NCBI GenBank assembly: GCA_030682795.1
Contig: JAUXNJ010000031.1
Span: forward strand, 1 to 64,000
Direction of reading: 5' to 3'
DNA length: 64,000 bases
Source: Sphingobacteriaceae bacterium
GTDB taxonomy: Bacteria; Bacteroidota; Bacteroidia; UBA7662
Notes under the pieces: model-generated
Databases searched by the model: none
The model's input: only the letters and a program-made list of their open reading frames with translations
What the model was told of the DNA's origin: nothing
Translations under genes and position numbers: made by a program
In this document: in pieces, positions 1 to 64,000 of the stretch
How the letters are laid out: every line of letters begins with the position of its first letter
How positions within the stretch are numbered: position 1 is the first letter of the stretch

Positions 1-66
1 GTAAATCCGTTGCCAGCCGCTGCCATCGACTCCAGCGGATCACTCCGCTTCTGAGCGGGTGATTCA
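1..66 (+). other. Upstream coding frame of the first Ig-repeat gene, closed by an in-frame TGA (52-54)
   Basis: The frame of the following gene stays open from base 1 and encodes the same Ig-repeat pattern, but codon 52-54 is TGA. In the tandem copy 231 bp downstream the same codon (283-285) is TGT, the conserved Cys of the Ig repeat. So the gene really extends left of the window, and the TGA is either a nonsense mutation or a base-call error. The first usable in-frame start after it is the GTG at 67. Confidence 0.8.
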
Positions 67-336
67 GTGGTGCTCGCTTCGACAAGCTCAGCGACCGTGT
101 ATGTGTGGCTGAAGGATGGCCTCACCTTCTCTTCAGATTCCAGTATTTCGGTTTCGGCAGCAGGTAACTATCAGCTGATTTTAACGAACGCTTTCGGCTG
201 TGTTGATTCTTCAGCAGTAGTTTCGGTGGTTGTCAATCCCCTGCCCGTTGCTACCATCGACTCCAGCGGATCACTCCGCTTCTGTGCGGGTGATTCAGTG
301 GTGCTCGCTTCAACAAGCTCAGCGACCGGTTATGTA
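25..336 (+). repeat. Near-identical 81-bp segments spaced 231 bp (77 codons) in the Ig-repeat gene
   Basis: Bases 25-105 and 256-336 match almost completely (mismatches include the TGA/TGT base and a G/A at 90/321; a few more appear at the 3' end). The 231-bp offset equals one Ig-like module, so this looks like a recent module duplication or gene conversion. The later modules of the same gene have diverged at DNA level. Confidence 0.8.
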
Positions 337-1701
337 TGGTTGAAAGATGGAATAATCATTTCGACAAATCCCAGCATTTCAGCATTGACAAGCGGCTCTT
401 ATCAACTTTGTATCATCAATGCCTTTGGCTGCATAGATAGCTCAACCAGCATCCAGATTTTAGTTCATCCCATTCCACAACCCATCATTCAAACACTTGG
501 AAGCATTATTTTTTGTCAAAACGATAGCGTTGTACTTTTCACAACCGGCGGTATTGGCTACCAATGGTTTGAAAATGGTGTACCTATTAATGGGGCAAAC
601 GACAGCTTCATTGTTGTTCAAACCACCTCTAATTGGACTGTTCAAATCACCAACGCTTTCGGTTGCAGCAATGTTTCGGCAGTAACTGCGACTAACAGAC
701 TCTCACCCCCACTCAACTTTAGCATCAGGGCTGACAACCTGATTAAGTGTGCTGAAGATACAGTAATCATCGAAACCAATTTTAGCCCTGTAGCTAGCTA
801 TCAATGGTTTCGAAATAACATGCTCATTGCTGGAGCTACCCAATACCAATACTTAGCAACTGAAGCTGGAGAATATGCCTGCCAAGTTATGTATGGCTCC
901 AACTGCCAAATCACACCACCGAGCATATTAATTAGGGAATATCTCCTGCCCTCAAATGTAGAATTGCAAGCCGTTACCAATATTTGCATAGGAGAAACCA
1001 TGGAAATTATGGCGCCTTTAATCCCAGAAGCTCAATATAGCTGGAGAGGCCCGAACGGTTTTATAAGCTTTGTACACCGGCCCATATTAACCAATATAAG
1101 TCTTCAAAATGCAGGCTGGTACTACGTCACTATCAGCATCCCTGCATGTGGCGATCACGTTGATTCGATTTACATTCAAGTACAACCTGGCATTGGAGAT
1201 ATTGAAATTACAGGCAGAAAAACAATTTGTGGCAATGGTAACCTCAAGTTAAATGCCACCTCAATTCCTGGAGCCCAGTACGAATGGGTGCTTGCCAGCG
1301 GCAAGCGGTTCGAAGGCAACCGCCTGGATGTTTCTCAACTAGATTCGGAAGATGGCGGATTTGTAGAACTAACCGTTACCCGCGGCAGTTGCACTGCATT
1401 TCAACGCTTTTTCGTAGAATACTTTGCCGAAAACATTTACTTCCCCAATGCTTTTAGTCCAAATTATGATGGCGTAAATGATGAGTTCTTACCCCAAACT
1501 TTATACGAAGGACCATACGAATTACAGATTTATGACCGCTGGGGCAAACAGGTTTTCTCAGCATCTCACCCATCACAAGGATGGAATGGCTTCATCAATG
1601 GCGAGGAAGCCAACAGCGGCACCTACACCTACGTTTGCTTTAGTGAAAACTGTAGCAAACAACGCATCATGAACCGAGGCAGCATTCAATTAATTAAGTA
1701 A
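67..1701 (+). CDS. Ig-repeat surface protein with CHU_C (gliding motility-associated) C-terminal domain, 5' part missing
   Basis: Cell-surface or secreted protein, probably exported by the type IX secretion system. Visible are about six Ig/PKD-like modules of 75-80 residues, each with a Cys near its start and another near its end and a Tyr-x-Trp core (for example YQWFENG). The last ~85 residues are a CHU_C/TIGR04131 domain: FPNAFSPNYDGVNDEF, then YDRWGKQVF and a WNG turn. This C-terminal family is typical of T9SS-exported adhesins in Bacteroidota. The true N-terminus lies outside the window, beyond the TGA at 52-54; 67 is only the first start codon after it, so the gene is either split by a nonsense mutation or affected by a sequence error. 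The next gene has the same architecture, so the two are probably paralogues. The ligand is unknown. Confidence 0.8.
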   Translation: MVLASTSSATVYVWLKDGLTFSSDSSISVSAAGNYQLILTNAFGCVDSSAVVSVVVNPLPVATIDSSGSLRFCAGDSVVLASTSSATGYVWLKDGIIISTNPSISALTSGSYQLCIINAFGCIDSSTSIQILVHPIPQPIIQTLGSIIFCQNDSVVLFTTGGIGYQWFENGVPINGANDSFIVVQTTSNWTVQITNAFGCSNVSAVTATNRLSPPLNFSIRADNLIKCAEDTVIIETNFSPVASYQWFRNNMLIAGATQYQYLATEAGEYACQVMYGSNCQITPPSILIREYLLPSNVELQAVTNICIGETMEIMAPLIPEAQYSWRGPNGFISFVHRPILTNISLQNAGWYYVTISIPACGDHVDSIYIQVQPGIGDIEITGRKTICGNGNLKLNATSIPGAQYEWVLASGKRFEGNRLDVSQLDSEDGGFVELTVTRGSCTAFQRFFVEYFAENIYFPNAFSPNYDGVNDEFLPQTLYEGPYELQIYDRWGKQVFSASHPSQGWNGFINGEEANSGTYTYVCFSENCSKQRIMNRGSIQLIK

Positions 1702-1800
1702 AATTCAAAGTGCACACACAACTTTATTTATATTTTTTTTCTGATATTTACGAGGTCGATTTATGAGATAACCAATTGTAATTCAGACAAATAAACGCAC

Positions 1801-4800
1801 ATGGTTTGGTATATTTTGGAAGCTTTCTCAAAGAGAAGCGCGGTTCTATTTTTTGCCTTTTTACTCATTTTGGGAAGCAGTAATTGTGCTTTAGCCCAAA
1901 CGGATACCCGCTTCTGGTTTGTTGCACCTGAAGTTAGTTCTGGGCACAGTGATCGTCCAATCGCTTTCAGAATGACCTCAGAAAATTCCGCTACAACCAT
2001 CACCATTAGCACCCCTGCAGACCCTAGCATTTTCGATACTACTTTTTTACTAGCTGCCAACTCCACAATAACGATCCCCCTCACCCACCGAATTAACTTC
2101 ATCGAAAACCAGCCACATAACACTTTATTGAATCGAGGCTTTTTAATCGAGTCCACCGAACTCATTACCGCCTACTACGAAGTCATTAGCGCTGGCAACA
2201 ATCCCGACATCTTCGCCCTCAAGGGTCGCAATGCCTTGGGAACCGACTTCTACATTACCGCACAAAACCTCATGGAGAATGTGCACGGCCATGAACGCAT
2301 CGACATTGTAGCCACAGAGAACAATACCACAGTAACCATATTTAACCGAGCAGCACTTGCAGGCGGCATTGCTACTGGCAGCACAACCACCATTACCCTA
2401 AACAGAGGCCAAACCTATAGTTACAGAACCAATAGCCAAGCCGCCAATGTGTCACAGGCTGGCACCAGAATAACCTCGAACAAACCAATTGCCATTACTT
2501 ATTCCGACGATTCGGTACGCGGTGGTTCTGAATTTGGAGGAGGATGCTATGACTTACTGGGTGACCAACACATCCCAGTAAACTTGCTCGGACAAGAATA
2601 CATCGTAATGCGCGGATTCCTTAACCAAAGTCCAAGTCTGAGCAATTTTGCAGAAATAGTCCTCATTACCGCTGTACAAGACAGCACACTCATACAATTC
2701 AATGGAGGGGCAACCACTGCTACCTTACAAACAGGACAATCCTTTACCTATCGACTGAGTGACTCAACGGTATTTATTCAGGCCACCAAACCCATTTATG
2801 TAGCCCACATTTCGGGTTTCGGCTGTGAAACTGGTTTAGCTATCCTACCTTCCATTTCCTGTACAGGCTCTCGTCAAGTAGGCTTTACAAGAACTACAAA
2901 TGAGTTTTTTGGCATTAATGTCATGACCAAAACTGTAAATATTTCCGGGTTTATGCTCAATGGCGCAACAATACCTAGCAATCTTTTTAGACCTGTTCCT
3001 GGGACCGGTGGTGTTTGGCAATTTACACGACTTAGCTACTCAACCGCACAAGTGCCTGTAGGATCAGGGAATTTACTTACCAACGCTCTTGGGCCTTTCC
3101 ATATGGGCATCATCAATGGTGGATCAAGCACAGGTTGCCGCTATGGCTATTTTTCAGACTTCGCCAGATACCCCATGAGTGGGAGTACCAATAGCCCGCG
3201 AGGCAACCCCCTCTGCCAAGGCAGCACCTTGGAATTATATGCCGACAGTTTGGTCGGCGCAACCTATGTTTGGACAAATCCTGCAGGCTCCCCGTTTTCT
3301 AGTTTACAAAACCCTGTTATCCCAAACTTATCAGCTGTAGACACTGGAGCCTATTTGGTGATTGCCATTGTAGATGGCTGTAATTCGGAGCCAGATACGG
3401 TGTGGGTTGGCATGAAGCCCTTACCGGGCAATCCAAACCCCTCGAATACAGGACCCTTTTGTATCAACGAAAACATCCAACTAAACGCTGATAGCTTAAC
3501 TGGGATGACCTATTTATGGTCTGGCCCCAATGGCTTTAGCAGTAGTTTGCGTAACCCATTCGTTGCAACCGCAAGCCTAGCAGATTCAGGTTGGTACACG
3601 GTTTCAGTAACTTTAAATGGCTGTACTCGGCAACCTGACAGCACTTTTGTACGGGTATACGAAATTCCAACCCCAGCTTTAGCAAGTTTAGCCAGCGATA
3701 GTTTATGCCCAGGCGATGTGGCACAATTCAGCGCTGATAGTCTAAGTGGCGCGAGCTACGCCTGGATGGGTCCAAATGGTTTCACCGCCTCTATTCGAAC
3801 CCCCCAGCTGAGCATCACCGGGCAAGCTCAAACGGGCTGGTATTTAGTAAGGACTACCATTAATGGTTGCACAAGCCTGGCAGATTCTGTGCTGCTCACC
3901 GTTGTTCCAGGGCCGATTGCGGTACAAATCGTCAGCGGAAGCGATTCACTTTGCGCAGGCCAAACGGCCACTTTGCAAGTACAAGCGGTTGTTGGCTATC
4001 AATATCAATGGCTTCGCAACGACACCCTTTTAGTAGGCGATACCACCGCAACACTACAAGTAAGTTCAACAGGGGCCTACCGGGTATTGGTGCAGGCCCC
4101 TCAGGGATGTAGCGATACCTCTGCCTCCACACAGATTTCCTTTACACAAACACTCCCAAGTACCATCTCAGCCAATGTCTTCCCCACTAATCTGTGCGGA
4201 AATGACTCCATATTACTCACTGCACCGGGTGGTTACACTTACCAATGGTTGCGAAACGACACTTCCCTTGTTGGGGCCAATACCCATCAGCTTTGGGTAA
4301 ATCAGGCGGGCAACTACACCTTAATTATCAGTGACAGCAGTCTGTGCGAACAAATCAGCAATATAATTGCAGTGACTGCCAATCCCATTCAGTTACCCAG
4401 CATTCAACTCAGCGGAAACGATAGTTTATGTCCAGGCCAAGCCATTCAGCTAACCGTAAGCAGTGCAGACAGCATCCAATGGCTTTTCAACGGAAACCCC
4501 ATTGCAGGTGCCAATGATACCAGTCTCCAGGTAAGCCAGGCTGGAAGTTATCAAATCATTGTAAGTAATAGTAATGGTTGTAGCGATACAACTGCCGCGT
4601 TTCAAATTTGGCAACAGCTCACCCCACAAGGGCAACTGAGTAGTAACCAAAGCCCTCAAATTTGCATTGGCGACAGCCTTACCTTGTCCTTCCAAGGACA
4701 AAATATCCAATCATTTAGCTGGTTCCGCGACGGTTTGGCTTTATCACATTCCGACACCCTTCTCACCACCACACATCCCGGCAATTACCGCGTATTTTAT

Positions 4801-6810
4801 ACAGGTATTGGTGGCTGTATGGACAGCTCCAATACCCTTGCCATTACTGCTTTTGAAGCAGCATTGGTAAATGTTCAGATAGTAAACGGCGGCTTGATTT
4901 GCAACGGGGATAGCACTTTGCTGCGTGCTAGTAGCACTTCACCGATAAATTACCAATGGCAACTAAACGGTGTTGATCTTCCCAACGCTACCAACGACAG
5001 TCTTTGGGTGAGAGTAATTGGCTCCTACAGCCTCGTTACTACAGATACTAATAATTGTAACCAATCCTTCGGTCCTTTTAGCATCCAACAATTTACACCT
5101 GCCAATACCCAGATCAACGCCAATGGCCCACTTCAAATTTGTGCAGGCGACTCTGTTACCATCAGCGCACTCGACACACCAACCTACCGCTATCAATGGT
5201 ACCGCAATGGCATTGTACTTACCAACGACACCTTGGCGAACCTTAAGACTAGTGAAGCGGGGCAATACCTGGTACAAATAACCACCAGCGATAATTGCAG
5301 CAGCAACTCGAGCAGTTTGACAGTGGTTGTAAACCCACTTCCAATAGCCACATTGTTGCCAAATGGCTCCATAAATCTTTGTAGCGGCGATAGTTTACTA
5401 TTGCAAGGAAACCCAATTGCCACCAGCTATGCCTGGCTGCTTAATGGCACCCTTCTCAACGGTGCAAATACCAACCAACTTAACGCAACTGCTGGCGGTA
5501 CTTATCAGCTAGTAATTACCAATGCTAATGGCTGCCGCGACACCTCGGAGTCTGCTGTTATCACCCAATTGAGCCTACCAGCAGCTACCATTGGTCACAA
5601 TACACCATTAAATGCCTGTATGGGCGATTCGGTAGCGCTCTTTATCAGCAATCCTTCTCCGTTGCTCAGCTACGAATGGGAACGAAACGGTACTGCCCTT
5701 GGCACCTCTAACCCAATCTTAATAACCAATCAAAATGGCAGTTACCAAGTGGTGGTTACTGATACCAATGGCTGTAGTGCACGGTCCAATACCTTGGTAG
5801 TGAATTTCGCTCCAGTGCCAAATCTTGTCTTGCTAAGCGATAGCAACATCGACCTTTGTGAGTTTTCTGTGGCCAATCTCGAAGTCCAACCTATACCCAA
5901 TCATAGCTATCAATGGTTTCACAATGGGCTCGTCATACCCGGAGCCAATCAAACACGTTTCAATGCCACCAGCGGTGGTCTTTACCGCTGCCAAGCCATC
6001 TCCACCCAGGGATGCAGCAACCTCAGTGCAGAAATAACCATCAACCTGCTGCCACTGCCCGTCTCTATTCCCGCATCAGCCACTGCTAGTATTTGTGAAG
6101 GAAACACCTTGCAGCTCAGCGCCCAAGCTCAGGCAGGTGGGTATCGCTGGCGCGGCCCTTTGGGCTTTACCTCAACCCTCCAAAACCCCAGCATTCTCAA
6201 TGCCAAGCCTATACAATCAGGCTGGTATTACCTCCAAACTGAGCGCAATGGCTGCTTGAGTCTGGCCGACTCCGTGTGGGTTGATATTCAACCTCAGCTG
6301 CCCGACATTCAAATTCAAGGAAAAACCCGTATTTGTGTCGGTAATCCCATTCAATTTACAGCCACCGAAGTGCCAAATGCCCGCTATTTATGGATTTTAC
6401 CCAATGGCGACAGTTTGGTTGGCCGGGAGCTTACCCTAGAAAATAGCTGGCTAAGTGATTCGGGCACTTACATACTTCGTGTTACCCGTGGCAGTTGTGC
6501 AGCAGACGAATTAAGCATCAATGCCACAGTGAACGATTTCAAATTTTTCTTCCCCACCGCATTCACGCCAAATGGTGATGGCTTAAACGACGAATTTTAC
6601 CCCGTAACCTCGTTTACAGGCACCTATGAACTCCGCATTTACGACCGTTGGGGTAGCGTCATCTTCCAAACAACCGATCCGCAAGCCCGTTGGAACGGTT
6701 ACATAGATGGAAACCTAGGCGCACCAAGTGCCTACAGCTATGTTTTATATTACGATGGCTGTCGCTCGGCTCCTGAAGTTGTGTATGGAACAGTATTTTT
6801 ATTGAGATAA
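1801..6810 (+). CDS. Giant Ig-repeat protein: IgGFc-binding-like N-terminus, ~14 Ig modules, CHU_C tail
   Basis: 1669-residue secreted surface protein. A signal peptide covers about residues 1-33 (hydrophobic core, then NCALAQ). Residues ~35-460 resemble the IgGFc-binding N-terminal domain found in Bacteroidota adhesins (FWFVAPEVSSGHSDRP near the start). About 14 Ig/PKD-like modules of ~80 residues follow from ~466 to ~1575, each with a Cys pair and a YQW-like core. The CHU_C domain closes the protein (FFFPTAFTPNGDGLNDEF, YDRWGSVIF). Known of the family: CHU_C proteins are T9SS substrates and often adhesins. The domain name does not prove antibody binding here; adhesion to polysaccharide, cells or particles is more likely in a free-living organism. 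The ATG at 1801 gives a good signal peptide. It follows a paralogue by 99 bp. Confidence 0.85.
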   Translation: MVWYILEAFSKRSAVLFFAFLLILGSSNCALAQTDTRFWFVAPEVSSGHSDRPIAFRMTSENSATTITISTPADPSIFDTTFLLAANSTITIPLTHRINFIENQPHNTLLNRGFLIESTELITAYYEVISAGNNPDIFALKGRNALGTDFYITAQNLMENVHGHERIDIVATENNTTVTIFNRAALAGGIATGSTTTITLNRGQTYSYRTNSQAANVSQAGTRITSNKPIAITYSDDSVRGGSEFGGGCYDLLGDQHIPVNLLGQEYIVMRGFLNQSPSLSNFAEIVLITAVQDSTLIQFNGGATTATLQTGQSFTYRLSDSTVFIQATKPIYVAHISGFGCETGLAILPSISCTGSRQVGFTRTTNEFFGINVMTKTVNISGFMLNGATIPSNLFRPVPGTGGVWQFTRLSYSTAQVPVGSGNLLTNALGPFHMGIINGGSSTGCRYGYFSDFARYPMSGSTNSPRGNPLCQGSTLELYADSLVGATYVWTNPAGSPFSSLQNPVIPNLSAVDTGAYLVIAIVDGCNSEPDTVWVGMKPLPGNPNPSNTGPFCINENIQLNADSLTGMTYLWSGPNGFSSSLRNPFVATASLADSGWYTVSVTLNGCTRQPDSTFVRVYEIPTPALASLASDSLCPGDVAQFSADSLSGASYAWMGPNGFTASIRTPQLSITGQAQTGWYLVRTTINGCTSLADSVLLTVVPGPIAVQIVSGSDSLCAGQTATLQVQAVVGYQYQWLRNDTLLVGDTTATLQVSSTGAYRVLVQAPQGCSDTSASTQISFTQTLPSTISANVFPTNLCGNDSILLTAPGGYTYQWLRNDTSLVGANTHQLWVNQAGNYTLIISDSSLCEQISNIIAVTANPIQLPSIQLSGNDSLCPGQAIQLTVSSADSIQWLFNGNPIAGANDTSLQVSQAGSYQIIVSNSNGCSDTTAAFQIWQQLTPQGQLSSNQSPQICIGDSLTLSFQGQNIQSFSWFRDGLALSHSDTLLTTTHPGNYRVFYTGIGGCMDSSNTLAITAFEAALVNVQIVNGGLICNGDSTLLRASSTSPINYQWQLNGVDLPNATNDSLWVRVIGSYSLVTTDTNNCNQSFGPFSIQQFTPANTQINANGPLQICAGDSVTISALDTPTYRYQWYRNGIVLTNDTLANLKTSEAGQYLVQITTSDNCSSNSSSLTVVVNPLPIATLLPNGSINLCSGDSLLLQGNPIATSYAWLLNGTLLNGANTNQLNATAGGTYQLVITNANGCRDTSESAVITQLSLPAATIGHNTPLNACMGDSVALFISNPSPLLSYEWERNGTALGTSNPILITNQNGSYQVVVTDTNGCSARSNTLVVNFAPVPNLVLLSDSNIDLCEFSVANLEVQPIPNHSYQWFHNGLVIPGANQTRFNATSGGLYRCQAISTQGCSNLSAEITINLLPLPVSIPASATASICEGNTLQLSAQAQAGGYRWRGPLGFTSTLQNPSILNAKPIQSGWYYLQTERNGCLSLADSVWVDIQPQLPDIQIQGKTRICVGNPIQFTATEVPNARYLWILPNGDSLVGRELTLENSWLSDSGTYILRVTRGSCAADELSINATVNDFKFFFPTAFTPNGDGLNDEFYPVTSFTGTYELRIYDRWGSVIFQTTDPQARWNGYIDGNLGAPSAYSYVLYYDGCRSAPEVVYGTVFLLR

Positions 6811-6952
6811 ATACTATACTCAAAAGCTGCGTGCTTGCAGAAATTTAAAGTCACAGCCAGCCTAACGTTCTGCTGCAAAGGCTACATACTTATGTTCAGC
6901 TTCTTTGAGCAAATTGTAACCAGGCTCCCGCTATGGCCCCACTTCCATCCAC

Positions 6953-6987
6953 AAAAAAAGCCATCCTTTTCAGAATGGCTTCTTTTA
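6953..6987 (-). terminator. Rho-independent terminator after secG, possibly bidirectional
   Basis: Stem AAGCCAT (6958-6964) pairs with ATGGCTT (6975-6981). On the minus strand it is followed by a run of T, as expected downstream of secG; on the plus strand there is a shorter T-rich tail after the Ig-repeat gene. Confidence 0.7.
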
Positions 6988-7003
6988 TGCTATAATCCGT
7001 TTA

Positions 7004-7372
7004 TTAGTTTACGGGCTCTGCTTCAATCATTTCAGTACCGGCAGGCTGTTCAGCAGCAGGATCTGCAGTAGGTGAAGGCGCACCGGGCACATTAATCGGC
7101 GCTTGCTCAGCCTTGTCTTTCAACAAGCTGTTTTGTGTTGCCATCTCTTCGCGTGGAATCCAAACGTTGATCATCATGGCCAATACAAAAAGGGCAATGC
7201 TCAATACCCAAGTAGCCTTTTCAACCACATCGGTTGTGCGCTTTACGCCCATTACCTGGTTGGTAGATGAAAAATTAGACGCCAAACCGCCACCCTTAGG
7301 CTTCTGAACGAGAACGATGAGGATCATCAGGGCACATACCACAATGATCAAAATGGTGATGAATGTATACAT
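7004..7372 (-). CDS. secG: Preprotein translocase subunit SecG
   Basis: Accessory inner-membrane subunit of the SecYEG translocon, which moves unfolded proteins across the inner membrane. Two membrane segments flank the typical cytoplasmic loop: residues ~3-22, the loop VLVQKPKGGGLASNF, then ~53-70. The first ~75 residues are normal SecG; the remaining ~45 form a hydrophilic Pro/Ala/Glu-rich tail, common in Bacteroidota SecG. It is the last gene of the miaB - sigma-54 activator - lptE - TPR - secG run, 46 bp after the TPR gene, and ends at a terminator. Export of T9SS substrates depends on Sec, which fits the many signal peptides in this window. Confidence 0.93.
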   Translation of the reverse strand: MYTFITILIIVVCALMILIVLVQKPKGGGLASNFSSTNQVMGVKRTTDVVEKATWVLSIALFVLAMMINVWIPREEMATQNSLLKDKAEQAPINVPGAPSPTADPAAEQPAGTEMIEAEPVN

Positions 7373-7418
7373 TTTATATGCTTATGCTTTTTATTGGATG
7401 AATATGATGGAATAGAGC

Positions 7419-8828
7419 TTAGCTTTTCGCACGCAGTTCTTCAATCAGTCGGGCAAAGTAACTCATTTTATCGGGAAATTTCAAAATCAATTTTTGATAG
7501 ATGCGGATGGCCTTCTTATAATCGTGCTGGGCGGCATAAATTCCAGCCAAAGTTTCGCTAGCAGGCAATTCATCGTCAGAGATGCTTTCGTAGGCTAACC
7601 GCCTGATTTCCTCCTCCAAGGCCTTCGAACTAGGCACTTCTTCGTCACGATTAATTTGGGCACGCATGGCCGAAATCTGCTGGTCCTGCTCCGGCGCACG
7701 CAATAAATCTTGCTGCATATGCTCCTGATACAGCTGATCTAGCACCTCATCACTCTGCTCGCGTAAAGGCTTGCCGGCAAAAAACTTGAACCAGCTCAAA
7801 CGATTGTGTGGCTTAGCTATAAACGCTGCTACTTCTTCTGGTTGCTTAGGCAACGCAGTTGTATCAGCAGGCCCAGCCAATATCGAACTGGACGAGGCCG
7901 CGGATGGTGCTACAGACTCCCTTTCAGGAGGCACCACAGGTGCAGCAGTTGGAAATATGGCTGCATCAGGTTGCGGCAACAAAGGCGCGTCGCTTTGTAC
8001 GGCTGGCACTTCTAAAGCCTCTTCTGTTGCTGTATCTTCCAATACGGGCCACTCTTCCACTGGCTGCTCAGTGTCAATCATTAACTCGTCGTTTGATTCA
8101 TCAGCTTCTAAAGCAGCAGTAGTTGCCAGCTCCTCTGCATTTTGACTCAAATCTTGTTCCGACTGAGCACCAGGCAATGCTGTGGTTTCGGATGATTTTT
8201 CTTCAGATTCTGCAGCAACTTCATCCTCTGTTTGAAAATCCTGCCGAGCTATCACCATTTCATTTTCATCAACGGCTGCTGCTACTGGGTCGGTTGTTTC
8301 AGCGGTCTCTTGAGGCAATACTTCTTCTTGAGTTGTTTCTATCGCATCAGCAAGCACTTGTTCATTCAAGACTTCCGTGCTTTCATCAACAACTTGACCT
8401 TGTGCAGCTGCTTCCTTGCCAATACCTTGTACTGCCTCCAATTGCTCCAAAGGCACTTCTGACAAAGGCGCTGCCAATTCAATGGGCTCGTCTAATAACA
8501 TCCGGGGCTCTTCTTGAATGAACACAGGCTGCGCAGCAGGCACCGGCACTACCTCCACTTCCACATCAGCAGCAAGCACTTCCGCTACTTCCTCCGGCCA
8601 TATTTCAATCAGTCTGTACAACTGCTTGCGATCGGGCAAAACCGCGGCTACATGTCGCAGTTGTTTGTTGAATTTACTGCTATTTTGTAGTTTGTACTGC
8701 TTTAAAAGCAATAGCTGCGCCGCTGAAAAATACGGGTACTCGGCCACCATACCTTCCAAATCGGACACAGGGTGGTCGGCCATTTTCTGGGGAGCTTGTA
8801 CAAACGAAAGGAGCAGGTCTAAATTCAT
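7419..8828 (-). CDS. TPR-tailed protein with long acidic middle region (unknown function)
   Basis: 469 residues without a signal peptide. Residues ~1-80 form an alpha-helical domain (MVAEYPYFSAAQLLLLKQYK). Residues ~90-330 are low-complexity, rich in Glu, Ala, Val, Pro and Thr, and probably disordered. The last ~70 residues look like a single tetratricopeptide unit (LAGIYAAQHDYKKAIRIYQK). Proteins of this layout occupy the slot between lptE and secG in many Bacteroidota; I know of no assigned function. Its ATG overlaps the lptE stop by one base, suggesting coupled translation. A scaffold or envelope-biogenesis helper is a guess from context only. Confidence 0.7.
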   Translation of the reverse strand: MNLDLLLSFVQAPQKMADHPVSDLEGMVAEYPYFSAAQLLLLKQYKLQNSSKFNKQLRHVAAVLPDRKQLYRLIEIWPEEVAEVLAADVEVEVVPVPAAQPVFIQEEPRMLLDEPIELAAPLSEVPLEQLEAVQGIGKEAAAQGQVVDESTEVLNEQVLADAIETTQEEVLPQETAETTDPVAAAVDENEMVIARQDFQTEDEVAAESEEKSSETTALPGAQSEQDLSQNAEELATTAALEADESNDELMIDTEQPVEEWPVLEDTATEEALEVPAVQSDAPLLPQPDAAIFPTAAPVVPPERESVAPSAASSSSILAGPADTTALPKQPEEVAAFIAKPHNRLSWFKFFAGKPLREQSDEVLDQLYQEHMQQDLLRAPEQDQQISAMRAQINRDEEVPSSKALEEEIRRLAYESISDDELPASETLAGIYAAQHDYKKAIRIYQKLILKFPDKMSYFARLIEELRAKS

Positions 8829-9334
8829 TACCAGTTTACAAATGCCTTGTTAAAGATGTCGTCGATTAATTGTCGCACAATATCGTCAATCAATTGGTTT
8901 TCTACTGCCTGTAAATCTTGAGAAGCGTCATAATCGGCAAAACGCCTAAAGGTCTGCTCCCAATCGTCTTTGGGATTGATACGGCTGCTATAGGTTATCT
9001 TGACCCCAATGGTGAGCCGGCTCAAAGTAGTAGTTTCATTAGCCGCTGGCGCAGAAGGTGCCACAGCATATTCAATGATTGTGCCTTCAAATTTGAGATC
9101 GCCATCCTCATCTATCAATCGCAAGCCAGTTTCGGCTAAAAACTTATCCCGCATACGGTCTGAGAGCACTTGTGCGAGCACCGGCACCACAATAGGCGCA
9201 TTGTTTTCGAACTGTATAATGCTCATGGTGCGGGCCTCAGGCGGAATCGACGCACCGCTGAAACTGTAAATGCCGCAACCTCCTACAGGCAACAACATCA
9301 CCGCAAGCAAAAGCCACTTAAAAATCGATGTCAT
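8828..9334 (-). CDS. lptE: LptE-family LPS-assembly lipoprotein
   Basis: Outer-membrane lipoprotein expected to plug and assist the LptD translocon that inserts lipopolysaccharide into the outer leaflet. The N-terminus is a lipoprotein signal with lipobox LLPVGGC, so the mature protein would start at about Cys20. The body fits the Bacteroidota LptE family (GIYSFSGASIPPEARTMSI; later FEGTIIEYAV), 168 residues. The gene overlaps the preceding sigma-54 activator by 17 bp and the following TPR gene by one base, so the three are surely cotranscribed. lptD is not in the window. Confidence 0.85.
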   Translation of the reverse strand: MTSIFKWLLLAVMLLPVGGCGIYSFSGASIPPEARTMSIIQFENNAPIVVPVLAQVLSDRMRDKFLAETGLRLIDEDGDLKFEGTIIEYAVAPSAPAANETTTLSRLTIGVKITYSSRINPKDDWEQTFRRFADYDASQDLQAVENQLIDDIVRQLIDDIFNKAFVNW

Positions 9335-10562
9335 ACTCTTTGATTTTGCGATACAGGGTGCGTTCTGAGATGCCTAGTTCAATGGCGGCGTTTTTACGCC
9401 TGCCTTGATGTTTTTTAAGGGCGCGTGTAATCATTTGCCGCTCTACTTCTTCCAGGGAGAGGTTTTCTTCTATGTCTTCCACATCAGGCTGTGTATCGAA
9501 GCGCGATCGGAACTCGTTGGAGGGAGCATTGCTAACAAATTGTGGCGTAATGCTGAGGCTTTTCGACTCTGCCCCATCGGCAACCAGGTTTTGAATATAC
9601 ACCTGCTCTGCTGCCGGCATATCTTCCAAATTCTCCTGCGTAACCAAGTGTCCTACCACTTTTTTAAGCTCGTTGAGGTCCTTTTTCATGTCGAACAACA
9701 CCTTATATAAGATGTCCCGCTCGTTGAGCTCTTCTTGCGCACCGCCGTTGGGCAGCACCATGGGCAATTGACTCTTGCTGACCATCGGTGGCAAGTAACG
9801 CAAAATCTCTTCGCCTTCTACCAACCGAAATTGCTCTAAAACCGAAACCTGCTCGGCTACGTTTTTGAGTTGACGAATATTCCCTGGCCAAGGGTACTGC
9901 TGCATAAAGCTCATGGCCTGCGGATCGAGTTGAACCGGCTGAGTAGCGTATTTACCAGCAAAATCCACGGCGAACTTGCGGAACAAAAGCGGAATGTCTT
10001 CGGGCCGTTCCCGCAAAGCAGGGATGTGAATGGCTACCGTATTCATGCGGTAGTATAAATCCTCGCGGAATTTGCCCTTGCTGATAAGGGTAGGCAAATC
10101 CACATTACTGGCGGCTATCACACGTACATCGGTTTTGAGCACCTTGCTGGCACCCACTTTGATGAATTCGCCGGTTTCGAGTACCCGCAGCAAACGGGCT
10201 TGGGTGCCTAAAGGCATCTCGGCTACCTCATCTAAAAAGATGGTGCCGCCGTTTACAGTTTCAAAATAGCCCTGTCGCGCTTCAAAAGCACCCGTGAAGG
10301 AGCCTTTTTCATGGCCAAACAATTCAGAATCGATGGTGCCTTCAGGAATAGCACCGCAGTTTACAGCGATAAATTTGCCATGTTTGCGGTTGCTGAGCTG
10401 GTGTAAAATCTTAGAAAAGACCTCCTTACCTACCCCGCTTTCCCCCGAAATAAGCACCGACACATCGGTAGGCGCTACCTGGGTGGCAATGCGCAAGGCA
10501 TGGTTCAACGAAGGCGCGTTGCCAATGATCCCAAACCGTTGTTTTACCTGTTGTAAATCCAT
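9318..10562 (-). CDS. Sigma-54-dependent transcriptional activator without receiver domain
   Basis: Enhancer-binding AAA+ ATPase that opens sigma-54 RNA polymerase promoters. The central domain starts almost at the N-terminus: Walker A GESGVGKEVFSK (~residues 40-51), the sigma-54 contact loop GSFTGA (normally GAFTGA), and Walker B-like GGTIFLDEVAEMP. A linker of ~130 residues leads to a C-terminal Fis-type helix-turn-helix (NAAIELGISERTLYRKIKEY). No N-terminal REC, PAS or GAF domain is present, so control must come from elsewhere. It sits 12 bp after miaB and overlaps lptE by 17 bp, an arrangement common in Bacteroidota. Targets may include envelope genes (inference). No -24/-12 promoter was recognised here. 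Confidence 0.9.
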   Translation of the reverse strand: MDLQQVKQRFGIIGNAPSLNHALRIATQVAPTDVSVLISGESGVGKEVFSKILHQLSNRKHGKFIAVNCGAIPEGTIDSELFGHEKGSFTGAFEARQGYFETVNGGTIFLDEVAEMPLGTQARLLRVLETGEFIKVGASKVLKTDVRVIAASNVDLPTLISKGKFREDLYYRMNTVAIHIPALRERPEDIPLLFRKFAVDFAGKYATQPVQLDPQAMSFMQQYPWPGNIRQLKNVAEQVSVLEQFRLVEGEEILRYLPPMVSKSQLPMVLPNGGAQEELNERDILYKVLFDMKKDLNELKKVVGHLVTQENLEDMPAAEQVYIQNLVADGAESKSLSITPQFVSNAPSNEFRSRFDTQPDVEDIEENLSLEEVERQMITRALKKHQGRRKNAAIELGISERTLYRKIKEYDIDF

Positions 10563-10574
10563 GAGGCGGGTGTT

Positions 10575-11996
10575 TTAATCCACAATGCGACCAATGAGCG
10601 TGGCTTGGGTAACCCGCTCTACCAATACGTTCACATATTGTCCGGCTTTTACGCCTTGGTGCGGGAATACGAGCATCTTATTCTGACTGTTGCGACCGCA
10701 GAAATGCTCATCCGACTTGCGCGACGGGCCTTCCACGAGCACTTCGAATACCTTGCCGAGGTCTGCTTGGTTGCTCTCGAGGGAATGCTGGCCTTGCAAA
10801 TCAATGATTTCTTGCAAACGACGCCCTTTTACCTCCTCCGGCACATCATCTTCAAACTTGCGTGCGGCCAAGGTACCCGGGCGCTCTGAATATTTGAACA
10901 TGAAGTTCATGGTATAGCGTACCGACTCCATCATGCTGATGGTTTCGCGGTGCTGCTCCTCGGTTTCGCCACAAAAACCCGCAATGATGTCGGAAGTGAT
11001 GGCGCAATCGGGCAAAATGCGACGGATAGCTGCTACCCGGTCGAGGTACCACTCGCGGTCGTAGGTGCGGTTCATGCGCTTGAGCACTTCGCTGCTGCCT
11101 GCTTGCACGGGCAGGTGAATACACTTACATATATTGTGGTGTGCGGCCATAGTGTGCAGCACTTCGTCGGTAATGTCTTTGGGGTGAGAAGTGGAGAAGC
11201 GAATCCGCACCAAAGGGTCAATTTTAGCAACCCGGTCGAGCAAGCCCGCAAAATTCACAGTTTCGGTTCCATCCTCTGAAGACCAATGATACGAGTCTAC
11301 ATTTTGTCCCAACAAGGTAATCTCCTTGTAGCCTTGCTCGGCAAGCTGACGGCACTCTTCTACGATGGTGTGCACATCTCTGCTCCGCTCGCGGCCACGC
11401 GTGAAGGGCACCACACAAAACGAGCACATATTGTCGCAGCCCCGCATAATGGTTACAAAGGCCAAAATGCCATTGCCACCTAAACGCACAGGGGTAATGT
11501 CGGCATAAGTTTCCTCGCGAGATAGCAGCACGTTTACGGCCTGCTGCCCCGAATCAACTTTGTTAAGCAGGTTGGGGAGGTCTTTGTAGGCATCCGGACC
11601 AACCACCAAATCCACCAGCTTTTCTTGCTCGAGCAGCTTTGACTTCAGGCGCTCGGCCATACAGCCCAAAACGCCAATCATCATATCGGGCTTTTGCTTT
11701 TTATGTTGGCGGAAGACCTGCAAGCGGCCCCGAACCTTTTGCTCTGCATTTTCGCGGATAGAGCAGGTGTTAATAAACACAACATCTGCCTCAGAAAGCT
11801 CCGTGGTAGCTACGTAATTATTATCGGCCATGATAGAAGCCACAATTTCGCTGTCGCTGAAATTCATTTGGCAACCATAACTTTCGAGGTACATTTTTTT
11901 CTTCCCGCCTAAAACGGTAGTGGCTTCATACACCTCTCCCTGCCGTTGTTCGTCTTGCACCTTCTCAAAAACGTTCCCTGAAAATTGCTTGGCCAT
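10575..11996 (-). CDS. miaB: tRNA-2-methylthio-N6-dimethylallyladenosine synthase MiaB
   Basis: Radical-SAM methylthiotransferase that adds the 2-methylthio group to i6A37 of tRNAs reading UNN codons; needs two 4Fe-4S clusters. The N-terminal UPF0004 domain supplies three Cys ([29 protein letters not shown]), the radical-SAM motif is CDNMCSFC within [21 protein letters not shown], and a TRAM domain closes the protein. 473 residues, normal for the family. I place the start at the ATG 11996 (MAKQFSG); the upstream in-frame TTG at 12014 lies inside the -7 promoter box. First gene of the minus-strand run to secG. Confidence 0.95.
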
Positions 11997-12011
11997 AAAT
12001 TCAAATTTCCA

Positions 12012-12019
12012 CAAAGATA
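12012..12019 (-). promoter_or_regulatory. Bacteroidota -7 box (TATCTTTG) of miaB
   Basis: TATCTTTG on the minus strand fits the TAnnTTTG consensus exactly. The transcription start would fall ~12 bases before the ATG at 11996. No clear TTTG -33 element is seen at the usual spacing. Confidence 0.6.
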
Positions 12020-12135
12020 GGAAGCTTCTGCTAGAATGTGACAGAATGGCAGTCGTTGCTTTTTATAAAAAAATATAAAAGCATTGGGAACTCATGAATT
12101 AATTCCTAATATCGTGTTCTCATTTAACCTGTTGT

Positions 12136-14130
12136 ATGAAAAAAATATTTACACTCCTCGCTTTTGTTGTGGCAGCTTCGTTTGGCCTCAAGGCCCAGAC
12201 AGGCTACTATATGATTGCACACACCTACGCCCCGGGCAATCCGGGTGGTTTAAACCAAGACAATGAATTCCCGGTAGGCGGAGGCATTGTGGCTGGTTGG
12301 AATTCTATCTTGGCAGGCAGCAATGCCGCGGCAACCTATTCGCCAGTGCAAACCATTCCTTTCACCTTTAATTTTAATGGTGCACCAGTAACGCAGTACA
12401 AAGCCGGAAGTTCTGGCATCGTAACCTTCAACACGGCCAGCACGAACATTCCTGCTTATGGTGTTAACACCTTCCCTTCCGCCAACATTCCTGACAACTC
12501 AGTAGTAGTTTTTGGCATGGAAGGCACCGGAGCTAACGACCACATTGTTACCAAAACTTTTGGCACCGCTCCTAACCGTCAGCACTGGATCCAGTTCAAC
12601 TCTTACAGCATCCCTGGCAATACTGCTTGTTGGACCTATTGGGCTGTAGTGCTTGAAGAAAGCACCAACAACATTTACTTGGTTGACCAGCGTTATGCTA
12701 ATTGTACATCGAACTTCACCATCGGTCTACTGGCGAATCAAACCACAACCTTCGGCCCTTCAGCACCAGTACCACCACTTGCTGGAACCGACGCAGGTGC
12801 TTCCACCAACCACTATTACCAATTTATTCCAGGAACGCAACCTGCACTTGGCGCAAAATTGGCTAGTAGTTCTATTGCACCTTTCATTTATTTGAACGCA
12901 CCCAACACAGTTGCTGGTCGCATCCTTAACCTCGGTTCTTCTGCCATCACTTCTGGCAGCTTACATTATCGCGTGAACAACGGCGCAGCAGTTACCCAAG
13001 CTTTAACTGGCTTAAACATCGCTGGCGGTACTATGTACAACTTTACTCATGGCACTCCCCTTACTGTTACCACCGCAGGAATTTATTCCATTAGTATGTG
13101 GATGAGTAACATCAATGGTGCAGGTGTCAATACTGATACACTTACAGTAAGCATTAGTGCACTGTCGAGCGTAATCAGCAATTTGGTGGTTTTCGAACAT
13201 TTCACCAATGCTTCTTGCGGTCCATGCGCCACACAAAACCCTGGCCTTGAAGCCGTGATGAACAATAATAAATTGAAGGCTACTTCTTTGAAGTATCACG
13301 TGAGCTGGCCGGGTGTTGACCCTATGTACAGTTTTAACCCAACAGATCCTACTGCACGTGTAAACTATTACGGTGTTTCAGGCGTGCCTGCCGTACGTTT
13401 GGGAGCCAATGCAAGCATGTCTCCAAGTCAGGTTACCCAAACCGTAATCGACAACTACCACAACAACATGCCTAACGCCTTCACATACACGGTAAACACC
13501 CGAATCGAAAACAACACCCTGTTTGTTGATGGTAGCGTTATTCGCAACATTGGTATCAATTCGAATGATTTGGTTTTACACATTGCGGTAGTTGAAGACC
13601 CCATCAATTATGCCACCCCTCCAGGAACGAACGGCGAAAAGGACTTCCCAATGGTAGTTCGCAAATTGCTCCCTAACCAAAACGGAACGAATCTTGGCAA
13701 TGGTGAAACAGCCACTCCATTTAATTACAACTACCCTCTACCTTCAAGCTTTCTGCAAGACCGCTTGTTTGTGGTTGTTTTTGTTCAAGCTAATGCCTCC
13801 AAAATTGCCTATAAAGGGGCTAAAATCAAGGCCGGTGCCAGCTTAGCATCCTCTGTGAAAAATGATGCCCTGATTTCTGGTAGCTTTGAAGTATATCCAA
13901 ATCCAGTAAGCTCACAAGCTGTTTTGAACTTTAATCTGGTTCGTGATAGCGAAGTAGCGGTAGAAATCATGAATATTTCTGGTCAGTTGGTGCATCGTCT
14001 TAATTTAGGTGATTTGTTTGCTGGCACCCACAGCCATACGGTAGATTTGAGCCATTTAGCAGCTGGTATGTACTATGTAAAAACCAGCATGAATGACCAA
14101 GTTGAAATAAAGCGAATCGTGAAACAATAG
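12136..14130 (+). CDS. Omp28-like T9SS cargo protein with thioredoxin-like CGPC motif
   Basis: 664-residue secreted protein. Signal peptide at residues 1-21 (ends KAQ). A long N-terminal beta-rich region (~22-340) precedes an Omp28-related domain that begins VVFEHFTNASCGPCATQNPG; C361-G-P-C364 is a thioredoxin-like dithiol motif. The last ~75 residues are a T9SS type A sorting domain (FEVYPNPVSSQAVLNF, ending RIVKQ). Known: Omp28-family proteins are outer-membrane or secreted proteins of Bacteroidota, function unsettled. The neighbour at 14234 is a paralogue with the Omp28 domain at its N-terminus. A redox or adhesin role is inference. Ends at its own terminator. Confidence 0.85.
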   Translation: MKKIFTLLAFVVAASFGLKAQTGYYMIAHTYAPGNPGGLNQDNEFPVGGGIVAGWNSILAGSNAAATYSPVQTIPFTFNFNGAPVTQYKAGSSGIVTFNTASTNIPAYGVNTFPSANIPDNSVVVFGMEGTGANDHIVTKTFGTAPNRQHWIQFNSYSIPGNTACWTYWAVVLEESTNNIYLVDQRYANCTSNFTIGLLANQTTTFGPSAPVPPLAGTDAGASTNHYYQFIPGTQPALGAKLASSSIAPFIYLNAPNTVAGRILNLGSSAITSGSLHYRVNNGAAVTQALTGLNIAGGTMYNFTHGTPLTVTTAGIYSISMWMSNINGAGVNTDTLTVSISALSSVISNLVVFEHFTNASCGPCATQNPGLEAVMNNNKLKATSLKYHVSWPGVDPMYSFNPTDPTARVNYYGVSGVPAVRLGANASMSPSQVTQTVIDNYHNNMPNAFTYTVNTRIENNTLFVDGSVIRNIGINSNDLVLHIAVVEDPINYATPPGTNGEKDFPMVVRKLLPNQNGTNLGNGETATPFNYNYPLPSSFLQDRLFVVVFVQANASKIAYKGAKIKAGASLASSVKNDALISGSFEVYPNPVSSQAVLNFNLVRDSEVAVEIMNISGQLVHRLNLGDLFAGTHSHTVDLSHLAAGMYYVKTSMNDQVEIKRIVKQ

Positions 14131-14145
14131 AAGTTTCTACACTTT

Positions 14146-14178
14146 AAAAAAGCCGGATTTTATCCGGCTTTTTTTTTG
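14146..14178 (+). terminator. Rho-independent terminator
   Basis: AGCCGGA (14151-14157) and TCCGGCT (14163-14169) form a 7-bp stem with a 5-base loop, flanked by A5 and T9 runs. It ends the 12136 gene and separates it from its paralogue. Confidence 0.9.
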
Positions 14179-14233
14179 AGCGAACTTTTTTTTCAAGAAA
14201 TTCTTTAGATTCGTTCTACAAAACAAGATTCGT

Positions 14234-16099
14234 ATGTTCAAAAAGATACTCACCTTATGCCTACTTGCTTCCGCAGCAAATAGCTACGCCCAAGCTCCTC
14301 GCACCCAACTTTACGAAGTGTTTTCTGGCGAAAACTGTGGTCCTTGCGCCTCTGCCAATCCAACTACGCATGCTTTGCTTACCGCCAATAGCTCAGCAAT
14401 TATCGGTTTGAAGTATCAGGTACCCATTCCTAGTGCTGGCCCCATACACCTCCAAAACCCAACCGAGCCTAATGCTCGCCGCACCTACTATGGGGTAAAT
14501 TCAGCGCCAAATGCCCGTCACGAAGGCCAAATCATTGGAAATGGTCATAGTCTAAATCTCACCCAAACCATCATCAACAATCGCCAAAGCGTTACATCTC
14601 CTTTTACCATTCAACTGGAGCACAGCTTCAATGCCAATTGGGATAGTATTTTTGTAAGCATGACCGTTACGGCAGCACAAGCTGTTACCAGCGGTAACTG
14701 GTTTGCACGTATTGCCCTCATTGAGCGCCATATGAACTTCCCCACGCCTCCTGGCAGCAATGGAGAAACCGACTTTTACAGCGTGATGCGGAAAATGCTT
14801 CCTAATCCTACTGGAACAAGCTTGCCAGCTACCTGGACCAATGGGCAATCGCAAGTGATAACCATCGCAGCACCTGTACCGACCTTTATCAGAGACATCG
14901 CAGAGTTAGGTGTGGTGGCGTTTGTACAAGATGATATTACCAAAGAAATTGCCCAAGCAAAAAAGTCAGATCCTCTACCTGTACCACTCAATTCCAAGTT
15001 AGAATATAACGCTGGTGGTTTTTATGTTTGTACACCAGCCATTAGCCCGCAAGTAAGCATCACTAACCAAGGCACAACGCCAATTACCAGCTTACAAATC
15101 AGACAAACTATTGGTACTAACGTACAAACCATTAATTGGACTGGAACTTTAGCGCCAAACGCAACTACCAATGTTGCTTTAAACAGCACCAATCTTCCCA
15201 CCGGAAGAACAACCTTTGAATTCCGAATCCTGACCATGAACGGGGCGCCACACCCTAGTCAAGTGCGAGCTACAGCTGCAGGAGCAATGTTCTATACGGC
15301 AGATCAGGTGAATACTGTTACTACTAGTTTCCAAGGGACTTTCCCCCCCACCAATTGGGCAGTTGATAATGGCGCCTCTGCTACCAACGGTTGGTCGCTC
15401 GGCGTCCCAGGAGCCAATGGTACACAGCGTTCAGCGCGCATCAATTTTTATGACATCGGCTCAGGAGAAATCGACTATTTGTACCTACCGCGTATGGATA
15501 TGAGTCAGGCTGCGGTAAGCGCTAATTTGTTTTTTCACGTTGCGCACGCACAATACACAACTTCTACCAATGACAAGTTAGAAGTAGAAGTATCAACTGA
15601 TTGTGGTGCCAGTTGGAATGTGCTTTATGACAAGTCAGGTGCACAACTTTCTACCAGGGCTCCTCAAACTGCAGCCTACAATACAGTGGCAGCCAATGAG
15701 TGGCGCCAGGAAACTGTCAGCTTATCGAGCGTTGTTGGCCAAAACGACGTACTGGTTCGTTTTAAAGGCACCAGTAATTACGGCAATAACCTTTTTGTGG
15801 ACGAAGTGCTCATTCCAAATACCGTGAGTGTCAAAGAGCAACTAGCCACTATTCCGCTCCGTACCTATCCTAATCCTGTGAAGGATGAATTATTCATTGA
15901 TTTCAATGACGCCGTGCAGGGCACAGTGCGCATACAACTGCTCAACAGCCTGGGACAATTGGTGATGGAACATAATGTTTCTTTAGAATCGTCAGCGACT
16001 AAAATCAGCCTAAATGTGGCTACGCTGCCTGCCGGCATCTATACCGCACAGAGCTTAGTAAATGGCAAAACACAGCTGAGCAAAATCGTGAAACAATAA
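14234..16099 (+). CDS. Omp28-like T9SS cargo protein (paralogue, Omp28 domain first)
   Basis: 621-residue secreted protein with a signal peptide (residues 1-19, ending SYAQ). The mature N-terminus starts at once with the Omp28 domain: TQLYEVFSGENCGPCASANP, where C35-G-P-C38 is thioredoxin-like. Shared with the upstream protein are a YYGVNSAPNAR-like strand and the block PGSNGETDFYSVMRKMLPN. The middle (~355-535) looks like a carbohydrate-binding or MAM-type jelly roll (TNGWSLGVPGANG; FRFKG-like end). The last ~75 residues are a T9SS sorting domain (TYPNPVKDELFIDF, ending KIVKQ). It has its own terminator on each side, so it is probably expressed separately. Biochemical role not known. Confidence 0.85.
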   Translation: MFKKILTLCLLASAANSYAQAPRTQLYEVFSGENCGPCASANPTTHALLTANSSAIIGLKYQVPIPSAGPIHLQNPTEPNARRTYYGVNSAPNARHEGQIIGNGHSLNLTQTIINNRQSVTSPFTIQLEHSFNANWDSIFVSMTVTAAQAVTSGNWFARIALIERHMNFPTPPGSNGETDFYSVMRKMLPNPTGTSLPATWTNGQSQVITIAAPVPTFIRDIAELGVVAFVQDDITKEIAQAKKSDPLPVPLNSKLEYNAGGFYVCTPAISPQVSITNQGTTPITSLQIRQTIGTNVQTINWTGTLAPNATTNVALNSTNLPTGRTTFEFRILTMNGAPHPSQVRATAAGAMFYTADQVNTVTTSFQGTFPPTNWAVDNGASATNGWSLGVPGANGTQRSARINFYDIGSGEIDYLYLPRMDMSQAAVSANLFFHVAHAQYTTSTNDKLEVEVSTDCGASWNVLYDKSGAQLSTRAPQTAAYNTVAANEWRQETVSLSSVVGQNDVLVRFKGTSNYGNNLFVDEVLIPNTVSVKEQLATIPLRTYPNPVKDELFIDFNDAVQGTVRIQLLNSLGQLVMEHNVSLESSATKISLNVATLPAGIYTAQSLVNGKTQLSKIVKQ

Positions 16100-16117
16100 A
16101 TTGCCGATCAACCTTTA

Positions 16118-16153
16118 TAAATCCTCCTGATTTTTTAGGAGGATTTTTTTTTG
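16118..16153 (+). terminator. Rho-independent terminator
   Basis: AATCCTCCT (16120-16128) pairs with AGGAGGATT (16137-16145), followed by a run of T. Ends the second Omp28-like gene. Confidence 0.9.
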
Positions 16154-16205
16154 CCCTTGAAAAATCAGACTTTCTTTACGAAATTGAGCGAATAAAGCGA
16201 TCCTT

Positions 16206-17969
16206 ATGAAAATCGAAAGACTTTTTGACATACTTCCGCACCAGAAGCAAAACCATCCTTTAAAAACAGCCTTGGCTGGCAAAGAAAAAGGCAAGTGGGT
16301 GCATTACAGTACCGACGACCTGATTGCTGAAGCCAATGCCGTGAGCTTGGGACTGTTAGCAATGGGTGTTGCGCCAGGCGATAAAATTGCCAATATCTCC
16401 AATAATCGGCCAGAATGGAATTTCCTCGACTTTGGTATGTTACAAATTGGCGCCGTTCATGTGCCCATCTACCCCACCATTACCGATGAAGACTACAACT
16501 ATATCCTCAACCATGCAGAGGTAAAGTACATTTTTGTTTCAAGCGCCGATTTATACGAGCGCATCGCAAAGATTGCGGCCAACGTACCAACGGTGCAAGG
16601 GGTTTATACTTTCGACCAGGTAGCGGGCGCAAAACATTGGAGCGAAGTAAAAAAGGCAGGCGAAGGTGGCGACCTCAAGCAAGTGGAAAGCATCAAAGCC
16701 AGCGTTAAAGCCGACGATTTATTCACCATTATTTACACATCAGGAACAACTGGTTTCCCCAAAGGCGTCATGCTGAGTCACCGCAATGTGGCCAGCAACG
16801 TAGAAGCCAGCGATAAGCGGGTGCCGTGCAGTCCTGGCGACAATGCCCTGAGCTTCCTCCCCCTCTGTCATATTTATGAGCGCATGCTCACCTATATGAT
16901 GATGTATCGCTCCATTAGCATCCATTATGCTGAGAGCATGGAAACCATCGCCGACAACCTCAAAGAAATTAAGCCGCAGGTATTTTCATCGGTGCCGCGT
17001 TTGTTGGAAAAGGTGTATGACAAAATTGTATCGAAGGGCCACGAGCTCACCGGCGTTAAAAAGGCGCTGTTCTTTTGGGCGCTCAACCTTGGCTTGCGCT
17101 ACGAACTCAATGGCGCTAACGGCTGGTGGTACGAAACCCAGCTCAAGCTTGCCAACAAACTCATCTTCAGCAAATGGAGAGAGGCTTTGGGTGGCAATGT
17201 AAAAGCCATTGTAAGCGGTGCTGCGGCTTTGCAACCGCGTTTGGCCCGGGTATTTTGGTCGGCCCAAATTCCGGTACTCGAGGGTTACGGCCTTACTGAA
17301 ACATCTCCCGTAATTTCGGTAAACTACTTCGCCACCATGCAAGTGGAGTTTGGCGCGGTAGGCCCGGTATTAGAAGGCGTGGAAGTGAAGTTAGCAGAGG
17401 ATGGCGAAATTCTTTGCAAGGGTCCGAACGTAATGATGGGCTATTATAAACGTCCTGAGCTCACCGAAGAGGTAATCGACAAAGATGGCTGGTTCCACAC
17501 CGGCGACATTGGCACCTTTACGGCCAGCGGAAACCTCAAAATCACCGACCGTAAAAAGGAAATCTTCAAAACTTCTGGCGGCAAGTACATTGCCCCACAG
17601 GTGATGGAGAATAAATTCAAGGAGTCGTTGCTTATTGAGCAATTGATGGTGTGTGGAGAAAGCAAAAACTTCCCTTCCGCGCTAATTTCGCCGGCATGGG
17701 ACAATGTAAAATACTGGTGTGAGCACCACGGCATTGCGTTCACCAGCCAAGCCGAAGTCATCAAAAACCCGAAACTCCTCGAGAAGTTCCAAAGCGAAAT
17801 CGACCATTACAACGAAGGCTTTGGCCAATGGGAGAAAATCAAAAAATTCAAATTGCTGCCAACTTCCTGGAGCGTTGAAACTGGCGAACTCACTGCTACC
17901 ATGAAACTCAAGCGCAAGGTGATCATGGAAAAGTTCAAGGCAGAATACGAAAGCATGTATGCCGAATAA
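16206..17969 (+). CDS. Long-chain fatty acid--CoA ligase (AMP-forming)
   Basis: Activates long-chain fatty acids: ATP + fatty acid + CoA give acyl-CoA, AMP and PPi; cytoplasmic or membrane-peripheral, feeding beta-oxidation or phospholipid synthesis. ANL-superfamily motifs are in order: P-loop YTSGTTGFPKGVMLSH (~residues 179-194), adenine motif GYGLTETSP (~360), GWFHTGDIG (~430) and the hinge DRKKEIFKTSGGKYIAP. 587 residues, the usual size for the bacterial LC-FACS (FadD15-like) group. It stands alone between two terminators. Substrate chain length is family inference. The dienoyl-CoA reductase-like SDR at 50278 could act in the same catabolism. Confidence 0.93.
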   Translation: MKIERLFDILPHQKQNHPLKTALAGKEKGKWVHYSTDDLIAEANAVSLGLLAMGVAPGDKIANISNNRPEWNFLDFGMLQIGAVHVPIYPTITDEDYNYILNHAEVKYIFVSSADLYERIAKIAANVPTVQGVYTFDQVAGAKHWSEVKKAGEGGDLKQVESIKASVKADDLFTIIYTSGTTGFPKGVMLSHRNVASNVEASDKRVPCSPGDNALSFLPLCHIYERMLTYMMMYRSISIHYAESMETIADNLKEIKPQVFSSVPRLLEKVYDKIVSKGHELTGVKKALFFWALNLGLRYELNGANGWWYETQLKLANKLIFSKWREALGGNVKAIVSGAAALQPRLARVFWSAQIPVLEGYGLTETSPVISVNYFATMQVEFGAVGPVLEGVEVKLAEDGEILCKGPNVMMGYYKRPELTEEVIDKDGWFHTGDIGTFTASGNLKITDRKKEIFKTSGGKYIAPQVMENKFKESLLIEQLMVCGESKNFPSALISPAWDNVKYWCEHHGIAFTSQAEVIKNPKLLEKFQSEIDHYNEGFGQWEKIKKFKLLPTSWSVETGELTATMKLKRKVIMEKFKAEYESMYAE

Positions 17970-18010
17970 AACGCAGTTCAGATGAGTGTAAGCCCATTTA
18001 AACGCTAAGC

Positions 18011-18052
18011 TTAAAGAGTGTCTCAGTTAAATCGAGACACTCTTTTTTTTTG
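18011..18052 (+). terminator. Rho-independent terminator after the acyl-CoA ligase
   Basis: AAAGAGTGTCTC (18013-18024) pairs perfectly over 12 bp with GAGACACTCTTT (18034-18045), then a T run. Confidence 0.93.
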
Positions 18053-18119
18053 TAACCCAGGTTACATATCGCTTCAAAATAAATCAGCACATTTGTTCTT
18101 GGTGCATTAATCCATTAGC

Positions 18120-18135
18120 TTAGACGGAAGTCTAA
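18120..18135 (+). promoter_or_regulatory. Inverted repeat TTAGAC-N4-GTCTAA upstream of the cytochrome c peroxidase
   Basis: Perfect 6-bp arms with a GGAA spacer, 26 bp before the ATG. The right half with flanks (AAGTCTAAA) recurs in the sufB leader at 27680-27688. This has the form of a metalloregulator (DtxR- or Fur-like) site; the regulator is not known. Confidence 0.45.
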
Positions 18136-18161
18136 ACGCTGTTTACGACCCTAAACCTGCT

Positions 18162-19550
18162 ATGAAAAAAACTCATTTACTTCCTTTGGTGCTGTTGATC
18201 GGCACAGTACTCTTAGTTGCCGGCACCATCGACCTTACCAATTTGTACAATTACGCCAATCAAGGCAAGCCGGCCTACATTAACAAAGACAATACCCCTG
18301 TTGCAAATCCAATTACCGACGCCCGGGCCACGCTCGGCAGGGTGTTGTTTTACGACAAAAAACTTTCCGCCAACAACAGCATTGCGTGCGCCAGTTGTCA
18401 CATCCAGGCCTTTGCGTTTTCAGACACCGCGGTGCAGAGTATTGGATTGGATGGCGGCTTAACAGGCAGGCACTCCATGCGCTTGGTAAATGCCCGCTAC
18501 GGTACCAGTCCAAGTTTTTTCTGGGATGAGCGCTCACCTACGCTGGAGCACCAGGTTACACAGCCCATTCAAGACCATGTGGAAATGGGATTCGGCGGAT
18601 TCGGCGGTCAGCCCGATATGGATTCTCTGATTCGGAAGATGAATACTGTGTCATATTACCCACAGCTGTTCCAGTTTGCCTTCGGTTCGCCCCAAATCAC
18701 CGAAGCCAAAATGCAACAGGCTTTGGCACAGTTTGTAAGAAGCATCCAGTCGTTCGACTCAAAATTCGACATTGGCCGGGCGCAGGTACAGGGACAAGGC
18801 ATGCCCTTCCCTAACTTCACCGCCAACGAAAATGCAGGAAAGCAAATTTTTATGCATGTAAATGGCCCAGGTACTCCCGGTTGCCAAACTTGCCACCGAA
18901 TGCCTGAGTTTGATATTGACCCGCTTTCGCTGAATAATGGAGTAATAGGAAAAGCGGGTGACCAGGCGGGTCTCGACCTTGCCAACACGCGGGCTCCTTC
19001 TTTACGTAATTTATTTAATCCAAGCGGCAGCTTGAATAGCCCCATGATGCACACAGGTTCATTCACCACCATCCAGCAAGTGATTGAACACTACAACCTC
19101 ATCCCCCAAAACCCTGCGAATACCAACCTTGACCCGCGTTTAAATGGACCGGGTGGTAATTTGCAGCTAACTGCCTTGCAAAAAACCCAGTTGGCCGACT
19201 TCTTACGCACACTTACCGGGGTAGATGTGTTCACCAATCCCAAATGGTCGGACCCCTTCGACGCCAATGGCAACATTACCATTTTGGGTTTGAACAGCAG
19301 TATCTACCAAAGCACACCTGAGAAATTCACGGTTTTCCCAAATCCGGCCAGCGAATACATCTCCCTTAAATTGCCAGAAGGCCGGTACAACATCCATATG
19401 TATGGCATCAACGGGCAATTGCTTTACAGCGGCACGGCTGAGGCCAGCGACCGCATCGATTTGCCAGGATTTGCAAGCGGCTTTATCACCATCCAAGCCG
19501 TAAACCAAAGCAGCGGCTGGATGTACCAGGCCAAATTCATCAAAAAATAG
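18162..19550 (+). CDS. Di-heme cytochrome c peroxidase family protein with T9SS sorting domain
   Basis: 462-residue MauG/CcpA-type protein. Two CxxCH haem-binding motifs are visible: CASCH (~residue 76) and CQTCH (~241). GRVLFYDKKLSANNSIAC and the block APSLRNLFNPSGSLNSPMMH are typical of the family. The N-terminus carries a hydrophobic export signal (residues ~5-24). After ~residue 385 a T9SS type A sorting domain is added (FTVFPNPASEYISLKL, ending AKFIKK). The family usually reduces H2O2 in the periplasm with electrons from c-type cytochromes, or oxidises other substrates (MauG). The sorting tail implies display on the cell surface or release, so the natural electron donor is unclear. The gene is convergent with a peroxiredoxin, another peroxide enzyme. 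Confidence 0.9.
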   Translation: MKKTHLLPLVLLIGTVLLVAGTIDLTNLYNYANQGKPAYINKDNTPVANPITDARATLGRVLFYDKKLSANNSIACASCHIQAFAFSDTAVQSIGLDGGLTGRHSMRLVNARYGTSPSFFWDERSPTLEHQVTQPIQDHVEMGFGGFGGQPDMDSLIRKMNTVSYYPQLFQFAFGSPQITEAKMQQALAQFVRSIQSFDSKFDIGRAQVQGQGMPFPNFTANENAGKQIFMHVNGPGTPGCQTCHRMPEFDIDPLSLNNGVIGKAGDQAGLDLANTRAPSLRNLFNPSGSLNSPMMHTGSFTTIQQVIEHYNLIPQNPANTNLDPRLNGPGGNLQLTALQKTQLADFLRTLTGVDVFTNPKWSDPFDANGNITILGLNSSIYQSTPEKFTVFPNPASEYISLKLPEGRYNIHMYGINGQLLYSGTAEASDRIDLPGFASGFITIQAVNQSSGWMYQAKFIKK

Positions 19551-19573
19551 GCGGAATCACCCGCGATTCAGCC

Positions 19574-19612
19574 AAAAAAAGCCCCGCTCTGGTAGAACGG
19601 GGCTTTTTCTTT
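19574..19612. terminator. Bidirectional rho-independent terminator
   Basis: AGCCCCG (19580-19586) and CGGGGCT (19598-19604), flanked by A7 on the left and T5 on the right. It serves the convergent cytochrome c peroxidase and peroxiredoxin genes. Confidence 0.9.
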
Positions 19613-19634
19613 GATAGTGAACTACCTGATAAGC

Positions 19635-20267
19635 TTAGTGAGAAGCAAGGTAATCAGCAACACCAGCGTGGGTGTCCTTCATACCGTCTTTGCCGGGCTC
19701 CCAGTTGGCTGGACAAACTTCACCTTTTTCCTCATGGAAAAGTAAGGCGTCGACCATGCGAAGGGCTTCACTAACAGAGCGACCAAGCGGGAAATTGTTC
19801 ACCACTTGGTGCTGCACAATACCTTCTTTGTCGATGAGGAACAAACCGCGGTAAGCGATCATTGGTCCGTTGGCAGTCATTTCGCCTTCGTCGTTGTAGT
19901 CATAAGAACCTGCCAAAACGCCGTAGTTCATGCTGATGGTCTTAGTGGTATCGGCAACGATTGGGTAAGTGATGCCTTGGATGCCGCCTGCGTTCTTAGG
20001 CATTTGCAACCAACCCCAATGCGACTCTTCGGTATCGGTAGAGGCAGCTACGATAGCTACACCACGCTTTTCGAACTCAGCAATTTTCTCTTGGAAGGCA
20101 TGCAATTCGGTTGGACAAACAAAAGTGAAGTCTTTCGGGTAGAAAAAGAAAATCACGTGTTTTTTGCCAATGTACTGGTCAAGTGAGAAGTTTTCGATGA
20201 TTTCGTCGCCATTTACTACGGCGCCAACACTAAAATGAGGGGCTTTACGGCCTACTAATACTGACAT
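19635..20267 (-). CDS. 2-Cys peroxiredoxin (AhpC/Prx1 type)
   Basis: Cytoplasmic thiol peroxidase that reduces H2O2 and organic hydroperoxides. The peroxidatic Cys51 sits in DFTFVCPTELHAF and the resolving Cys184 in GEVCPANWEPG, making it a typical 2-Cys enzyme. 210 residues, the normal length. The GGLG motif of over-oxidation-sensitive enzymes is GGIQG, so the enzyme may be robust to peroxide (inference). No AhpF-like reductase is adjacent; reduction probably uses thioredoxin. Shares a bidirectional terminator with the convergent cytochrome c peroxidase. Confidence 0.95.
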   Translation of the reverse strand: MSVLVGRKAPHFSVGAVVNGDEIIENFSLDQYIGKKHVIFFFYPKDFTFVCPTELHAFQEKIAEFEKRGVAIVAASTDTEESHWGWLQMPKNAGGIQGITYPIVADTTKTISMNYGVLAGSYDYNDEGEMTANGPMIAYRGLFLIDKEGIVQHQVVNNFPLGRSVSEALRMVDALLFHEEKGEVCPANWEPGKDGMKDTHAGVADYLASH

Positions 20268-20353
20268 ATATTTTTGTTTTAAGTTTATACTGGCTGCATA
20301 AGGCTACCAAGCTAGTTTTGGTTCCCATGCGGCGCAAAATTACGAAAAAATGC

Positions 20354-20361
20354 TATCTTTG
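20354..20361 (+). promoter_or_regulatory. -7 box TATCTTTG of tRNA-Arg
   Basis: Exact TAnnTTTG match ending 12 bases before the mature 5' end of tRNA-Arg. A TTTG -33 at normal spacing was not found. Confidence 0.6.
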
Positions 20362-20373
20362 CAGCCGTTTACT

Positions 20374-20447
20374 GGTCCCGTAGCTCAGCTGGATAGAGCA
20401 ACTGCCTTCTAAGCAGTAGGTCTTTGGTTCGAATCCAAACGGGATCG
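20374..20447 (+). tRNA. tRNA-Arg (anticodon TCT)
   Basis: Full cloverleaf: acceptor GGTCCCG/CGGGATC, D-arm GCTC/GAGC, anticodon arm ACTGC-CTTCTAA-GCAGT, T-arm TTTGG-TTCGAAT-CCAAA, discriminator G. CCA is not encoded. Reads AGA/AGG. Confidence 0.97.
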
Positions 20448-20475
20448 CATCGCTCAGATGGGGCGTTTTAAGCAG

Positions 20476-20501
20476 CCAGAAAAAATATTTCTGGTTTTTT
20501 C
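20476..20501 (+). terminator. Terminator after tRNA-Arg
   Basis: CCAGAAA (20476-20482) pairs with TTTCTGG (20488-20494), followed by six T. It makes tRNA-Arg a separate transcript from the next two tRNAs. Confidence 0.8.
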
Positions 20502-20532
20502 TTTCCAAGGGGTAAACCGAAATGGAAAGTTC

Positions 20533-20540
20533 TATATTTG
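20533..20540 (+). promoter_or_regulatory. -7 box TATATTTG for tRNA-Ser/tRNA-Pro
   Basis: Exact TAnnTTTG match 24 bases before tRNA-Ser. A 16-bp palindrome lies between it and the tRNA. Confidence 0.6.
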
Positions 20541-20548
20541 CAGTCCCA

Positions 20549-20564
20549 ATTGGCCTAGGCCAAT
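20549..20564. promoter_or_regulatory. Perfect 16-bp palindrome directly before tRNA-Ser
   Basis: ATTGGCCTAGGCCAAT is fully self-complementary and abuts the first base of tRNA-Ser. Its position just after the -7 box suits an operator over the start site; alternatively it shapes the precursor 5' end. Confidence 0.5.
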
Positions 20565-20651
20565 GGTGAGATGGGTGAGTGGCTGAAACCAACAGTTTGC
20601 TAAACTGTCGTACGGGCAACCGTACCCCGGGTTCGAATCCCGGTCTCACCG
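20565..20651 (+). tRNA. tRNA-Ser (anticodon GCT)
   Basis: Class II tRNA of 87 bases: acceptor GGTGAGA/TCTCACC, anticodon loop TTGCTAA, long variable arm (GTACGGGCAACCGTAC), T-arm CCGGG-TTCGAAT-CCCGG, discriminator G. CCA is not encoded. Reads AGC/AGT. Confidence 0.97.
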
Positions 20652-20671
20652 CACCTTCAAAGGTAACCGCT

Positions 20672-20746
20672 CGGGGTGTAGCGTAGCCCGGTTATCGCGC
20701 CTGCTTTGGGAGCAGGAGGTCGCAAGTTCGAATCTTGCCACCCCGA
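20672..20746 (+). tRNA. tRNA-Pro (anticodon TGG)
   Basis: Acceptor CGGGGTG/CACCCCG, anticodon arm CCTGC-TTTGGGA-GCAGG, T-arm GCAAG-TTCGAAT-CTTGC, discriminator A. 20 bases after tRNA-Ser, probably one transcript; a strong terminator follows 5 bases later. Confidence 0.97.
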
Positions 20747-20751
20747 CAATG

Positions 20752-20785
20752 AAACCCGTATCGTCGCAGACGATGCGGGTTTTTC
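20752..20785 (+). terminator. Strong terminator after tRNA-Pro
   Basis: A 14-bp stem (20752-20765 with 20769-20782, one T-G pair) closes a GCA loop and runs into T5. Its left arm also matches, inverted, the ACGGGTTTCAT ends inside the 73-bp repeats downstream. Confidence 0.9.
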
Positions 20786-20842
20786 ATTTTAGCGCGCGTC
20801 TGCGCCGCCCCCAGCGGCGCAAGCAAGCGCTAAAATGAAAAA
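20780..20842. repeat. Long inverted repeat around a GC-rich hairpin
   Basis: TTTTTCATTTTAGCGC (20780-20795) is a perfect 16-bp inverted match to GCGCTAAAATGAAAAA (20827-20842). Inside lies another hairpin, GCGCCGC/GCGGCGC. Together they form a cruciform or RNA stem of ~60 bases that shares bases with the preceding terminator. Confidence 0.85.
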
Positions 20843-20892
20843 CACGTCCAGCTGCGCCAGCAGCTGACGGGTTTCATTAGTCCTTTAACCCC
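20820..20892 (+). repeat. 73-bp direct repeat, copy 1
   Basis: Matches copy 2 (20936-21008) at 71 of 73 positions; the two differences are adjacent (AC versus CA). Contains the hairpin AGCTGC-GCCA-GCAGCT with GTC/GAC extension, followed by GGGTTTCATTAG. Confidence 0.93.
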
Positions 20893-20904
20893 TAACAAGA
20901 TGGG

Positions 20905-20935
20905 CGAGCATCGCGAGTCAATCTTGCCACCATCC
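20905..20935 (+). pseudogene. tRNA-Pro 3'-end relic
   Basis: The segment GAGCATCGCGAGTCAATC and following bases aligns with the T-arm/acceptor end of tRNA-Pro: AATCTTGCCACC occurs at both 20731-20742 and 20920-20931. No anticodon arm or 5' half is present, so it is not a working tRNA. It directly precedes copy 2 of the 73-bp repeat. Confidence 0.55.
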
Positions 20936-21008
20936 CAAGCAAGCGCTAAAATGAAAAACCAGTCCAGCTGCGCCAGCAGCTGACGGGTTTCATTAGTCCT
21001 TTAACCCC
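20936..21008 (+). repeat. 73-bp direct repeat, copy 2
   Basis: See copy 1 (20820-20892). It is preceded by the tRNA-Pro-like relic rather than by the long inverted repeat. The rest of the 20747-21067 gap (21009-21067) is C-rich and shows only an imperfect -7 box (TATTTTTA, 21054-21061) before tRNA-Val. Confidence 0.93.
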
Positions 21009-21067
21009 ACCCCCCTAAAATCCATCACCCTCCAAAATCTCCCATCCTTTCCCTATTTTTACCCCAT

Positions 21068-21142
21068 GGGTGATTAGCTCAGCTGGTTTAGAGCACTACC
21101 TCGACAAGGTAGGGGTCGGCGGTTCGAACCCGTCATCACCCA
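21068..21142 (+). tRNA. tRNA-Val (anticodon GAC)
   Basis: Acceptor GGGTGAT/ATCACCC, D-arm GCTC/GAGC, anticodon arm CTACC-TCGACAA-GGTAG, T-arm GGCGG-TTCGAAC-CCGTC, discriminator A. CCA is not encoded. Confidence 0.97.
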
Positions 21143-21311
21143 CCCTATTTCCCTCTTAACACCATCTACATAAGGCTGTTGACTGCCATAACCCCTTGGC
21201 AGGTGGAAAGTCCCACCCCACTTCTTTTCTTTGCCCCCAATGTTAATTAAGCTAAAACCTCCTAAAAACCGTTTGTAATCCCACCTACAAACCCGATTTT
21301 CGGACAAGCTT

Positions 21312-21989
21312 ATGATCAATCTTCAAAACATCCGCAAATCCTACCAAATGGGCCACCAGCAGCTCGAAGTGCTCAAGGGCATCGACCTGCACATTGCGGA
21401 GGGCGAACTGGTATCGATCATGGGTTCGAGCGGCAGCGGCAAATCTACCCTGCTCAATATTTTGGGCATCCTCGATGCCTACGACAGCGGCGACTACCAC
21501 CTGGCTGGTCACCACATCAAAAACCTCAGCGAAACCAAAGCCGCCCAACTGCGCAACAAGCTCATTGGCTTCGTTTTTCAGAGCTTCAACCTCGTGAACT
21601 ATAAAAACGCCATGGAAAACGTGGCCCTTCCCCTCTATTATAAAGGTGTGAAGCGCAAAAAACGCAACGAACTAGCCCTCGAATACCTCGATCGGGTGGG
21701 ATTGAAAGATTGGGCGCAGCATTTGCCCAACGAAATGAGCGGTGGACAAAAACAGCGTGTGGCCATAGCCCGCGCACTCATCACCGAACCTGCGCTCATT
21801 TTGGCAGATGAACCAACCGGCGCCCTCGACAGCACCACCTCGGTACAGGTGATGGAGCTGCTGCAAGACATCCACCGGCAGGGCATTACCGTGGTGATTG
21901 TGACCCACGAAAACGAAGTGGCAGCCCGCACGCAGCGCACCATCCGCATCAAAGACGGACTGATTTTACCCGAACCTGCCCATGTTTGA
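21312..21989 (+). CDS. ABC transporter ATP-binding protein (MacB/LolD type)
   Basis: 225-residue ATPase energising the two FtsX-like permeases that follow. Walker A GSSGSGKSTLLN (~residues 38-49), signature MSGGQKQRVAIARAL, Walker B LILADEPTGALD and the H-loop VIVTHE are all intact. The Q-loop region reads GFVFQSFNLV. Its end overlaps the first permease by 8 bp, so the operon is translationally coupled. The MacB/LolD group drives mechanotransmission rather than substrate translocation through the membrane; typical roles are export of peptides, lipoproteins or drugs together with an adaptor and an outer-membrane channel. The substrate is unknown. Confidence 0.93.
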   Translation: MINLQNIRKSYQMGHQQLEVLKGIDLHIAEGELVSIMGSSGSGKSTLLNILGILDAYDSGDYHLAGHHIKNLSETKAAQLRNKLIGFVFQSFNLVNYKNAMENVALPLYYKGVKRKKRNELALEYLDRVGLKDWAQHLPNEMSGGQKQRVAIARALITEPALILADEPTGALDSTTSVQVMELLQDIHRQGITVVIVTHENEVAARTQRTIRIKDGLILPEPAHV

Positions 21990-23211
21990 CGGCGAACTTT
22001 GGCGCGAAATCCTCGAAACCATCCGCAAAAACAAACTGCGGACCTTCCTCACTGCCTTCAGCGTGGCTTGGGGGATTTTTATGCTCATCATTTTGCTTGG
22101 TACCGGCAACGGACTGCAAAACGGGGTGCGTCACCAGTTTGAGCAAGATGCCGTGAATGCCATTTGGATCAGTGGCGGCAACATGACCATGGCGCACAAC
22201 GGCCTGCAGCCTGGCCGCCGCATTCAACTTACCATCGAAGACAGCAGTCTGCTTACCGACCTCCCCAACCGCGCCAATTTCACTCCCCGTCACAATATGT
22301 GGAGCATCAACCAATTCACCTACCAAGGCAATTACGGTAGCGATATGAATGTGCGCGGCGTAGGCCCAGAAATGGTGGTAGGCGAAAACCTCACCGTACT
22401 CGAGGGCCGCTTCTTGAACGAGCGCGATGTAACAGAATTCCGCAAATCAGCCTGCATTGGTAGGCCTCTCAAAGAGGAACTTTTCAAAGGCAAAAACCCT
22501 ATTGGCGAGTGGTTTGAAATCAACGGCATTTCGTTTCAGGTGGTAGGCATTTTTAGCGATGCCGACGAAAACGACGAGCGCCGCGCTTACATCCCCTACA
22601 CCACTGCGAGCAAGGCCTTTGGCTACGGAAACCGCGTTGAACAACTCGTTTTTACCCTCGACGAAAGCAGTTTGGCCGCCTCCGAAGCCCTTGAAACAAA
22701 GCTCCGAACGCGTTTTGCCGAGCAGCACCGCTTTCATCCCGACGACAAACGCGCGTTGTGGATTTGGAACACCTACGAAGAATTTACCAAGGTCATGGGG
22801 CTGCTGGCCGGCATCAAAGCTTTCATTTGGCTCATTGGCATTGGCACCATTCTGGCCGGCGTGGTGGGCGTAAGCAACATCATGATGATTACCGTCAAGG
22901 AGCGCACCCGCGAAATTGGCATCCGCAAGGCCTTGGGCGCCACCCCTTGGAACGTAGTTAGCATGGTGCTGCTCGAAAGCGTACTTATTACCACCGTGGC
23001 GGGCTATTTGGGGATGATGGCAGGCATCTTTTTGCTGGAGGCTTTGAGTGGACAACTACCGGCAGCAGATTTTTTCCGCAACCCTGAAGTCGATTTACAA
23101 ACCGCACTGCTGTGTACCGGCGTTTTGATTGCTGCTGGCACCATTGCTGGCTTTTTCCCCGCACGAAGAGCGGCTTCCATTCCACCCATTGAAGCTTTGC
23201 GCGATGAATAG
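21982..23211 (+). CDS. ABC transporter permease, MacB/FtsX type (first of two)
   Basis: 409-residue inner-membrane permease. One membrane segment near the N-terminus (~residues 18-40: FLTAFSVAWGIFMLIILLG), a large periplasmic MacB-core domain (~45-270), then three C-terminal segments with the FtsX signature (VGVSNIMMITVKERTREIGIRKALGA). It ends FPARRAASIPPIEALRDE, the usual FtsX tail. It resembles the next gene strongly, so the complex is probably a heterodimer. Overlaps its neighbours by 8 bp on both sides. Confidence 0.92.
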   Translation: MFDGELWREILETIRKNKLRTFLTAFSVAWGIFMLIILLGTGNGLQNGVRHQFEQDAVNAIWISGGNMTMAHNGLQPGRRIQLTIEDSSLLTDLPNRANFTPRHNMWSINQFTYQGNYGSDMNVRGVGPEMVVGENLTVLEGRFLNERDVTEFRKSACIGRPLKEELFKGKNPIGEWFEINGISFQVVGIFSDADENDERRAYIPYTTASKAFGYGNRVEQLVFTLDESSLAASEALETKLRTRFAEQHRFHPDDKRALWIWNTYEEFTKVMGLLAGIKAFIWLIGIGTILAGVVGVSNIMMITVKERTREIGIRKALGATPWNVVSMVLLESVLITTVAGYLGMMAGIFLLEALSGQLPAADFFRNPEVDLQTALLCTGVLIAAGTIAGFFPARRAASIPPIEALRDE

Positions 23212-24472
23212 CATTTGGGACATAGACCGCTGGGAAGAGATTTGGCAGGTGCTCATGCGCAATAAACTGCGTACGTTTCTCACCGCATTTGGGGTGTTTT
23301 GGGGGATATTTATGCTTGTAATTATGTTGGGATCGGGCAACGGACTGCAAAATGGAGTCACCAAATCGTTCCAAGGCAATGCCACCAACAGCGTATTCAT
23401 GTGGACGCGCAACACCTCGCTCCCATATGATGGTCTGCCCCGCAACCGCCGCTTTAACTTCAAAAATGCCGACATCGAAGCCGCCATCAACAACATTCCA
23501 GAGCTCGAACACATTGCTCCCCGTTGTCAGTTAGGCGGCTGGCGCGGCGGTAACAACGTAACCCGAGGCACTGTTACAGCAGCATTTTCGGTGAATGGCG
23601 ACTTACCCATCATTCAAAAAATACAACCAGTCACCCTACGCAGCGGGCGCTTTTTAAACCAATTCGATATCCAAGAAAAACGAAAAATCTGCGTCATTGG
23701 CGAACGAGCGGTTGAAACGCTGTTTAAAAAAGACGAAGACCCACTGGGGCAATACATCCAAATAAGCGGGGTGTATTTTCAAGTAGTGGGTACTTTTTCA
23801 CCCCTTTCGAGCAACAACCGCGAAGAGGCCATGAACAGCATCTACCTTCCCTTCACCACCTTTCAGCAGGTGTTTAATTGGGGGGACAATGTAGGCTGGC
23901 TCAGTGCCACCAGTAAACCCAATGTTCCAGCATCCGTGGTGCAAGAAAAACTCACCGAGCTCTTCAAAAAGCGACATCGCGTTTCTCCTGCCGATAAATC
24001 AGCCGTGGGCTCGTTTAATCTGGAGGCAGAATTTGCCAAATTCCAAGGCCTCTTCCTCGGCATCAAAGTGCTGGTATGGATTGTTGGCTTAGGCACCTTG
24101 TTTGCCGGCGTGATTGGCGTGAGCAACATCATGCTCATTGTGGTACGCGAGCGTACCAAAGAAATCGGGGTGCGGCGAGCCATTGGCGCTTCGCCTTGGA
24201 GCATCATCAGTCAAATTATGCTCGAAGCCCTCCTGTTAACCTTCACCGCAGGTTATATGGGCTTGGTGGCAGGTGTCAGCTTATTAGCCGGTATAAGCCA
24301 ATTACTCGGTGAAGGCGATGCCGAAAGTATGTTTTTAAACCCAAGTATAGATTTGCAGGTGGGCTTGGCGGCCTTGGCTGTGTTGGTGGTGTGTGGCTTG
24401 CTAGCCGGACTCATCCCCGCCCGCCGTGCCATGAGCATCAGCACCGTTGACGCCCTTCGAACCGAATTATAA
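23204..24472 (+). CDS. ABC transporter permease, MacB/FtsX type (second of two)
   Basis: 422-residue paralogue of the preceding permease, with the same plan: N-terminal membrane segment (LRTFLTAFGVFWGIFMLVI), periplasmic core, then VSNIMLIVVRERTKEIGVRRAIGA and the tail IPARRAMSISTVDALRTEL. I start it at the ATG 23204 (MNSIWDIDRWEEIWQ), which overlaps the previous stop by 8 bp and matches the family N-terminus; an upstream in-frame start at 23129 would add 25 residues unlike the family. The adaptor gene follows 21 bp later. Confidence 0.92.
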   Translation: MNSIWDIDRWEEIWQVLMRNKLRTFLTAFGVFWGIFMLVIMLGSGNGLQNGVTKSFQGNATNSVFMWTRNTSLPYDGLPRNRRFNFKNADIEAAINNIPELEHIAPRCQLGGWRGGNNVTRGTVTAAFSVNGDLPIIQKIQPVTLRSGRFLNQFDIQEKRKICVIGERAVETLFKKDEDPLGQYIQISGVYFQVVGTFSPLSSNNREEAMNSIYLPFTTFQQVFNWGDNVGWLSATSKPNVPASVVQEKLTELFKKRHRVSPADKSAVGSFNLEAEFAKFQGLFLGIKVLVWIVGLGTLFAGVIGVSNIMLIVVRERTKEIGVRRAIGASPWSIISQIMLEALLLTFTAGYMGLVAGVSLLAGISQLLGEGDAESMFLNPSIDLQVGLAALAVLVVCGLLAGLIPARRAMSISTVDALRTEL

Positions 24473-24493
24473 TCCTGAATTGAAACCCGAATC

Positions 24494-25573
24494 ATGAAAA
24501 AAATACTCCGTTTTGCCTTGCTAATCCTCCTTTTAGGGGCATTTATCTACACCTTTTACTACCTCTGGCAGAAGTCGGCCGACAAACCCGTGGTGTACGA
24601 AACCGAGCAGGCTGCTTACCGCAGCATCATCAAAAAAACTGTGGCCACAGGTGCTGTAAAACCTCGGCGCGAAATTGAAATCAAGCCGCAAGTGAGTGGA
24701 CTGATCGAAAAGCTGTATGTGCAGCCTGGCGACAAGGTTAAAAAAGGCGATTTGATTGCCCGCATTAAAATCATCCCGAACATGGTGGCCCTCAACCAGG
24801 CCGAAAACCGGGTGAACCAGGCCAAAATTCAGATGAACAATGCGCAAATAGATTTTGACCGCAACAAGCTGTTGTATGAGCAAAAGGTAATTGCTTTTGC
24901 AGAGTTTCAGCAGTTTAAACTGAGCTATGAAAGCGCCAAGCAAGACCTCAAAGCAGCCGAAGAAAACCTGCAAATTACCCGCGAAGGTGTACTCAGCAAC
25001 TCGAGCAGCGCTTCCCTCACCCTAGTAAAAAGTACCGCCGAAGGAACGGTGCTGGATGTGCCTGTGGAAGAAGGTTTTTCGGTGATTGAAGTCAACAATT
25101 TCAATGTAGGCACCACCATTGCTACCGTGGCCGATTTGGGAGAAATGATTTTCGAAGGCAAGGTCGACGAAAGCGAAGTAGGCAAAATTCGCGAGGGCAT
25201 GGACCTCATCCTCAGCATTGGCGCCCTCGACCAGGTGAAGTTCGGCGCCAAACTCGAATTTATTGCCCCCAAAGGCGTGAGCGAAAACGGCGCCATCCAA
25301 TTCACCATCAAAGCCGCCGTTCAGCAGCAAGAGGGGCTTTTCATCCGAGCTGGCTACAGCGCCAATGCCGACATTGTGCTGGCCCGGGCCGACAGTGTAT
25401 TGAGCATTCCCGAGGCCTTGATCAAGTTTAATGACGATCAAAAGCCCTATGTTGAAGTCGAAACAGCCCCGCAGCAATTCGAAAAACGCAGCATCACCAC
25501 AGGTTTAAGCGACGGCGTGAACATAGAAGTAAAATCGGGCTTGAAGCTGGAGGAGAAGCTGAAGAAGGGCTAA
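24494..25573 (+). CDS. Periplasmic adaptor (membrane fusion protein, HlyD/MacA type)
   Basis: 359-residue adaptor anchored by an N-terminal membrane segment (~residues 5-25). The biotinyl-lipoyl-like half-motif KPQVSGLIEKLYVQPGDKVK is followed by a coiled coil (~95-165: NRVNQAKIQMNNAQIDFDRN), the second lipoyl half and a beta-barrel. Adaptors of this class link MacB-like permeases to a TolC-type channel. No TolC gene follows, so the channel must be encoded elsewhere. It ends LEEKLKKG, slightly short of many relatives, which continue with a few more residues. Confidence 0.9.
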   Translation: MKKILRFALLILLLGAFIYTFYYLWQKSADKPVVYETEQAAYRSIIKKTVATGAVKPRREIEIKPQVSGLIEKLYVQPGDKVKKGDLIARIKIIPNMVALNQAENRVNQAKIQMNNAQIDFDRNKLLYEQKVIAFAEFQQFKLSYESAKQDLKAAEENLQITREGVLSNSSSASLTLVKSTAEGTVLDVPVEEGFSVIEVNNFNVGTTIATVADLGEMIFEGKVDESEVGKIREGMDLILSIGALDQVKFGAKLEFIAPKGVSENGAIQFTIKAAVQQQEGLFIRAGYSANADIVLARADSVLSIPEALIKFNDDQKPYVEVETAPQQFEKRSITTGLSDGVNIEVKSGLKLEEKLKKG

Positions 25574-25594
25574 AGCAGCTTCTGCGCTACCTAA

Positions 25595-25635
25595 AGAAAG
25601 CCCCACTACCTTTTAGTAGCAGGGCTGGGGTTAAG
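25595..25635 (-). terminator. Possible terminator downstream of the PAP2 gene
   Basis: On the minus strand AGCCC...CTAC pairs with GTAG...GGGCT (plus 25599-25626), followed by TTCTTT. It lies ~190 bp past the PAP2 stop and could also fold in the adaptor transcript. The rest of the 25574-25817 gap shows nothing recognisable. Confidence 0.4.
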
Positions 25636-25817
25636 TTTGGTTGTAACGCTTTTTCGTCTTTAAGAAAATCCACACTAGACTATCCTATTAGTCGGTATTC
25701 GCATCTACAATGATACGCCACTACACCTCTGCAGAAATGAACAAATGATTAAGAATTGAAGAATAAGGGATGAAATAATTGCGCTATTTCGACTTGATTG
25801 ATAGCCCTGGGTTCATT

Positions 25818-26651
25818 TCAAAACTTAAAAACCATCCCATTCCCCGCCACCTCAAAGCGGGTAATGCCTTTTTTAGAGATGTAATCTCCTACCACCTGCC
25901 CGATAAGCGCCCCTGCTACCACATCGCTGAACCAATGTTTGCCTTGCAGCATGCGACCAGCCCCGCTGGCTACGGCCAAGGTATAAAAAGTAATGGGTAC
26001 CCAGCGGTGCTCCTCGGCATATGCTTGACGAAAGACCGCCGCCGCTGCAAATGCAGAAGTAATATGTCCTGAAGGAAAGCTGGTATGGACGTACCGACCA
26101 AAAGGCCCGTCAAAAAGACGCGGATCATTGCCAGCCTCTATAGGTCGCTGGCGCTGAAAGAGGTATTTGGGCAATTGCACCATGGCCCGACTTAAAATAA
26201 AAGCCTTGGCCACATTTAAGCCCACCAGCTGCGTGTGCTGATTTTCACGATAGCGCCCTTCCAACCAAATGACCCCAGCCACGGGAATGGTAAACAAGCC
26301 GTTGCCAAAAATATCGGTATAGGTTGCTGCCAAGGCCCAGCCATCGGTACGATTCGTAAATTGGCGAAATTCAGCATCTACATACCATGCGGCAGTGACC
26401 AAAGCACCGCCTAATGCCAATTTGGTCCAAGAACGACTGTCCCAGCTTGCTGGCGCTTTGAGCATCCCCCAGCCGTCTTGCGCAAAGGACTTGAGGTAGT
26501 CCTTAGAAAATGGATGCAAACGGAGTTCATCTTCGGACCAGCTGTGCCCAGAAAAAACTACCAGCTGTTGCTCGGCAATCGGATTGTCTTGCGCGGCAAG
26601 TCCGCCAGACCAAAGCAGTAGTAAAAATGTTAAGATCTTCACTGCCCTCAT
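25818..26651 (-). CDS. PAP2-superfamily phosphatase (exported)
   Basis: 277-residue acid phosphatase/lipid-phosphatase relative. An N-terminal signal peptide (residues 1-20, ending LAAQ) is followed by several hydrophobic helices. The three catalytic motifs are present: KYLFQRQRP (K-x6-RP), PSGH in TSFPSGHITSAF, and RMLQGKHWFSD (R-x5-H-x3-D). Likely substrates are lipid phosphates, undecaprenyl pyrophosphate or phosphate esters in the periplasm; the sequence does not decide. Overlaps the upstream mazG by 4 bp (ATGA), so the two are coupled although their functions seem unrelated. Confidence 0.88.
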   Translation of the reverse strand: MRAVKILTFLLLLWSGGLAAQDNPIAEQQLVVFSGHSWSEDELRLHPFSKDYLKSFAQDGWGMLKAPASWDSRSWTKLALGGALVTAAWYVDAEFRQFTNRTDGWALAATYTDIFGNGLFTIPVAGVIWLEGRYRENQHTQLVGLNVAKAFILSRAMVQLPKYLFQRQRPIEAGNDPRLFDGPFGRYVHTSFPSGHITSAFAAAAVFRQAYAEEHRWVPITFYTLAVASGAGRMLQGKHWFSDVVAGALIGQVVGDYISKKGITRFEVAGNGMVFKF

Positions 26652-27421
26652 AGCTTTTTCGCCTCATTCCAAAAAGCATCCATCTCAGCCAAGGTCATGT
26701 CTTGTAACTTGCGACCAGAGGCAGCCGCTCCTTTTTCGAGGTATTGAAAGCGTTTGATGAACTTTTGATTGGTTTTTTCGAGGGCATTTTCGGGGTTCAC
26801 TTCCAAAAAGCGGGCGTAATTGATCATGCTGAAGAGCAAATCCCCAAATTCAGCTTCAATTTCGGTGCTGTTACCCGCCTCCACTTCTGCCTTTAACTCG
26901 CCAAGCTCTTCTTGCAGCTTGTCCCAAACCTGCTCTTGATTGTCCCAGTCGAAACCCACCCCCCTGGCCTTTTCTTGTATCCGTGTGGCCTTGACCATGG
27001 CCGGCAGCGATACTGGCACCCCTTCGAGCACCGAGCTTTTGCCTTCTTTCAGCTTCAGTTTTTCCCAGTTTTGTTTCACCTCTTCTTCTCCACTCACCTT
27101 TACATCTCCATAAATGTGGGGATGGCGGTGGATGAGCTTGTCGCAGATGCCATTGAGCACATCGGTCATGTCGAATGCGCCCTTTTCCGCACCAATTTTG
27201 GCATAAAATACTAAGTGCAGCATCACATCGCCGAGCTCCTTTTTTACTTCTTGAAGATCGTTTTTAAGGATGGCATCCGCCAATTCATACATTTCTTCGA
27301 TGGTAAGTGGCCGCAGCGTTTCCATGGTTTGTTTGCGGTCCCATGGACATTGCTCGCGCAATTCGTCCATAATGGTGAGCAGGCGACTAAAAGCTTCAAG
27401 GCGTGGATCGGGTGAATGCAT
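26648..27421 (-). CDS. mazG: Nucleoside triphosphate pyrophosphohydrolase MazG
   Basis: Hydrolyses (d)NTPs to NMP and PPi and clears aberrant nucleotides; in E. coli it also lowers ppGpp. 257 residues, the long two-domain form. The N-terminal domain shows CPWDRKQTMETLRPLTIEE and the helix EELGDV-type metal site (KKELGDVMLHLVFYAKI); the second domain repeats it (EELGELKAEVEAG, EAEFGDLLFSMINYAR). Complete and ordinary. First gene of a two-gene unit with the PAP2 phosphatase. Confidence 0.94.
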   Translation of the reverse strand: MHSPDPRLEAFSRLLTIMDELREQCPWDRKQTMETLRPLTIEEMYELADAILKNDLQEVKKELGDVMLHLVFYAKIGAEKGAFDMTDVLNGICDKLIHRHPHIYGDVKVSGEEEVKQNWEKLKLKEGKSSVLEGVPVSLPAMVKATRIQEKARGVGFDWDNQEQVWDKLQEELGELKAEVEAGNSTEIEAEFGDLLFSMINYARFLEVNPENALEKTNQKFIKRFQYLEKGAAASGRKLQDMTLAEMDAFWNEAKKL

Positions 27422-27655
27422 GCAGCGAAATTAAGCAATTGTTGAGAAAGCGAGCGCCTGAAACTGGCGTAGCCAGCTGAAAAAAATAAAACAAACAGCT
27501 CAGTCCCTGCTTCTTCGCAATCTTAAATCCCGCTTTAAAACACTGCTCATAACAATTAAATAAAACGCCTTATTCTTCTCAAATAAACGGATAAAACTAT
27601 CCGAATCCCTTGATTTACTGATACATTTAGCATTCACATTAAACCTTTTTTAAAC

Positions 27656-27663
27656 TATCTTTG
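27656..27663 (+). promoter_or_regulatory. -7 box TATCTTTG of the suf operon
   Basis: Exact TAnnTTTG match; the start site would be near 27668-27670, just before the dyad at 27673-27687. No ideal TTTG -33 is seen. The rest of the 27422-27702 gap is A/T-rich and shows nothing else. Confidence 0.6.
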
Positions 27664-27672
27664 TTGCCTAAT

Positions 27673-27687
27673 TCAGATTAAGTCTAA
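27673..27687 (+). promoter_or_regulatory. Imperfect dyad TCAGAT-TAA-GTCTAA at the suf transcription start
   Basis: The right half GTCTAA and its flanks match the perfect palindrome upstream of the cytochrome c peroxidase (18120-18135). Position over the predicted start site would suit repression by an iron- or Fe-S-sensing regulator. The match is short, so this is tentative. Confidence 0.35.
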
Positions 27688-27702
27688 ATACGTACAATCA
27701 GA

Positions 27703-29151
27703 ATGAGCACATCAGAACAGGACATACTCGAGCAGATCACCGGCGACGACTACAAATACGGATTTGTCAGCAATATTGAGCAAGACATCATCCCCAAGGG
27801 CTTAACAGAAGAGACCGTGCGCTTTATTTCTGCCAAGAAGAATGAGCCCCAGTGGCTACTCGATTGGCGCTTGAAAGCCTACAGGCATTGGCTCACCATG
27901 ACTTCGCCTGAATGGCAGAACGTAAAGTTCCCTCCCATTGATTACCAAGACATTAGCTATTACGCTTCCCCCAAAGAAGGAAGCAAGCTCAACAGCTTAG
28001 ATGAGCTCGACCCCGAAATCAAGGCTACCTACGACAAATTGGGTATTCCCCTCGAGGAACAGCTCATGTTAGCGGGTGTAGCGGTGGATGCGGTACTTGA
28101 TTCAGTATCGGTGATTACTACTTTCAAAGAAAAATTGGCCGAAAAAGGCGTGATATTTTGTTCCATCAGCGAAGCGGTGCAAGAGCATCCTGAGTTGGTG
28201 AAGAAATATTTAGGCTCGGTGGTACCCTACACCGATAATTATTTCGCAGCCCTCAACAGTGCCGTTTTTAGCGATGGATCGTTTGTATATATTCCTAAAG
28301 GCGTTCGTTGTCCGATGGAGCTCAGCACCTACTTCCGCATCAACGCCCAAGGCACCGGGCAGTTTGAACGCACCCTCCTCATTGCCGAAGATGCCAGCTA
28401 TGTGAGCTACCTCGAAGGCTGTACCGCTCCCAAGCGCGATGAAAATCAGTTGCACGCGGCGGTGGTAGAACTGGTAGCCATGGAAGATGCCGAAATCAAA
28501 TACAGCACCGTTCAAAACTGGTACCCGGGTGATAAGGATGGAAAAGGTGGCATTTACAACTTTGTTACCAAACGCGGGGTATGCATGGGCAACGGCTCTA
28601 AAATCAGCTGGACCCAAGTAGAAACTGGCTCAGCCATTACCTGGAAATACCCAAGTGTGGTGCTCAAAGGCGACAACAGCATTGGTGAGTTTTACAGCGT
28701 TGCGGTTACTAACAACCTGCAGCAGGCCGATACCGGCACCAAAATGATCCACATAGGTAAAAACACCAAAAGCCGCATCGTGAGCAAAGGCATCAGCGCA
28801 GGCAAAAGCCAAAACTCTTATCGCGGACTGGTAAAGGTGCGTAAATCGGCTGCCAACGCCCGCAATTACAGTCAGTGCGACTCGCTGTTGATGGGCGACA
28901 AATGCGGAGCGCACACTTTCCCCTACTTCGAAATCAACAACAACGGCGCAACCGTAGAACACGAAGCCACCACCTCTAAAATTGGTGAAGACATCATGTT
29001 CTATTGCAACCAACGCGGTATTTCGCAAGAAGATGCCGTAGCACTCATTGTGAATGGTTATGCCAAAGAAGTGCTCGACAAATTGCCCATGGAGTTTGCG
29101 GTGGAAGCCAAAAAGCTGCTGGCCATTTCACTTGAAGGCTCCGTCGGATAA
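27703..29151 (+). CDS. sufB: Fe-S cluster assembly protein SufB
   Basis: Scaffold subunit of the SufBC2D complex on which sulfide and iron are assembled into clusters. 482 residues, the usual length. Recognised by family blocks such as [39 protein letters not shown] and [20 protein letters not shown]; the last contains the Cys likely to take part in cluster building. First gene of sufB-C-D-S-E-T. Unusually, a ~300-bp repeat array separates it from sufC. Confidence 0.97.
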
Positions 29152-29158
29152 ATTGAAA

Positions 29159-29185
29159 CACGGAGGTCACGGAGGGCACTGAGAT
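29159..29185 (+). repeat. CACGGAG triple repeat (inverted relative to the downstream array)
   Basis: Three 9-base units beginning CACGGAG, CACGGAG and CACTGAG. CACGGAG is the reverse complement of the CTCCGTG units at 29258 onward, so the transcript can pair over ~70 bases. It begins 8 bases after the sufB stop. Confidence 0.8.
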
Positions 29186-29255
29186 TAGGCTTAGCTTTCC
29201 ATGACCTCCTAGCATCACAGAAAGAACAGAAAAGAAACCCAAAAAAGGACATCCA

Positions 29256-29444
29256 TTCTCCGTGAACTCCGTGTCCTCCATGTTTAACTAAAAAAATATA
29301 GGACCCAGATTTCTCCGTGAACTCCGTGTCCTCCGTGTTTAACTAAAAAATAAAGGACCAGATTTCTCCGTGAACTCCGTGTCCTCCGTGTTTAACTAAA
29401 AATAAAGGACCAGATTTCTCCGTGAACTCCGTGTCCTCCGTGTT
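29256..29444 (+). repeat. Tandem array of ~53-bp units between sufB and sufC
   Basis: Copies begin at 29256, 29311, 29364 and 29416 (lengths 55, 53, 52 and a partial 29). Each holds three 9-base sub-units CTCCGTGAA-CTCCGTGTC-CTCCGTGTT, then TTTAACTAAAAAATA and GGACCAGAT. Copies 2 and 3 are nearly identical, pointing to recent expansion. The partial last copy ends 11 bases before the sufC ATG. The whole 29152-29455 gap is this array, its inverted partner, and a short A-rich stretch. Confidence 0.92.
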
Positions 29445-29455
29445 AATAAATAGCT

Positions 29456-30214
29456 ATGCTTAATATAAACAACCTGAAAGCGTCGATCGACGACAAACAA
29501 ATCCTCAAAGGCATCAACCTCGAAGTAAAACCTGGTGAAGTGCATGCCATCATGGGCCCCAATGGCTCTGGCAAATCCACCCTCTCGAGTGTGATTGCTG
29601 GCCGTGAAGGCTACGAAGTAAGTGGTGAAGTGCTGTTCAACGGCAAAGATCTCCTCGAATTGGCGCCTGAAGTACGGGCTTGGGAAGGCATTTTCCTCGC
29701 TTTTCAATACCCAGTCGAAATTCCTGGTGTAAGCAACACCAATTTTATGCGTACCTGCATCAACGAGCAGCGCAAATACAAAGGCTTGCCCGATATGGAC
29801 GCTAGCACCTTCTTGAAGACCCTACGTGCAAAGGCCGATCTGGTGGAGCTTGACCCCAATTTGATGAAACGCTCAGTGAACCAGGGTTTCTCTGGCGGCG
29901 AAAAAAAGCGCAACGAAATATTCCAGCTGGCGATGTTGGAGCCAAAATTAGCCATCCTCGACGAAACAGACTCGGGCCTCGATATCGATGCCCTCCGCAT
30001 TGTGTCGAATGGCGTGAACAAGCTTCGTAATAAAGACAATGCCTTTGTGGTTATTACCCACTATCAGCGATTACTCGACTACATCGTACCTGATTTTGTA
30101 CACGTTTTGATGGACGGACAGATTGTAAAATCTGGCACCAAAGAACTCGCTTATGAGCTGGAGGAAAAAGGTTACGATTGGATCAAGGCCGAACTGAAAG
30201 CCGCTGCCCTATGA
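29456..30214 (+). CDS. sufC: Fe-S cluster assembly ATPase SufC
   Basis: 252-residue ABC-type ATPase of the SufBC2D complex; ATP binding remodels SufB-SufD to let iron and sulfide in. Walker A GPNGSGKST, the SufC-specific signature SGGEKKRNEI, Walker B LAILDETDSGLD and a switch His (VVITHYQRLLDYI) are all present. Its stop overlaps the sufD start as ATGA. No Shine-Dalgarno; the repeat array immediately upstream forms its translation-initiation region when read from the sufB transcript. Confidence 0.97.
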   Translation: MLNINNLKASIDDKQILKGINLEVKPGEVHAIMGPNGSGKSTLSSVIAGREGYEVSGEVLFNGKDLLELAPEVRAWEGIFLAFQYPVEIPGVSNTNFMRTCINEQRKYKGLPDMDASTFLKTLRAKADLVELDPNLMKRSVNQGFSGGEKKRNEIFQLAMLEPKLAILDETDSGLDIDALRIVSNGVNKLRNKDNAFVVITHYQRLLDYIVPDFVHVLMDGQIVKSGTKELAYELEEKGYDWIKAELKAAAL

Positions 30215-31524
30215 GTACTGACACCCTACAGGCACCTTTGATGGAGCGACTCCAAGCCTATGTACAGCACAGCGCCAGTGGTGCGCAGGAAAGTCTGCGC
30301 CTGGCTGCCCTCGCCCAGTACGAGGCCCTTGGCTTGCCGCATCCCGATTTGGAAGATTGGAAATATACCAATTTCAAGGGTCTAAAAGCCCTCGACCCGA
30401 GCATGCCTTTGCCGATTTTAGATGAGTCGACCATCGACATCAGTCAGTACCGCATTGCCGGCATCGACGCCATTGAACTGGTTTTTGTAAACGGCCGCTT
30501 TGCTGGAAGTCTGAGCAGGCCCTTCGAAAGCGAGCAATTATACATCAGTACCTTGGCCAAAGCCCGCAATTTGCGCCCCGACTTGCTCGAAGCCCATCTC
30601 GGCAAATATGCCCAGCAGGCTACTGAAGGACTCACGGCCCTCAATTTGGCGCTTGCCAACGATGGTTTTGTGATACATCTCACCAAAAACGAAGTCTGTG
30701 ATCGTCCCGTTGTGGTTTACCACCTCAGCACCGGCACCCAAGAGCGCGGCTTCAACAACCTCCGCAACTTGGTAGTAGCCGAAGCTGGCAGCAAACTGGT
30801 GTTGATAGAAAAATACATCAGCAACTCCCCAATTTTCGACAATATTGTAACCGAAGTGGTTGTAGGCGCAAATGCCGATGTAGAGCACTACCGACTCCAA
30901 ACCCGTTATGGTGATGCTTGGCAAGTGGGTACCACCCGGGTGGAACAAGGCCGTGATTCGCGTTATTACAATGCCACCATCAGTTGGAGCGGTCAAATGG
31001 TACGTAACAATCTCCAGGCCCGTCATGCAGAAAAAAACTGCGAAACACACTTTTTCGGTTTGTATTTGTTAGATCATGACAACCTCATCGATAACCACAC
31101 CCTGATGGACCACGCCATGCCCAATTGTTACAGTCACGAGCTCTATAAAGGCATCGTGGGACCTGAAGGCAAAGCTGTGTTCAATGGCAAGGTGCTGGTG
31201 CGACCAGATGCACAAAAAACCAACGCCTACCAAAGCAACGCCAATATCTTACTGGCAGATACCGGCACAGTAAACGCCAAGCCTGAGCTTGAAATTTTTG
31301 CAGATGATGTAAAATGCTCACACGGGGCAACGGTGGGGCAGTTAGACTTGAACGAATTATTTTACCTCAAATCACGGGGCATTGGCGAAGAAAAAGCCCG
31401 CACCATTCTGCTCACCGCTTTTGCGGGTGAAGTGGTGGAGGCCGTGCGCATTGAAGCTTTGCGCGACGACCTGATGGCCCAGTTGATGGAGGAACTTCAA
31501 CGCATGCAAATCAGTTTTGAATAA
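30211..31524 (+). CDS. sufD: Fe-S cluster assembly protein SufD
   Basis: 437-residue partner of SufB in the SufBC2D scaffold, involved in iron acquisition. The C-terminal beta-helix shows family blocks such as NANILLADTGTVNAKPELEI and DDVKCSHGATVGQLD, with the conserved His. I use the ATG 30211 (MSTDTLQAPLMERL), which overlaps the sufC stop by 4 bp; an earlier TTG in frame lies inside sufC. Followed directly by sufS with no gap. Confidence 0.95.
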   Translation: MSTDTLQAPLMERLQAYVQHSASGAQESLRLAALAQYEALGLPHPDLEDWKYTNFKGLKALDPSMPLPILDESTIDISQYRIAGIDAIELVFVNGRFAGSLSRPFESEQLYISTLAKARNLRPDLLEAHLGKYAQQATEGLTALNLALANDGFVIHLTKNEVCDRPVVVYHLSTGTQERGFNNLRNLVVAEAGSKLVLIEKYISNSPIFDNIVTEVVVGANADVEHYRLQTRYGDAWQVGTTRVEQGRDSRYYNATISWSGQMVRNNLQARHAEKNCETHFFGLYLLDHDNLIDNHTLMDHAMPNCYSHELYKGIVGPEGKAVFNGKVLVRPDAQKTNAYQSNANILLADTGTVNAKPELEIFADDVKCSHGATVGQLDLNELFYLKSRGIGEEKARTILLTAFAGEVVEAVRIEALRDDLMAQLMEELQRMQISFE

Positions 31525-32757
31525 ATGAAAATAGCTACTCACATCGATTGGAAAGCCATCCGCGCCGATTTCCCGATACTTGAAGAACAAGTAAACGGCA
31601 AACCGCTGGTGTATTTCGACAATGCCGCCACTTCGCAAAAGCCGAAGCAGGTGATCGATGCCTTGGTAGCTTATTACAGCCGCTACAACAGCAATGTACA
31701 CCGCGGGGTGCACAGTTTGAGTCAGCAGGCCACGGCCGCCTTTGAGGCCACCCGGCGCAAGGTACAGCAGCTGCTCAACGCCCGCGAAGAGGCGGAGATT
31801 ATTTACACCAGCGGCACCACGGCAGCCATTAATTTGGTAGCCAGCAGCTGGGGTAGCTTGCATGTACAAGCCGGTGATGAAATTTTGATTACAGGTCTCG
31901 AACACCACGCCAACATTGTGCCCTGGCAAATGCTTTGTGAGCGCACTGGCGCCAAATTGGTGGTCGCTCCTATCCTCGACAATGGGGAGGTTTCTTTGGA
32001 TGCCTTCGCCCAATTGCTCTCGCCTCGCACCAAAATGGCGGCTTTTAGCTGGATCAGCAATGCCCTTGGCACGGTGAATCCGGTGCACGAAATGATAGCC
32101 CTGGCCCAGGCGGTGGGTGCCTTTACCTTGGTAGATGCCGCACAGGCAGCGCCACATAGCACCATTGATGTGCAAGACTTAGACTGCGATTTTTTGTGCT
32201 TTTCGGCCCATAAAATGCTGGGACCAACCGGCATCGGCATTTTATATGGCAAGCGCGAAGTGCTCGAACCCCTTCCTCCGTACCAAGGCGGTGGCGATAT
32301 GATCAAGGAAGTAACCTTCGAAAAAACCACCTACAACGAATTGCCTTTGCGACTCGAAGCAGGAACGCCGAATATTGCCGATGTAATTGCCTTTGGTACT
32401 GCCATCGACTATTTGCAGGAGATTGGCTTAGAACAGATAGAGGCCCGTGAAAACGAACTCTTGGCCTATGCCACAGCTCAAATCAACGAAATTCCGGGCA
32501 TCCGACTCATCGGCACCGCTCCCGACAAACGCAGCGTGCTCAGTTTTATGCTCGGCAGCGCCCATCCTTACGATGTGGGGGTGTTGCTCGACCAAATGGG
32601 CATTGCCATTCGCACCGGCCACCATTGTGCGCAACCGGTAATGGACCGCTACCAAATTCCTGGCAGCTGCCGCGCTTCCTTTGCTTTTTACAATACGTTC
32701 GAAGAAATCGATCGTTTTATTACCGCCTTACACAAGGTTCAAAAAATGCTTTCCTAA
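31525..32757 (+). CDS. sufS: Cysteine desulfurase SufS
   Basis: PLP enzyme that takes sulfur from L-cysteine and hands it as persulfide to SufE. 410 residues. The PLP lysine is in FSAHKMLGPTGIG, and the catalytic Cys in RTGHHCAQPVMDR, the short-loop group II pattern that needs SufE as activator. Starts right after the sufD stop; its own stop shares one base with the sufE ATG (TAATG). Confidence 0.96.
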   Translation: MKIATHIDWKAIRADFPILEEQVNGKPLVYFDNAATSQKPKQVIDALVAYYSRYNSNVHRGVHSLSQQATAAFEATRRKVQQLLNAREEAEIIYTSGTTAAINLVASSWGSLHVQAGDEILITGLEHHANIVPWQMLCERTGAKLVVAPILDNGEVSLDAFAQLLSPRTKMAAFSWISNALGTVNPVHEMIALAQAVGAFTLVDAAQAAPHSTIDVQDLDCDFLCFSAHKMLGPTGIGILYGKREVLEPLPPYQGGGDMIKEVTFEKTTYNELPLRLEAGTPNIADVIAFGTAIDYLQEIGLEQIEARENELLAYATAQINEIPGIRLIGTAPDKRSVLSFMLGSAHPYDVGVLLDQMGIAIRTGHHCAQPVMDRYQIPGSCRASFAFYNTFEEIDRFITALHKVQKMLS

Positions 32758-33188
32758 TGGCTACCATGCAAGAAATACAAGACCAACTGATTGAAGACTT
32801 CGGTTTTTTAGAAGATTGGGAAGACAAATACGCTTACCTCATCGACTTAGCCAAAAGCCTCGAGCCGCTAACCGCTGAGCAAAGATTGCCCGAAAACGTT
32901 ATTAAAGGCTGCCAAAGCACCGTATGGCTGCATGCCAAAATGGAAGGCGACCGGATACGCTACCATGCCGATTCCGACGCCTTCATCTCCAAGGGAATCA
33001 TCGCTTTGCTTGTGCGGGTTTTTGATGGCCAAAAGCCCGAAGATATCCTGCACGGCGATTTTTACGTGGTCGACCGCATTGGCTTGGCCACCCACCTCTC
33101 CCCCAACCGCGCCAACGGCTTGGGACATATGTTAAAGCAAATGCGCACCTACGCCCTGGCTTTTCAATCGAAAACCCAAAACGCCTAA
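32757..33188 (+). CDS. sufE: Sulfur acceptor SufE
   Basis: 143-residue sulfurtransferase that accepts persulfide from SufS on Cys52 (ENVIKGCQSTVWLHA) and passes it to SufB. The ATG at 32757 joins the sufS stop by one base and gives the family N-terminus (MQEIQDQLIEDF a few residues on; 32766 is an alternative start). SufE directly beside the matching SufS type supports a complete sulfur-transfer pair. Confidence 0.95.
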   Translation: MATMQEIQDQLIEDFGFLEDWEDKYAYLIDLAKSLEPLTAEQRLPENVIKGCQSTVWLHAKMEGDRIRYHADSDAFISKGIIALLVRVFDGQKPEDILHGDFYVVDRIGLATHLSPNRANGLGHMLKQMRTYALAFQSKTQNA

Positions 33189-33191
33189 AAA

Positions 33192-33521
33192 ATGAGTGAA
33201 GTAACCGAACGCAGCTTCGTTGAAATACAAAACGACGTTATCAGCATCCTCAAAACCATCTTCGATCCTGAAATTCCGGTTGATATTTATGAACTAGGGC
33301 TGATTTACGAAGTAAAAGTGAGTCCAGGCGGCAAAGTCGACATCCTGATGACGCTTACCTCACCTGCTTGTCCCGTAGCTGGCACCCTCCCTGGGGAAGT
33401 CGAAGCTAAAATCAAAGGCGTCCATGGCGTTAGCGATGTAAAAGTAGAACTAACCTTCGAGCCCGCCTGGAACCAGGATTTGATGAGTGAGGAAGCGAAA
33501 TTGGAATTAGGATTTTTGTAG
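33192..33521 (+). CDS. sufT: SufT-like Fe-S maturation protein (DUF59/MIP18 family)
   Basis: 109-residue MIP18/DUF59 protein, a family that helps maturation of Fe-S proteins. The hallmark is FDPEIPVDIYELGLIYEV and, further on, LTSPACPVAGTLPGEV, with the reactive Cys. Starts 3 bases after sufE. It ends the SUF operon; no sufA-type carrier or sufU is present here. Confidence 0.9.
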   Translation: MSEVTERSFVEIQNDVISILKTIFDPEIPVDIYELGLIYEVKVSPGGKVDILMTLTSPACPVAGTLPGEVEAKIKGVHGVSDVKVELTFEPAWNQDLMSEEAKLELGFL

Positions 33522-33524
33522 GAC

Positions 33525-33555
33525 GGCTAATCCAATTAGCCTGGTTAAAACCAGC
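33525..33555. terminator. Two short hairpins between convergent suf and Hpt genes
   Basis: GGCTAAT-CCA-ATTAGCC (33525-33541, perfect 7-bp stem) is followed by CTGGT-TAAA-ACCAG. Neither is followed by a T run, so this is only a possible terminator. Confidence 0.35.
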
Positions 33556-33565
33556 GGCCAAAGGC

Positions 33566-33910
33566 TTATAAATCGGCCCGCAGCTGCTCCATGGAGCTAT
33601 CGAGATACGCCAATAGCTGGTTTACATCGGCTGGCATCTCGTCTAAACCCACTTTGTTTTTGCTGTTCTTTTCGATTTTGAGCACCAAATCACGCATCAC
33701 CTCCACACAGATCATTCCAATGGGCGCCTTCATTTTGTGCGCTACGTTTCCAAGCACTTCCCAGTCTTGCTTAGCAAGCGCCTGGCGCATTTTATCCATC
33801 TCTCCCACCATTTCTTCTAAAAAGGTAAGCACGATATCGCGTTGAAACTCGGTATCTCCGCCGGAAATTTCATTGAGGTAGCTGTAGGTAATGAGCGTTT
33901 GCACAGACAT
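33566..33910 (-). CDS. Stand-alone Hpt (histidine phosphotransfer) domain protein
   Basis: 114 residues forming one four-helix Hpt bundle. The phosphorylatable His is in LGNVAHKMKAPIGMI (~residue 57); the canonical HxxKG reads HKMKA here. Relays phosphate between a hybrid sensor kinase and a response regulator; none is encoded in the window, so its partners lie elsewhere. It has its own well-formed promoter (33928-33958). Confidence 0.85.
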   Translation of the reverse strand: MSVQTLITYSYLNEISGGDTEFQRDIVLTFLEEMVGEMDKMRQALAKQDWEVLGNVAHKMKAPIGMICVEVMRDLVLKIEKNSKNKVGLDEMPADVNQLLAYLDSSMEQLRADL

Positions 33911-33927
33911 GATGGTTTTTCTATCGT

Positions 33928-33958
33928 CAAATATACCCCAGCGAATTTGGATTACAAA
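33928..33958 (-). promoter_or_regulatory. Promoter of the Hpt gene: TTTG-N19-TATATTTG
   Basis: On the minus strand TTTG (33958-33955) is followed by 19 bases and TATATTTG (33935-33928), an exact Bacteroidota -33/-7 pair. The start site would be ~14 bases before the ATG. Confidence 0.78.
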
Positions 33959-34020
33959 CCTTCTTTTTGAATCTTGAATATTAAGGCAATATTGTATATT
34001 GACGCACTAAATAAAAGCAT

Positions 34021-35034
34021 ATGTTTAAAAGGTCTATCATCAGCGGGGTGGGGCATTATGTGCCTGACAATGTGGTCAAAAACGACGACCTCGCCCAGCG
34101 CATGGATACCAATAATGAGTGGATAGTGGAGCGTACGGGCATAGAAGAGCGCCGGCATGTAGTGCCAGGCAGCGACGATACCACCGCCACCATGGGTACA
34201 AAAGCAGCCAAAATCGCTATTGAGCGTGCCGGCTTACAACCCGACGACATCGAATTTATCATTTTTGCCACACTGAGTCCCGATTACTACTTCCCTGGTC
34301 CAGGCGTGCAAGTGCAAGAGCAGCTTGGACTAGCCAAAGAAATTGGCGCCCTCGACGTGCGCAATCAATGCTCCGGCTTTGTTTACAGCATGTCGGTAGC
34401 CGATCAATTTATCAAAACCGGCATGTACAAGCACATTTTGGTGATTGGATCGGAACTGCACAGTGGGGGTTTAGACATGACCACCCGCGGGCGCGGCGTA
34501 AGTGTGATTTTTGGAGATGGCGCAGGTGCGGTAGTGATGAGTGCCAGTGACGATCCCAATCGCGGCATTTTAAGTACCCACTTGCACAGCGAAGGGCGAC
34601 ATGCTAAGGAGCTGGCACTTGAAGGCCCCAACACCCGCGATTGGGTGCCAGCCATCATTGCTCGCAACGACCCGGAGGACACTTCTTTTTATCCCTATAT
34701 GAACGGCAACTTCGTGTTTAAGCATGCGGTGGTGCGCTTTATGGAGGTAATCAACGAAGCCTTGGCAGCGAACCAACTGCAATCTACCGATCTTAAGCTA
34801 TTGATTCCGCACCAGGCCAATTTGCGCATCAGTCAGTACATACAGCAAAAAATGCAGCTGCGCGACGACCAGGTGTACAACAACATCATGCGCTATGGCA
34901 ACACCACAGCCGCTACCATTCCCATTGCCTTAAGTGAGGCCTGGGAGGCTGGTCTGATTCAAAAAGGTGATTTAGTAATGTTTGCAGCCTTTGGCAGCGG
35001 CTTTACTTGGGCCTCAGCCGTAATGCGCTGGTAA
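34021..35034 (+). CDS. fabH: 3-oxoacyl-ACP synthase III (FabH-like)
   Basis: Condenses acyl-CoA with malonyl-ACP to start fatty acid synthesis, or a related ketosynthase reaction. The Cys-His-Asn triad is present: Cys in DVRNQCSGF (~residue 116), His in LIPHQANLRI (~264), Asn in YGNTTAATIP (~294). Start region IISGVGHYVPDNVV and NEWIVERTGIEERR are typical. 337 residues. It stands alone and is not beside other fab genes, so it may be a secondary paralogue making, for example, branched or special acyl chains (inference). Confidence 0.88.
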   Translation: MFKRSIISGVGHYVPDNVVKNDDLAQRMDTNNEWIVERTGIEERRHVVPGSDDTTATMGTKAAKIAIERAGLQPDDIEFIIFATLSPDYYFPGPGVQVQEQLGLAKEIGALDVRNQCSGFVYSMSVADQFIKTGMYKHILVIGSELHSGGLDMTTRGRGVSVIFGDGAGAVVMSASDDPNRGILSTHLHSEGRHAKELALEGPNTRDWVPAIIARNDPEDTSFYPYMNGNFVFKHAVVRFMEVINEALAANQLQSTDLKLLIPHQANLRISQYIQQKMQLRDDQVYNNIMRYGNTTAATIPIALSEAWEAGLIQKGDLVMFAAFGSGFTWASAVMRW

Positions 35035-35036
35035 CA

Positions 35037-35083
35037 AAAAACCGAGTCAAATCTGCAGAGCTGCACGATTTGACTCGGTTTTA
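35037..35083. terminator. Strong bidirectional terminator
   Basis: ACCGAGTCAAATC (35041-35053) pairs with GATTTGACTCGGT (35067-35079), and TGCAG/CTGCA extends the stem inward, leaving one bulged C. A runs on the left and T4 on the right serve the convergent neighbours. Confidence 0.92.
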
Positions 35084-35105
35084 TACTAATTGCCCTACTT
35101 GGGAA

Positions 35106-35540
35106 CTAGATCACATGCTTGTCGGAGCGCCAGGTTTTAATTTTCTGGCGAATTTGTTTCGCCGTTAATTTTTCTGCTAAGGTCTTTTCAATCAATGGCA
35201 GCAATTCTTCGTCTGAAGCCAAACGCAAAGCTGCAATTTGGTGGATATTGAGCTGCTGTTCGAGCTTGCGGAAATTCTTCCCAGAAAGCTCAAGGTAGCG
35301 TAAACGCATCTCCAACATCATGATACGGCGTTGGTTGTGGAAAGGTAACCGTCTGCTCTGAAGACCAATTAAAAGAATTAAAATGCTCAACAAGGCGAAA
35401 TAGGCCACTTCAATGCCGGCGCCTTCGTAGCTATACACCACCAACATATATACACAGACCGCGAAAAATGTAAGAGCCAGCGGAAATACCAATAAGTGAT
35501 ACAGGGGCTGAAAGCGGAAATATTTGCGATAGAAATTCAT
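35106..35540 (-). CDS. DUF6526-like two-helix membrane protein
   Basis: 144 residues from the ATG 35540 (MNFYRKYFRFQPLYH); an in-frame ATG at 35570 would add 10 residues. Two membrane segments (~residues 16-37 and 45-65) and a basic, helical C-terminal tail (LRYLELSGKNFRKLEQQL). The pattern matches the DUF6526 family of Bacteroidota as I know it; no function is assigned. Upstream of it ends hsp20, with a terminator between. Confidence 0.7.
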   Translation of the reverse strand: MNFYRKYFRFQPLYHLLVFPLALTFFAVCVYMLVVYSYEGAGIEVAYFALLSILILLIGLQSRRLPFHNQRRIMMLEMRLRYLELSGKNFRKLEQQLNIHQIAALRLASDEELLPLIEKTLAEKLTAKQIRQKIKTWRSDKHVI

Positions 35541-35608
35541 TTGAGGGTATTTAAGCACAAACTTATTCAAAAAAACCGTGGCTTGTTCAGAATGGCGCTG
35601 TGCGACAT

Positions 35609-35650
35609 AAAAAAGCCGGGATTTCCAGCTTTTGGCTTTCCATCCCGACT
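35609..35650 (-). terminator. Terminator downstream of hsp20
   Basis: On the minus strand GTCGGGAT pairs with ATCCCGGC (plus 35642-35649 and 35615-35622) and is followed by six T. It separates hsp20 from the next minus-strand gene. Confidence 0.75.
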
Positions 35651-35672
35651 TCCACCTAAAATAACGTTGCCT

Positions 35673-36119
35673 TTAGCGAATGTCGATCAAACGCGGTTGA
35701 GGCGCTTTCTCCGCTTCCTTTTTAGGGATGAGTAATTTGAGCACACCAGCTTCGTAAGTGGCAGTAATTTGATCTTGCAGGATGTTCTCGGGCAAGGTGA
35801 AAGCGCGTTCGAATCGCTCGAGGCTGAATTCCTTGCGGCTGTATTTGCCCTGGGCGTCTTTACTATCACTTTCGGACTTCTTTTCACTGCTAATGCTCAG
35901 CACTTGCTCGTGCAGTTGTATTTTGAAGTCCTCCCGCTGGCGACCCGGTGCAGCTAATTCCACCTCAAAAGCAGCATCGGTTTCGCGCACGTTCACTGCA
36001 GGCATAAAGCTGCGTTCGGCACCCAATCGACTTTCGGCCATGGCAAACGGGTCGCCATTAAAAAAGCGGTCTACAAAGGTTGGGAAAGGGGTTCTGTTGT
36101 TGAATTTTACAAGTGTCAT
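35673..36119 (-). CDS. Small heat-shock protein, Hsp20/alpha-crystallin family
   Basis: 148-residue ATP-independent chaperone that holds unfolding proteins. Core alpha-crystallin domain ~40-135 (VNVRETDAAFEVELAAPGRQ, ending YEAGVLKLLIPKKE, where GVLKLLIP is the conserved A-x-x-x-n-GVL motif). A Shine-Dalgarno AAAGGAG sits 8 bases before the ATG, rare in this window and suggesting strong translation. No CIRCE-type element was found in the 36120-36327 gap. Confidence 0.94.
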   Translation of the reverse strand: MTLVKFNNRTPFPTFVDRFFNGDPFAMAESRLGAERSFMPAVNVRETDAAFEVELAAPGRQREDFKIQLHEQVLSISSEKKSESDSKDAQGKYSRKEFSLERFERAFTLPENILQDQITATYEAGVLKLLIPKKEAEKAPQPRLIDIR

Positions 36120-36127
36120 GATGGTAT

Positions 36128-36134
36128 CTCCTTT
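36128..36134 (-). promoter_or_regulatory. Shine-Dalgarno of hsp20 (AAAGGAG)
   Basis: Minus-strand AAAGGAG with an 8-base spacer to the ATG at 36119. I saw no comparably good Shine-Dalgarno before the other genes whose starts I inspected, as usual in Bacteroidota. Confidence 0.65.
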
Positions 36135-36327
36135 AATTTTTGATTTCTATCAGCACTTTATCAAAGGATGTACCAAGGCTAAAAAAAGAAAAAAACGAGG
36201 TCATAATTACACGAGCGCGCATCAGTTAATGACATTTTGTCTTATAAAAGAGAAAATAACAGCCAAAATGACCGAAAATTATCCGGTAATTACCGACTAG
36301 CAGTTTTCCGCTTCGTAGTTTTCGGTT

Positions 36328-37131
36328 ATGAAAGCTTGGATGATTTTGTGGCTTTTTTGGCACAGCTGCAGCCTTTTACTGGCCCAGACCCCGCTACCTG
36401 GGGCCAATCGCTTGCAGGCCTTGGGTATGGATATGCCGCTGGAAGCTTCAGCCTTTGCAGCCCGCAGTTTCCCACAAGGCAGACAGGCAGAAATGGGCTG
36501 GAACTTTGGCGCAAGTCTGCACCATTATGGCGAAGTAGAAGGCCTCAATGCGCGGCAATTGGCCGTTCACCGGCAAAAAAGCAGGTACCACCAAGCCTTA
36601 TTTATTGATGACTGGGGGGATGCCTTGTACCGAGAACAGCATTTTCGCCTACATAGTGGCTTGTTTTTGGGTAAATGGCAGTTTGGCATTGGCATGCAAG
36701 CATCCCGTTTGCGTATCGTTGAACAAAGCCGCACCACCCTCAATGGCAGTCTTGGCCTCTCCTCCCGCATCAACAACCAATGGCAAGCACATGTAGCCTT
36801 GCAGCAGCTTTATCAACCCTTACCTGCCGCAGAGGAAACTCCCCTACAGCCAGCTGCTCAAAGTGTACTCGCCCTCCAATACCAACGCGATAAAACCCAA
36901 TTATTCATTACTTATCGCCAGCAATTAGGGGTGGGTGGAGATTTTGGATTAGGCTTTTTATACCAACCCATGAAAGACTGGCAATTTGACTTTGCCTGGT
37001 CAACCTTCTATCGCAGACTGAGTATAGGGATGCATTATCAATACCAAAAAATGCACTTTCATTTTGGCATCCTGTACCAATTATTGCCGGGCCCTTGGTG
37101 GAACAGCGGTATTGAAGGAGGCTGGCCGTGA
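36328..37131 (+). CDS. Predicted outer-membrane beta-barrel protein (unknown), partner of the HhH protein
   Basis: 267 residues with a signal peptide (1-19, ending LLAQ). The mature start (LPGANRLQALGMDMPLEASA) and the many alternating strands ending in aromatic residues (GLFLGKWQFGIGMQ, WQFDFAWSTFYRRLSIGMHY) look like a small PorV/PorP- or FadL-like barrel. I do not recognise a named family. It overlaps the next gene by 4 bp (ATGA), so the two proteins are made together and probably form one outer-membrane unit. A 12-bp palindrome, CGGTAATTACCG, lies 32 bp upstream. Confidence 0.7.
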   Translation: MKAWMILWLFWHSCSLLLAQTPLPGANRLQALGMDMPLEASAFAARSFPQGRQAEMGWNFGASLHHYGEVEGLNARQLAVHRQKSRYHQALFIDDWGDALYREQHFRLHSGLFLGKWQFGIGMQASRLRIVEQSRTTLNGSLGLSSRINNQWQAHVALQQLYQPLPAAEETPLQPAAQSVLALQYQRDKTQLFITYRQQLGVGGDFGLGFLYQPMKDWQFDFAWSTFYRRLSIGMHYQYQKMHFHFGILYQLLPGPWWNSGIEGGWP

Positions 37132-39170
37132 GCTGCTGTTGTTTGCCTCTGCGGGCATGTATACTGGCTGTGTTTTTTTTGGTGCCGTTGATTTTTCCGC
37201 CAAATGCCAAGGCGCAACTGCCCGAGGGTTGGTTAGAAGAATGGCTTGAAAGCGAAGAGACCGCCGATAGCGAGCTAAAAGAAGAACAACTCACTGATTT
37301 TTTATGGCTCAAGGAGCAGCTATTGGCGCATCCCATCGACCTAAACCGGGTCGATGAAAGCTCATTGCTACAAACAGGCTTGTTCCAAGCCTCCGAAGTT
37401 GCCGCCCTCCTCGCCCACCGCCAAAAGTATGGAGCATTGCTGGCCTGGTATGAATTGCAAGCCATTCCAGGCTTTACGCCAGAGAGAATCAACGCCATAG
37501 CTCCCTACTGCTTTGTAAGTCCCGGACATCAGCAAGGCAGCTTGCGATACAGCTTAAAGAGCGCAAAGCATCGGCTCTTGGTACGCAGTCATCGCATTTT
37601 GGAGCCACAGCAAGGGTACAATCCTGCACGCCAAGAAAAAGGACTGAGTCATTATGCAGGTAGTCCCCAAGCCCTGCTCCTGCAATACCGTCAATCTGGA
37701 AGTCGCCACAGTGTGGCTTTCACGGCCAGTCGCGACCCTGGCGAGCTGGGCATCGACCGGGTAGGCGGACATTTCATGAGCAAATCGCATGGCAGACTCG
37801 AACGCCTGGTGCTGGGCGATTACCAGCTGCAACTCGGACAAGGTTTGGTAGTGAACAATGGCTTTACGCCTGGGCGCAGTGCGGGCATTACGGGCAGCTA
37901 TCAGGCAGGCAGTGGCTTGCAAGGTGCCAGTGGTAACCAGCCCCACGGTATTTATCGCGGCATTGCTGCCCGCTACCGCATAAACGCACATTGGCATGTG
38001 CTTCCTTGGGCTTATCGCATGCGTTGGTCAGGCAGTACAGCAAGCAACTTCGAGGATGGAGTGCAGGGCATTACAAGCATCCAGATTTCGAACCGCTTCC
38101 GAACACCTACAGAATTGGCACGGCGGTATAACCTAGCTGTGCACGGAGCGGGCGTTCAGCTGAGTTACAACCGCCCACTGTGGGCACTTCACTGGCAAAC
38201 GCAGTACTTCCAAAGCAGTCTGCCTCTACTGCCCCGTTCGCAGCTTTACCAGCGCTTTCAGCCAACAGGCGCGCATTTTCTACACAGCAGTCTCTCCCAT
38301 CGCTGGCGAAAAGGCAAATGGCAGCAATTTGGAGAGCTCGCCCTTTATCAAGGCCAAACCCCGGCTGTAGTGCAGCATCTCCTGCTTTCGGCCAGTTCAA
38401 AACTACATTTACAATGGAGCTATCGTTACTATCCGGCAGCCTACCACAGCTTTTTCGGGAACAGCTTGAGCGCCGGCAGTCAGCTGACCAATGAAAAAGG
38501 CTTGCTTTGGCAACTGAGCTATGAGCACAACCGAAAAAATCAGTTCGATTATTACATCGACCACTACCAGCATCCGTGGTTGCGGTATCGTGTGAACGCC
38601 CCTTCTGAAGCCCTAGATCAACGCTTGCAGTGGAGCCATCAGCCAAATCGAAATAGCCGGTTGTGGGTGCGTTTAAGACATTCGGTACGGGAGCGCAACC
38701 TCAGCGAAGGTCTATTTGCAGCCCCTGTCCCCTACGAACAGTGGCGCTGGAGCGCACAATGGTCGCAGCAAATCGATGAACAATGGCAGCTGCAACTGCG
38801 TGCCGACCGCAACAGCTTCGTTCAAAACGGCTCCACAGAAACAGCCTTCTCTCTTGCCTACCGCCTTAAATGGCAACATGGTCCTTGGCGCATCAGCTGG
38901 CAGCAAGCCCAATTCGATGCAGCCAACTTCGACAACCGCTTTTATTTAAGCGAACCCGATGTGTTGTATGCGCAGGGCATGGGAATGTTGTCGGGACAAG
39001 GACTCCGCACCGTTTTACTTTTGCAATACCGCTATAGGCGCGGTCTAGACTTCTGGTTACGCTATGCCAGCAGCCGGTTTAGCGATCGTAGCAGCGTGGG
39101 CAGCGGACTGGAGGCCTCCGACGGCAACCGGCGTTCGGAAATTAAGCTTCAGGCCCAATACCGCTTTTAG
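37128..39170 (+). CDS. Helix-hairpin-helix (ComEA-like) protein with C-terminal outer-membrane barrel
   Basis: 680 residues. Signal peptide ~1-29 (ending NAKAQ). Residues ~60-125 resemble tandem ComEA-type helix-hairpin-helix units: PIDLNRVDESSLLQTGLF and LLAWYELQAIPGFTPERINA. The remaining ~550 residues are strand-rich with aromatic girdles and end in a terminal Phe (LQAQYRF), the usual mark of an outer-membrane barrel. Known: ComEA helix-hairpin-helix domains bind double-stranded DNA during uptake, and similar ~700-residue proteins are widespread but uncharacterised in Bacteroidota. A role in DNA binding or uptake at the outer membrane is inference. Translationally coupled to the small barrel protein before it. 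Confidence 0.8.
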   Translation: MSCCCLPLRACILAVFFLVPLIFPPNAKAQLPEGWLEEWLESEETADSELKEEQLTDFLWLKEQLLAHPIDLNRVDESSLLQTGLFQASEVAALLAHRQKYGALLAWYELQAIPGFTPERINAIAPYCFVSPGHQQGSLRYSLKSAKHRLLVRSHRILEPQQGYNPARQEKGLSHYAGSPQALLLQYRQSGSRHSVAFTASRDPGELGIDRVGGHFMSKSHGRLERLVLGDYQLQLGQGLVVNNGFTPGRSAGITGSYQAGSGLQGASGNQPHGIYRGIAARYRINAHWHVLPWAYRMRWSGSTASNFEDGVQGITSIQISNRFRTPTELARRYNLAVHGAGVQLSYNRPLWALHWQTQYFQSSLPLLPRSQLYQRFQPTGAHFLHSSLSHRWRKGKWQQFGELALYQGQTPAVVQHLLLSASSKLHLQWSYRYYPAAYHSFFGNSLSAGSQLTNEKGLLWQLSYEHNRKNQFDYYIDHYQHPWLRYRVNAPSEALDQRLQWSHQPNRNSRLWVRLRHSVRERNLSEGLFAAPVPYEQWRWSAQWSQQIDEQWQLQLRADRNSFVQNGSTETAFSLAYRLKWQHGPWRISWQQAQFDAANFDNRFYLSEPDVLYAQGMGMLSGQGLRTVLLLQYRYRRGLDFWLRYASSRFSDRSSVGSGLEASDGNRRSEIKLQAQYRF

Positions 39171-39234
39171 CCTACAGGAAAAGCCAACAAGGCCCAACCA
39201 CTATTCGCCAGAATGCTGTATTTTCGTCGCACCA

Positions 39235-40035
39235 ATGTCGTTAAAGCACCAAATAAAGCCGCTCCTACGCAAAATGGGATTGATGATGCTCATCACCCGG
39301 CTCAAATACTTAAAAATATATCTCAGCTATTACGGTGAAGGCAAAGCCTTTTTAGCTGCACATACAGGGGTAAATTTCCCACCTCCTTATATGCTCTACA
39401 TTGCCTATGGGCTCAATTACAAACATTATTTAGAAGATGGCGAGCGCACGGCACGCTGGATCAAAAGCCGTTTTGAAGCACATATACCTGCTAAAGGCAC
39501 CATTTTGGATTGGGGCTGCGGTCCGGCCCGCATCACCCGCCACCTGCCACAAGTATTCGAAAATTGGCAGGTGATTGGTGCAGATTACGACCAAGCTACC
39601 ATCGATTGGTGCAGCTCGGCTTTGCCCAACATCCAATTTCTCAAAAACGAACTCACGCCTCCCTTGGCCATCGGTACGGGTTCGGTGCATGCCGCCATCA
39701 GCATCTCCATCTTCACACACCTTTCGGCTGCAGCACACGAAAACTGGAAGTTAGAACTGGCCCGGGTATTGGCTACCGGCGGGATGTTATATGTAACTAC
39801 ACAAGGAGATGTGTTTTTGCACCAAATGAGCAGTGCAGAAAAACAAACCTACCTGCAAAACCAATTGGTGGTGCGCGCTACGGGGCCCGAAGGCCATAAA
39901 ATTTTCGGTGCTTACCACCCACCTCAGTTCATGCAGGCATTTTGGGGTACTCATTTTGACGTAATTGAACACCAAGCCGGCGCCATGAGCAAAGGCAAGC
40001 CGATGCAAGACAACTGGATTTTGAAAAGAAAATAA
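39235..40035 (+). CDS. Class I SAM-dependent methyltransferase
   Basis: 266 residues from the ATG 39235 (MSLKHQIKPLLRKMG), just past the previous gene; an earlier in-frame start inside it would give an implausible Arg/Trp-rich leader. Motif I is ILDWGCGPARITRHL, followed by VIGADYDQATIDWC, which binds the SAM ribose; motif IV region HAAISISIFTHLS. The substrate cannot be told. The N-terminal ~85 residues are an extra helical domain. Confidence 0.82.
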   Translation: MSLKHQIKPLLRKMGLMMLITRLKYLKIYLSYYGEGKAFLAAHTGVNFPPPYMLYIAYGLNYKHYLEDGERTARWIKSRFEAHIPAKGTILDWGCGPARITRHLPQVFENWQVIGADYDQATIDWCSSALPNIQFLKNELTPPLAIGTGSVHAAISISIFTHLSAAAHENWKLELARVLATGGMLYVTTQGDVFLHQMSSAEKQTYLQNQLVVRATGPEGHKIFGAYHPPQFMQAFWGTHFDVIEHQAGAMSKGKPMQDNWILKRK

Positions 40036-40038
40036 GAT

Positions 40039-40962
40039 TTAATGCACGCTAAAGCGCTCATTGCCTTGAAAGCGCCGAATAACCGCCTGGTAGTGCTTCT
40101 CCAGCAATTCGGCCACAATGCCCTCTTTCAAACCTAAGCCCGAAATCGTGACACGGTTTACACCACTGGCTTTCATCACCGCCAAATAAATATCGCAGGC
40201 AGGCAAAATCACATCGGCCCGATCGGGATTAAGCCCCAAGTTTTTAATGCGTTGCTCCATCGGAAAGCTGCTTACATAATCGTAAGTAGTTTGAAGCTGC
40301 TTAGCAGTGGCAAATTTACCTTCCTTCAAGCTCATCAAATCAAACATTTTATTGATGTTGCCACCTGTACCCAAAGCATAGTCGGGGGCCAAGGGCTTGA
40401 TGACGGTTTTAAGCCAACTTTTCAATTCCTTCCAGCTTTCGGCCGAATCGCGACCATCCAAAATACGCACCCCACCCAAATCGAAAGAGCGAGAAGCTAA
40501 TTGCTTTTCGCCATGCAGCAAGGAAATTTCGGTAGAACCACCGCCAACATCCACAAACATGATTTTTTTACCTTCTTCCAAGGAGCCTTGGTGGGCTTTG
40601 TAAATGAGTTCGGCCTCCCGCTGCCCACTGATAATTTCGATGGCAATGCCTGTTTCAGCTTTCAAACGGTCGGCTATTTCTTTTCCGTTCTTCGACTCCC
40701 GCATGGCTGAAGTAGCGCAGGCGCGAAAATCTTCCACCCCAAACAAATCCATCAGCAATTTAAAAGAGATGAGCATCTTTTTGAGATCCTCCTCCTTGTC
40801 GGCGCTGATGAGGCCATCCTGAAACACAGAATCACCTAAGCGCAAGGGTACACGAACAAATTCCAGGATTTTAATGCGGGCGCGGTCTTCCCCATCGTTG
40901 AAAAAACTACAGATGTACAAGCGGGCTGCGTTTGACCCGATGTCGATGGCGGCTACCTTCAA
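40039..40962 (-). CDS. Exopolyphosphatase, Ppx/GppA family
   Basis: 307 residues, the short Bacteroidota form covering only the two actin-like ATPase-fold domains. Phosphate-binding motifs AAIDIGSNAARLYI (start) and MFVDVGGGSTEISLL (~residue 135) are intact. Releases phosphate from polyphosphate ends or hydrolyses pppGpp. It follows ppk1 by 2 bases, so polyphosphate synthesis and breakdown are cotranscribed. Confidence 0.92.
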   Translation of the reverse strand: MKVAAIDIGSNAARLYICSFFNDGEDRARIKILEFVRVPLRLGDSVFQDGLISADKEEDLKKMLISFKLLMDLFGVEDFRACATSAMRESKNGKEIADRLKAETGIAIEIISGQREAELIYKAHQGSLEEGKKIMFVDVGGGSTEISLLHGEKQLASRSFDLGGVRILDGRDSAESWKELKSWLKTVIKPLAPDYALGTGGNINKMFDLMSLKEGKFATAKQLQTTYDYVSSFPMEQRIKNLGLNPDRADVILPACDIYLAVMKASGVNRVTISGLGLKEGIVAELLEKHYQAVIRRFQGNERFSVH

Positions 40963-40964
40963 TT

Positions 40965-43094
40965 TTATTTTTCTATTTGAGTTGTTACCTCAGCTTTGGG
41001 AACGCCAAAATAAGCATAAGAAGCCATTTGAGCGCGAATGATGGGGTCACCCTCAAATTTAGGCTTTTTCAACTCATTTTGCAGCGGATGATTCATATTT
41101 CGGCCGCGTACATTGTCACGCAGCTGGAATTCAATCATGTCCCGCAGCTCGCGGCGAAGGTCGGCATTGAGAATGGGAAATGCAACCTCAATGCGGTGGC
41201 TCAAATTGCGGGTCATCCAGTCGGCCGACGACAAATACATTTTTTCGTTGCCCTTGTTGGCGAAGATGTATACCCGTGAATGCTCCAAAAAACGATCGAT
41301 GATGCTGGTGACCTCTATGTTTTCGCTCAAACCTTTAATACCCGGCAGCAAGCAACAAATACCACGTACAATCAATCGGATTTTCACACCAGCCACGCTG
41401 GCTTCGTAGAGTTTGAGGATCATGTCTGGGTCCACCAAACTGTTCATTTTGAGAATGATGTAAGCTGTATGCCCTTGCTTAGCATGGGCGATTTCCTTAT
41501 CGATAAGCTCCACATAACGTTCACGCATATAGTGCGGTGCCACTAGCAAATGTCGATAAGTGTAAACCTTATTGCCCTTTTCCATACTTTTAAACAGTCT
41601 GCTCACCTCAGAAGTGATGCGGCGGTCAGCAGTAAACAAACCATCGTCGCAATAAATGCGGGCCGTAAAACCATTGTAATTGCCTGTACTGAGGTGGGCA
41701 TATTCCCGAATGCGGCCTTTTTCTTGTCGCGCCACCAAGCACATTTTACTATGCACTTTCATGCCTTCGAAGCCGTAAATCACCTTCGCCCCCACTTCTT
41801 CGAGTTTTCCTGCCCAATAGATATTGGTTTCTTCATCAAAACGGGCCAAAACTTCGATCAAAACCGTCACTTCTTTGCCGTTCATTACTGCTGTGATGAG
41901 CGAATTCACCACACTTGATATTTTGGCAACCCGATAAAGGGTGATTTTGATGCTCTTCACCTCAGGGTCGATGGCGGCTTCGCGTAAAAAACGGATCACG
42001 TAGTCGAACGACTGATAGGGATGATGCACCATCACATCTTGTTTGCGAATGGCATCGAAAATGCGGTAATACTTATCAAGATACGGTACTTGCTGCGGGG
42101 GCAGCGGCGGGAATTTCAAGTCGCTGCGACCTAAATCCGGAAAATCCATGAAGTCGCTAAAGTTGTGATAGCGGCCACCTGGAATCAAATTCGATTTATC
42201 TAAATCTAGCCGACGAATCAAAAACTGCAGCAAGTCGAGCGGCATGGTGGTGTCATAAATAAACCGAACAGGATCTCCCTTTTTGCGGTCTTTGAGCGAG
42301 CGATTGATTTTGTCAACCAACGATTCACTCAGGTCACTTTCTATATCAAGCTCTTGGTCACGCGTAATTTTGATGGTATAGGCATCATATTTATCAAAAT
42401 CAAACAGGGCAAAAATGAGGTTCAAATTATAGCGCACCACATCGTCCAACAAAATCACCTTGCGGTGCTCGTCGGTCGAAGGAATTACAAAAAAGCGAGG
42501 GGTAACCTTGGTTGGCAGTTCAATGAGCGCATATTTAAAATCGTCTGGATCCTTGGCCTTGCTCATTTTCACCGCTAAATAAATATAGGCATCCTTCACA
42601 TGTGGTGCAGGTGCTTGGGTATTAAGCATAATGGGCGTGAGGTACGGGAAAATTTGGGTTTTAAATACCTGCCGTAAATACTCCCCTTCCGATTCCAACA
42701 AACCTTTTTCATTGATGATTTCAATGCCTTCAGCCTCTAAGGCAGGCGAAATTTCATCGTGGAAAATGCTTTCAAAACGAGCCTGCTGCCGGATAACGGT
42801 CTGCTGAATTTGATTTAGCACGCTGTCGGGATGGAATTTTAGCTTCTGAATCTGACTGGGGCGTAACGATAATAACCTGCGCTGCGAAGCCACACGCACC
42901 CTAAAAAACTCATCTAAATTAGAGGAGAAAATGGCCAAAAACTTAATTCGCTCCAGCAGTGGCACCTCTGGGTTTTCAGCCTCTTGCAACACCCGGGCAT
43001 TAAAAGCCAACCAACTGATTTCACGGTTGAGTAATTGGAATTTTAGGCCGTTAATTTGCTTTTTATAAAGAATAGCAGGGTTTTTCAGACTCAT
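40965..43094 (-). CDS. ppk1: Polyphosphate kinase 1
   Basis: Transfers the gamma-phosphate of ATP to a growing polyphosphate chain. 709 residues from the ATG 43094 (MSLKNPAILYKKQ), within the normal range; a farther start at 43205 lies inside the upstream gene. The two catalytic His regions are visible: KVHSKMCLVARQ (autophosphorylated His) and NLSHRIEVAFPI, plus YAHLSTGNYNGFTARIY. Its start is one base from the upstream phosphatase stop and it is followed by ppx. Confidence 0.95.
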   Translation of the reverse strand: MSLKNPAILYKKQINGLKFQLLNREISWLAFNARVLQEAENPEVPLLERIKFLAIFSSNLDEFFRVRVASQRRLLSLRPSQIQKLKFHPDSVLNQIQQTVIRQQARFESIFHDEISPALEAEGIEIINEKGLLESEGEYLRQVFKTQIFPYLTPIMLNTQAPAPHVKDAYIYLAVKMSKAKDPDDFKYALIELPTKVTPRFFVIPSTDEHRKVILLDDVVRYNLNLIFALFDFDKYDAYTIKITRDQELDIESDLSESLVDKINRSLKDRKKGDPVRFIYDTTMPLDLLQFLIRRLDLDKSNLIPGGRYHNFSDFMDFPDLGRSDLKFPPLPPQQVPYLDKYYRIFDAIRKQDVMVHHPYQSFDYVIRFLREAAIDPEVKSIKITLYRVAKISSVVNSLITAVMNGKEVTVLIEVLARFDEETNIYWAGKLEEVGAKVIYGFEGMKVHSKMCLVARQEKGRIREYAHLSTGNYNGFTARIYCDDGLFTADRRITSEVSRLFKSMEKGNKVYTYRHLLVAPHYMRERYVELIDKEIAHAKQGHTAYIILKMNSLVDPDMILKLYEASVAGVKIRLIVRGICCLLPGIKGLSENIEVTSIIDRFLEHSRVYIFANKGNEKMYLSSADWMTRNLSHRIEVAFPILNADLRRELRDMIEFQLRDNVRGRNMNHPLQNELKKPKFEGDPIIRAQMASYAYFGVPKAEVTTQIEK

Positions 43095-43095
43095 T

Positions 43096-43599
43096 TTATA
43101 GAATAGAATAATCGTTTTTTGGAAAATCAAACCACGCCACCTGGCCAGAGCCCGGCTGAAGCTGCGACCAGTGGGTTTGTTCAAAGGTAATAACCACCAA
43201 GCCACAGGTGGGCAGGTGATCGAGGCGTAAATCGGCCGCCAGCAAATTTGCCAGCTGGGTCATAGAGGGATTGTGACCAATAACCATGAGGGTGTTTAAA
43301 TGATTGGGAGCCGTTTGAATCAATTGAAACACCGCTTCTTCGCTGGCCTGGTACAAACTACCCACCAACATCACCGCTCCTTGCGGAGCTACGATGTCGG
43401 TGATGGCTTCGAGGGTTTGGCGGGTGCGGGCGGCAGGACTGCAATAAAATAAGTCTACCACATCGTTCCTGCCTTTGAGCTTGTAAGCCAATTTTATGGC
43501 GTCTTGTTTACCTGCATGTGTCAAAACACGCTCCGCATCCGCCTGTCCGGTGAGGTCAAAGCCTGCCTTGGCATGGCGGAGTAACATTAACGTCTTCAT
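43096..43599 (-). CDS. SixA-like phosphohistidine phosphatase
   Basis: 167-residue histidine-phosphatase-family protein. The RHG-type motif is LLRHAKAGFD with the nucleophilic His, and the second His is in VIGHNPSMTQLANLL. SixA removes phosphate from phosphohistidine (in E. coli on phosphotransferase proteins or ArcB). Its tight link to ppk1, an enzyme with a phosphohistidine intermediate, is noteworthy. No signal peptide. Confidence 0.88.
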   Translation of the reverse strand: MKTLMLLRHAKAGFDLTGQADAERVLTHAGKQDAIKLAYKLKGRNDVVDLFYCSPAARTRQTLEAITDIVAPQGAVMLVGSLYQASEEAVFQLIQTAPNHLNTLMVIGHNPSMTQLANLLAADLRLDHLPTCGLVVITFEQTHWSQLQPGSGQVAWFDFPKNDYSIL

Positions 43600-43712
43600 T
43601 TTTAGCGCTTTTAAATCATCTCAAGCTCTTCCCGTTGGCTTCACAAACAATACAATTTTAATGTGTTAATTTCGCTTTCCAAAGTGTACCAGGTTAACTG
43701 TTTGTTACTCCC

Positions 43713-44738
43713 ATGAGAATATTTTACAAAATGCTGATTATCAGCACTCTAATTTTAAGCCATTTTAGCGTTTCCGCACAATCAAATCGCCTCTACATTG
43801 CCCACTACAATGTAGAGAATCTTTTCGACACCATCGACGACCCTAAAATAAACGATGAGGAGTTTTTACCAGAAGGAAAAAACAAATGGACGGCTGAACG
43901 TTATGCTGTAAAGCTCGATCGCTTGTCGCAAGTGGTGCTGGCCATGAATGCAGGGGCCGGTCCCGATTTACTTGGCCTCTGTGAAATAGAAAACCGCCAA
44001 GTAGCCGACGATTTGCGCATGCGTATCCACCAAAAAGGCAGGAAATACGCCTTGATACATTTTGAGTCACCCGACAACCGCGGCATTGATGTTGGCTTGA
44101 TTTACGACAGTAAAAAATTTAAGCTGCTGCGTGCCCAAAGCTTAACCGTTACCCTTCCTGGTGATAAGCCTTGGCCTACCCGGGATGTATTGCTGGTAAC
44201 AGGTCAACTTCCCAACAAAGCAAAATTGCATGTTTTTGTTAACCACTGGCCTTCTCGAGGTGGCGGTCAGGAAAAATCTGAGCCCAACCGCATGGCCGCA
44301 GCTCGGGTGGTTCGTCAGGCCATCGACAGTCTGTTAAAAGCCGACCCAACCGCTCACATCCTTACCATGGGCGACTTTAACGACGGTCCCGCCGACATTT
44401 CCCCCCGCCAAATCATGGGCGCCGACAGTGTAATCAACAGCACTGCCCCGCTCTACAATCCGTTCCTTGCCCTCAACAGCGACAGCACCCAAGGCAGCTA
44501 CAACTACCGGGGTGCGTGGCAATTCATCGATCACATCAGTATCTCGACCCATAGTTTCAGCGAAAATAGCAAAATCAAATATTTAGCGGGATCTGCTAAA
44601 GCCGAAAAATTCGACTTTCTCCTAGAAAAAGAAGGCCGGTTTGCTGGCAATCCATGGCGCAGCTTCGCTGGTTCCAACTATTTAGGCGGCTATAGCGACC
44701 ATTTGCCAGTGAGCATTCAACTCGAACTTCGGAAATGA
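43713..44738 (+). CDS. Endonuclease/exonuclease/phosphatase (EEP) family protein, exported
   Basis: 341 residues with a signal peptide (1-22, ending SVSAQ). EEP signatures are in order: YNVENLFDTIDDPKINDEEF, LLGLCEIENRQV (metal-binding Glu), VNHWPSRGGG, ILTMGDFNDGPAD and SDHLPVSIQL at the end. The family includes DNases, sphingomyelinases and phosphatases; an exported form could be a nuclease scavenging phosphate or nucleotides. First of four genes joined by 4-bp overlaps. Confidence 0.9.
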   Translation: MRIFYKMLIISTLILSHFSVSAQSNRLYIAHYNVENLFDTIDDPKINDEEFLPEGKNKWTAERYAVKLDRLSQVVLAMNAGAGPDLLGLCEIENRQVADDLRMRIHQKGRKYALIHFESPDNRGIDVGLIYDSKKFKLLRAQSLTVTLPGDKPWPTRDVLLVTGQLPNKAKLHVFVNHWPSRGGGQEKSEPNRMAAARVVRQAIDSLLKADPTAHILTMGDFNDGPADISPRQIMGADSVINSTAPLYNPFLALNSDSTQGSYNYRGAWQFIDHISISTHSFSENSKIKYLAGSAKAEKFDFLLEKEGRFAGNPWRSFAGSNYLGGYSDHLPVSIQLELRK

Positions 44739-45478
44739 ACGAGCGTGCCCATGCCCAAACCTGGTACAGCTCGTGGTTCGACACCCCGTACTACCACTTG
44801 CTCTACAAAAACAGGGACGAACAGGAAGCTAAAGCCTTTATCGACTTGTTGTGCCAATACCTCAACTTGCCAGTTGGCAGCTTAGCCCTTGACTTGGCTT
44901 GTGGCCGCGGTCGGCATGCCAAGGTGATGGCCGAAAACGGCTTGAATGTAACAGGCCTCGACCTCTCCCCGGGCAGCATTGCAGAAGCACGCAAAATGGC
45001 CAACGAACGTCTGCACTTTTTTGAGCACGACATGCGGGAGGTATGGAAACCCGCCTATTTTGATGTGGCCTTCAACCTCTTTACTAGCTTTGGCTATTTC
45101 GACGATCCGAGCGAGGACCAGCAGGTGCTCGAAGCCCTGCGCACCGGACTTAAGCCGGGCGGCCTGTTCGTTTTTGACTATCTCCACACCGATTTTGTGG
45201 CCGAAACCCATGTGCCCAGCGAAGAAAAGCAGGTAGAAGACATCCATTTCAGCATTGCCCGCCACATTACGAGCGACTGGATCATCAAACAAATTAGCTT
45301 CGAAGATGCCGGCAACTCCTACCGCTTTTTCGAAAAAGTGAGGAACTATAGTCCTGAACAACTCTCAGCCCTGCTCCACAAAAGCGGCTTTGAAATATTG
45401 CGCAGCTTCGGCAATTATGCCCTAGAAGCACCGCAACCCAACAGTCCACGTTGCATTTTTATTGCCCGTAGCCGATGA
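44735..45478 (+). CDS. Class I SAM-dependent methyltransferase
   Basis: 247 residues. Motif I LDLACGRGRHAKVMAENG with motif II VTGLDLSPGSIAEARK; motif IV FDVAFNLFTSFGYFDDPSED; motif post-IV LKPGGLFVFDYLHTDFV. Resembles the small-molecule methyltransferases next to CmoA-like families; substrate unknown. Overlaps both neighbours by 4 bp. Confidence 0.85.
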   Translation: MNERAHAQTWYSSWFDTPYYHLLYKNRDEQEAKAFIDLLCQYLNLPVGSLALDLACGRGRHAKVMAENGLNVTGLDLSPGSIAEARKMANERLHFFEHDMREVWKPAYFDVAFNLFTSFGYFDDPSEDQQVLEALRTGLKPGGLFVFDYLHTDFVAETHVPSEEKQVEDIHFSIARHITSDWIIKQISFEDAGNSYRFFEKVRNYSPEQLSALLHKSGFEILRSFGNYALEAPQPNSPRCIFIARSR

Positions 45479-46038
45479 ACCCCCTGCAGCAACTCGACCA
45501 AGAGCTTTTTTTGCTCATCAATCGTGGACTTGCCCATCCGCTGTTAGACCTCTTGTTGCCTGCTACCCGCAATATGTACTTTTGGGCACCGCTTTACATA
45601 TTTTTTATTGCTTGGCTCACACTTAACTTTGGCAAAAAAGGCTGGATGATAGTCGCCCTGGTATTGCTCACCTTCGCATGTACCGACTTAATGAGTAGCA
45701 GCATTATTAAGCCGCTCGTAGGAAGACTTCGGCCTTGCAATGATCCTGATTTGGCAGAATATGTGCGCCTACTCGTTAAATGCGGGGGAGGAAAGAGCTT
45801 CACATCTTCGCATGCCACCAACCATTTTGGACTGGCCATGTTTTTGGGTGTGGTGTTCAAACCCTTTTTCAAGCCTGCCCTTTGGATGCTGCTATTGTGG
45901 GCGGGAACCATCTCTCTGGCGCAAGTGTATGTAGGAGTACATTACCCGCTAGATGTGCTGGGCGGCGCTCTGCTTGGTTGTAGCATTGGTTATTTGATCA
46001 GCATTTTTTACAAGCGATATTTTAAATTAGCAGCATGA
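45475..46038 (+). CDS. PAP2-family membrane phosphatase
   Basis: 187 residues with about five membrane helices. Motifs: KPLVGRLRP, FTSSHATNHFG (PSGH variant SSHAT), and VYVGVHYPLDVLGG. Small PAP2 proteins of this kind often dephosphorylate undecaprenyl pyrophosphate or phosphatidylglycerol phosphate. Overlaps its neighbours by 4 bp on each side. Confidence 0.9.
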   Translation: MNPLQQLDQELFLLINRGLAHPLLDLLLPATRNMYFWAPLYIFFIAWLTLNFGKKGWMIVALVLLTFACTDLMSSSIIKPLVGRLRPCNDPDLAEYVRLLVKCGGGKSFTSSHATNHFGLAMFLGVVFKPFFKPALWMLLLWAGTISLAQVYVGVHYPLDVLGGALLGCSIGYLISIFYKRYFKLAA

Positions 46039-46796
46039 GTTGGCTCGGACTAAGTTTATTGATTTTAAGCCCGCTTGTTGGCGGCTTGTTGGTAATGGCA
46101 GTGAAGGACCACTATACCCGTCCTTTAAAATTGCTACTCACTTTTTGTGGTGGTTTTTTATTCGCCACAGCCGTTTTGCACCTCTTGCCCGAGGTTTTTG
46201 AAACCAATCACCATTACGAAGGCTTGTTGATTTTAGTTGGCTTTTTCATGCAAATGTTGCTAGAAAAGCTATCAGAAGGCATTGAGCACGGCCATTTACA
46301 TTTAGAAGGCCATGCTGGTCACGACCACGGTCACCACGACCATTCGCATTACCACCGTCATGGTCTCTCGTTTGGCCTCCTCTTTAGTTTGTCGATCCAC
46401 AGCTTAATCGAAGGCATCCCGCTCAACGGCACCTTCAGTATTAATCAACCTTTTTGGCAAAATCCTTTACTTTTTGGGGTCATCATTCACAAATTCCCAT
46501 CGGCTTTTGCCTTGATGACAGTGCTTAAGCAGTCGGTACCCAGCAAACAAAAACGACTGTCTATGCTGTTATTTTTTGCCCTAATGACCCCTCTTGGTGT
46601 GCTTCTTGGACATTTTATCCTACAGGCAGGTGGCTCCAATATGGAAGAAACCTTTCATATATTATTGGCACTTGCCACGGGTTCTTTCCTGCAAATTGCC
46701 ACAACCATTTTATTCGAAAGCACTGTAAACCATCAATTTAGCGCCAAGCATATCCTTTTGGCTTTTGCGGGTGCTGTCATCGCATTTTTAGTTTGA
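46035..46796 (+). CDS. ZIP-family metal transporter
   Basis: 253 residues with about eight membrane segments. A His-rich cytoplasmic loop (~residues 90-115: HGHLHLEGHAGHDHGHHD and on) and the metal-site helices HSLIEGIPLNGT and HKFPSAFALMTV mark the ZIP family. Probably imports zinc or another divalent metal. Fourth of the ATGA-linked genes; the link to nucleases/phosphatases may reflect their metal needs (inference). Confidence 0.92.
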   Translation: MSWLGLSLLILSPLVGGLLVMAVKDHYTRPLKLLLTFCGGFLFATAVLHLLPEVFETNHHYEGLLILVGFFMQMLLEKLSEGIEHGHLHLEGHAGHDHGHHDHSHYHRHGLSFGLLFSLSIHSLIEGIPLNGTFSINQPFWQNPLLFGVIIHKFPSAFALMTVLKQSVPSKQKRLSMLLFFALMTPLGVLLGHFILQAGGSNMEETFHILLALATGSFLQIATTILFESTVNHQFSAKHILLAFAGAVIAFLV

Positions 46797-46841
46797 TTTT
46801 TTCTCAAGCTTTTGGTAGTTTTCCATTCCTAAAAGCCTTGT

Positions 46842-48209
46842 ATGAAAAAAACCTTATTATTTTTCGGTATGCTGTTCGCTCTGCAGTCAGTGCATGCCCA
46901 ACAGCAAAACTGTATAGATTTTGATGGCATCGACGATTATGTCGAAGTTTCAGGCGTGAGTGCCGGTTTAGCCTCTTTGACTGGCTTCTCAATGGCCTGC
47001 TGGGTGCAGCCTACGAATGCCACCCCTGCGTTCCCAAACTTCGACGGCATTATGGGCATTCGCAACGAGCTTAATGCAGATTTTTTCATGCTCCAGCTCA
47101 GCGCAACCAATTTTGAATTGCGCTTCAGGAATAGCAATGGCACTCCCTTTACCATCAATAGCAATACCTGTCAGCTCAATACCTGGCAGCACCTGGCGCT
47201 CGTTTACACCGGAAGTCAGCTTCGCTATTACCACAATGGAGCATTGATTCAAAGCATTTCTGCTTCTGGCACCATAACCAACACCTCCCTACCCCTCACC
47301 CTGGGTCGCGTTAATTTCCAAAGTAATCCTTTTTACCTCGATGGCAAGCTCGATGAAGCTGCCGTGTGGAACAGAGCGCTTTCTGATTCTGAAGTATTGT
47401 GCATAGCCAAACAAAAAATAAATCCGCTCATGTCGGGCTTACTGCATTATTACAGCATGGACCAAGGTACAGCAGCTGCGAATAATTTTAGCGTACTCAA
47501 TGTACTTGATGCCGTGAGTGCTTCGCATGGCACCATGTTCGGACTGGCACTAAATGGAAGCAGCTCCAACTTTGTAGCTGGTACTACTCAAATGACGGTG
47601 GTGCAAGACACACTTTGTCCGGGCATACCGTATCTTCTTGCCGGCCAAAGCTTCACTCAACCAGGCACTTACAGGCTCATCGTGCCTGCCATTAGTGAAG
47701 CCTGCGACTCCACGCTGATTTTGCAGTTAGTAGCCGATACAGTTGAAGTAGGTATTACCCAAAGCAGGGATACCATCAGGGCAATCAATACCAATGCTAC
47801 TTACCAATGGCTCAACTGCAACAATGGCTTTAGTCCCATTGCTGGCGCCACAAATGCCACCTTCATCGCCCCTGCCAATGGACGTTACGCGGTACGGGTA
47901 ACCGAAAACGGTTGCTCCGACACTTCCATTTGTGTGCAAGTTAGTACTGTTGGTATCAAACAGCTAGGCCAAAAGCACGATTTTAAATTGTTCCCCAATC
48001 CAGGCAACGACTTCCTTCAGCTCCAATGGCCCGCTGAGCTTGAACAGCTTGAAGTAAAGGTATTTTCGACCTTGGGCCAGTTGGTATACAGTGGCCGCTC
48101 GCAGGAAGCAAACTTGCGCATCAACACCGAAGCCTGGCCAGCAGGCATGTACTACCTCCAGATACAAAGCAATTTAGGCTGGTCGAGCCTGCCCTGGTTG
48201 AAGCAGTAA
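46842..48209 (+). CDS. LamG-domain T9SS cargo protein
   Basis: 455 residues, signal peptide 1-19 (ending VHAQ). Residues ~22-195 form a LamG/concanavalin-like domain (CIDFDGIDDYVEVSGVSAG, ending LDEAAVWNRALSDSEV), usually a carbohydrate- or protein-binding module. A central Ig-like part (~235-365) contains YQWLNCNNG. The last ~70 residues are a T9SS type A sorting domain (FKLFPNPGNDFLQLQW). Surface-displayed or secreted; ligand unknown. Ends at a strong terminator. Confidence 0.88.
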   Translation: MKKTLLFFGMLFALQSVHAQQQNCIDFDGIDDYVEVSGVSAGLASLTGFSMACWVQPTNATPAFPNFDGIMGIRNELNADFFMLQLSATNFELRFRNSNGTPFTINSNTCQLNTWQHLALVYTGSQLRYYHNGALIQSISASGTITNTSLPLTLGRVNFQSNPFYLDGKLDEAAVWNRALSDSEVLCIAKQKINPLMSGLLHYYSMDQGTAAANNFSVLNVLDAVSASHGTMFGLALNGSSSNFVAGTTQMTVVQDTLCPGIPYLLAGQSFTQPGTYRLIVPAISEACDSTLILQLVADTVEVGITQSRDTIRAINTNATYQWLNCNNGFSPIAGATNATFIAPANGRYAVRVTENGCSDTSICVQVSTVGIKQLGQKHDFKLFPNPGNDFLQLQWPAELEQLEVKVFSTLGQLVYSGRSQEANLRINTEAWPAGMYYLQIQSNLGWSSLPWLKQ

Positions 48210-48223
48210 GGAGGCAGTTATTC

Positions 48224-48268
48224 AAAAATCTGCATACCTAGGTTGCTTGGGTATGCAGATTTTTTTAT
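48224..48268 (+). terminator. Strong terminator overlapping the padR promoter
   Basis: AAAAATCTGCATACC (48224-48238) pairs over 15 bp with GGTATGCAGATTTTT (48250-48264), then more T. Its T tract overlaps the -7 box of the next gene. Confidence 0.92.
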
Positions 48269-48273
48269 TTTTG
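48266..48273 (+). promoter_or_regulatory. -7 box TATTTTTG, four bases before the padR ATG
   Basis: Exact TAnnTTTG with only TAGC between it and the ATG at 48278, so the mRNA would be leaderless or nearly so. A TTG lies 16 bases upstream (48247-48249), within the terminator stem. Confidence 0.6.
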
Positions 48274-48277
48274 TAGC

Positions 48278-48616
48278 ATGAGCACAGCGAATAGCTTTCT
48301 TAAAGGCAATCTCGAAACCATCGTGCTGCAGCTGCTTCAGGGCAATGAGCGCATGTATGGCTATGAAATCACCCAAAGTGTAAAAGCCTTAAGCGATCAA
48401 AAAATAGTCATTACCGAAGGAGCGCTCTACCCTATTCTCCACAAGCTCGAAGCCCAGGGACTGCTGCAAACCGAGCAGGAAGCTGTGCAAGGGCGCGTGC
48501 GCATTTACTACCGCCTCTCTGAAAAAGGAGCCACTGAAGTTGTTCACAGGTTCGAAGACCTTCGCAGCCAGCTGGATGCCTTCCTCAAGCTGCTTCAACT
48601 TAAACCTGCCTTTTAA
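48278..48616 (+). CDS. PadR-family transcriptional regulator
   Basis: 112-residue winged-helix repressor. Family pattern: NLETIVLQLLQGNERMYGYEI, ITEGALYPILHKLEAQGLL and GRVRIYYRLSEKG. Relatives in Bacteroidota are cotranscribed with a membrane protein and often regulate it. The next gene starts 2 bases after its stop. No palindromic operator could be told apart from the overlapping terminator. Confidence 0.92.
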   Translation: MSTANSFLKGNLETIVLQLLQGNERMYGYEITQSVKALSDQKIVITEGALYPILHKLEAQGLLQTEQEAVQGRVRIYYRLSEKGATEVVHRFEDLRSQLDAFLKLLQLKPAF

Positions 48617-48618
48617 AG

Positions 48619-49299
48619 ATGGAAAAGCGACTCCTTGATGCCGAAGAAATTGCCCAGGTACGCCAGTGGATTGGTGCACGCGGATTTAAATACACTGATT
48701 TGCAGGCCGAAATCCTCGACCATGTGGTGTGTGCCATGGAGGCCAAGCTCCATATAGACCCCAGTCTCCCTCTCCGCACCGCCTTTGATCAGGTGCACCA
48801 AAGTTTCGGCGTATTTGGCTTTGCTACCATTGAAGATGCCATGCTAGCCAAAATCGAAAAGCAGGTTTGGACAGATTTAAAAGCAAGCTTTCGTTTTTTT
48901 ACTAGTCAGTCGGGACTTGCAGCACTGCTGCTTTGTTTATTTGCAGTTTATTTGCTAAGCCACTTCAGCCAGCAATTGGCAATACTTTTGCTACCCTACT
49001 GGTTACTTTTTTTTATAGGTACCATTTATAGAATACATAGCTATCGACAAAATAAAAAACTGCTCAATTTTCTAAGTTTCAGAACGCGCATAGGACATAG
49101 CATACTTACTTTCCCTCTGGGCTTTCATTTAGCCGCAAATCCATGGATAACAGGCGATAAAGCCGAAATCACTCTCCTTTGGCCAGCAATGCTATTGTGC
49201 GGCTTCATCTGCTTAATAGAGCTGTGCAACCTGCATGCCTTTTCCATAGGCATCAAACGCTCGGTTAACCAAGCCGAACGCTATTTAGCGCTCAGCTAA
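48619..49299 (+). CDS. Membrane protein coupled to PadR (unknown)
   Basis: 226 residues. The first ~90 are soluble and helical (IAQVRQWIGARGFKYTDLQA, EILDHVVCAMEAKL), of the type seen at the N-terminus of other PadR-linked membrane proteins. Four hydrophobic segments follow (~93-112, 117-137, 155-170, 185-205). No enzyme motif is visible. It is probably the target or partner of PadR. Its end overlaps the convergent RES toxin gene by 15 bp. Confidence 0.75.
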   Translation: MEKRLLDAEEIAQVRQWIGARGFKYTDLQAEILDHVVCAMEAKLHIDPSLPLRTAFDQVHQSFGVFGFATIEDAMLAKIEKQVWTDLKASFRFFTSQSGLAALLLCLFAVYLLSHFSQQLAILLLPYWLLFFIGTIYRIHSYRQNKKLLNFLSFRTRIGHSILTFPLGFHLAANPWITGDKAEITLLWPAMLLCGFICLIELCNLHAFSIGIKRSVNQAERYLALS

Positions 49300-49776
49300 G
49301 GGCGAAGCTGGCAAAGGCAGCCTTGCATCCCAGAAAAAGTCTTCGGTACGTTTAACGCGCACCGACTTCTCAAAAAGCGGGTGTTTGGTATTGATCACAA
49401 AGTTTTTCTCTTGGGGAATCACCGCCGAAGGTACTTCGAGCAGCAGGGCCGAACGCGCCTGATACCAGTTGCTCCCCATTTCTTGCAATTCGGAATAAAA
49501 TTGAATACCGCGCCATTGTTTGGGTAGGTTGCCGAGTTTAACGGCTTGCACCGAATGATTAGGAAGCGAAACTTCAATCACCAATACCACATAGGCATAG
49601 CCCGACATGATGGCATTGCGATGCACCAGCAGTTCTAAAGAGGCCAAAGCACGTGAACTACTCGTATAAAGCACCTCTTCGTTACTTCGGTTCCAGCGTG
49701 CCGCCTTACCAGAAGCCAACAAACTGCCAGCAAAATCGCGCTTCACAATCCTAAACAACTCTAACTTCACCGACAC
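49285..49776 (-). CDS. RES-domain toxin
   Basis: 163 residues, a single RES domain. Conserved pattern: Arg in AARWNRSNEEVLYTSSSRA, then LASLELLVH with a Glu, and a C-terminal LLVPS-like segment (ALLLEVPSAVIPQEKNFVIN). RES toxins degrade NAD+ (MbcT by phosphorolysis). Downstream of the antitoxin by 3 bases, the normal order in this family. The C-terminal 15 bp overlap the end of the convergent gene. Confidence 0.88.
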   Translation of the reverse strand: MSVKLELFRIVKRDFAGSLLASGKAARWNRSNEEVLYTSSSRALASLELLVHRNAIMSGYAYVVLVIEVSLPNHSVQAVKLGNLPKQWRGIQFYSELQEMGSNWYQARSALLLEVPSAVIPQEKNFVINTKHPLFEKSVRVKRTEDFFWDARLPLPASPLAER

Positions 49777-49779
49777 CTA

Positions 49780-50220
49780 TTAAGCATTATCGCCATAGGC
49801 CATGCCAATGAGGTGGTCATCGAGCCATTGGATGCCAGAGATGGTATGGAGGTAGTAAACAGGCGCCTGCTGCCCCAGCGCAAAATTGGGTTGCCGCATC
49901 CAAGTATCAAAGGCATCTGAAGAGCCAAAAACTTGCGCCCCATGCTTAAAAAGCTTGAGTAAAAGCAGCACATGCTCTTGAAGATTCACTTTAAAAGCCA
50001 TGGCCGACTGCTTGTACGCGCGAAAGGTTTTTACATTCAAGTTAAGCCAATCAGCCATTTGTTCATCGGTAAAGCTGCTCGCGGCTTTAAGCATGCTCAA
50101 ATGCTTGCCAGAAATGGGATGCCGTTGAAGCTCGGCCAAAACTTGCGTTTGGTTAATGCCCTGAGGCATTATCTGATAACTGGCTATAAAATCTGAAACA
50201 ATGTTTTCTGTGTGATCCAT
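49780..50220 (-). CDS. Xre/MbcA/ParS-type antitoxin
   Basis: 146 residues. An N-terminal Xre-like helix-turn-helix (~residues 45-75: FTDEQMADWLNLNVKTFRAY) is followed by the toxin-binding MbcA/ParS domain (AQVFGSSDAFDTWMRQPNFA, then LIGMAYGDNA at the end). The antitoxin both neutralises the RES toxin and represses the operon in characterised relatives. First gene of the pair. Confidence 0.88.
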   Translation of the reverse strand: MDHTENIVSDFIASYQIMPQGINQTQVLAELQRHPISGKHLSMLKAASSFTDEQMADWLNLNVKTFRAYKQSAMAFKVNLQEHVLLLLKLFKHGAQVFGSSDAFDTWMRQPNFALGQQAPVYYLHTISGIQWLDDHLIGMAYGDNA

Positions 50221-50233
50221 AAAACCCCCTTCA

Positions 50234-50261
50234 CAAATATAGGTATTTTCGGACTTTCAAA
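50234..50261 (-). promoter_or_regulatory. Promoter of the antitoxin-toxin operon
   Basis: On the minus strand TTTG (50261-50258), a 16-base spacer, and TATATTTG (50241-50234). The -7 box is exact; the spacer is a little short. Start site ~10 bases before the ATG at 50220. Confidence 0.6.
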
Positions 50262-50277
50262 AAACCTTTTTTACCTT

Positions 50278-51123
50278 TTATTTTCTCGCCCCCTTCATCA
50301 TCCCAAAAAAGGCCCGCAGCTGTTCCCTCGGAAAAAGATTGGCGAACATATTAAACTGTCCGGCCTGCAAGCGTTCGCCCCCGTCGATGGTTACGCATTC
50401 TCCCGTCATGTAGGCACTCATATCGCTCATCATAAAAGTGGCCAGCCAGCCGAGCTCTTCGTGCTTGCCGTAGCGGCCTGCGGGAATGCCTTTCATGTAC
50501 TTTTCTTCGATCGATTTGTCGGGCAGCAAGCGGCTCCACGCCCCTTCCGTGGGAAATGGCCCCGGTGCAATAGCGTTTAAACGGATGCCGTAGTGTGCCC
50601 ATTCCACGGCCAGCGAATTGGTGAGTGCATATACCCCAGCTTTGGCACAGGCTGAAGGCAGTACGAAGGCCGAACCTGTTTCGGTATAGGTTGTGACGAT
50701 GTTGAGCACCACTGCTCCTTTGCGCTCAGCGGCGATGTTGAGCTTGCCAAAATGCTGGGTGCAGTTAAAAGTGCCTTTGAGCACAATGTCGACCACCGTA
50801 TTAAAGGCATTCGGAGATAGGTCTTCGGAAGCCGACAAAAAATTACCGGCAGCATTGTTCACCAAGCCATTGATGCCGCCCATCCGAGCTTCGAGCCGGG
50901 CCATCATGGCACCCACAGCCTCATAGTCGCGCACATCGCAGCTTTCATAAATGGCGTTGTGACCAATTTCACCCACTGCCTTTTGCAGTTTTTCTTCGCC
51001 CCTGCCACAAATGGCCACTTGAGCGCCCAGTGAAGCAAACATCTTGGCCATGGCCAACCCCAAACCGCTGCCACCACCGGTGACTAAAATATTTTTGCCT
51101 GATAAAGTATCGTTTGTAAACAT
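50278..51123 (-). CDS. 2,4-dienoyl-CoA reductase-like SDR oxidoreductase
   Basis: 281 residues from the ATG 51123 (MFTNDTLSGKNILV). NADP-binding TGGGSGLGLAMAKMF; NNAAGNF; the active-site region reads VLPSACAKAGVYALTNSLAV, with the Lys kept but no YxxxK Tyr, as in DECR-type reductases of unsaturated fatty acid oxidation. The IAPGPFPTEGAWSRL block also fits that group. Would reduce 2,4-dienoyl-CoA during beta-oxidation of polyunsaturated acids. The in-frame TTG at 51141 lies inside the -7 box and is not the start. Confidence 0.88.
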   Translation of the reverse strand: MFTNDTLSGKNILVTGGGSGLGLAMAKMFASLGAQVAICGRGEEKLQKAVGEIGHNAIYESCDVRDYEAVGAMMARLEARMGGINGLVNNAAGNFLSASEDLSPNAFNTVVDIVLKGTFNCTQHFGKLNIAAERKGAVVLNIVTTYTETGSAFVLPSACAKAGVYALTNSLAVEWAHYGIRLNAIAPGPFPTEGAWSRLLPDKSIEEKYMKGIPAGRYGKHEELGWLATFMMSDMSAYMTGECVTIDGGERLQAGQFNMFANLFPREQLRAFFGMMKGARK

Positions 51124-51137
51124 GTTATGAATTTTCT

Positions 51138-51168
51138 CCAAGATACTTAGCCCTTCGGCAATTGCAAA
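51138..51168 (-). promoter_or_regulatory. Promoter of the SDR gene: TTTG-N19-TATCTTGG
   Basis: Minus-strand TTTG (51168-51165), 19 bases, then TATCTTGG (51145-51138), one mismatch from TAnnTTTG. Start site about 10 bases before the ATG. Confidence 0.6.
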
Positions 51169-51192
51169 ATAAAAGCGAATGCTGCTTTATAA

Positions 51193-51223
51193 TTTGAAGC
51201 TATGCTACGAATGACTATTTTTG
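51193..51223 (+). promoter_or_regulatory. Promoter TTTG-N19-TATTTTTG for the 66-aa protein and Fur
   Basis: TTTG (51193-51196), 19-base spacer, TATTTTTG (51216-51223), an exact consensus pair. It places the start near 51228 and supports the ATG at 51241 over an in-frame ATG at 51202. Divergent from the SDR promoter. Confidence 0.8.
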
Positions 51224-51240
51224 CATTTCAAATCAATGTC

Positions 51241-51441
51241 ATGAAATTCAAACTCAGCATTCTTTTCGCCCTCCTTACTTTGGCTTATTTCGGCTTTATT
51301 GCCTTCACAGGCATTACCAATCCTGATGCTTTGGGCTATACCGAATTGCTCATTTTTTGTGGTCTACTGGCCGGCGTGAGTTATTTTGTAACCATGGGTG
51401 CTTTTGAAGACATTGACAACGAGCGCAAAGCAGCGAAGTGA
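51241..51441 (+). CDS. Small two-helix membrane protein
   Basis: 66 residues (MKFKLSILFALLTLAYFGFI...). Two hydrophobic segments (~4-22 and ~38-56) and a short charged tail ([11 protein letters not shown]). I do not recognise a family. Its stop overlaps the GTG start of the following Fur-family gene (GTGA), so they are coupled; a role in metal response would be a guess. Confidence 0.65.
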   Translation: MKFKLSILFALLTLAYFGFIAFTGITNPDALGYTELLIFCGLLAGVSYFVTMGAFEDIDNERKAAK

Positions 51442-51857
51442 GTAGCAAAGCGCGTGATCTTTTAAAGTCGCATGCGCTGAGGCAAACTGATGCCCGCATG
51501 GAGGTACTCGATTTTATCATCGATAGCCAACGTGCTGTGTCGCAACCAGAGCTCGAGCACGCTTTGGTGCATAAATTCGATCGGGTAACGCTCTACCGTA
51601 CCCTCAATACTTTCAACGAAAACGGCTTGCTGCACACGGTGGCGGATAGCAGCGGCAGCATGAAATACGCCCTTTGCAACACCCATTGCGAGGGCAAGGA
51701 CCACCACCACGAACACCTGCATTTTCACTGCACTTCTTGTTCCGAAACAGTTTGTTTCGACGACGTTATGGTTAACCGGCCCGAACTGCCTGCCGGTTAT
51801 GCGGCTACCGACTACAACTTTGTGGTTAACGGCATTTGTCGCAAGTGTAAGGCCTAA
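51438..51857 (+). CDS. Fur-family transcriptional regulator
   Basis: 139 residues with a GTG start overlapping the previous stop. Winged-helix part: [17 protein letters not shown] and [20 protein letters not shown]. Metal sites: [18 protein letters not shown] gives the His-rich sensory site and the first CxxC of a structural zinc, and GICRKCKA gives the second. Could be Fur, Zur or PerR; the sequence alone does not say. Its 3' end overlaps the convergent arsenite exporter gene by 4 bp. Confidence 0.9.
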
Positions 51858-52888
51858 GCACTTCTTCGCGCGTTGGCAAAGGCCACCAGCGACAACATCA
51901 CCGGCACTTCTACCAAAACGCCCACCACCGTTACCAAGGCAGCGGGCGATGCTAGTCCGAATAACGAAATGGCCACAGCCACCGATAGCTCAAAGAAGTT
52001 ACTGGCGCCAATGAGGGCAGCTGGCGCGGCTACGGCATGCGGCAAGTTTAATTTGCGCGCCCCAAACCAAGCCACAAAAAATATAAAATAGGTTTGCAGG
52101 ATCAGGGGGATGGCAATGAGCGCTATGATGAGCGGGTTGTTCAAGATATTGCCTCCCTGAAAAGCAAACAACAGCACCAAGGTGAGCAGCAAGGCCAAAA
52201 TCGACACCGGCTTAAATAGCGGCAAAAAAGCTTCGTTAAACCAAACTGCCCCCTTTTTTTGGATCAAGATACGGTTGGTGAGGTAGCCTGCCAGCAACGG
52301 TACCACTACAAAGAGTCCTACCGAGGCAAAAAGCGTAGCATAAGGAATTTGAATATCGGTAATGCCAAGCAACAGTCCCACAATGGGCACAAAAGCCACT
52401 AAAATAATAAGGTCATTCACCGACACCTGCACCAGCGTATAATTGGCGTCCCCTTTGGTGAGGTAGCTCCAAACAAAAACCATGGCGGTACAAGGAGCTG
52501 CTCCCAGTAAAATGGCGCCGGCAATGTATTCACCAGCCTGCGCAGGGTCGATCCAGGCCGCAAACAACTTCGTAAAAAATATCCAGGCAAAAAAGGCCAT
52601 GGTAAAAGGCTTGATCAGCCAATTCACCGCTACGGTTAGCAGCACCCCCTTCGGCTTTTTGCCTACATCTTTGATGCTGCTGAAGTCTATTTGCAACATC
52701 ATCGGATAAATCATGAGCCAAATAAGCACAGCAATGGGCAAATTTACCCCGTAAAACTCGAGCTGACTCAAGGCCGTAACCGCTGTGGGCGCAAAATGCC
52801 CAATGGCCAAGCCGATGAGGATGCACAAGGCTACCCAAAGACTCAAATACTTCTCAAAAAAACCAATACCTGCAGTTTCCTTTTCCAT
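51854..52888 (-). CDS. acr3: ACR3-family arsenite efflux transporter
   Basis: 344 residues with about ten membrane helices. The essential Cys of the family is in [18 protein letters not shown], and the conserved Glu in [14 protein letters not shown]. Exports arsenite (and in some cases antimonite) with proton exchange. No arsR or arsC is adjacent, but a perfect palindrome sits just upstream of its start. Its stop region overlaps fur by 4 bp. Confidence 0.95.
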
Positions 52889-52892
52889 GCCG

Positions 52893-52916
52893 CTAATCTA
52901 TCGTAATTTTACGATA
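52893..52916 (-). promoter_or_regulatory. Perfect palindrome TATCGTAA-TT-TTACGATA and possible -7 box before acr3
   Basis: The 18-bp palindrome covers 52899-52916. A minus-strand TAGATTAG (52900-52893; one mismatch from TAnnTTTG) follows directly, four bases before the ATG. Placement just upstream of, and touching, the -7 box suits repression by an ArsR-family protein (inference); no arsR gene is in the window. Confidence 0.6.
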
Positions 52917-52944
52917 TATCCAGCATTTCTGTCACATTCAAACC

Positions 52945-52974
52945 TTTGCATCTCGCCTAAAAAAGATAGCTTTG
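52945..52974 (+). promoter_or_regulatory. Promoter of kynU: TTTG-N18-TAGCTTTG
   Basis: TTTG (52945-52948), 18-base spacer, exact -7 box (52967-52974). Start site ~13 bases before the ATG at 52992, supporting that start. Confidence 0.75.
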
Positions 52975-52991
52975 TAGTCTCAACCACACCC

Positions 52992-54278
52992 ATGCAGTAC
53001 CAAAACACCCTTGAATTTGCCCAAACTTGCGATGCTCAGGATGCATTAGCCAGCTACCGTCAGCAGTTTCATTTTCCTCAGCACCAAGGCCGTAACACCT
53101 ATTATTTCACAGGTAATTCGCTTGGCTTGATGCCCAAAAAGGTACGGGAGTACATAGAAACCGAGCTAAAAAGCTGGGAAACCTACGGGGTGGAAGGCCA
53201 TTTTGAAGGCCCAAACCCCTGGATGCACTACCACAAGCTGTTCAGCGAAAAAGCAGCCAAAATAGTAGGCGCCAAACCCCTTGAGGTTGTGGTCATGAAC
53301 ACGCTCACCACCAATTTACATTTGTTGATGGTGAGTTTTTACCGCCCTACTGCCGAGCGTTTTAAGATTATTATGGAGGGAGGCGCTTTTCCTTCCGACC
53401 AATATGCGGTGGAGAGTCAGGTGAAGTTTCACGGCTTTGCCCCCGAAGCGGCCATTATTGAACTGGTGCCACGCCCGGGTGAAGACCATTTGCGGCATGA
53501 AGACATCCTCCAAACCATCAAAACCCACGGGGCCAGCACGGCCCTCGTGATGCTGGGTGGGGTGAATTATTATACCGGGCAGTTGTTTAACATGGCCGAG
53601 ATTACCCAGGCGGGACAAGCCGCTGGCGCCGTGGTGGGGTTCGACCTCGCCCATGCCGCGGGCAATGTGCCTTTGCAGCTGCACGACTGGAACGTGGATT
53701 TCGCTTGTTGGTGCAGTTATAAGTACTTGAACAGCGGTCCTGGCGGTCCCTCCGGGATCTTCGTACACGAGCGCCACGCCCACAACCCTGCACTGCCTCG
53801 TTTTGCAGGCTGGTGGGGGCACGACGAAAGTGAGCGTTTTAAAATGCGCAAAGGATTTCAGCCCATGCCAGGGGCAGCTGGCTGGCAGCTTAGCAACGCA
53901 CAGGTAATGGCCATGGCACCGCATTTGGCTGCTTTAGATATTTTTGATGCAGTAGGCATGCCAGCTTTGCGCGCTAAATCGGAGCAACTTACCGGCTATT
54001 TGGCCTTTTTATTGGCGGCCCTGCAGCAAAAACACCCGCACAGTGGCCTCAACATCATCACCCCCAAACAGCCGCACGAACGCGGGTGTCAGCAGTCTAT
54101 TTTACTCCCCAAAATCGGCCGCCAAGTGTTTGAGCATCTCCAAAAAAACGGGGTGATTGCCGACTGGCGCGAACCCGATGTGATCAGGGTGGCCCCGGTG
54201 CCGCTCTACAACAGCTTCGAAGACGTGTACCATTTGTGTCAACTTTTAGATGAAGCTTTACAAATGTTTGAGAATTAG
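52992..54278 (+). CDS. kynU: Kynureninase
   Basis: PLP enzyme that cleaves kynurenine (or 3-hydroxykynurenine) to anthranilate (or 3-hydroxyanthranilate) and alanine. 428 residues from the ATG 52992 (MQYQNTLEFAQTCD). Family blocks: TYYFTGNSLGLMPKK, VVMNTLTTNLHLLMVSFYRP, GFDLAHAAGNVPLQLHDWNV, and WCSYKYLNSGPGG with the PLP Lys. A terminator follows, so it is transcribed apart from the TonB receptor. Kynurenine 3-monooxygenase lies 3.3 kb further on. Confidence 0.95.
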   Translation: MQYQNTLEFAQTCDAQDALASYRQQFHFPQHQGRNTYYFTGNSLGLMPKKVREYIETELKSWETYGVEGHFEGPNPWMHYHKLFSEKAAKIVGAKPLEVVVMNTLTTNLHLLMVSFYRPTAERFKIIMEGGAFPSDQYAVESQVKFHGFAPEAAIIELVPRPGEDHLRHEDILQTIKTHGASTALVMLGGVNYYTGQLFNMAEITQAGQAAGAVVGFDLAHAAGNVPLQLHDWNVDFACWCSYKYLNSGPGGPSGIFVHERHAHNPALPRFAGWWGHDESERFKMRKGFQPMPGAAGWQLSNAQVMAMAPHLAALDIFDAVGMPALRAKSEQLTGYLAFLLAALQQKHPHSGLNIITPKQPHERGCQQSILLPKIGRQVFEHLQKNGVIADWREPDVIRVAPVPLYNSFEDVYHLCQLLDEALQMFEN

Positions 54279-54285
54279 TAATTTT

Positions 54286-54321
54286 AGACGCGCTCAGGTA
54301 ATACCAAGAGCGCGTTTTTTA
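54286..54321 (+). terminator. Terminator after kynU
   Basis: ACGCGCTC (54288-54295) pairs with GAGCGCGT (54308-54315), followed by T5. Confidence 0.88.
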
Positions 54322-54356
54322 CGTTCGCTCTCCGTTAAAACCTACCATACCCTCTA

Positions 54357-56741
54357 ATGAAACCCTATCAACAACTGCTCGTATTGCTTTTGCTGGTCTT
54401 GCCCACGCAACTCTTCGCCCAAAGTCAACGCATTACCCTCAGTGGTTATGTGCGCGAAGCCGGCAGCCGCGAAACCTTGCTCGGCGCCAACATCTATGTA
54501 CCTGAGCTCAAAAATGGTACAGTAACCAATGCCTACGGCTTTTACAGCATCACCCTGCCAGCGGGTGAGTACACCTTTAATTTCTCGTATGTAGGTTACC
54601 AAACACAGAGCATCAAAATCAGTCTCAACAAAAACCAGGTCTTCGATGTGAACCTCATTCCCTCCACCAATTTGCAAGAGGTAGTCGTAACCGACGATCG
54701 CATGTTGCGGCAAGCTGAGAACCCACAAATGAGTACTGTAGAACTGAGCGCCCGTCAAATACAAGAAGTACCCACCATTTTTGGAGAGAAAGATGTGATG
54801 AAAACCCTGCAGCTTATGCCTGGGGTACAATCGGGCAACGAAGGCCAGTCGGGTATTTATGTACGTGGTGGCGGTCCCGACCAAAACCTCATTCTCCTCG
54901 ACGAAGCCACTGTATACAATGCCTCCCACCTGTTCGGCTTTTTTTCGGTCTTTAACGGCGATGCCATCAAAAATGTGACCCTCACCAAAGGCGGCTTTCC
55001 GGCGCGTTATGGCGGCAGGCTCTCGAGCGTGGTCGATATTAGTATGAAAGATGGCGATAAGTCTAAGTTTGGCGGGGAAGCCGGCGTAGGCTTAATCAGC
55101 TCCAAATTGCTGCTCGAAGGTCCCATCGTAAAAAACAAAGCCTCCTTTATAGTTTCTGGTAGAAGGACCTACGTAGATGCCTTGGTAGCCCCTTTGGTAG
55201 CATTGGCCGAACCAGGCACTTCTGCAGGTTATTATTTTTACGACTTTAATGCTAAGGTCAACTATGAATTAGACCGCAAAAACCGGCTATACCTCAGTGG
55301 CTATTTTGGTAGAGATGTTTTTTATGCCGGCTACAAAGAACCGGGCTACGATTCACGCGCTGGCATTAATTGGGGTAACCGCACCGGTACTTTGCGTTGG
55401 AACCACCAATACAGCGACAAGCTCTTCATGAATACCTCCGTGATTATGAGCGATTATGAATTCAGCACCTATGCACGCGATATTTATGTTCCCGATACTT
55501 TCCAACTGCGATATGGGAGCAGTATTCGTGATTATGGAATGAAATACGATGTGGACTATTTGCCGAATGCCAACCACAAAATCAAAATGGGGGCGCAGAT
55601 TACCAGACACATCTTTATTCCAACCGCCTTCGTTATTAAAGATTCCGAATTTCCTGAATTCAACATCGATCGCGTAGCCAAAGAATTATCGGTTGAGTCG
55701 GGTTTGTATGTGGAAGACCAATGGCGCATTAATGAGCGATTTGAGGCCAATATCGGCCTGCGATTGAGTCAGTTTTACGCCGAAAAAAAGAACTATTGGC
55801 GACTCGAACCCCGCTTTAGCAGCCGCTACATGCTCACCGATGAAAGCTCCATCAAAGCAGCTTTCAGCATGATGAACCAGTACATGCACTTGCTCAGCAA
55901 TACGGGCATTGGTTTGCCTACCGACCTTTGGGTACCTGCAAACAGCATCATCGGCCCACAAAAGTCGATTCAATACGCCCTCGGCTATTCGCGCGATGTA
56001 AAAAAGAAAAACCTCACGTTTAGCGCCGAGAGTTACTACAAGCGTTCCGACAATGTAATCACCTATAAACCCGGGGCCTCGTTTTTATTAGCTGATTTTG
56101 AAGATGTATTAGACGGTGAGGTGATTGATGTAAAGTGGGAAAAGCAGGTGACCACTGGCACCGCCACTTCTTACGGACTGGAGCTTTTGGCCCAGAAGCA
56201 TCGCGGTCGGTTTAATGGCTGGATAGGCTACACCCTCAGTAAAACCGAGATGCAGTTCGACGAAATCAACAGTGGTTTGCCCTTTCCTGCGCGCTATGAC
56301 CGCCGACACGACCTCAGTATTGTGACCTTTTTTGATGTGAAAGAGGGTAAAAACAATGAAAACAACATCAAACTGTCAGCCGTGTTTGTATATGGCACAG
56401 GCAATGCGGTAACGCTGCCACAAGCCAACTACCAGGCACCAAGCAACAATCCAAATGCCGGCCAAAATGGTGGCGGCTGGGGTGGCTGGGCTTACAGCGT
56501 GACCGATTATGGGGCGATGAATTCCTACCGCATGGCGCCGTACCACCGCATGGACCTATCCGTACAATTTATCAAGGCCAAAAGCTTCGGAGAGCGGGTC
56601 ATTGAGTTAAGTGTGTATAACCTTTACAACCGCGCCAATCCTTGGTTTTTAGACACCAGCATTCGCAACGGACAATCGGTCCTTGTGCAATACAGCCTTT
56701 TTGGCATAGTTCCTTCGATCAGCTACATAGCCCGTTTTTAA
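54357..56741 (+). CDS. TonB-dependent receptor with carboxypeptidase-like N-terminal domain
   Basis: 794-residue outer-membrane receptor. Signal peptide 1-22 (ending LFAQ). A CarboxypepD_reg-like domain (~25-105: LSGYVREAGSRETLLGANIY) is followed by the plug (~110-230: GVQSGNEGQSGIYVRGGGPD) and a 22-strand-type barrel ending in aromatic Phe (SYIARF). The GGGPDQNLILLDEATVYN turn is typical. Takes up a substrate with TonB energy. The next gene, a DUF4249 lipoprotein, starts 1 base after its stop and is its usual partner. The substrate is unknown; the kynurenine genes around may hint at an aromatic compound (weak inference). Confidence 0.93.
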   Translation: MKPYQQLLVLLLLVLPTQLFAQSQRITLSGYVREAGSRETLLGANIYVPELKNGTVTNAYGFYSITLPAGEYTFNFSYVGYQTQSIKISLNKNQVFDVNLIPSTNLQEVVVTDDRMLRQAENPQMSTVELSARQIQEVPTIFGEKDVMKTLQLMPGVQSGNEGQSGIYVRGGGPDQNLILLDEATVYNASHLFGFFSVFNGDAIKNVTLTKGGFPARYGGRLSSVVDISMKDGDKSKFGGEAGVGLISSKLLLEGPIVKNKASFIVSGRRTYVDALVAPLVALAEPGTSAGYYFYDFNAKVNYELDRKNRLYLSGYFGRDVFYAGYKEPGYDSRAGINWGNRTGTLRWNHQYSDKLFMNTSVIMSDYEFSTYARDIYVPDTFQLRYGSSIRDYGMKYDVDYLPNANHKIKMGAQITRHIFIPTAFVIKDSEFPEFNIDRVAKELSVESGLYVEDQWRINERFEANIGLRLSQFYAEKKNYWRLEPRFSSRYMLTDESSIKAAFSMMNQYMHLLSNTGIGLPTDLWVPANSIIGPQKSIQYALGYSRDVKKKNLTFSAESYYKRSDNVITYKPGASFLLADFEDVLDGEVIDVKWEKQVTTGTATSYGLELLAQKHRGRFNGWIGYTLSKTEMQFDEINSGLPFPARYDRRHDLSIVTFFDVKEGKNNENNIKLSAVFVYGTGNAVTLPQANYQAPSNNPNAGQNGGGWGGWAYSVTDYGAMNSYRMAPYHRMDLSVQFIKAKSFGERVIELSVYNLYNRANPWFLDTSIRNGQSVLVQYSLFGIVPSISYIARF

Positions 56742-56742
56742 T

Positions 56743-57603
56743 ATGAAAAAGCTATTCCCCATCCTCTTCTTGCTGCTTGCCACTACGGCTTGCCGCGAAA
56801 CCGTGATCAGCACGGCAAACATTAACATCCCTGTAAAACTTGTTGTTGGTTGCTTTATTAGTCCTCAAGACGACACCTTGTATGCCACCGTTACCCTGTC
56901 AAAACCCCTTTACAAGCGCAACGGCAATCAGTTTGATTTCGAAACTGTGACCAATGCCACTGTACAAATTAGCGACGGGAGCACTAGCGCCACCTTTACC
57001 TATAACAGCGATTTAGGCCGCTATTTACTTCCAAGAGCTACTTTCAACATTCAATCAGGCCGCACTTACCAACTAGAAGTTAGCACACCTGACGGCAAGC
57101 GCATAAAAGCTTCCACCACCGTTCCCGCACCTCAAAATTTCAATTTCACCTTACAACTCACCAATACCAGCACCAGTCCTGATGACAGTAGGTACCTGAT
57201 GGATGCGCGTTGGCAAGGGGTTCCCGGCCCTGAGCGCAATTATCGCTTCATTTATGGTATCAGAACCGTGTCTAGTTTCGATGACTACGAGTACTGGCCC
57301 ACTGCTGATGAATGGAATGCCTCACAATATTTCAGCGATTTGACCCAAGAAAATCGTAATTATCGCTTTCGTGAAACGATTTATGCCGGCTGGAGGAATC
57401 CTTTCGATAGCACACAAATCAGCCTTACCGCTGTGCTACAAGAATTAGATATTCACAGTTACCGCTATTTCACTTCTTTAGCCGCCCAACTAACTACTGG
57501 CGGTGGCTTCAGTGAACCTGTTGTAATTTATAGCAATGTAGAAGATGGTCTAGGTTGTTTTGGCTCCCATTATCAATATAAAATTCAGCGCGATTCGCTG
57601 TAA
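56743..57603 (+). CDS. DUF4249-family lipoprotein (partner of TonB receptor)
   Basis: 286 residues with a lipoprotein signal (LFLLLATTACRE; Cys17). DUF4249 pattern: LVVGCFISPQDDTLYATVTL, a beta-sandwich start, then TVPAPQNFNFTL. DUF4249 proteins are found next to TonB receptors of this type, probably as surface substrate-binding lipoproteins (inference). Its coding end runs close to the kmo promoter. Confidence 0.85.
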   Translation: MKKLFPILFLLLATTACRETVISTANINIPVKLVVGCFISPQDDTLYATVTLSKPLYKRNGNQFDFETVTNATVQISDGSTSATFTYNSDLGRYLLPRATFNIQSGRTYQLEVSTPDGKRIKASTTVPAPQNFNFTLQLTNTSTSPDDSRYLMDARWQGVPGPERNYRFIYGIRTVSSFDDYEYWPTADEWNASQYFSDLTQENRNYRFRETIYAGWRNPFDSTQISLTAVLQELDIHSYRYFTSLAAQLTTGGGFSEPVVIYSNVEDGLGCFGSHYQYKIQRDSL

Positions 57604-57612
57604 TTTGCTTCG

Positions 57613-57620
57613 TATCTTTG
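57613..57620 (+). promoter_or_regulatory. -7 box TATCTTTG, four bases before the kmo ATG
   Basis: Exact TAnnTTTG; only GGCT separates it from the ATG at 57625, so the transcript would be leaderless. Same spacing as at padR (48266-48278). No good -33 element is seen. Confidence 0.55.
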
Positions 57621-57624
57621 GGCT

Positions 57625-58995
57625 ATGCCAGTAAGTAGTCCGAACAAAAACATGACCATCCTGGGAGCCGGCTTGGTGGGTTCCCTCCTCTCCATTTATC
57701 TCAAACGCCGCGGCTATAACGTAGACATCTACGAGCGCCGGCCCGATTTGCGTCAAGCAGGTGCTTATGGCGGGCGTTCAATCAACTTGGCCCTCAGCGA
57801 CCGGGGCTTTGCCTCGCTCAAGCGCATTGGGTTAGACGATGAAATCCGCAAAGTAGGCATACCCATGCACGGCCGCATGATGCATGATGTAAAGGGCCAA
57901 CTCACCTACCAGGCCTATGGCAAGGATGGACAAAGCATTTATTCGGTCTCTCGCGGCGGCTTAAACTTCAAGCTCATGGATTTGGCAGAAGCCGAAGGGG
58001 TGCGTTTGCATTTTAACCTGCGCTGCAATGAGGTGGATTTGGCTGAGCAAACCTTGCATTTTGAGCATGGCGATACCCGCCAAAAAATGTCGCTACCCTA
58101 CGAAAGGCTTTTTGGTACTGATGGTGCTTTTTCGGCCTTGCGCGCCAGCATGATGAAGACCGACCGCTTTGAGTACAGCCAAGATTACCTGCCGCATGGC
58201 TACAAAGAGCTCACCATCCCAGCTACACCCGAGGGCGAGTTTGCCATGGAACCGAATGCCCTGCACATTTGGCCAAGAGGGCATTTTATGATGATTGCCT
58301 TGCCGAATCCCGACAAAAGCTTCACCTGCACTCTCTTTTTCCCATACGAAGGCAGTCCTTCCTTCTCCGAAATCAATACCCCCGCCGATTTAATGGCCTT
58401 TTTTGAGACCTATTTCGCCGATACCATTCCAATGATGCCCGCTTTGGTAGAGGAATATTTCGCAAACCCCACCCCCTCCCTGGTAACGATAAGGTCGTTC
58501 CCATGGAAATACAGCGACTCAGCCCTCCTCATGGGCGACGCTTCCCACGCCATTGTGCCCTTTTATGGCCAAGGCATGAACTCCGGCTTCGAAGATGCCC
58601 GGGTATTTGACGAGCTTTTTGAGCAAATTGGAGAAGATTGGGAGCAGCTGTTCAGCGCTTTCCAGTTGTCGCGCAAGCCCGATGCCGATGCCATTGCCGA
58701 CCTGGCCAAAGCCAATTTTGTGGAGATGCGCGATAAAGTGGCCGATGCAGACTTTTTACTGCGCAAAAAAATCGAAGCCAAAATCAACGAAAAATATCCG
58801 AACGTTTGGATTCCGCTGTACACCATGGTGACTTTTAGTCCGGGCATCCGCTACTCCGAAGCCTTGGCGCGGGGCAAATACCAGGATGGCCTCATGGATC
58901 AGCTCATGGCCATGGGTAATTGGTACGAGCAATTCGACAGTCCTGCTCTAGACCTCGCGATTGATGAAATTGTGGCCAAATACCATTTCCAATGA
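57625..58995 (+). CDS. kmo: Kynurenine 3-monooxygenase
   Basis: FAD enzyme that hydroxylates kynurenine to 3-hydroxykynurenine with NADPH and O2. 456 residues. GAGLVGSLLSIYLKRRGYNV binds FAD ADP; GGRSINLALSDRG and SRGGLNFKLMD are KMO-typical; GDASHAIVPFYGQGMNSGFE is the second FAD motif. The C-terminus has the KMO helical region with GIRYSEALARGKYQDGLMDQ. With kynU it can turn kynurenine into 3-hydroxyanthranilate. Overlaps the next gene by 4 bp. Confidence 0.94.
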   Translation: MPVSSPNKNMTILGAGLVGSLLSIYLKRRGYNVDIYERRPDLRQAGAYGGRSINLALSDRGFASLKRIGLDDEIRKVGIPMHGRMMHDVKGQLTYQAYGKDGQSIYSVSRGGLNFKLMDLAEAEGVRLHFNLRCNEVDLAEQTLHFEHGDTRQKMSLPYERLFGTDGAFSALRASMMKTDRFEYSQDYLPHGYKELTIPATPEGEFAMEPNALHIWPRGHFMMIALPNPDKSFTCTLFFPYEGSPSFSEINTPADLMAFFETYFADTIPMMPALVEEYFANPTPSLVTIRSFPWKYSDSALLMGDASHAIVPFYGQGMNSGFEDARVFDELFEQIGEDWEQLFSAFQLSRKPDADAIADLAKANFVEMRDKVADADFLLRKKIEAKINEKYPNVWIPLYTMVTFSPGIRYSEALARGKYQDGLMDQLMAMGNWYEQFDSPALDLAIDEIVAKYHFQ

Positions 58996-59459
58996 ACCGC
59001 AGCAGCGTTCACAATATCCGGCAGGTACTCCTTTTTAGAGGGGTGGCCTTTGGCATCGTTGGTCTGGGTACCTTAGCACTCTTTTCCGACATCGATGAAA
59101 TTACGCGCATGGCTTTGTTCATTGGCTCACTGGTGGTACTCATTAGCTTTTGGTTGATGGTGCAGCCCGGTTATTTGGCTTTTGAAACAGCCCAGGGCAA
59201 AATTTTGATCAGCACCGACAAAGAAGATAAATCGGAGTTCTTCCTCATCATGCCCGCCAACGAACTGGCCGGTTACGAAATTGAAAAAAGTCATGCAGGC
59301 TTGCGCCGAAAGCTGTTTTTATACCGCAAAACGCCCAAAGGCTTTATGAAAAGCAAGGCCATTCCCATGAGTTTGTTCACTGCGCATCAAACCCTCCAAA
59401 TGTGCGCCCAACTCGACGCCATGGTTGCGGCCAATGGCTTTGGGCATTTGAAGCTTTAA
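58992..59459 (+). CDS. Small membrane protein after kmo (unknown)
   Basis: 155 residues. Two hydrophobic segments (~13-31 and ~39-56) and a C-terminal soluble beta-rich domain (~60-155). No recognised family. Its ATG overlaps the kmo stop by 4 bp, so it is cotranslated with kmo. Confidence 0.7.
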   Translation: MNRSSVHNIRQVLLFRGVAFGIVGLGTLALFSDIDEITRMALFIGSLVVLISFWLMVQPGYLAFETAQGKILISTDKEDKSEFFLIMPANELAGYEIEKSHAGLRRKLFLYRKTPKGFMKSKAIPMSLFTAHQTLQMCAQLDAMVAANGFGHLKL

Positions 59460-59536
59460 CAATAGCGCGTGATTTGTATCCCATCACAAATAATCACACG
59501 GCCAGATAAACAGCCCTAGAAAAATAATACCACCGC

Positions 59537-60382
59537 TTAGAATTTGCTTTTGGGAATTGAGTTGTCCCCTAGTAGTACAATACCTACTGAAAAAAGATCA
59601 ATTGATACCCGCACCTTTTCATTTGATACAATTGTTGACCACGCCTTTTTCATGCCCTCTGACCAGGAAATATCATCAAATACAACTACGGCCTCTTTTG
59701 ATAAAAAGGGAAGTGCTTTATTAAAATTATCTATGACGGCATCATGACTATGATGCCCATCGTTAAAAAAAAAGTCAATAGGCTTGCTTGATGCAAAAAC
59801 ACCTTCCAAGGTTTCATAAAAAGGACCAACCACCACACTAGCGTTATTTATATGTAACTGCTGCAAGGATTCTTTTGCAATCCTCGCAATCTCCGGTGCC
59901 CCTTCCATTGAAACTAATTTCCCGTGGCCATTTAAATTCAAAGCGGCACCAATATAACAGGTGGAAATCCCTAAGCTCGAACCAAGTTCAACACACATCG
60001 CTGGTTTTAGCTTACGGGTTAACTTAAAAAGCAGATGAGCCCAAAACGGTGATTTACTCGCATTGATAATCTTAGAAACCTTTGCATTAAATAGAACCCC
60101 TCTTTTCATTTCCTCTTGGGTTCGAGTGCTATTGTAACTTCCAGCTCCAAAGTCAACTACTTCAATTACCTCATTAGAATACCGCAACTCATTCCTGCGA
60201 CCTTCGATAGCTTCAATCCATTTACCTTCTTCAACACTTTTGTTAGCAATTAAAGATTCGTGCAAAGCCTCTCCAATTGCACGAATTTTTTCTTGCTCGT
60301 GGGATTTTAATTGGTTTAGCATTTTCCGGGCTTTATATTTTGGATAAAGCTCACCGATTAATTCCATCATATGCGTTAACAT
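59537..60382 (-). CDS. Class I SAM-dependent methyltransferase (A/T-rich, possibly acquired)
   Basis: 281 residues. SAM motif MCVELGSSLGISTCYIG, then LVSMEGAPEIARIAKESLQQ and IDFFFNDGHHSHDAVIDNF (acidic metal/substrate site), as in the Methyltransf_24 group. The coding sequence is visibly richer in A and T than its neighbours, as is the 149 bp upstream (60383-60531, in which I see no other feature). Substrate unknown; it could be an O-methyltransferase of a sugar, lipid or aromatic compound. Start ATG at 60382. Confidence 0.8.
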   Translation of the reverse strand: MLTHMMELIGELYPKYKARKMLNQLKSHEQEKIRAIGEALHESLIANKSVEEGKWIEAIEGRRNELRYSNEVIEVVDFGAGSYNSTRTQEEMKRGVLFNAKVSKIINASKSPFWAHLLFKLTRKLKPAMCVELGSSLGISTCYIGAALNLNGHGKLVSMEGAPEIARIAKESLQQLHINNASVVVGPFYETLEGVFASSKPIDFFFNDGHHSHDAVIDNFNKALPFLSKEAVVVFDDISWSEGMKKAWSTIVSNEKVRVSIDLFSVGIVLLGDNSIPKSKF

Positions 60383-60531
60383 TGTATTTATTTCTTAAAA
60401 TCAATTATTGCGCGTAGCTGACACTCAAATAAAAGAACCTCAAATATGTCTTGAAATTCGAGTAAATTAACAAAGAAGAAGGGATTTATTTTAGCTGAAT
60501 TCCTGTGATAATTCTAAATGCAATAAATCTT

Positions 60532-61266
60532 CTAAAAAGGATAAAGCACCGGCTTCGAAGGACTGGCGTCGGACTCAAAGGCGGCAATCATCAAATTGAG
60601 TAAATAATCGCCATCGGCAGCCGCATCGGGCACAAAAATGAGCTCGGTGATGGTGGCTGCCATGCGCGGCTGCTGGGGATGTTGCCAAAAGGCGCGGTGG
60701 GCCGATAAAACGCCTCCATCCTCTTCACGATCTACCGACGGCAAGTCGGTGAGCAAGTGCAAAACTCCCTGAAGCTGTAACCAATGGAGCGCTGCCGCCT
60801 CAAAGTAGGGTGGATTGCTGCCAGAGTAGCGCTGCGAGCGCTTCTGTGGCAAGTTGGGCAGCGTTCTCACCACCACGGCCTCGCAGCCCATTAGGTCGCC
60901 ACAGGCCGCCTGAAGTTGCCCCATCGTAATCACCCAATCGTCGCCCCGCTGCTCAGGATGCACACTCACGAGTCGTGCCTTAAAATGAAAGCGTGTTAAG
61001 CACTGGTTGATGGTGATGCGCTCGGCGCTGATGTGGCCTACGCACTCGGTATGGGTGCCGTTGCCGTGGGGACTAAAACGGATCTGCTCCACATTGCAAG
61101 GCCCGCCTTCGGCCACCTTCCCCACAAAACTCCCCATGCGAAAGGGCTCCATCTGCGGATCTTCAATATAAAAGGCATTCGGATTATCAGTCCCGCGCCG
61201 CAAGGGCAAGGAAAGGTCGATGGGTGTATCCCAGCGCACTTGTTGCATCCAATCAGTGTTCATCAT
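60532..61266 (-). CDS. Cyclase-family hydrolase (kynurenine formamidase-like)
   Basis: 244 residues. The metal-binding signature of the cyclase/KynB family is HGNGTHTECVGH (HxGTHxDxxxH with Asp replaced by Glu). PIDLSLPLRRGTDNPNAFY near the start and LTDLPSVDREEDGG (second metal/catalytic region) agree. In the kynurenine route this family hydrolyses N-formylkynurenine. With kynU and kmo nearby this is plausible, but other cyclase members have different substrates. Starts at 61266, overlapping hemW by 14 bp. Confidence 0.75.
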   Translation of the reverse strand: MMNTDWMQQVRWDTPIDLSLPLRRGTDNPNAFYIEDPQMEPFRMGSFVGKVAEGGPCNVEQIRFSPHGNGTHTECVGHISAERITINQCLTRFHFKARLVSVHPEQRGDDWVITMGQLQAACGDLMGCEAVVVRTLPNLPQKRSQRYSGSNPPYFEAAALHWLQLQGVLHLLTDLPSVDREEDGGVLSAHRAFWQHPQQPRMAATITELIFVPDAAADGDYLLNLMIAAFESDASPSKPVLYPF

Positions 61267-62392
61267 CAGCTAAAATAAAAAGGTCTGAAGCAATTAAGTC
61301 GGCAAAATGCTTGCCCGACCGGGTTAAAACAAGTTGATCGTGGCGCAGCTGGTACCAATCGTCCTTTAAATCGAGCAGTCCTGCCCGCAGCTGCGCCACA
61401 AGCTCGGGCCCGAAGCGCTGCTCCAGCCTGGCCAAATTAACCCCCTCCGAAGTGCGCAAGCCGGTTAACAACTGCTCATTTAATTGATCAAAAATGCTGA
61501 GTTGCTCCACCGTAGCGGGCAGCTCCCCACGCGAAAGCGCCTGCACATATTTGGTGTTGTTCGACACATTCCACTGCCTGCTGTGGCCATTAAACGAATG
61601 GGCCGATGGACCAATGCCCAAATAAGGCTCCGATTTCCAGTAGCTCGAATTGTGTACCGCGCGCTGGCCCGGCTTAGCAAAATTGGAGATTTCGTAATGC
61701 TCGTACCCCCGCGATACCGCCATATCGATCAACAAATCGAATTGCCGCTTTTGATCGGCATCACTGGCCGGTTGCACCTTGCCATCCTTTACAAATTTAT
61801 GCAAGGCCGTTTTAGCCTCTACCGTGAGTGCGTAGGCTGAAAAATGTGGCAAATCGTATTGCAACAAGGCATCTAAGTTCTGCACCCAATCGGCATCGCT
61901 CATATTGGGCATGGCATAAATCAAATCGGCAGTTAGCTTCTCAAAGCCCACTTCCTTGGCCAATCGCAAACAATCGCGCGCCTGCTCCACCGCATGCGCC
62001 CGGTTCATGAGCTTCAGATCCTCCTCCCGAAAACTTTGGATGCCGATGCTCAGGCGATTTACAGGCGATTCATGCAATACATTGAGGGTGTAGAGGTCTA
62101 AGTCATCGGGATTCGCCTCCAAAGTAATTTCCGCCTGCGGATGTACACTGAAATTTTTATGGATGGCGGTAAAAAGGGCATCAAGCTCCTTTTCGGTTAA
62201 CAAAGATGGTGTGCCACCCCCAAAATACACACTGCTGAGCTGCTCGCCAGCCAAATAACCTTGCTGCAGCTCCAGCTCCTGCACCAAGGCCGCCAAAACC
62301 GCCTCACGCTGCTGTAAAAGCGTGCTGAAGTGGAAGTCACAATAGTGACAAGCCTGTTTGCAGAAAGGAATGTGAAGGTAGAGTCCCGCCAT
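61253..62392 (-). CDS. hemW: Radical SAM heme chaperone HemW
   Basis: 379 residues. LHIPFCKQACHYCDFHFS carries the CxxxCxxC Fe-S site with the Tyr-Cys-Asp-Phe of HemW; YFGGGTPSLLTEKEL and SIGIQSFREEDLKLMNRAH follow, then the HemN C-terminal domain. HemW carries haem to target proteins rather than oxidising coproporphyrinogen. Its 3' end overlaps the cyclase start by 14 bp. Confidence 0.92.
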   Translation of the reverse strand: MAGLYLHIPFCKQACHYCDFHFSTLLQQREAVLAALVQELELQQGYLAGEQLSSVYFGGGTPSLLTEKELDALFTAIHKNFSVHPQAEITLEANPDDLDLYTLNVLHESPVNRLSIGIQSFREEDLKLMNRAHAVEQARDCLRLAKEVGFEKLTADLIYAMPNMSDADWVQNLDALLQYDLPHFSAYALTVEAKTALHKFVKDGKVQPASDADQKRQFDLLIDMAVSRGYEHYEISNFAKPGQRAVHNSSYWKSEPYLGIGPSAHSFNGHSRQWNVSNNTKYVQALSRGELPATVEQLSIFDQLNEQLLTGLRTSEGVNLARLEQRFGPELVAQLRAGLLDLKDDWYQLRHDQLVLTRSGKHFADLIASDLFILADDEH

Positions 62393-62410
62393 AAAGACGC
62401 AATTTACGAC

Positions 62411-63508
62411 TCAGCGTACATTCTTGCGACGGTTGCGTTGATAATCGTGGAAAACAAACTCTCCTAAGCCCTTCAAGCTGCTGTAAAAGGCCTTGCCCTG
62501 ATTGGCCTCGGTAAACTGCTGCACAAAATTCTGCAAATACGGATCTTGGGCAATCATGAAAGTGGTGATGGGGATTTTGAGTTTGCGGGCTTGCTGGGCC
62601 AGACTGAGGCAGCGATTCACAATCTTCACATCCAATCCAAAGCTATTTTTATAGTACTCATCCCCTTCCTTCAGGCAGCTCGGCTTGCCGTCGGTAATCA
62701 TGAATATTTGTTTGTTGGGATTTTTTCGTCTCCGCAGCATGTCCATGGCCAGCTCCAAACCCGCAACGGTATTGGTATGAAAGGGTCCCACTTGCAAATA
62801 AGGCAAATCTTTCACTTCAATAGGAAAGGCATCGTCGCCAAAGGCCAAAATATCGAGGGTGTCTTTGGGATATTTGCGCATGATCAACTCACTCAAAGCC
62901 ATGGCCACCTTTTTAGCCGGGGTGATGCGGTCTTCGCCGTATAAAATCATGGAATGCGAAATATCGATCATGAGCACGGTACTGGCTTGGGCGTCGTGTT
63001 GGGTTTCTACCACTTCGAGGTCGTCCATGGTGAGACTAAACTCCTCGATACCGTGGTTCATGTACGCATTCTTAATCGAATCGGTAAAGTCGATTTGCTC
63101 CATGCCATCGCCAAAACGATAGGCCCTGCGATCGGCGGTGCTTTCTAAGCTGTTTCCGGTAAAGGTGGTGTGGTGACTCCCGCGACCAGCACGCTTTAAC
63201 TTGCCAAAAATCTCTTCCAAACTACGACTGCGCAGGCTTTGCTCGGTTTTAGCCGTTAACTGTTGCACGCCTTGCGGATCGTCTTTGATATAGCCCTTGC
63301 GCTTTAGATCCTCTATAAAGTCACCCATGCCGTATTTGTCGTCGGTGAGTTTGTACTGCTTGTCCAATTCATTCATCCAAGCAAGTGTTTCAGGTACATC
63401 GCCTGAGGTATATTGAATGAGCTCTAAGAAAATGTCCAGCAATTTCTCAAAAGGTGTTTTGTCGCTGCCTTCCTGGGGAACATAATCGCTAAATCGGAAA
63501 CCTTTCAT
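62411..63508 (-). CDS. VWA-domain protein with intact MIDAS
   Basis: 365 residues, no signal peptide. A helical N-terminal region (~1-155) precedes a von Willebrand A domain beginning STVLMIDISHSMILYGEDR (DxSxS MIDAS at DISHS) with PKDTLDILAFGDDAFPIEV and MITDGKPSCLKEGDEYY after it. Such proteins act with MoxR/ChlI-type AAA+ ATPases in complex assembly; no ATPase is in view. 18 bp upstream of hemW. Confidence 0.88.
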   Translation of the reverse strand: MKGFRFSDYVPQEGSDKTPFEKLLDIFLELIQYTSGDVPETLAWMNELDKQYKLTDDKYGMGDFIEDLKRKGYIKDDPQGVQQLTAKTEQSLRSRSLEEIFGKLKRAGRGSHHTTFTGNSLESTADRRAYRFGDGMEQIDFTDSIKNAYMNHGIEEFSLTMDDLEVVETQHDAQASTVLMIDISHSMILYGEDRITPAKKVAMALSELIMRKYPKDTLDILAFGDDAFPIEVKDLPYLQVGPFHTNTVAGLELAMDMLRRRKNPNKQIFMITDGKPSCLKEGDEYYKNSFGLDVKIVNRCLSLAQQARKLKIPITTFMIAQDPYLQNFVQQFTEANQGKAFYSSLKGLGEFVFHDYQRNRRKNVR

Positions 63509-63551
63509 GCAGGTAGAAACAACAAATGGAAGCTAAAAGTTACGGGTTAAA

Positions 63552-63586
63552 AACAAAAAAGCCCGGACGAACCGGGCTTTTGTAAT
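63552..63586. terminator. Terminator between gldN and the VWA gene
   Basis: AAAAGCCCGG (63557-63566) and CCGGGCTTTT (63572-63581) form a 10-bp stem with loop ACGAA. It lies downstream of gldN on the minus strand. Confidence 0.9.
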
Positions 63587-63595
63587 AAGTTGGAA

Positions 63596-64000
63596 TTAAT
63601 ATTCCCAAAGAGCTTGCTCGAAATCTACAATCTGATATTTGATACGATCGGCTTCCACCAAAATATCGCGACCAGCGGCGTAGTCTTCAATACGCAAATC
63701 CTTTACGTTAGATTCTTTGTAGATGTAGCTGCTGAACATGCGGCGGATAAAAATATCGTCAAACGACATTTTCTGACCATCGTTTCTCCAGTTGAACACC
63801 TCAGAATTCGCCAAAATGTTGCGGATGGCTGGGTAATACACCCAGAACATGGCCGTTTGACCAACAATTTGTCCTTCCGACTTCAAATTAATCACAGGAG
63901 CAACCGCAATAATGCGTACTACCATGGTAGAAATCTGCTTGTCGAATACCCATTCTTCTTTGATACGAATAGCTACCGCGTCGTTTGGATTGAATTCTGT
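63596..64000 (-). CDS. gldN: GldN (C-terminal part), T9SS component
   Basis: Only the last 134 codons are in the window; the frame is open to the right edge with no start, so the gene continues beyond 64000. The visible sequence is family-typical: RIKEEWVFDKQIS, PVINLKSEGQIVGQTAMFWVYYP, FDDIFIRRMFSSYIYKESNV. GldN (PorN) is part of the periplasmic ring with GldK of the type IX secretion/gliding machine. The rest of gldKLMN would be expected on the far side. It explains how the T9SS-tagged proteins of this window are exported. Confidence 0.94.
   Translation of the reverse strand, partial: TEFNPNDAVAIRIKEEWVFDKQISTMVVRIIAVAPVINLKSEGQIVGQTAMFWVYYPAIRNILANSEVFNWRNDGQKMSFDDIFIRRMFSSYIYKESNVKDLRIEDYAAGRDILVEADRIKYQIVDFEQALWEY

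Follow-up and report, generated by a model that had tools for sequence, protein, structure and literature searches.

A widespread, apparently undescribed pair of outer-membrane barrels in Bacteroidota with a degenerate ComEA-like module and a possible role in DNA uptake

Most Bacteroidota lack a recognised competence pilus. Wide outer-membrane barrels have been described in other systems, including SprA, whose barrel has 36 strands and is bound by PorV, and MtrB, the 26-strand sheath of the Mtr complex. Within the open-licence literature, competence mutant screens in Bacteroidota were found for Riemerella anatipestifer only. In this organism natural transformation requires an outer-membrane pair, RA0C_RS04915/RS04920, and a helix-hairpin-helix (HhH) protein containing three HhH domains, one of which spans residues 236–301, is also essential for transformation (PMC8459023). 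In Vibrio, a ComEA-type HhH protein drives the uptake of DNA across the outer membrane, and a lysine pair in Vibrio ComEA is needed to bind DNA (PMC3879209).

The locus considered here lies in a window of 64,000 nucleotides (the whole stretch of DNA that was analyzed) from a Sphingobacteriaceae bacterium. It consists of two co-directional genes, a partner gene (P) and a large barrel gene (H), with the following features:

36328–37131, forward strand: partner gene P, an ORF of 267 aa, predicted to encode an outer-membrane protein with a 14-strand FadL/PorV-type barrel
36328–36387, forward strand: signal peptide of P (MKAWMILWLFWHSCSLLLAQ), read by eye, cleavage putative
36496–37125, forward strand: predicted barrel domain of P, residues 57–266 (AlphaFold2/DSSP)
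37128–37131, forward strand: GTGA, in which the start codon of H overlaps the stop codon of P
37128–39170, forward strand: large barrel gene H, an ORF for a 680-aa HhH-barrel protein (homologues and AlphaFold2)
37128–37217, forward strand: signal peptide of H, 30 aa, ending NAKAQ, read by eye, cleavage putative
37335–37529, forward strand: degenerate (HhH)2 module of H, residues 70–134, predicted to be periplasmic (Pfam, family profile and hairpin/charge analysis)
37566–39167, forward strand: predicted wide beta-barrel of H, residues 147–680, about 24–26 strands (AlphaFold2/DSSP)

The pair is flanked upstream by genes for SufE, a SUF-associated assembly protein, FabH, DUF6526, and Hsp20, and downstream by genes for a methyltransferase and a Ppx/GppA phosphatase. 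An earlier sequence-only reading of the window had described a 680-residue protein with a signal peptide and a C-terminal Phe, together with a smaller neighbor, and all of these features are borne out by the two ORFs. The N-termini of P and H each carry a signal-peptide-like stretch with A-Q at its end, and residue Q30 of H is at least 90% conserved. The same reading placed the ATG of H over the stop codon of P; the 4 bp overlap is present, while the start codon is GTG, and P and H are predicted from this GTGA to be translationally coupled.

Predicted structures support the assignment of both proteins as barrels, as had been proposed. The AlphaFold2 model of H, built on a 78-row alignment, has a mean pLDDT of 89.1 and a pTM of 0.86, and shows a signal helix, then an entirely helical module at residues about 52–144 with the HhH fold inside it, and finally strands from residue 147 to 680. 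Approximately 24 of these strands are long and a few are short, which is strongly predictive of a wide barrel of 24–26 strands. Comparison of the model with the PDB using Foldseek gives MtrB as the top match (6r2q_B, E 4.4e-12, TM 0.40), with TonB-dependent receptors and AlgE ranking next, and H therefore resembles wide barrels in general. Consistent with this, MtrB has a similar number of strands but shares only 10% identity with H, the likeness is that of generic wide barrels, and there are no cytochrome genes next to H. No SprA-like protein appears in the top 50 Foldseek matches, and a HMMER search of the PDB with H alone returned no credible match.

The model of P (pLDDT 89.3, pTM 0.82) strongly predicts a 14-strand barrel of the FadL/PorV type, with the closest Foldseek matches being PorV (8gl6_F, TMq 0.75; 6h3i_F, 0.74) and FadL (2r88_A, 0.71). 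The P encoded in the window is divergent, with 16% identity to one main-group member, but its homology to the main partner family (A2) is recovered by both hhalign (E 1.7e-7) and hmmsearch (E 2e-7). It matched no family in Pfam or NCBIfam, and its relatives match only weakly (Toluene_X and PorP_SprF). The partner family as a whole matches PorV in sequence (E 3.1e-5) and is broad, with a PorV-like N-terminal signature (VGARSAAMGNASV). Similar to FadL, TodX, PorV, and PorQ, P has 14 strands; in contrast to these proteins, it belongs to a distinct, shorter subfamily that is tied to H. The combination of a wide barrel with a 14-strand FadL-type barrel recalls SprA-PorV, and on this analogy P and H most likely form a two-barrel outer-membrane complex. 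Unlike SprA, however, H contains an HhH module, has 24–26 strands, gave no match to SprA in the searches made, and occurs in Bacteroides.

The HhH portion of H was described in the sequence-only reading as several ComEA-like units forming DNA-binding hairpins. The ComEA-like fold is upheld, as the H family profile matches the ComEA chains annotated as ComE operon protein 1 (8dss_A, E 1.3e-8; 8dfk, E 1.6e-6); there is one module only, made up of two hairpins at residues about 70–134. The profile also matches EEPD1 and Tex, and is closer to ComEA than to GspK. For the protein in the window, the match to Pfam HHH_3 (residues 68–127, E 0.0055, 17.2 bits) falls below the gathering cut-off of 27 bits, and T2SSK_1st is matched with an E of 0.0032; among 40 family members, 35 match HHH_3 at E<=0.1 and 12 show similarity to T2SSK_1st. 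The residues expected of a DNA-binding hairpin are largely lost. None of 78 family members has GhG in hairpin 1, G-x-G is found at hairpin 2 in just five of the 78 (mostly outside Bacteroidia), and Lys or Arg follows hairpin 1 at position +5 in 6/78 and at position +6 in 6/78. Furthermore, the module is acidic, with a median net charge of -3 and a median pI of 4.8 across the family (-2 and 5.0 in the window). Due to the loss of the canonical residues and the acidic character of the module, DNA binding by this part of H is doubtful, and the sequence does not support the hairpin claim. Some hairpins outside Bacteroidia are nearer canonical, for example VPGINFKMA and VKGIGAATL in locus L095.

Canonical hairpins are present in a separate protein of approximately 300 aa, which is encoded in H-bearing genomes and combines three HhH modules with a hydrophobic anchor at its N-terminus. 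These short triple-HhH paralogues have GIG or GVG in 19/19 cases and Lys or Arg at +6 in 17/19, with a median pI of 8.3. The paralogue from the window's own genome (locus L112) has 299 aa, an intact GIG hairpin, and an inner-membrane anchor. The resemblance of H to ComEA thus has limits: H is exported, matches the ComEA profile, and is linked to comEC in one family, but it is fused to a wide barrel, lacks GhG in hairpin 1 and almost entirely in hairpin 2, is acidic, and coexists with a canonical triple-HhH protein. The short paralogue fits the transformation-essential HhH protein of R. anatipestifer. Riemerella RA0C_RS02645 was considered as an orthologue of H and rejected, as its three HhH domains, with one at 236–301, match the 299-aa paralogue.

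The other Riemerella system, RA0C_RS04915/RS04920, is also a two-gene outer-membrane unit in Bacteroidota, but is composed of a TonB-receptor-like protein and a DUF5689 protein. A first draw of genomes (39 with DUF5689 only, 26 with H only, 4 with both, 4 with neither) had raised the idea that the two systems are mutually exclusive. This idea was dropped following a wider draw of the class, in which 41 of 256 genomes have both, 26 have DUF5689 only, 165 have H only, and 24 have neither (odds ratio 0.23, a trend only, with kinship ignored). A divergent, apparently exported gene of the endonuclease/exonuclease/phosphatase family (PF19580 in L149, E 3e-116) adjoins five of seven TonB-receptor-like/DUF5689 loci (L149–L153), and its product is a candidate processor of incoming DNA.

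H is widespread. At E<=1e-30 it was detected in 206 of the 256 Bacteroidia genomes sampled; it also occurs in 46 of 60 relatives, and many genomes from other classes of the phylum give strong matches. A search of the genome-contig set for related loci gave a single locus, 80% identical. Gut genera are also represented, with H of Parabacteroides distasonis (WP_121956131.1) preceded directly by P (WP_121956132.1, E 1.5e-46), H of Bacteroides finegoldii being WP_237924592.1, and further examples in Phocaeicola and Prevotella. The NCBI label for these proteins is just 'helix-hairpin-helix domain-containing protein'. H is absent from whole families, including f43 and f23, the former apparently Flavobacterium-like, judging from its ribosomal protein uS2, which is nearly identical to one in PDB 9oy8. 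No experimental description of P-H, nor any transformation test of a deletion, was found in the open-licence literature, in agreement with the earlier view that the pair is, apparently, undescribed.

In 54 of 81 loci the gene immediately before H is a co-directional P, and the spacing between the two is most often -4 bp. Together with the homologues across the phylum, this indicates that the pairing is more than chance. Unlinked copies of P were sought in 20 genomes, including 11 that have H without a recognized adjacent P and 5 that lack H. A strong unlinked P was found in four of the 11 (E 2e-63 to 3e-39), and no strong P was found in the other seven or in any of the five genomes without H. 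The long ORFs of H in L066 and L096, and of P in L098, were considered as fusions and rejected as high-GC upstream extensions, and no natural P-H fusion was found among the homologues.

The neighborhood of the pair provides the best functional clue, and stronger ground than the DNA-binding hairpins. In family f42, sampled with 151 genomes from 23 genera, H is present in 124 genomes, and in 30 loci, at identities down to about 40%, comEC directly follows H in 29 and P directly precedes it in 25; the identity of ComEC was confirmed by Pfam. A survey of Bacteroidota neighborhoods, as the sequence-only reading had proposed, thus gives a mixed answer: the comEC link holds within f42, and the other families amenable to comparison showed no such adjacency. 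Moreover, comEC is present in 252 of 256 Bacteroidia genomes regardless of H, including many that lack H, among them an apparent Flavobacterium lineage. In f42 genus g58 (L188, L189, L190), P and H are both missing between a MerR-like gene and comEC, whereas in the sister genus g56 the P-H unit is present between these genes. This is a clean co-loss of P-H as a unit with comEC retained. The upstream placement, the search for unlinked P, and this joint absence show that P and H behave largely as one unit.

In other families, equally conserved neighbors of H are purK-purE, ppx/ppk, or susCD-like genes, and so the comEC operon in f42 may be incidental. The order purK-purE-P-H occurs in several families, and in L035, L037, L038, L041, L043, L055, and L064 purE, often with purK, immediately precedes the pair in the same orientation. 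A radical SAM gene follows H in Parabacteroides and Bacteroides (L184:4953-7826, L185:4941-7804), and dinD precedes the pair in Parabacteroides. Outside Bacteroidia, a conserved gene of approximately 300 aa, which we take to be DUF4835/PorD-like, is divergent beside the pair in 12 loci (L092–L097, L099–L103, L105).

We tentatively favor the reading that DNA is taken up through an outer-membrane channel built from the P and H barrels. By analogy with SprA-PorV, P and H would be in contact, with P gating, capping, or stabilizing the wide barrel of H. The termini of outer-membrane barrels lie in the periplasm, and the N-terminal (HhH)2 module is therefore expected to face this compartment, where it may sit at the inner mouth of H and plug the barrel or provide a docking site, instead of clamping DNA in the classical manner. 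From the channel, DNA would reach ComEC by way of the separate triple-HhH ComEA-like paralogue anchored in the inner membrane. Such a channel would probably have an import route across the inner membrane to feed, as comEC is nearly universal and HHH_3 proteins are found in 58 of 60 relatives. The family-wide P-H-comEC operon of f42 supports a role in uptake, and the profile relationship of the module to ComEA is consistent with it, as are the parts played by HhH proteins in DNA uptake in Vibrio and in transformation in Riemerella. Against this stand the lost hairpins and acidic module, the confinement of comEC adjacency to f42 among the families compared, the retention of comEC without P-H in g58, and the many acidic residues among the conserved barrel positions of H, which would be odd in a channel for a polyanion. 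The wider proposal, that Bacteroidota and their relatives generally take up DNA across the outer membrane through P-H, by a route needing neither pilus nor secretin and leading on to the ComEA-like protein and ComEC, is possible but somewhat less likely.

It is almost as likely that what passes through the two-barrel channel is not DNA but a protein, glycan, lipid, or small molecule, in which case the HhH module would be for docking or plugging. The HhH folds of GspK and PsbU are not known to bind DNA, and the T2SSK_1st similarity in 12 of 40 members, the degenerate hairpins and acidic charge, the near-universal occurrence of H (Bacteroides, Parabacteroides, and Prevotella included), the varied neighbors, and the retention of comEC where P-H is lost all suit such a channel. 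It is less easily reconciled with the family-wide comEC operon of f42 and with a profile that is nearer ComEA than GspK. A role in the assembly or quality control of outer-membrane components (barrels, LPS, or lipoproteins), with the module docking a periplasmic partner, would explain the very broad conservation and the docking-type module, but is improbable, as P-H is dispensable in whole families and cleanly lost in g58, unlike core assembly machines. A role in the T9SS, suggested by the PorV/FadL fold of P, the match of its family to PorV, and the divergent, presumably DUF4835/PorD-like gene, is very unlikely: Bacteroides and Chlorobiaceae lack a T9SS, and H is present in B. finegoldii and, it appears, in Chlorobiaceae, is absent from f43 and f23, one of which is apparently Flavobacterium, and yields no SprA-like Foldseek match. 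Lastly, the idea that exposed HhH units capture DNA on the cell surface or tether extracellular DNA there is scarcely tenable despite the HhH-like fold, since the N-terminus of the barrel is periplasmic, the hairpins are degenerate, and the module is acidic.

Taken together, these results indicate that the pair is genuine, that it occurs widely and has apparently not been described before, and that the earlier interpretation was half right: uptake of DNA is a plausible role given the f42 comEC operon, capture at the surface does not fit a periplasmic module, and the hairpin argument was its weakest part. The occurrence of a coupled barrel pair in a comEC operon across one family makes the question of DNA uptake in Bacteroidota directly testable. 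Should the substrate prove to be something else, a putative complex of a wide barrel and a PorV-like barrel in about 80% of sampled Bacteroidia genomes would still represent a substantial gap in the understanding of the outer membrane, one that touches environmental and gut bacteria.
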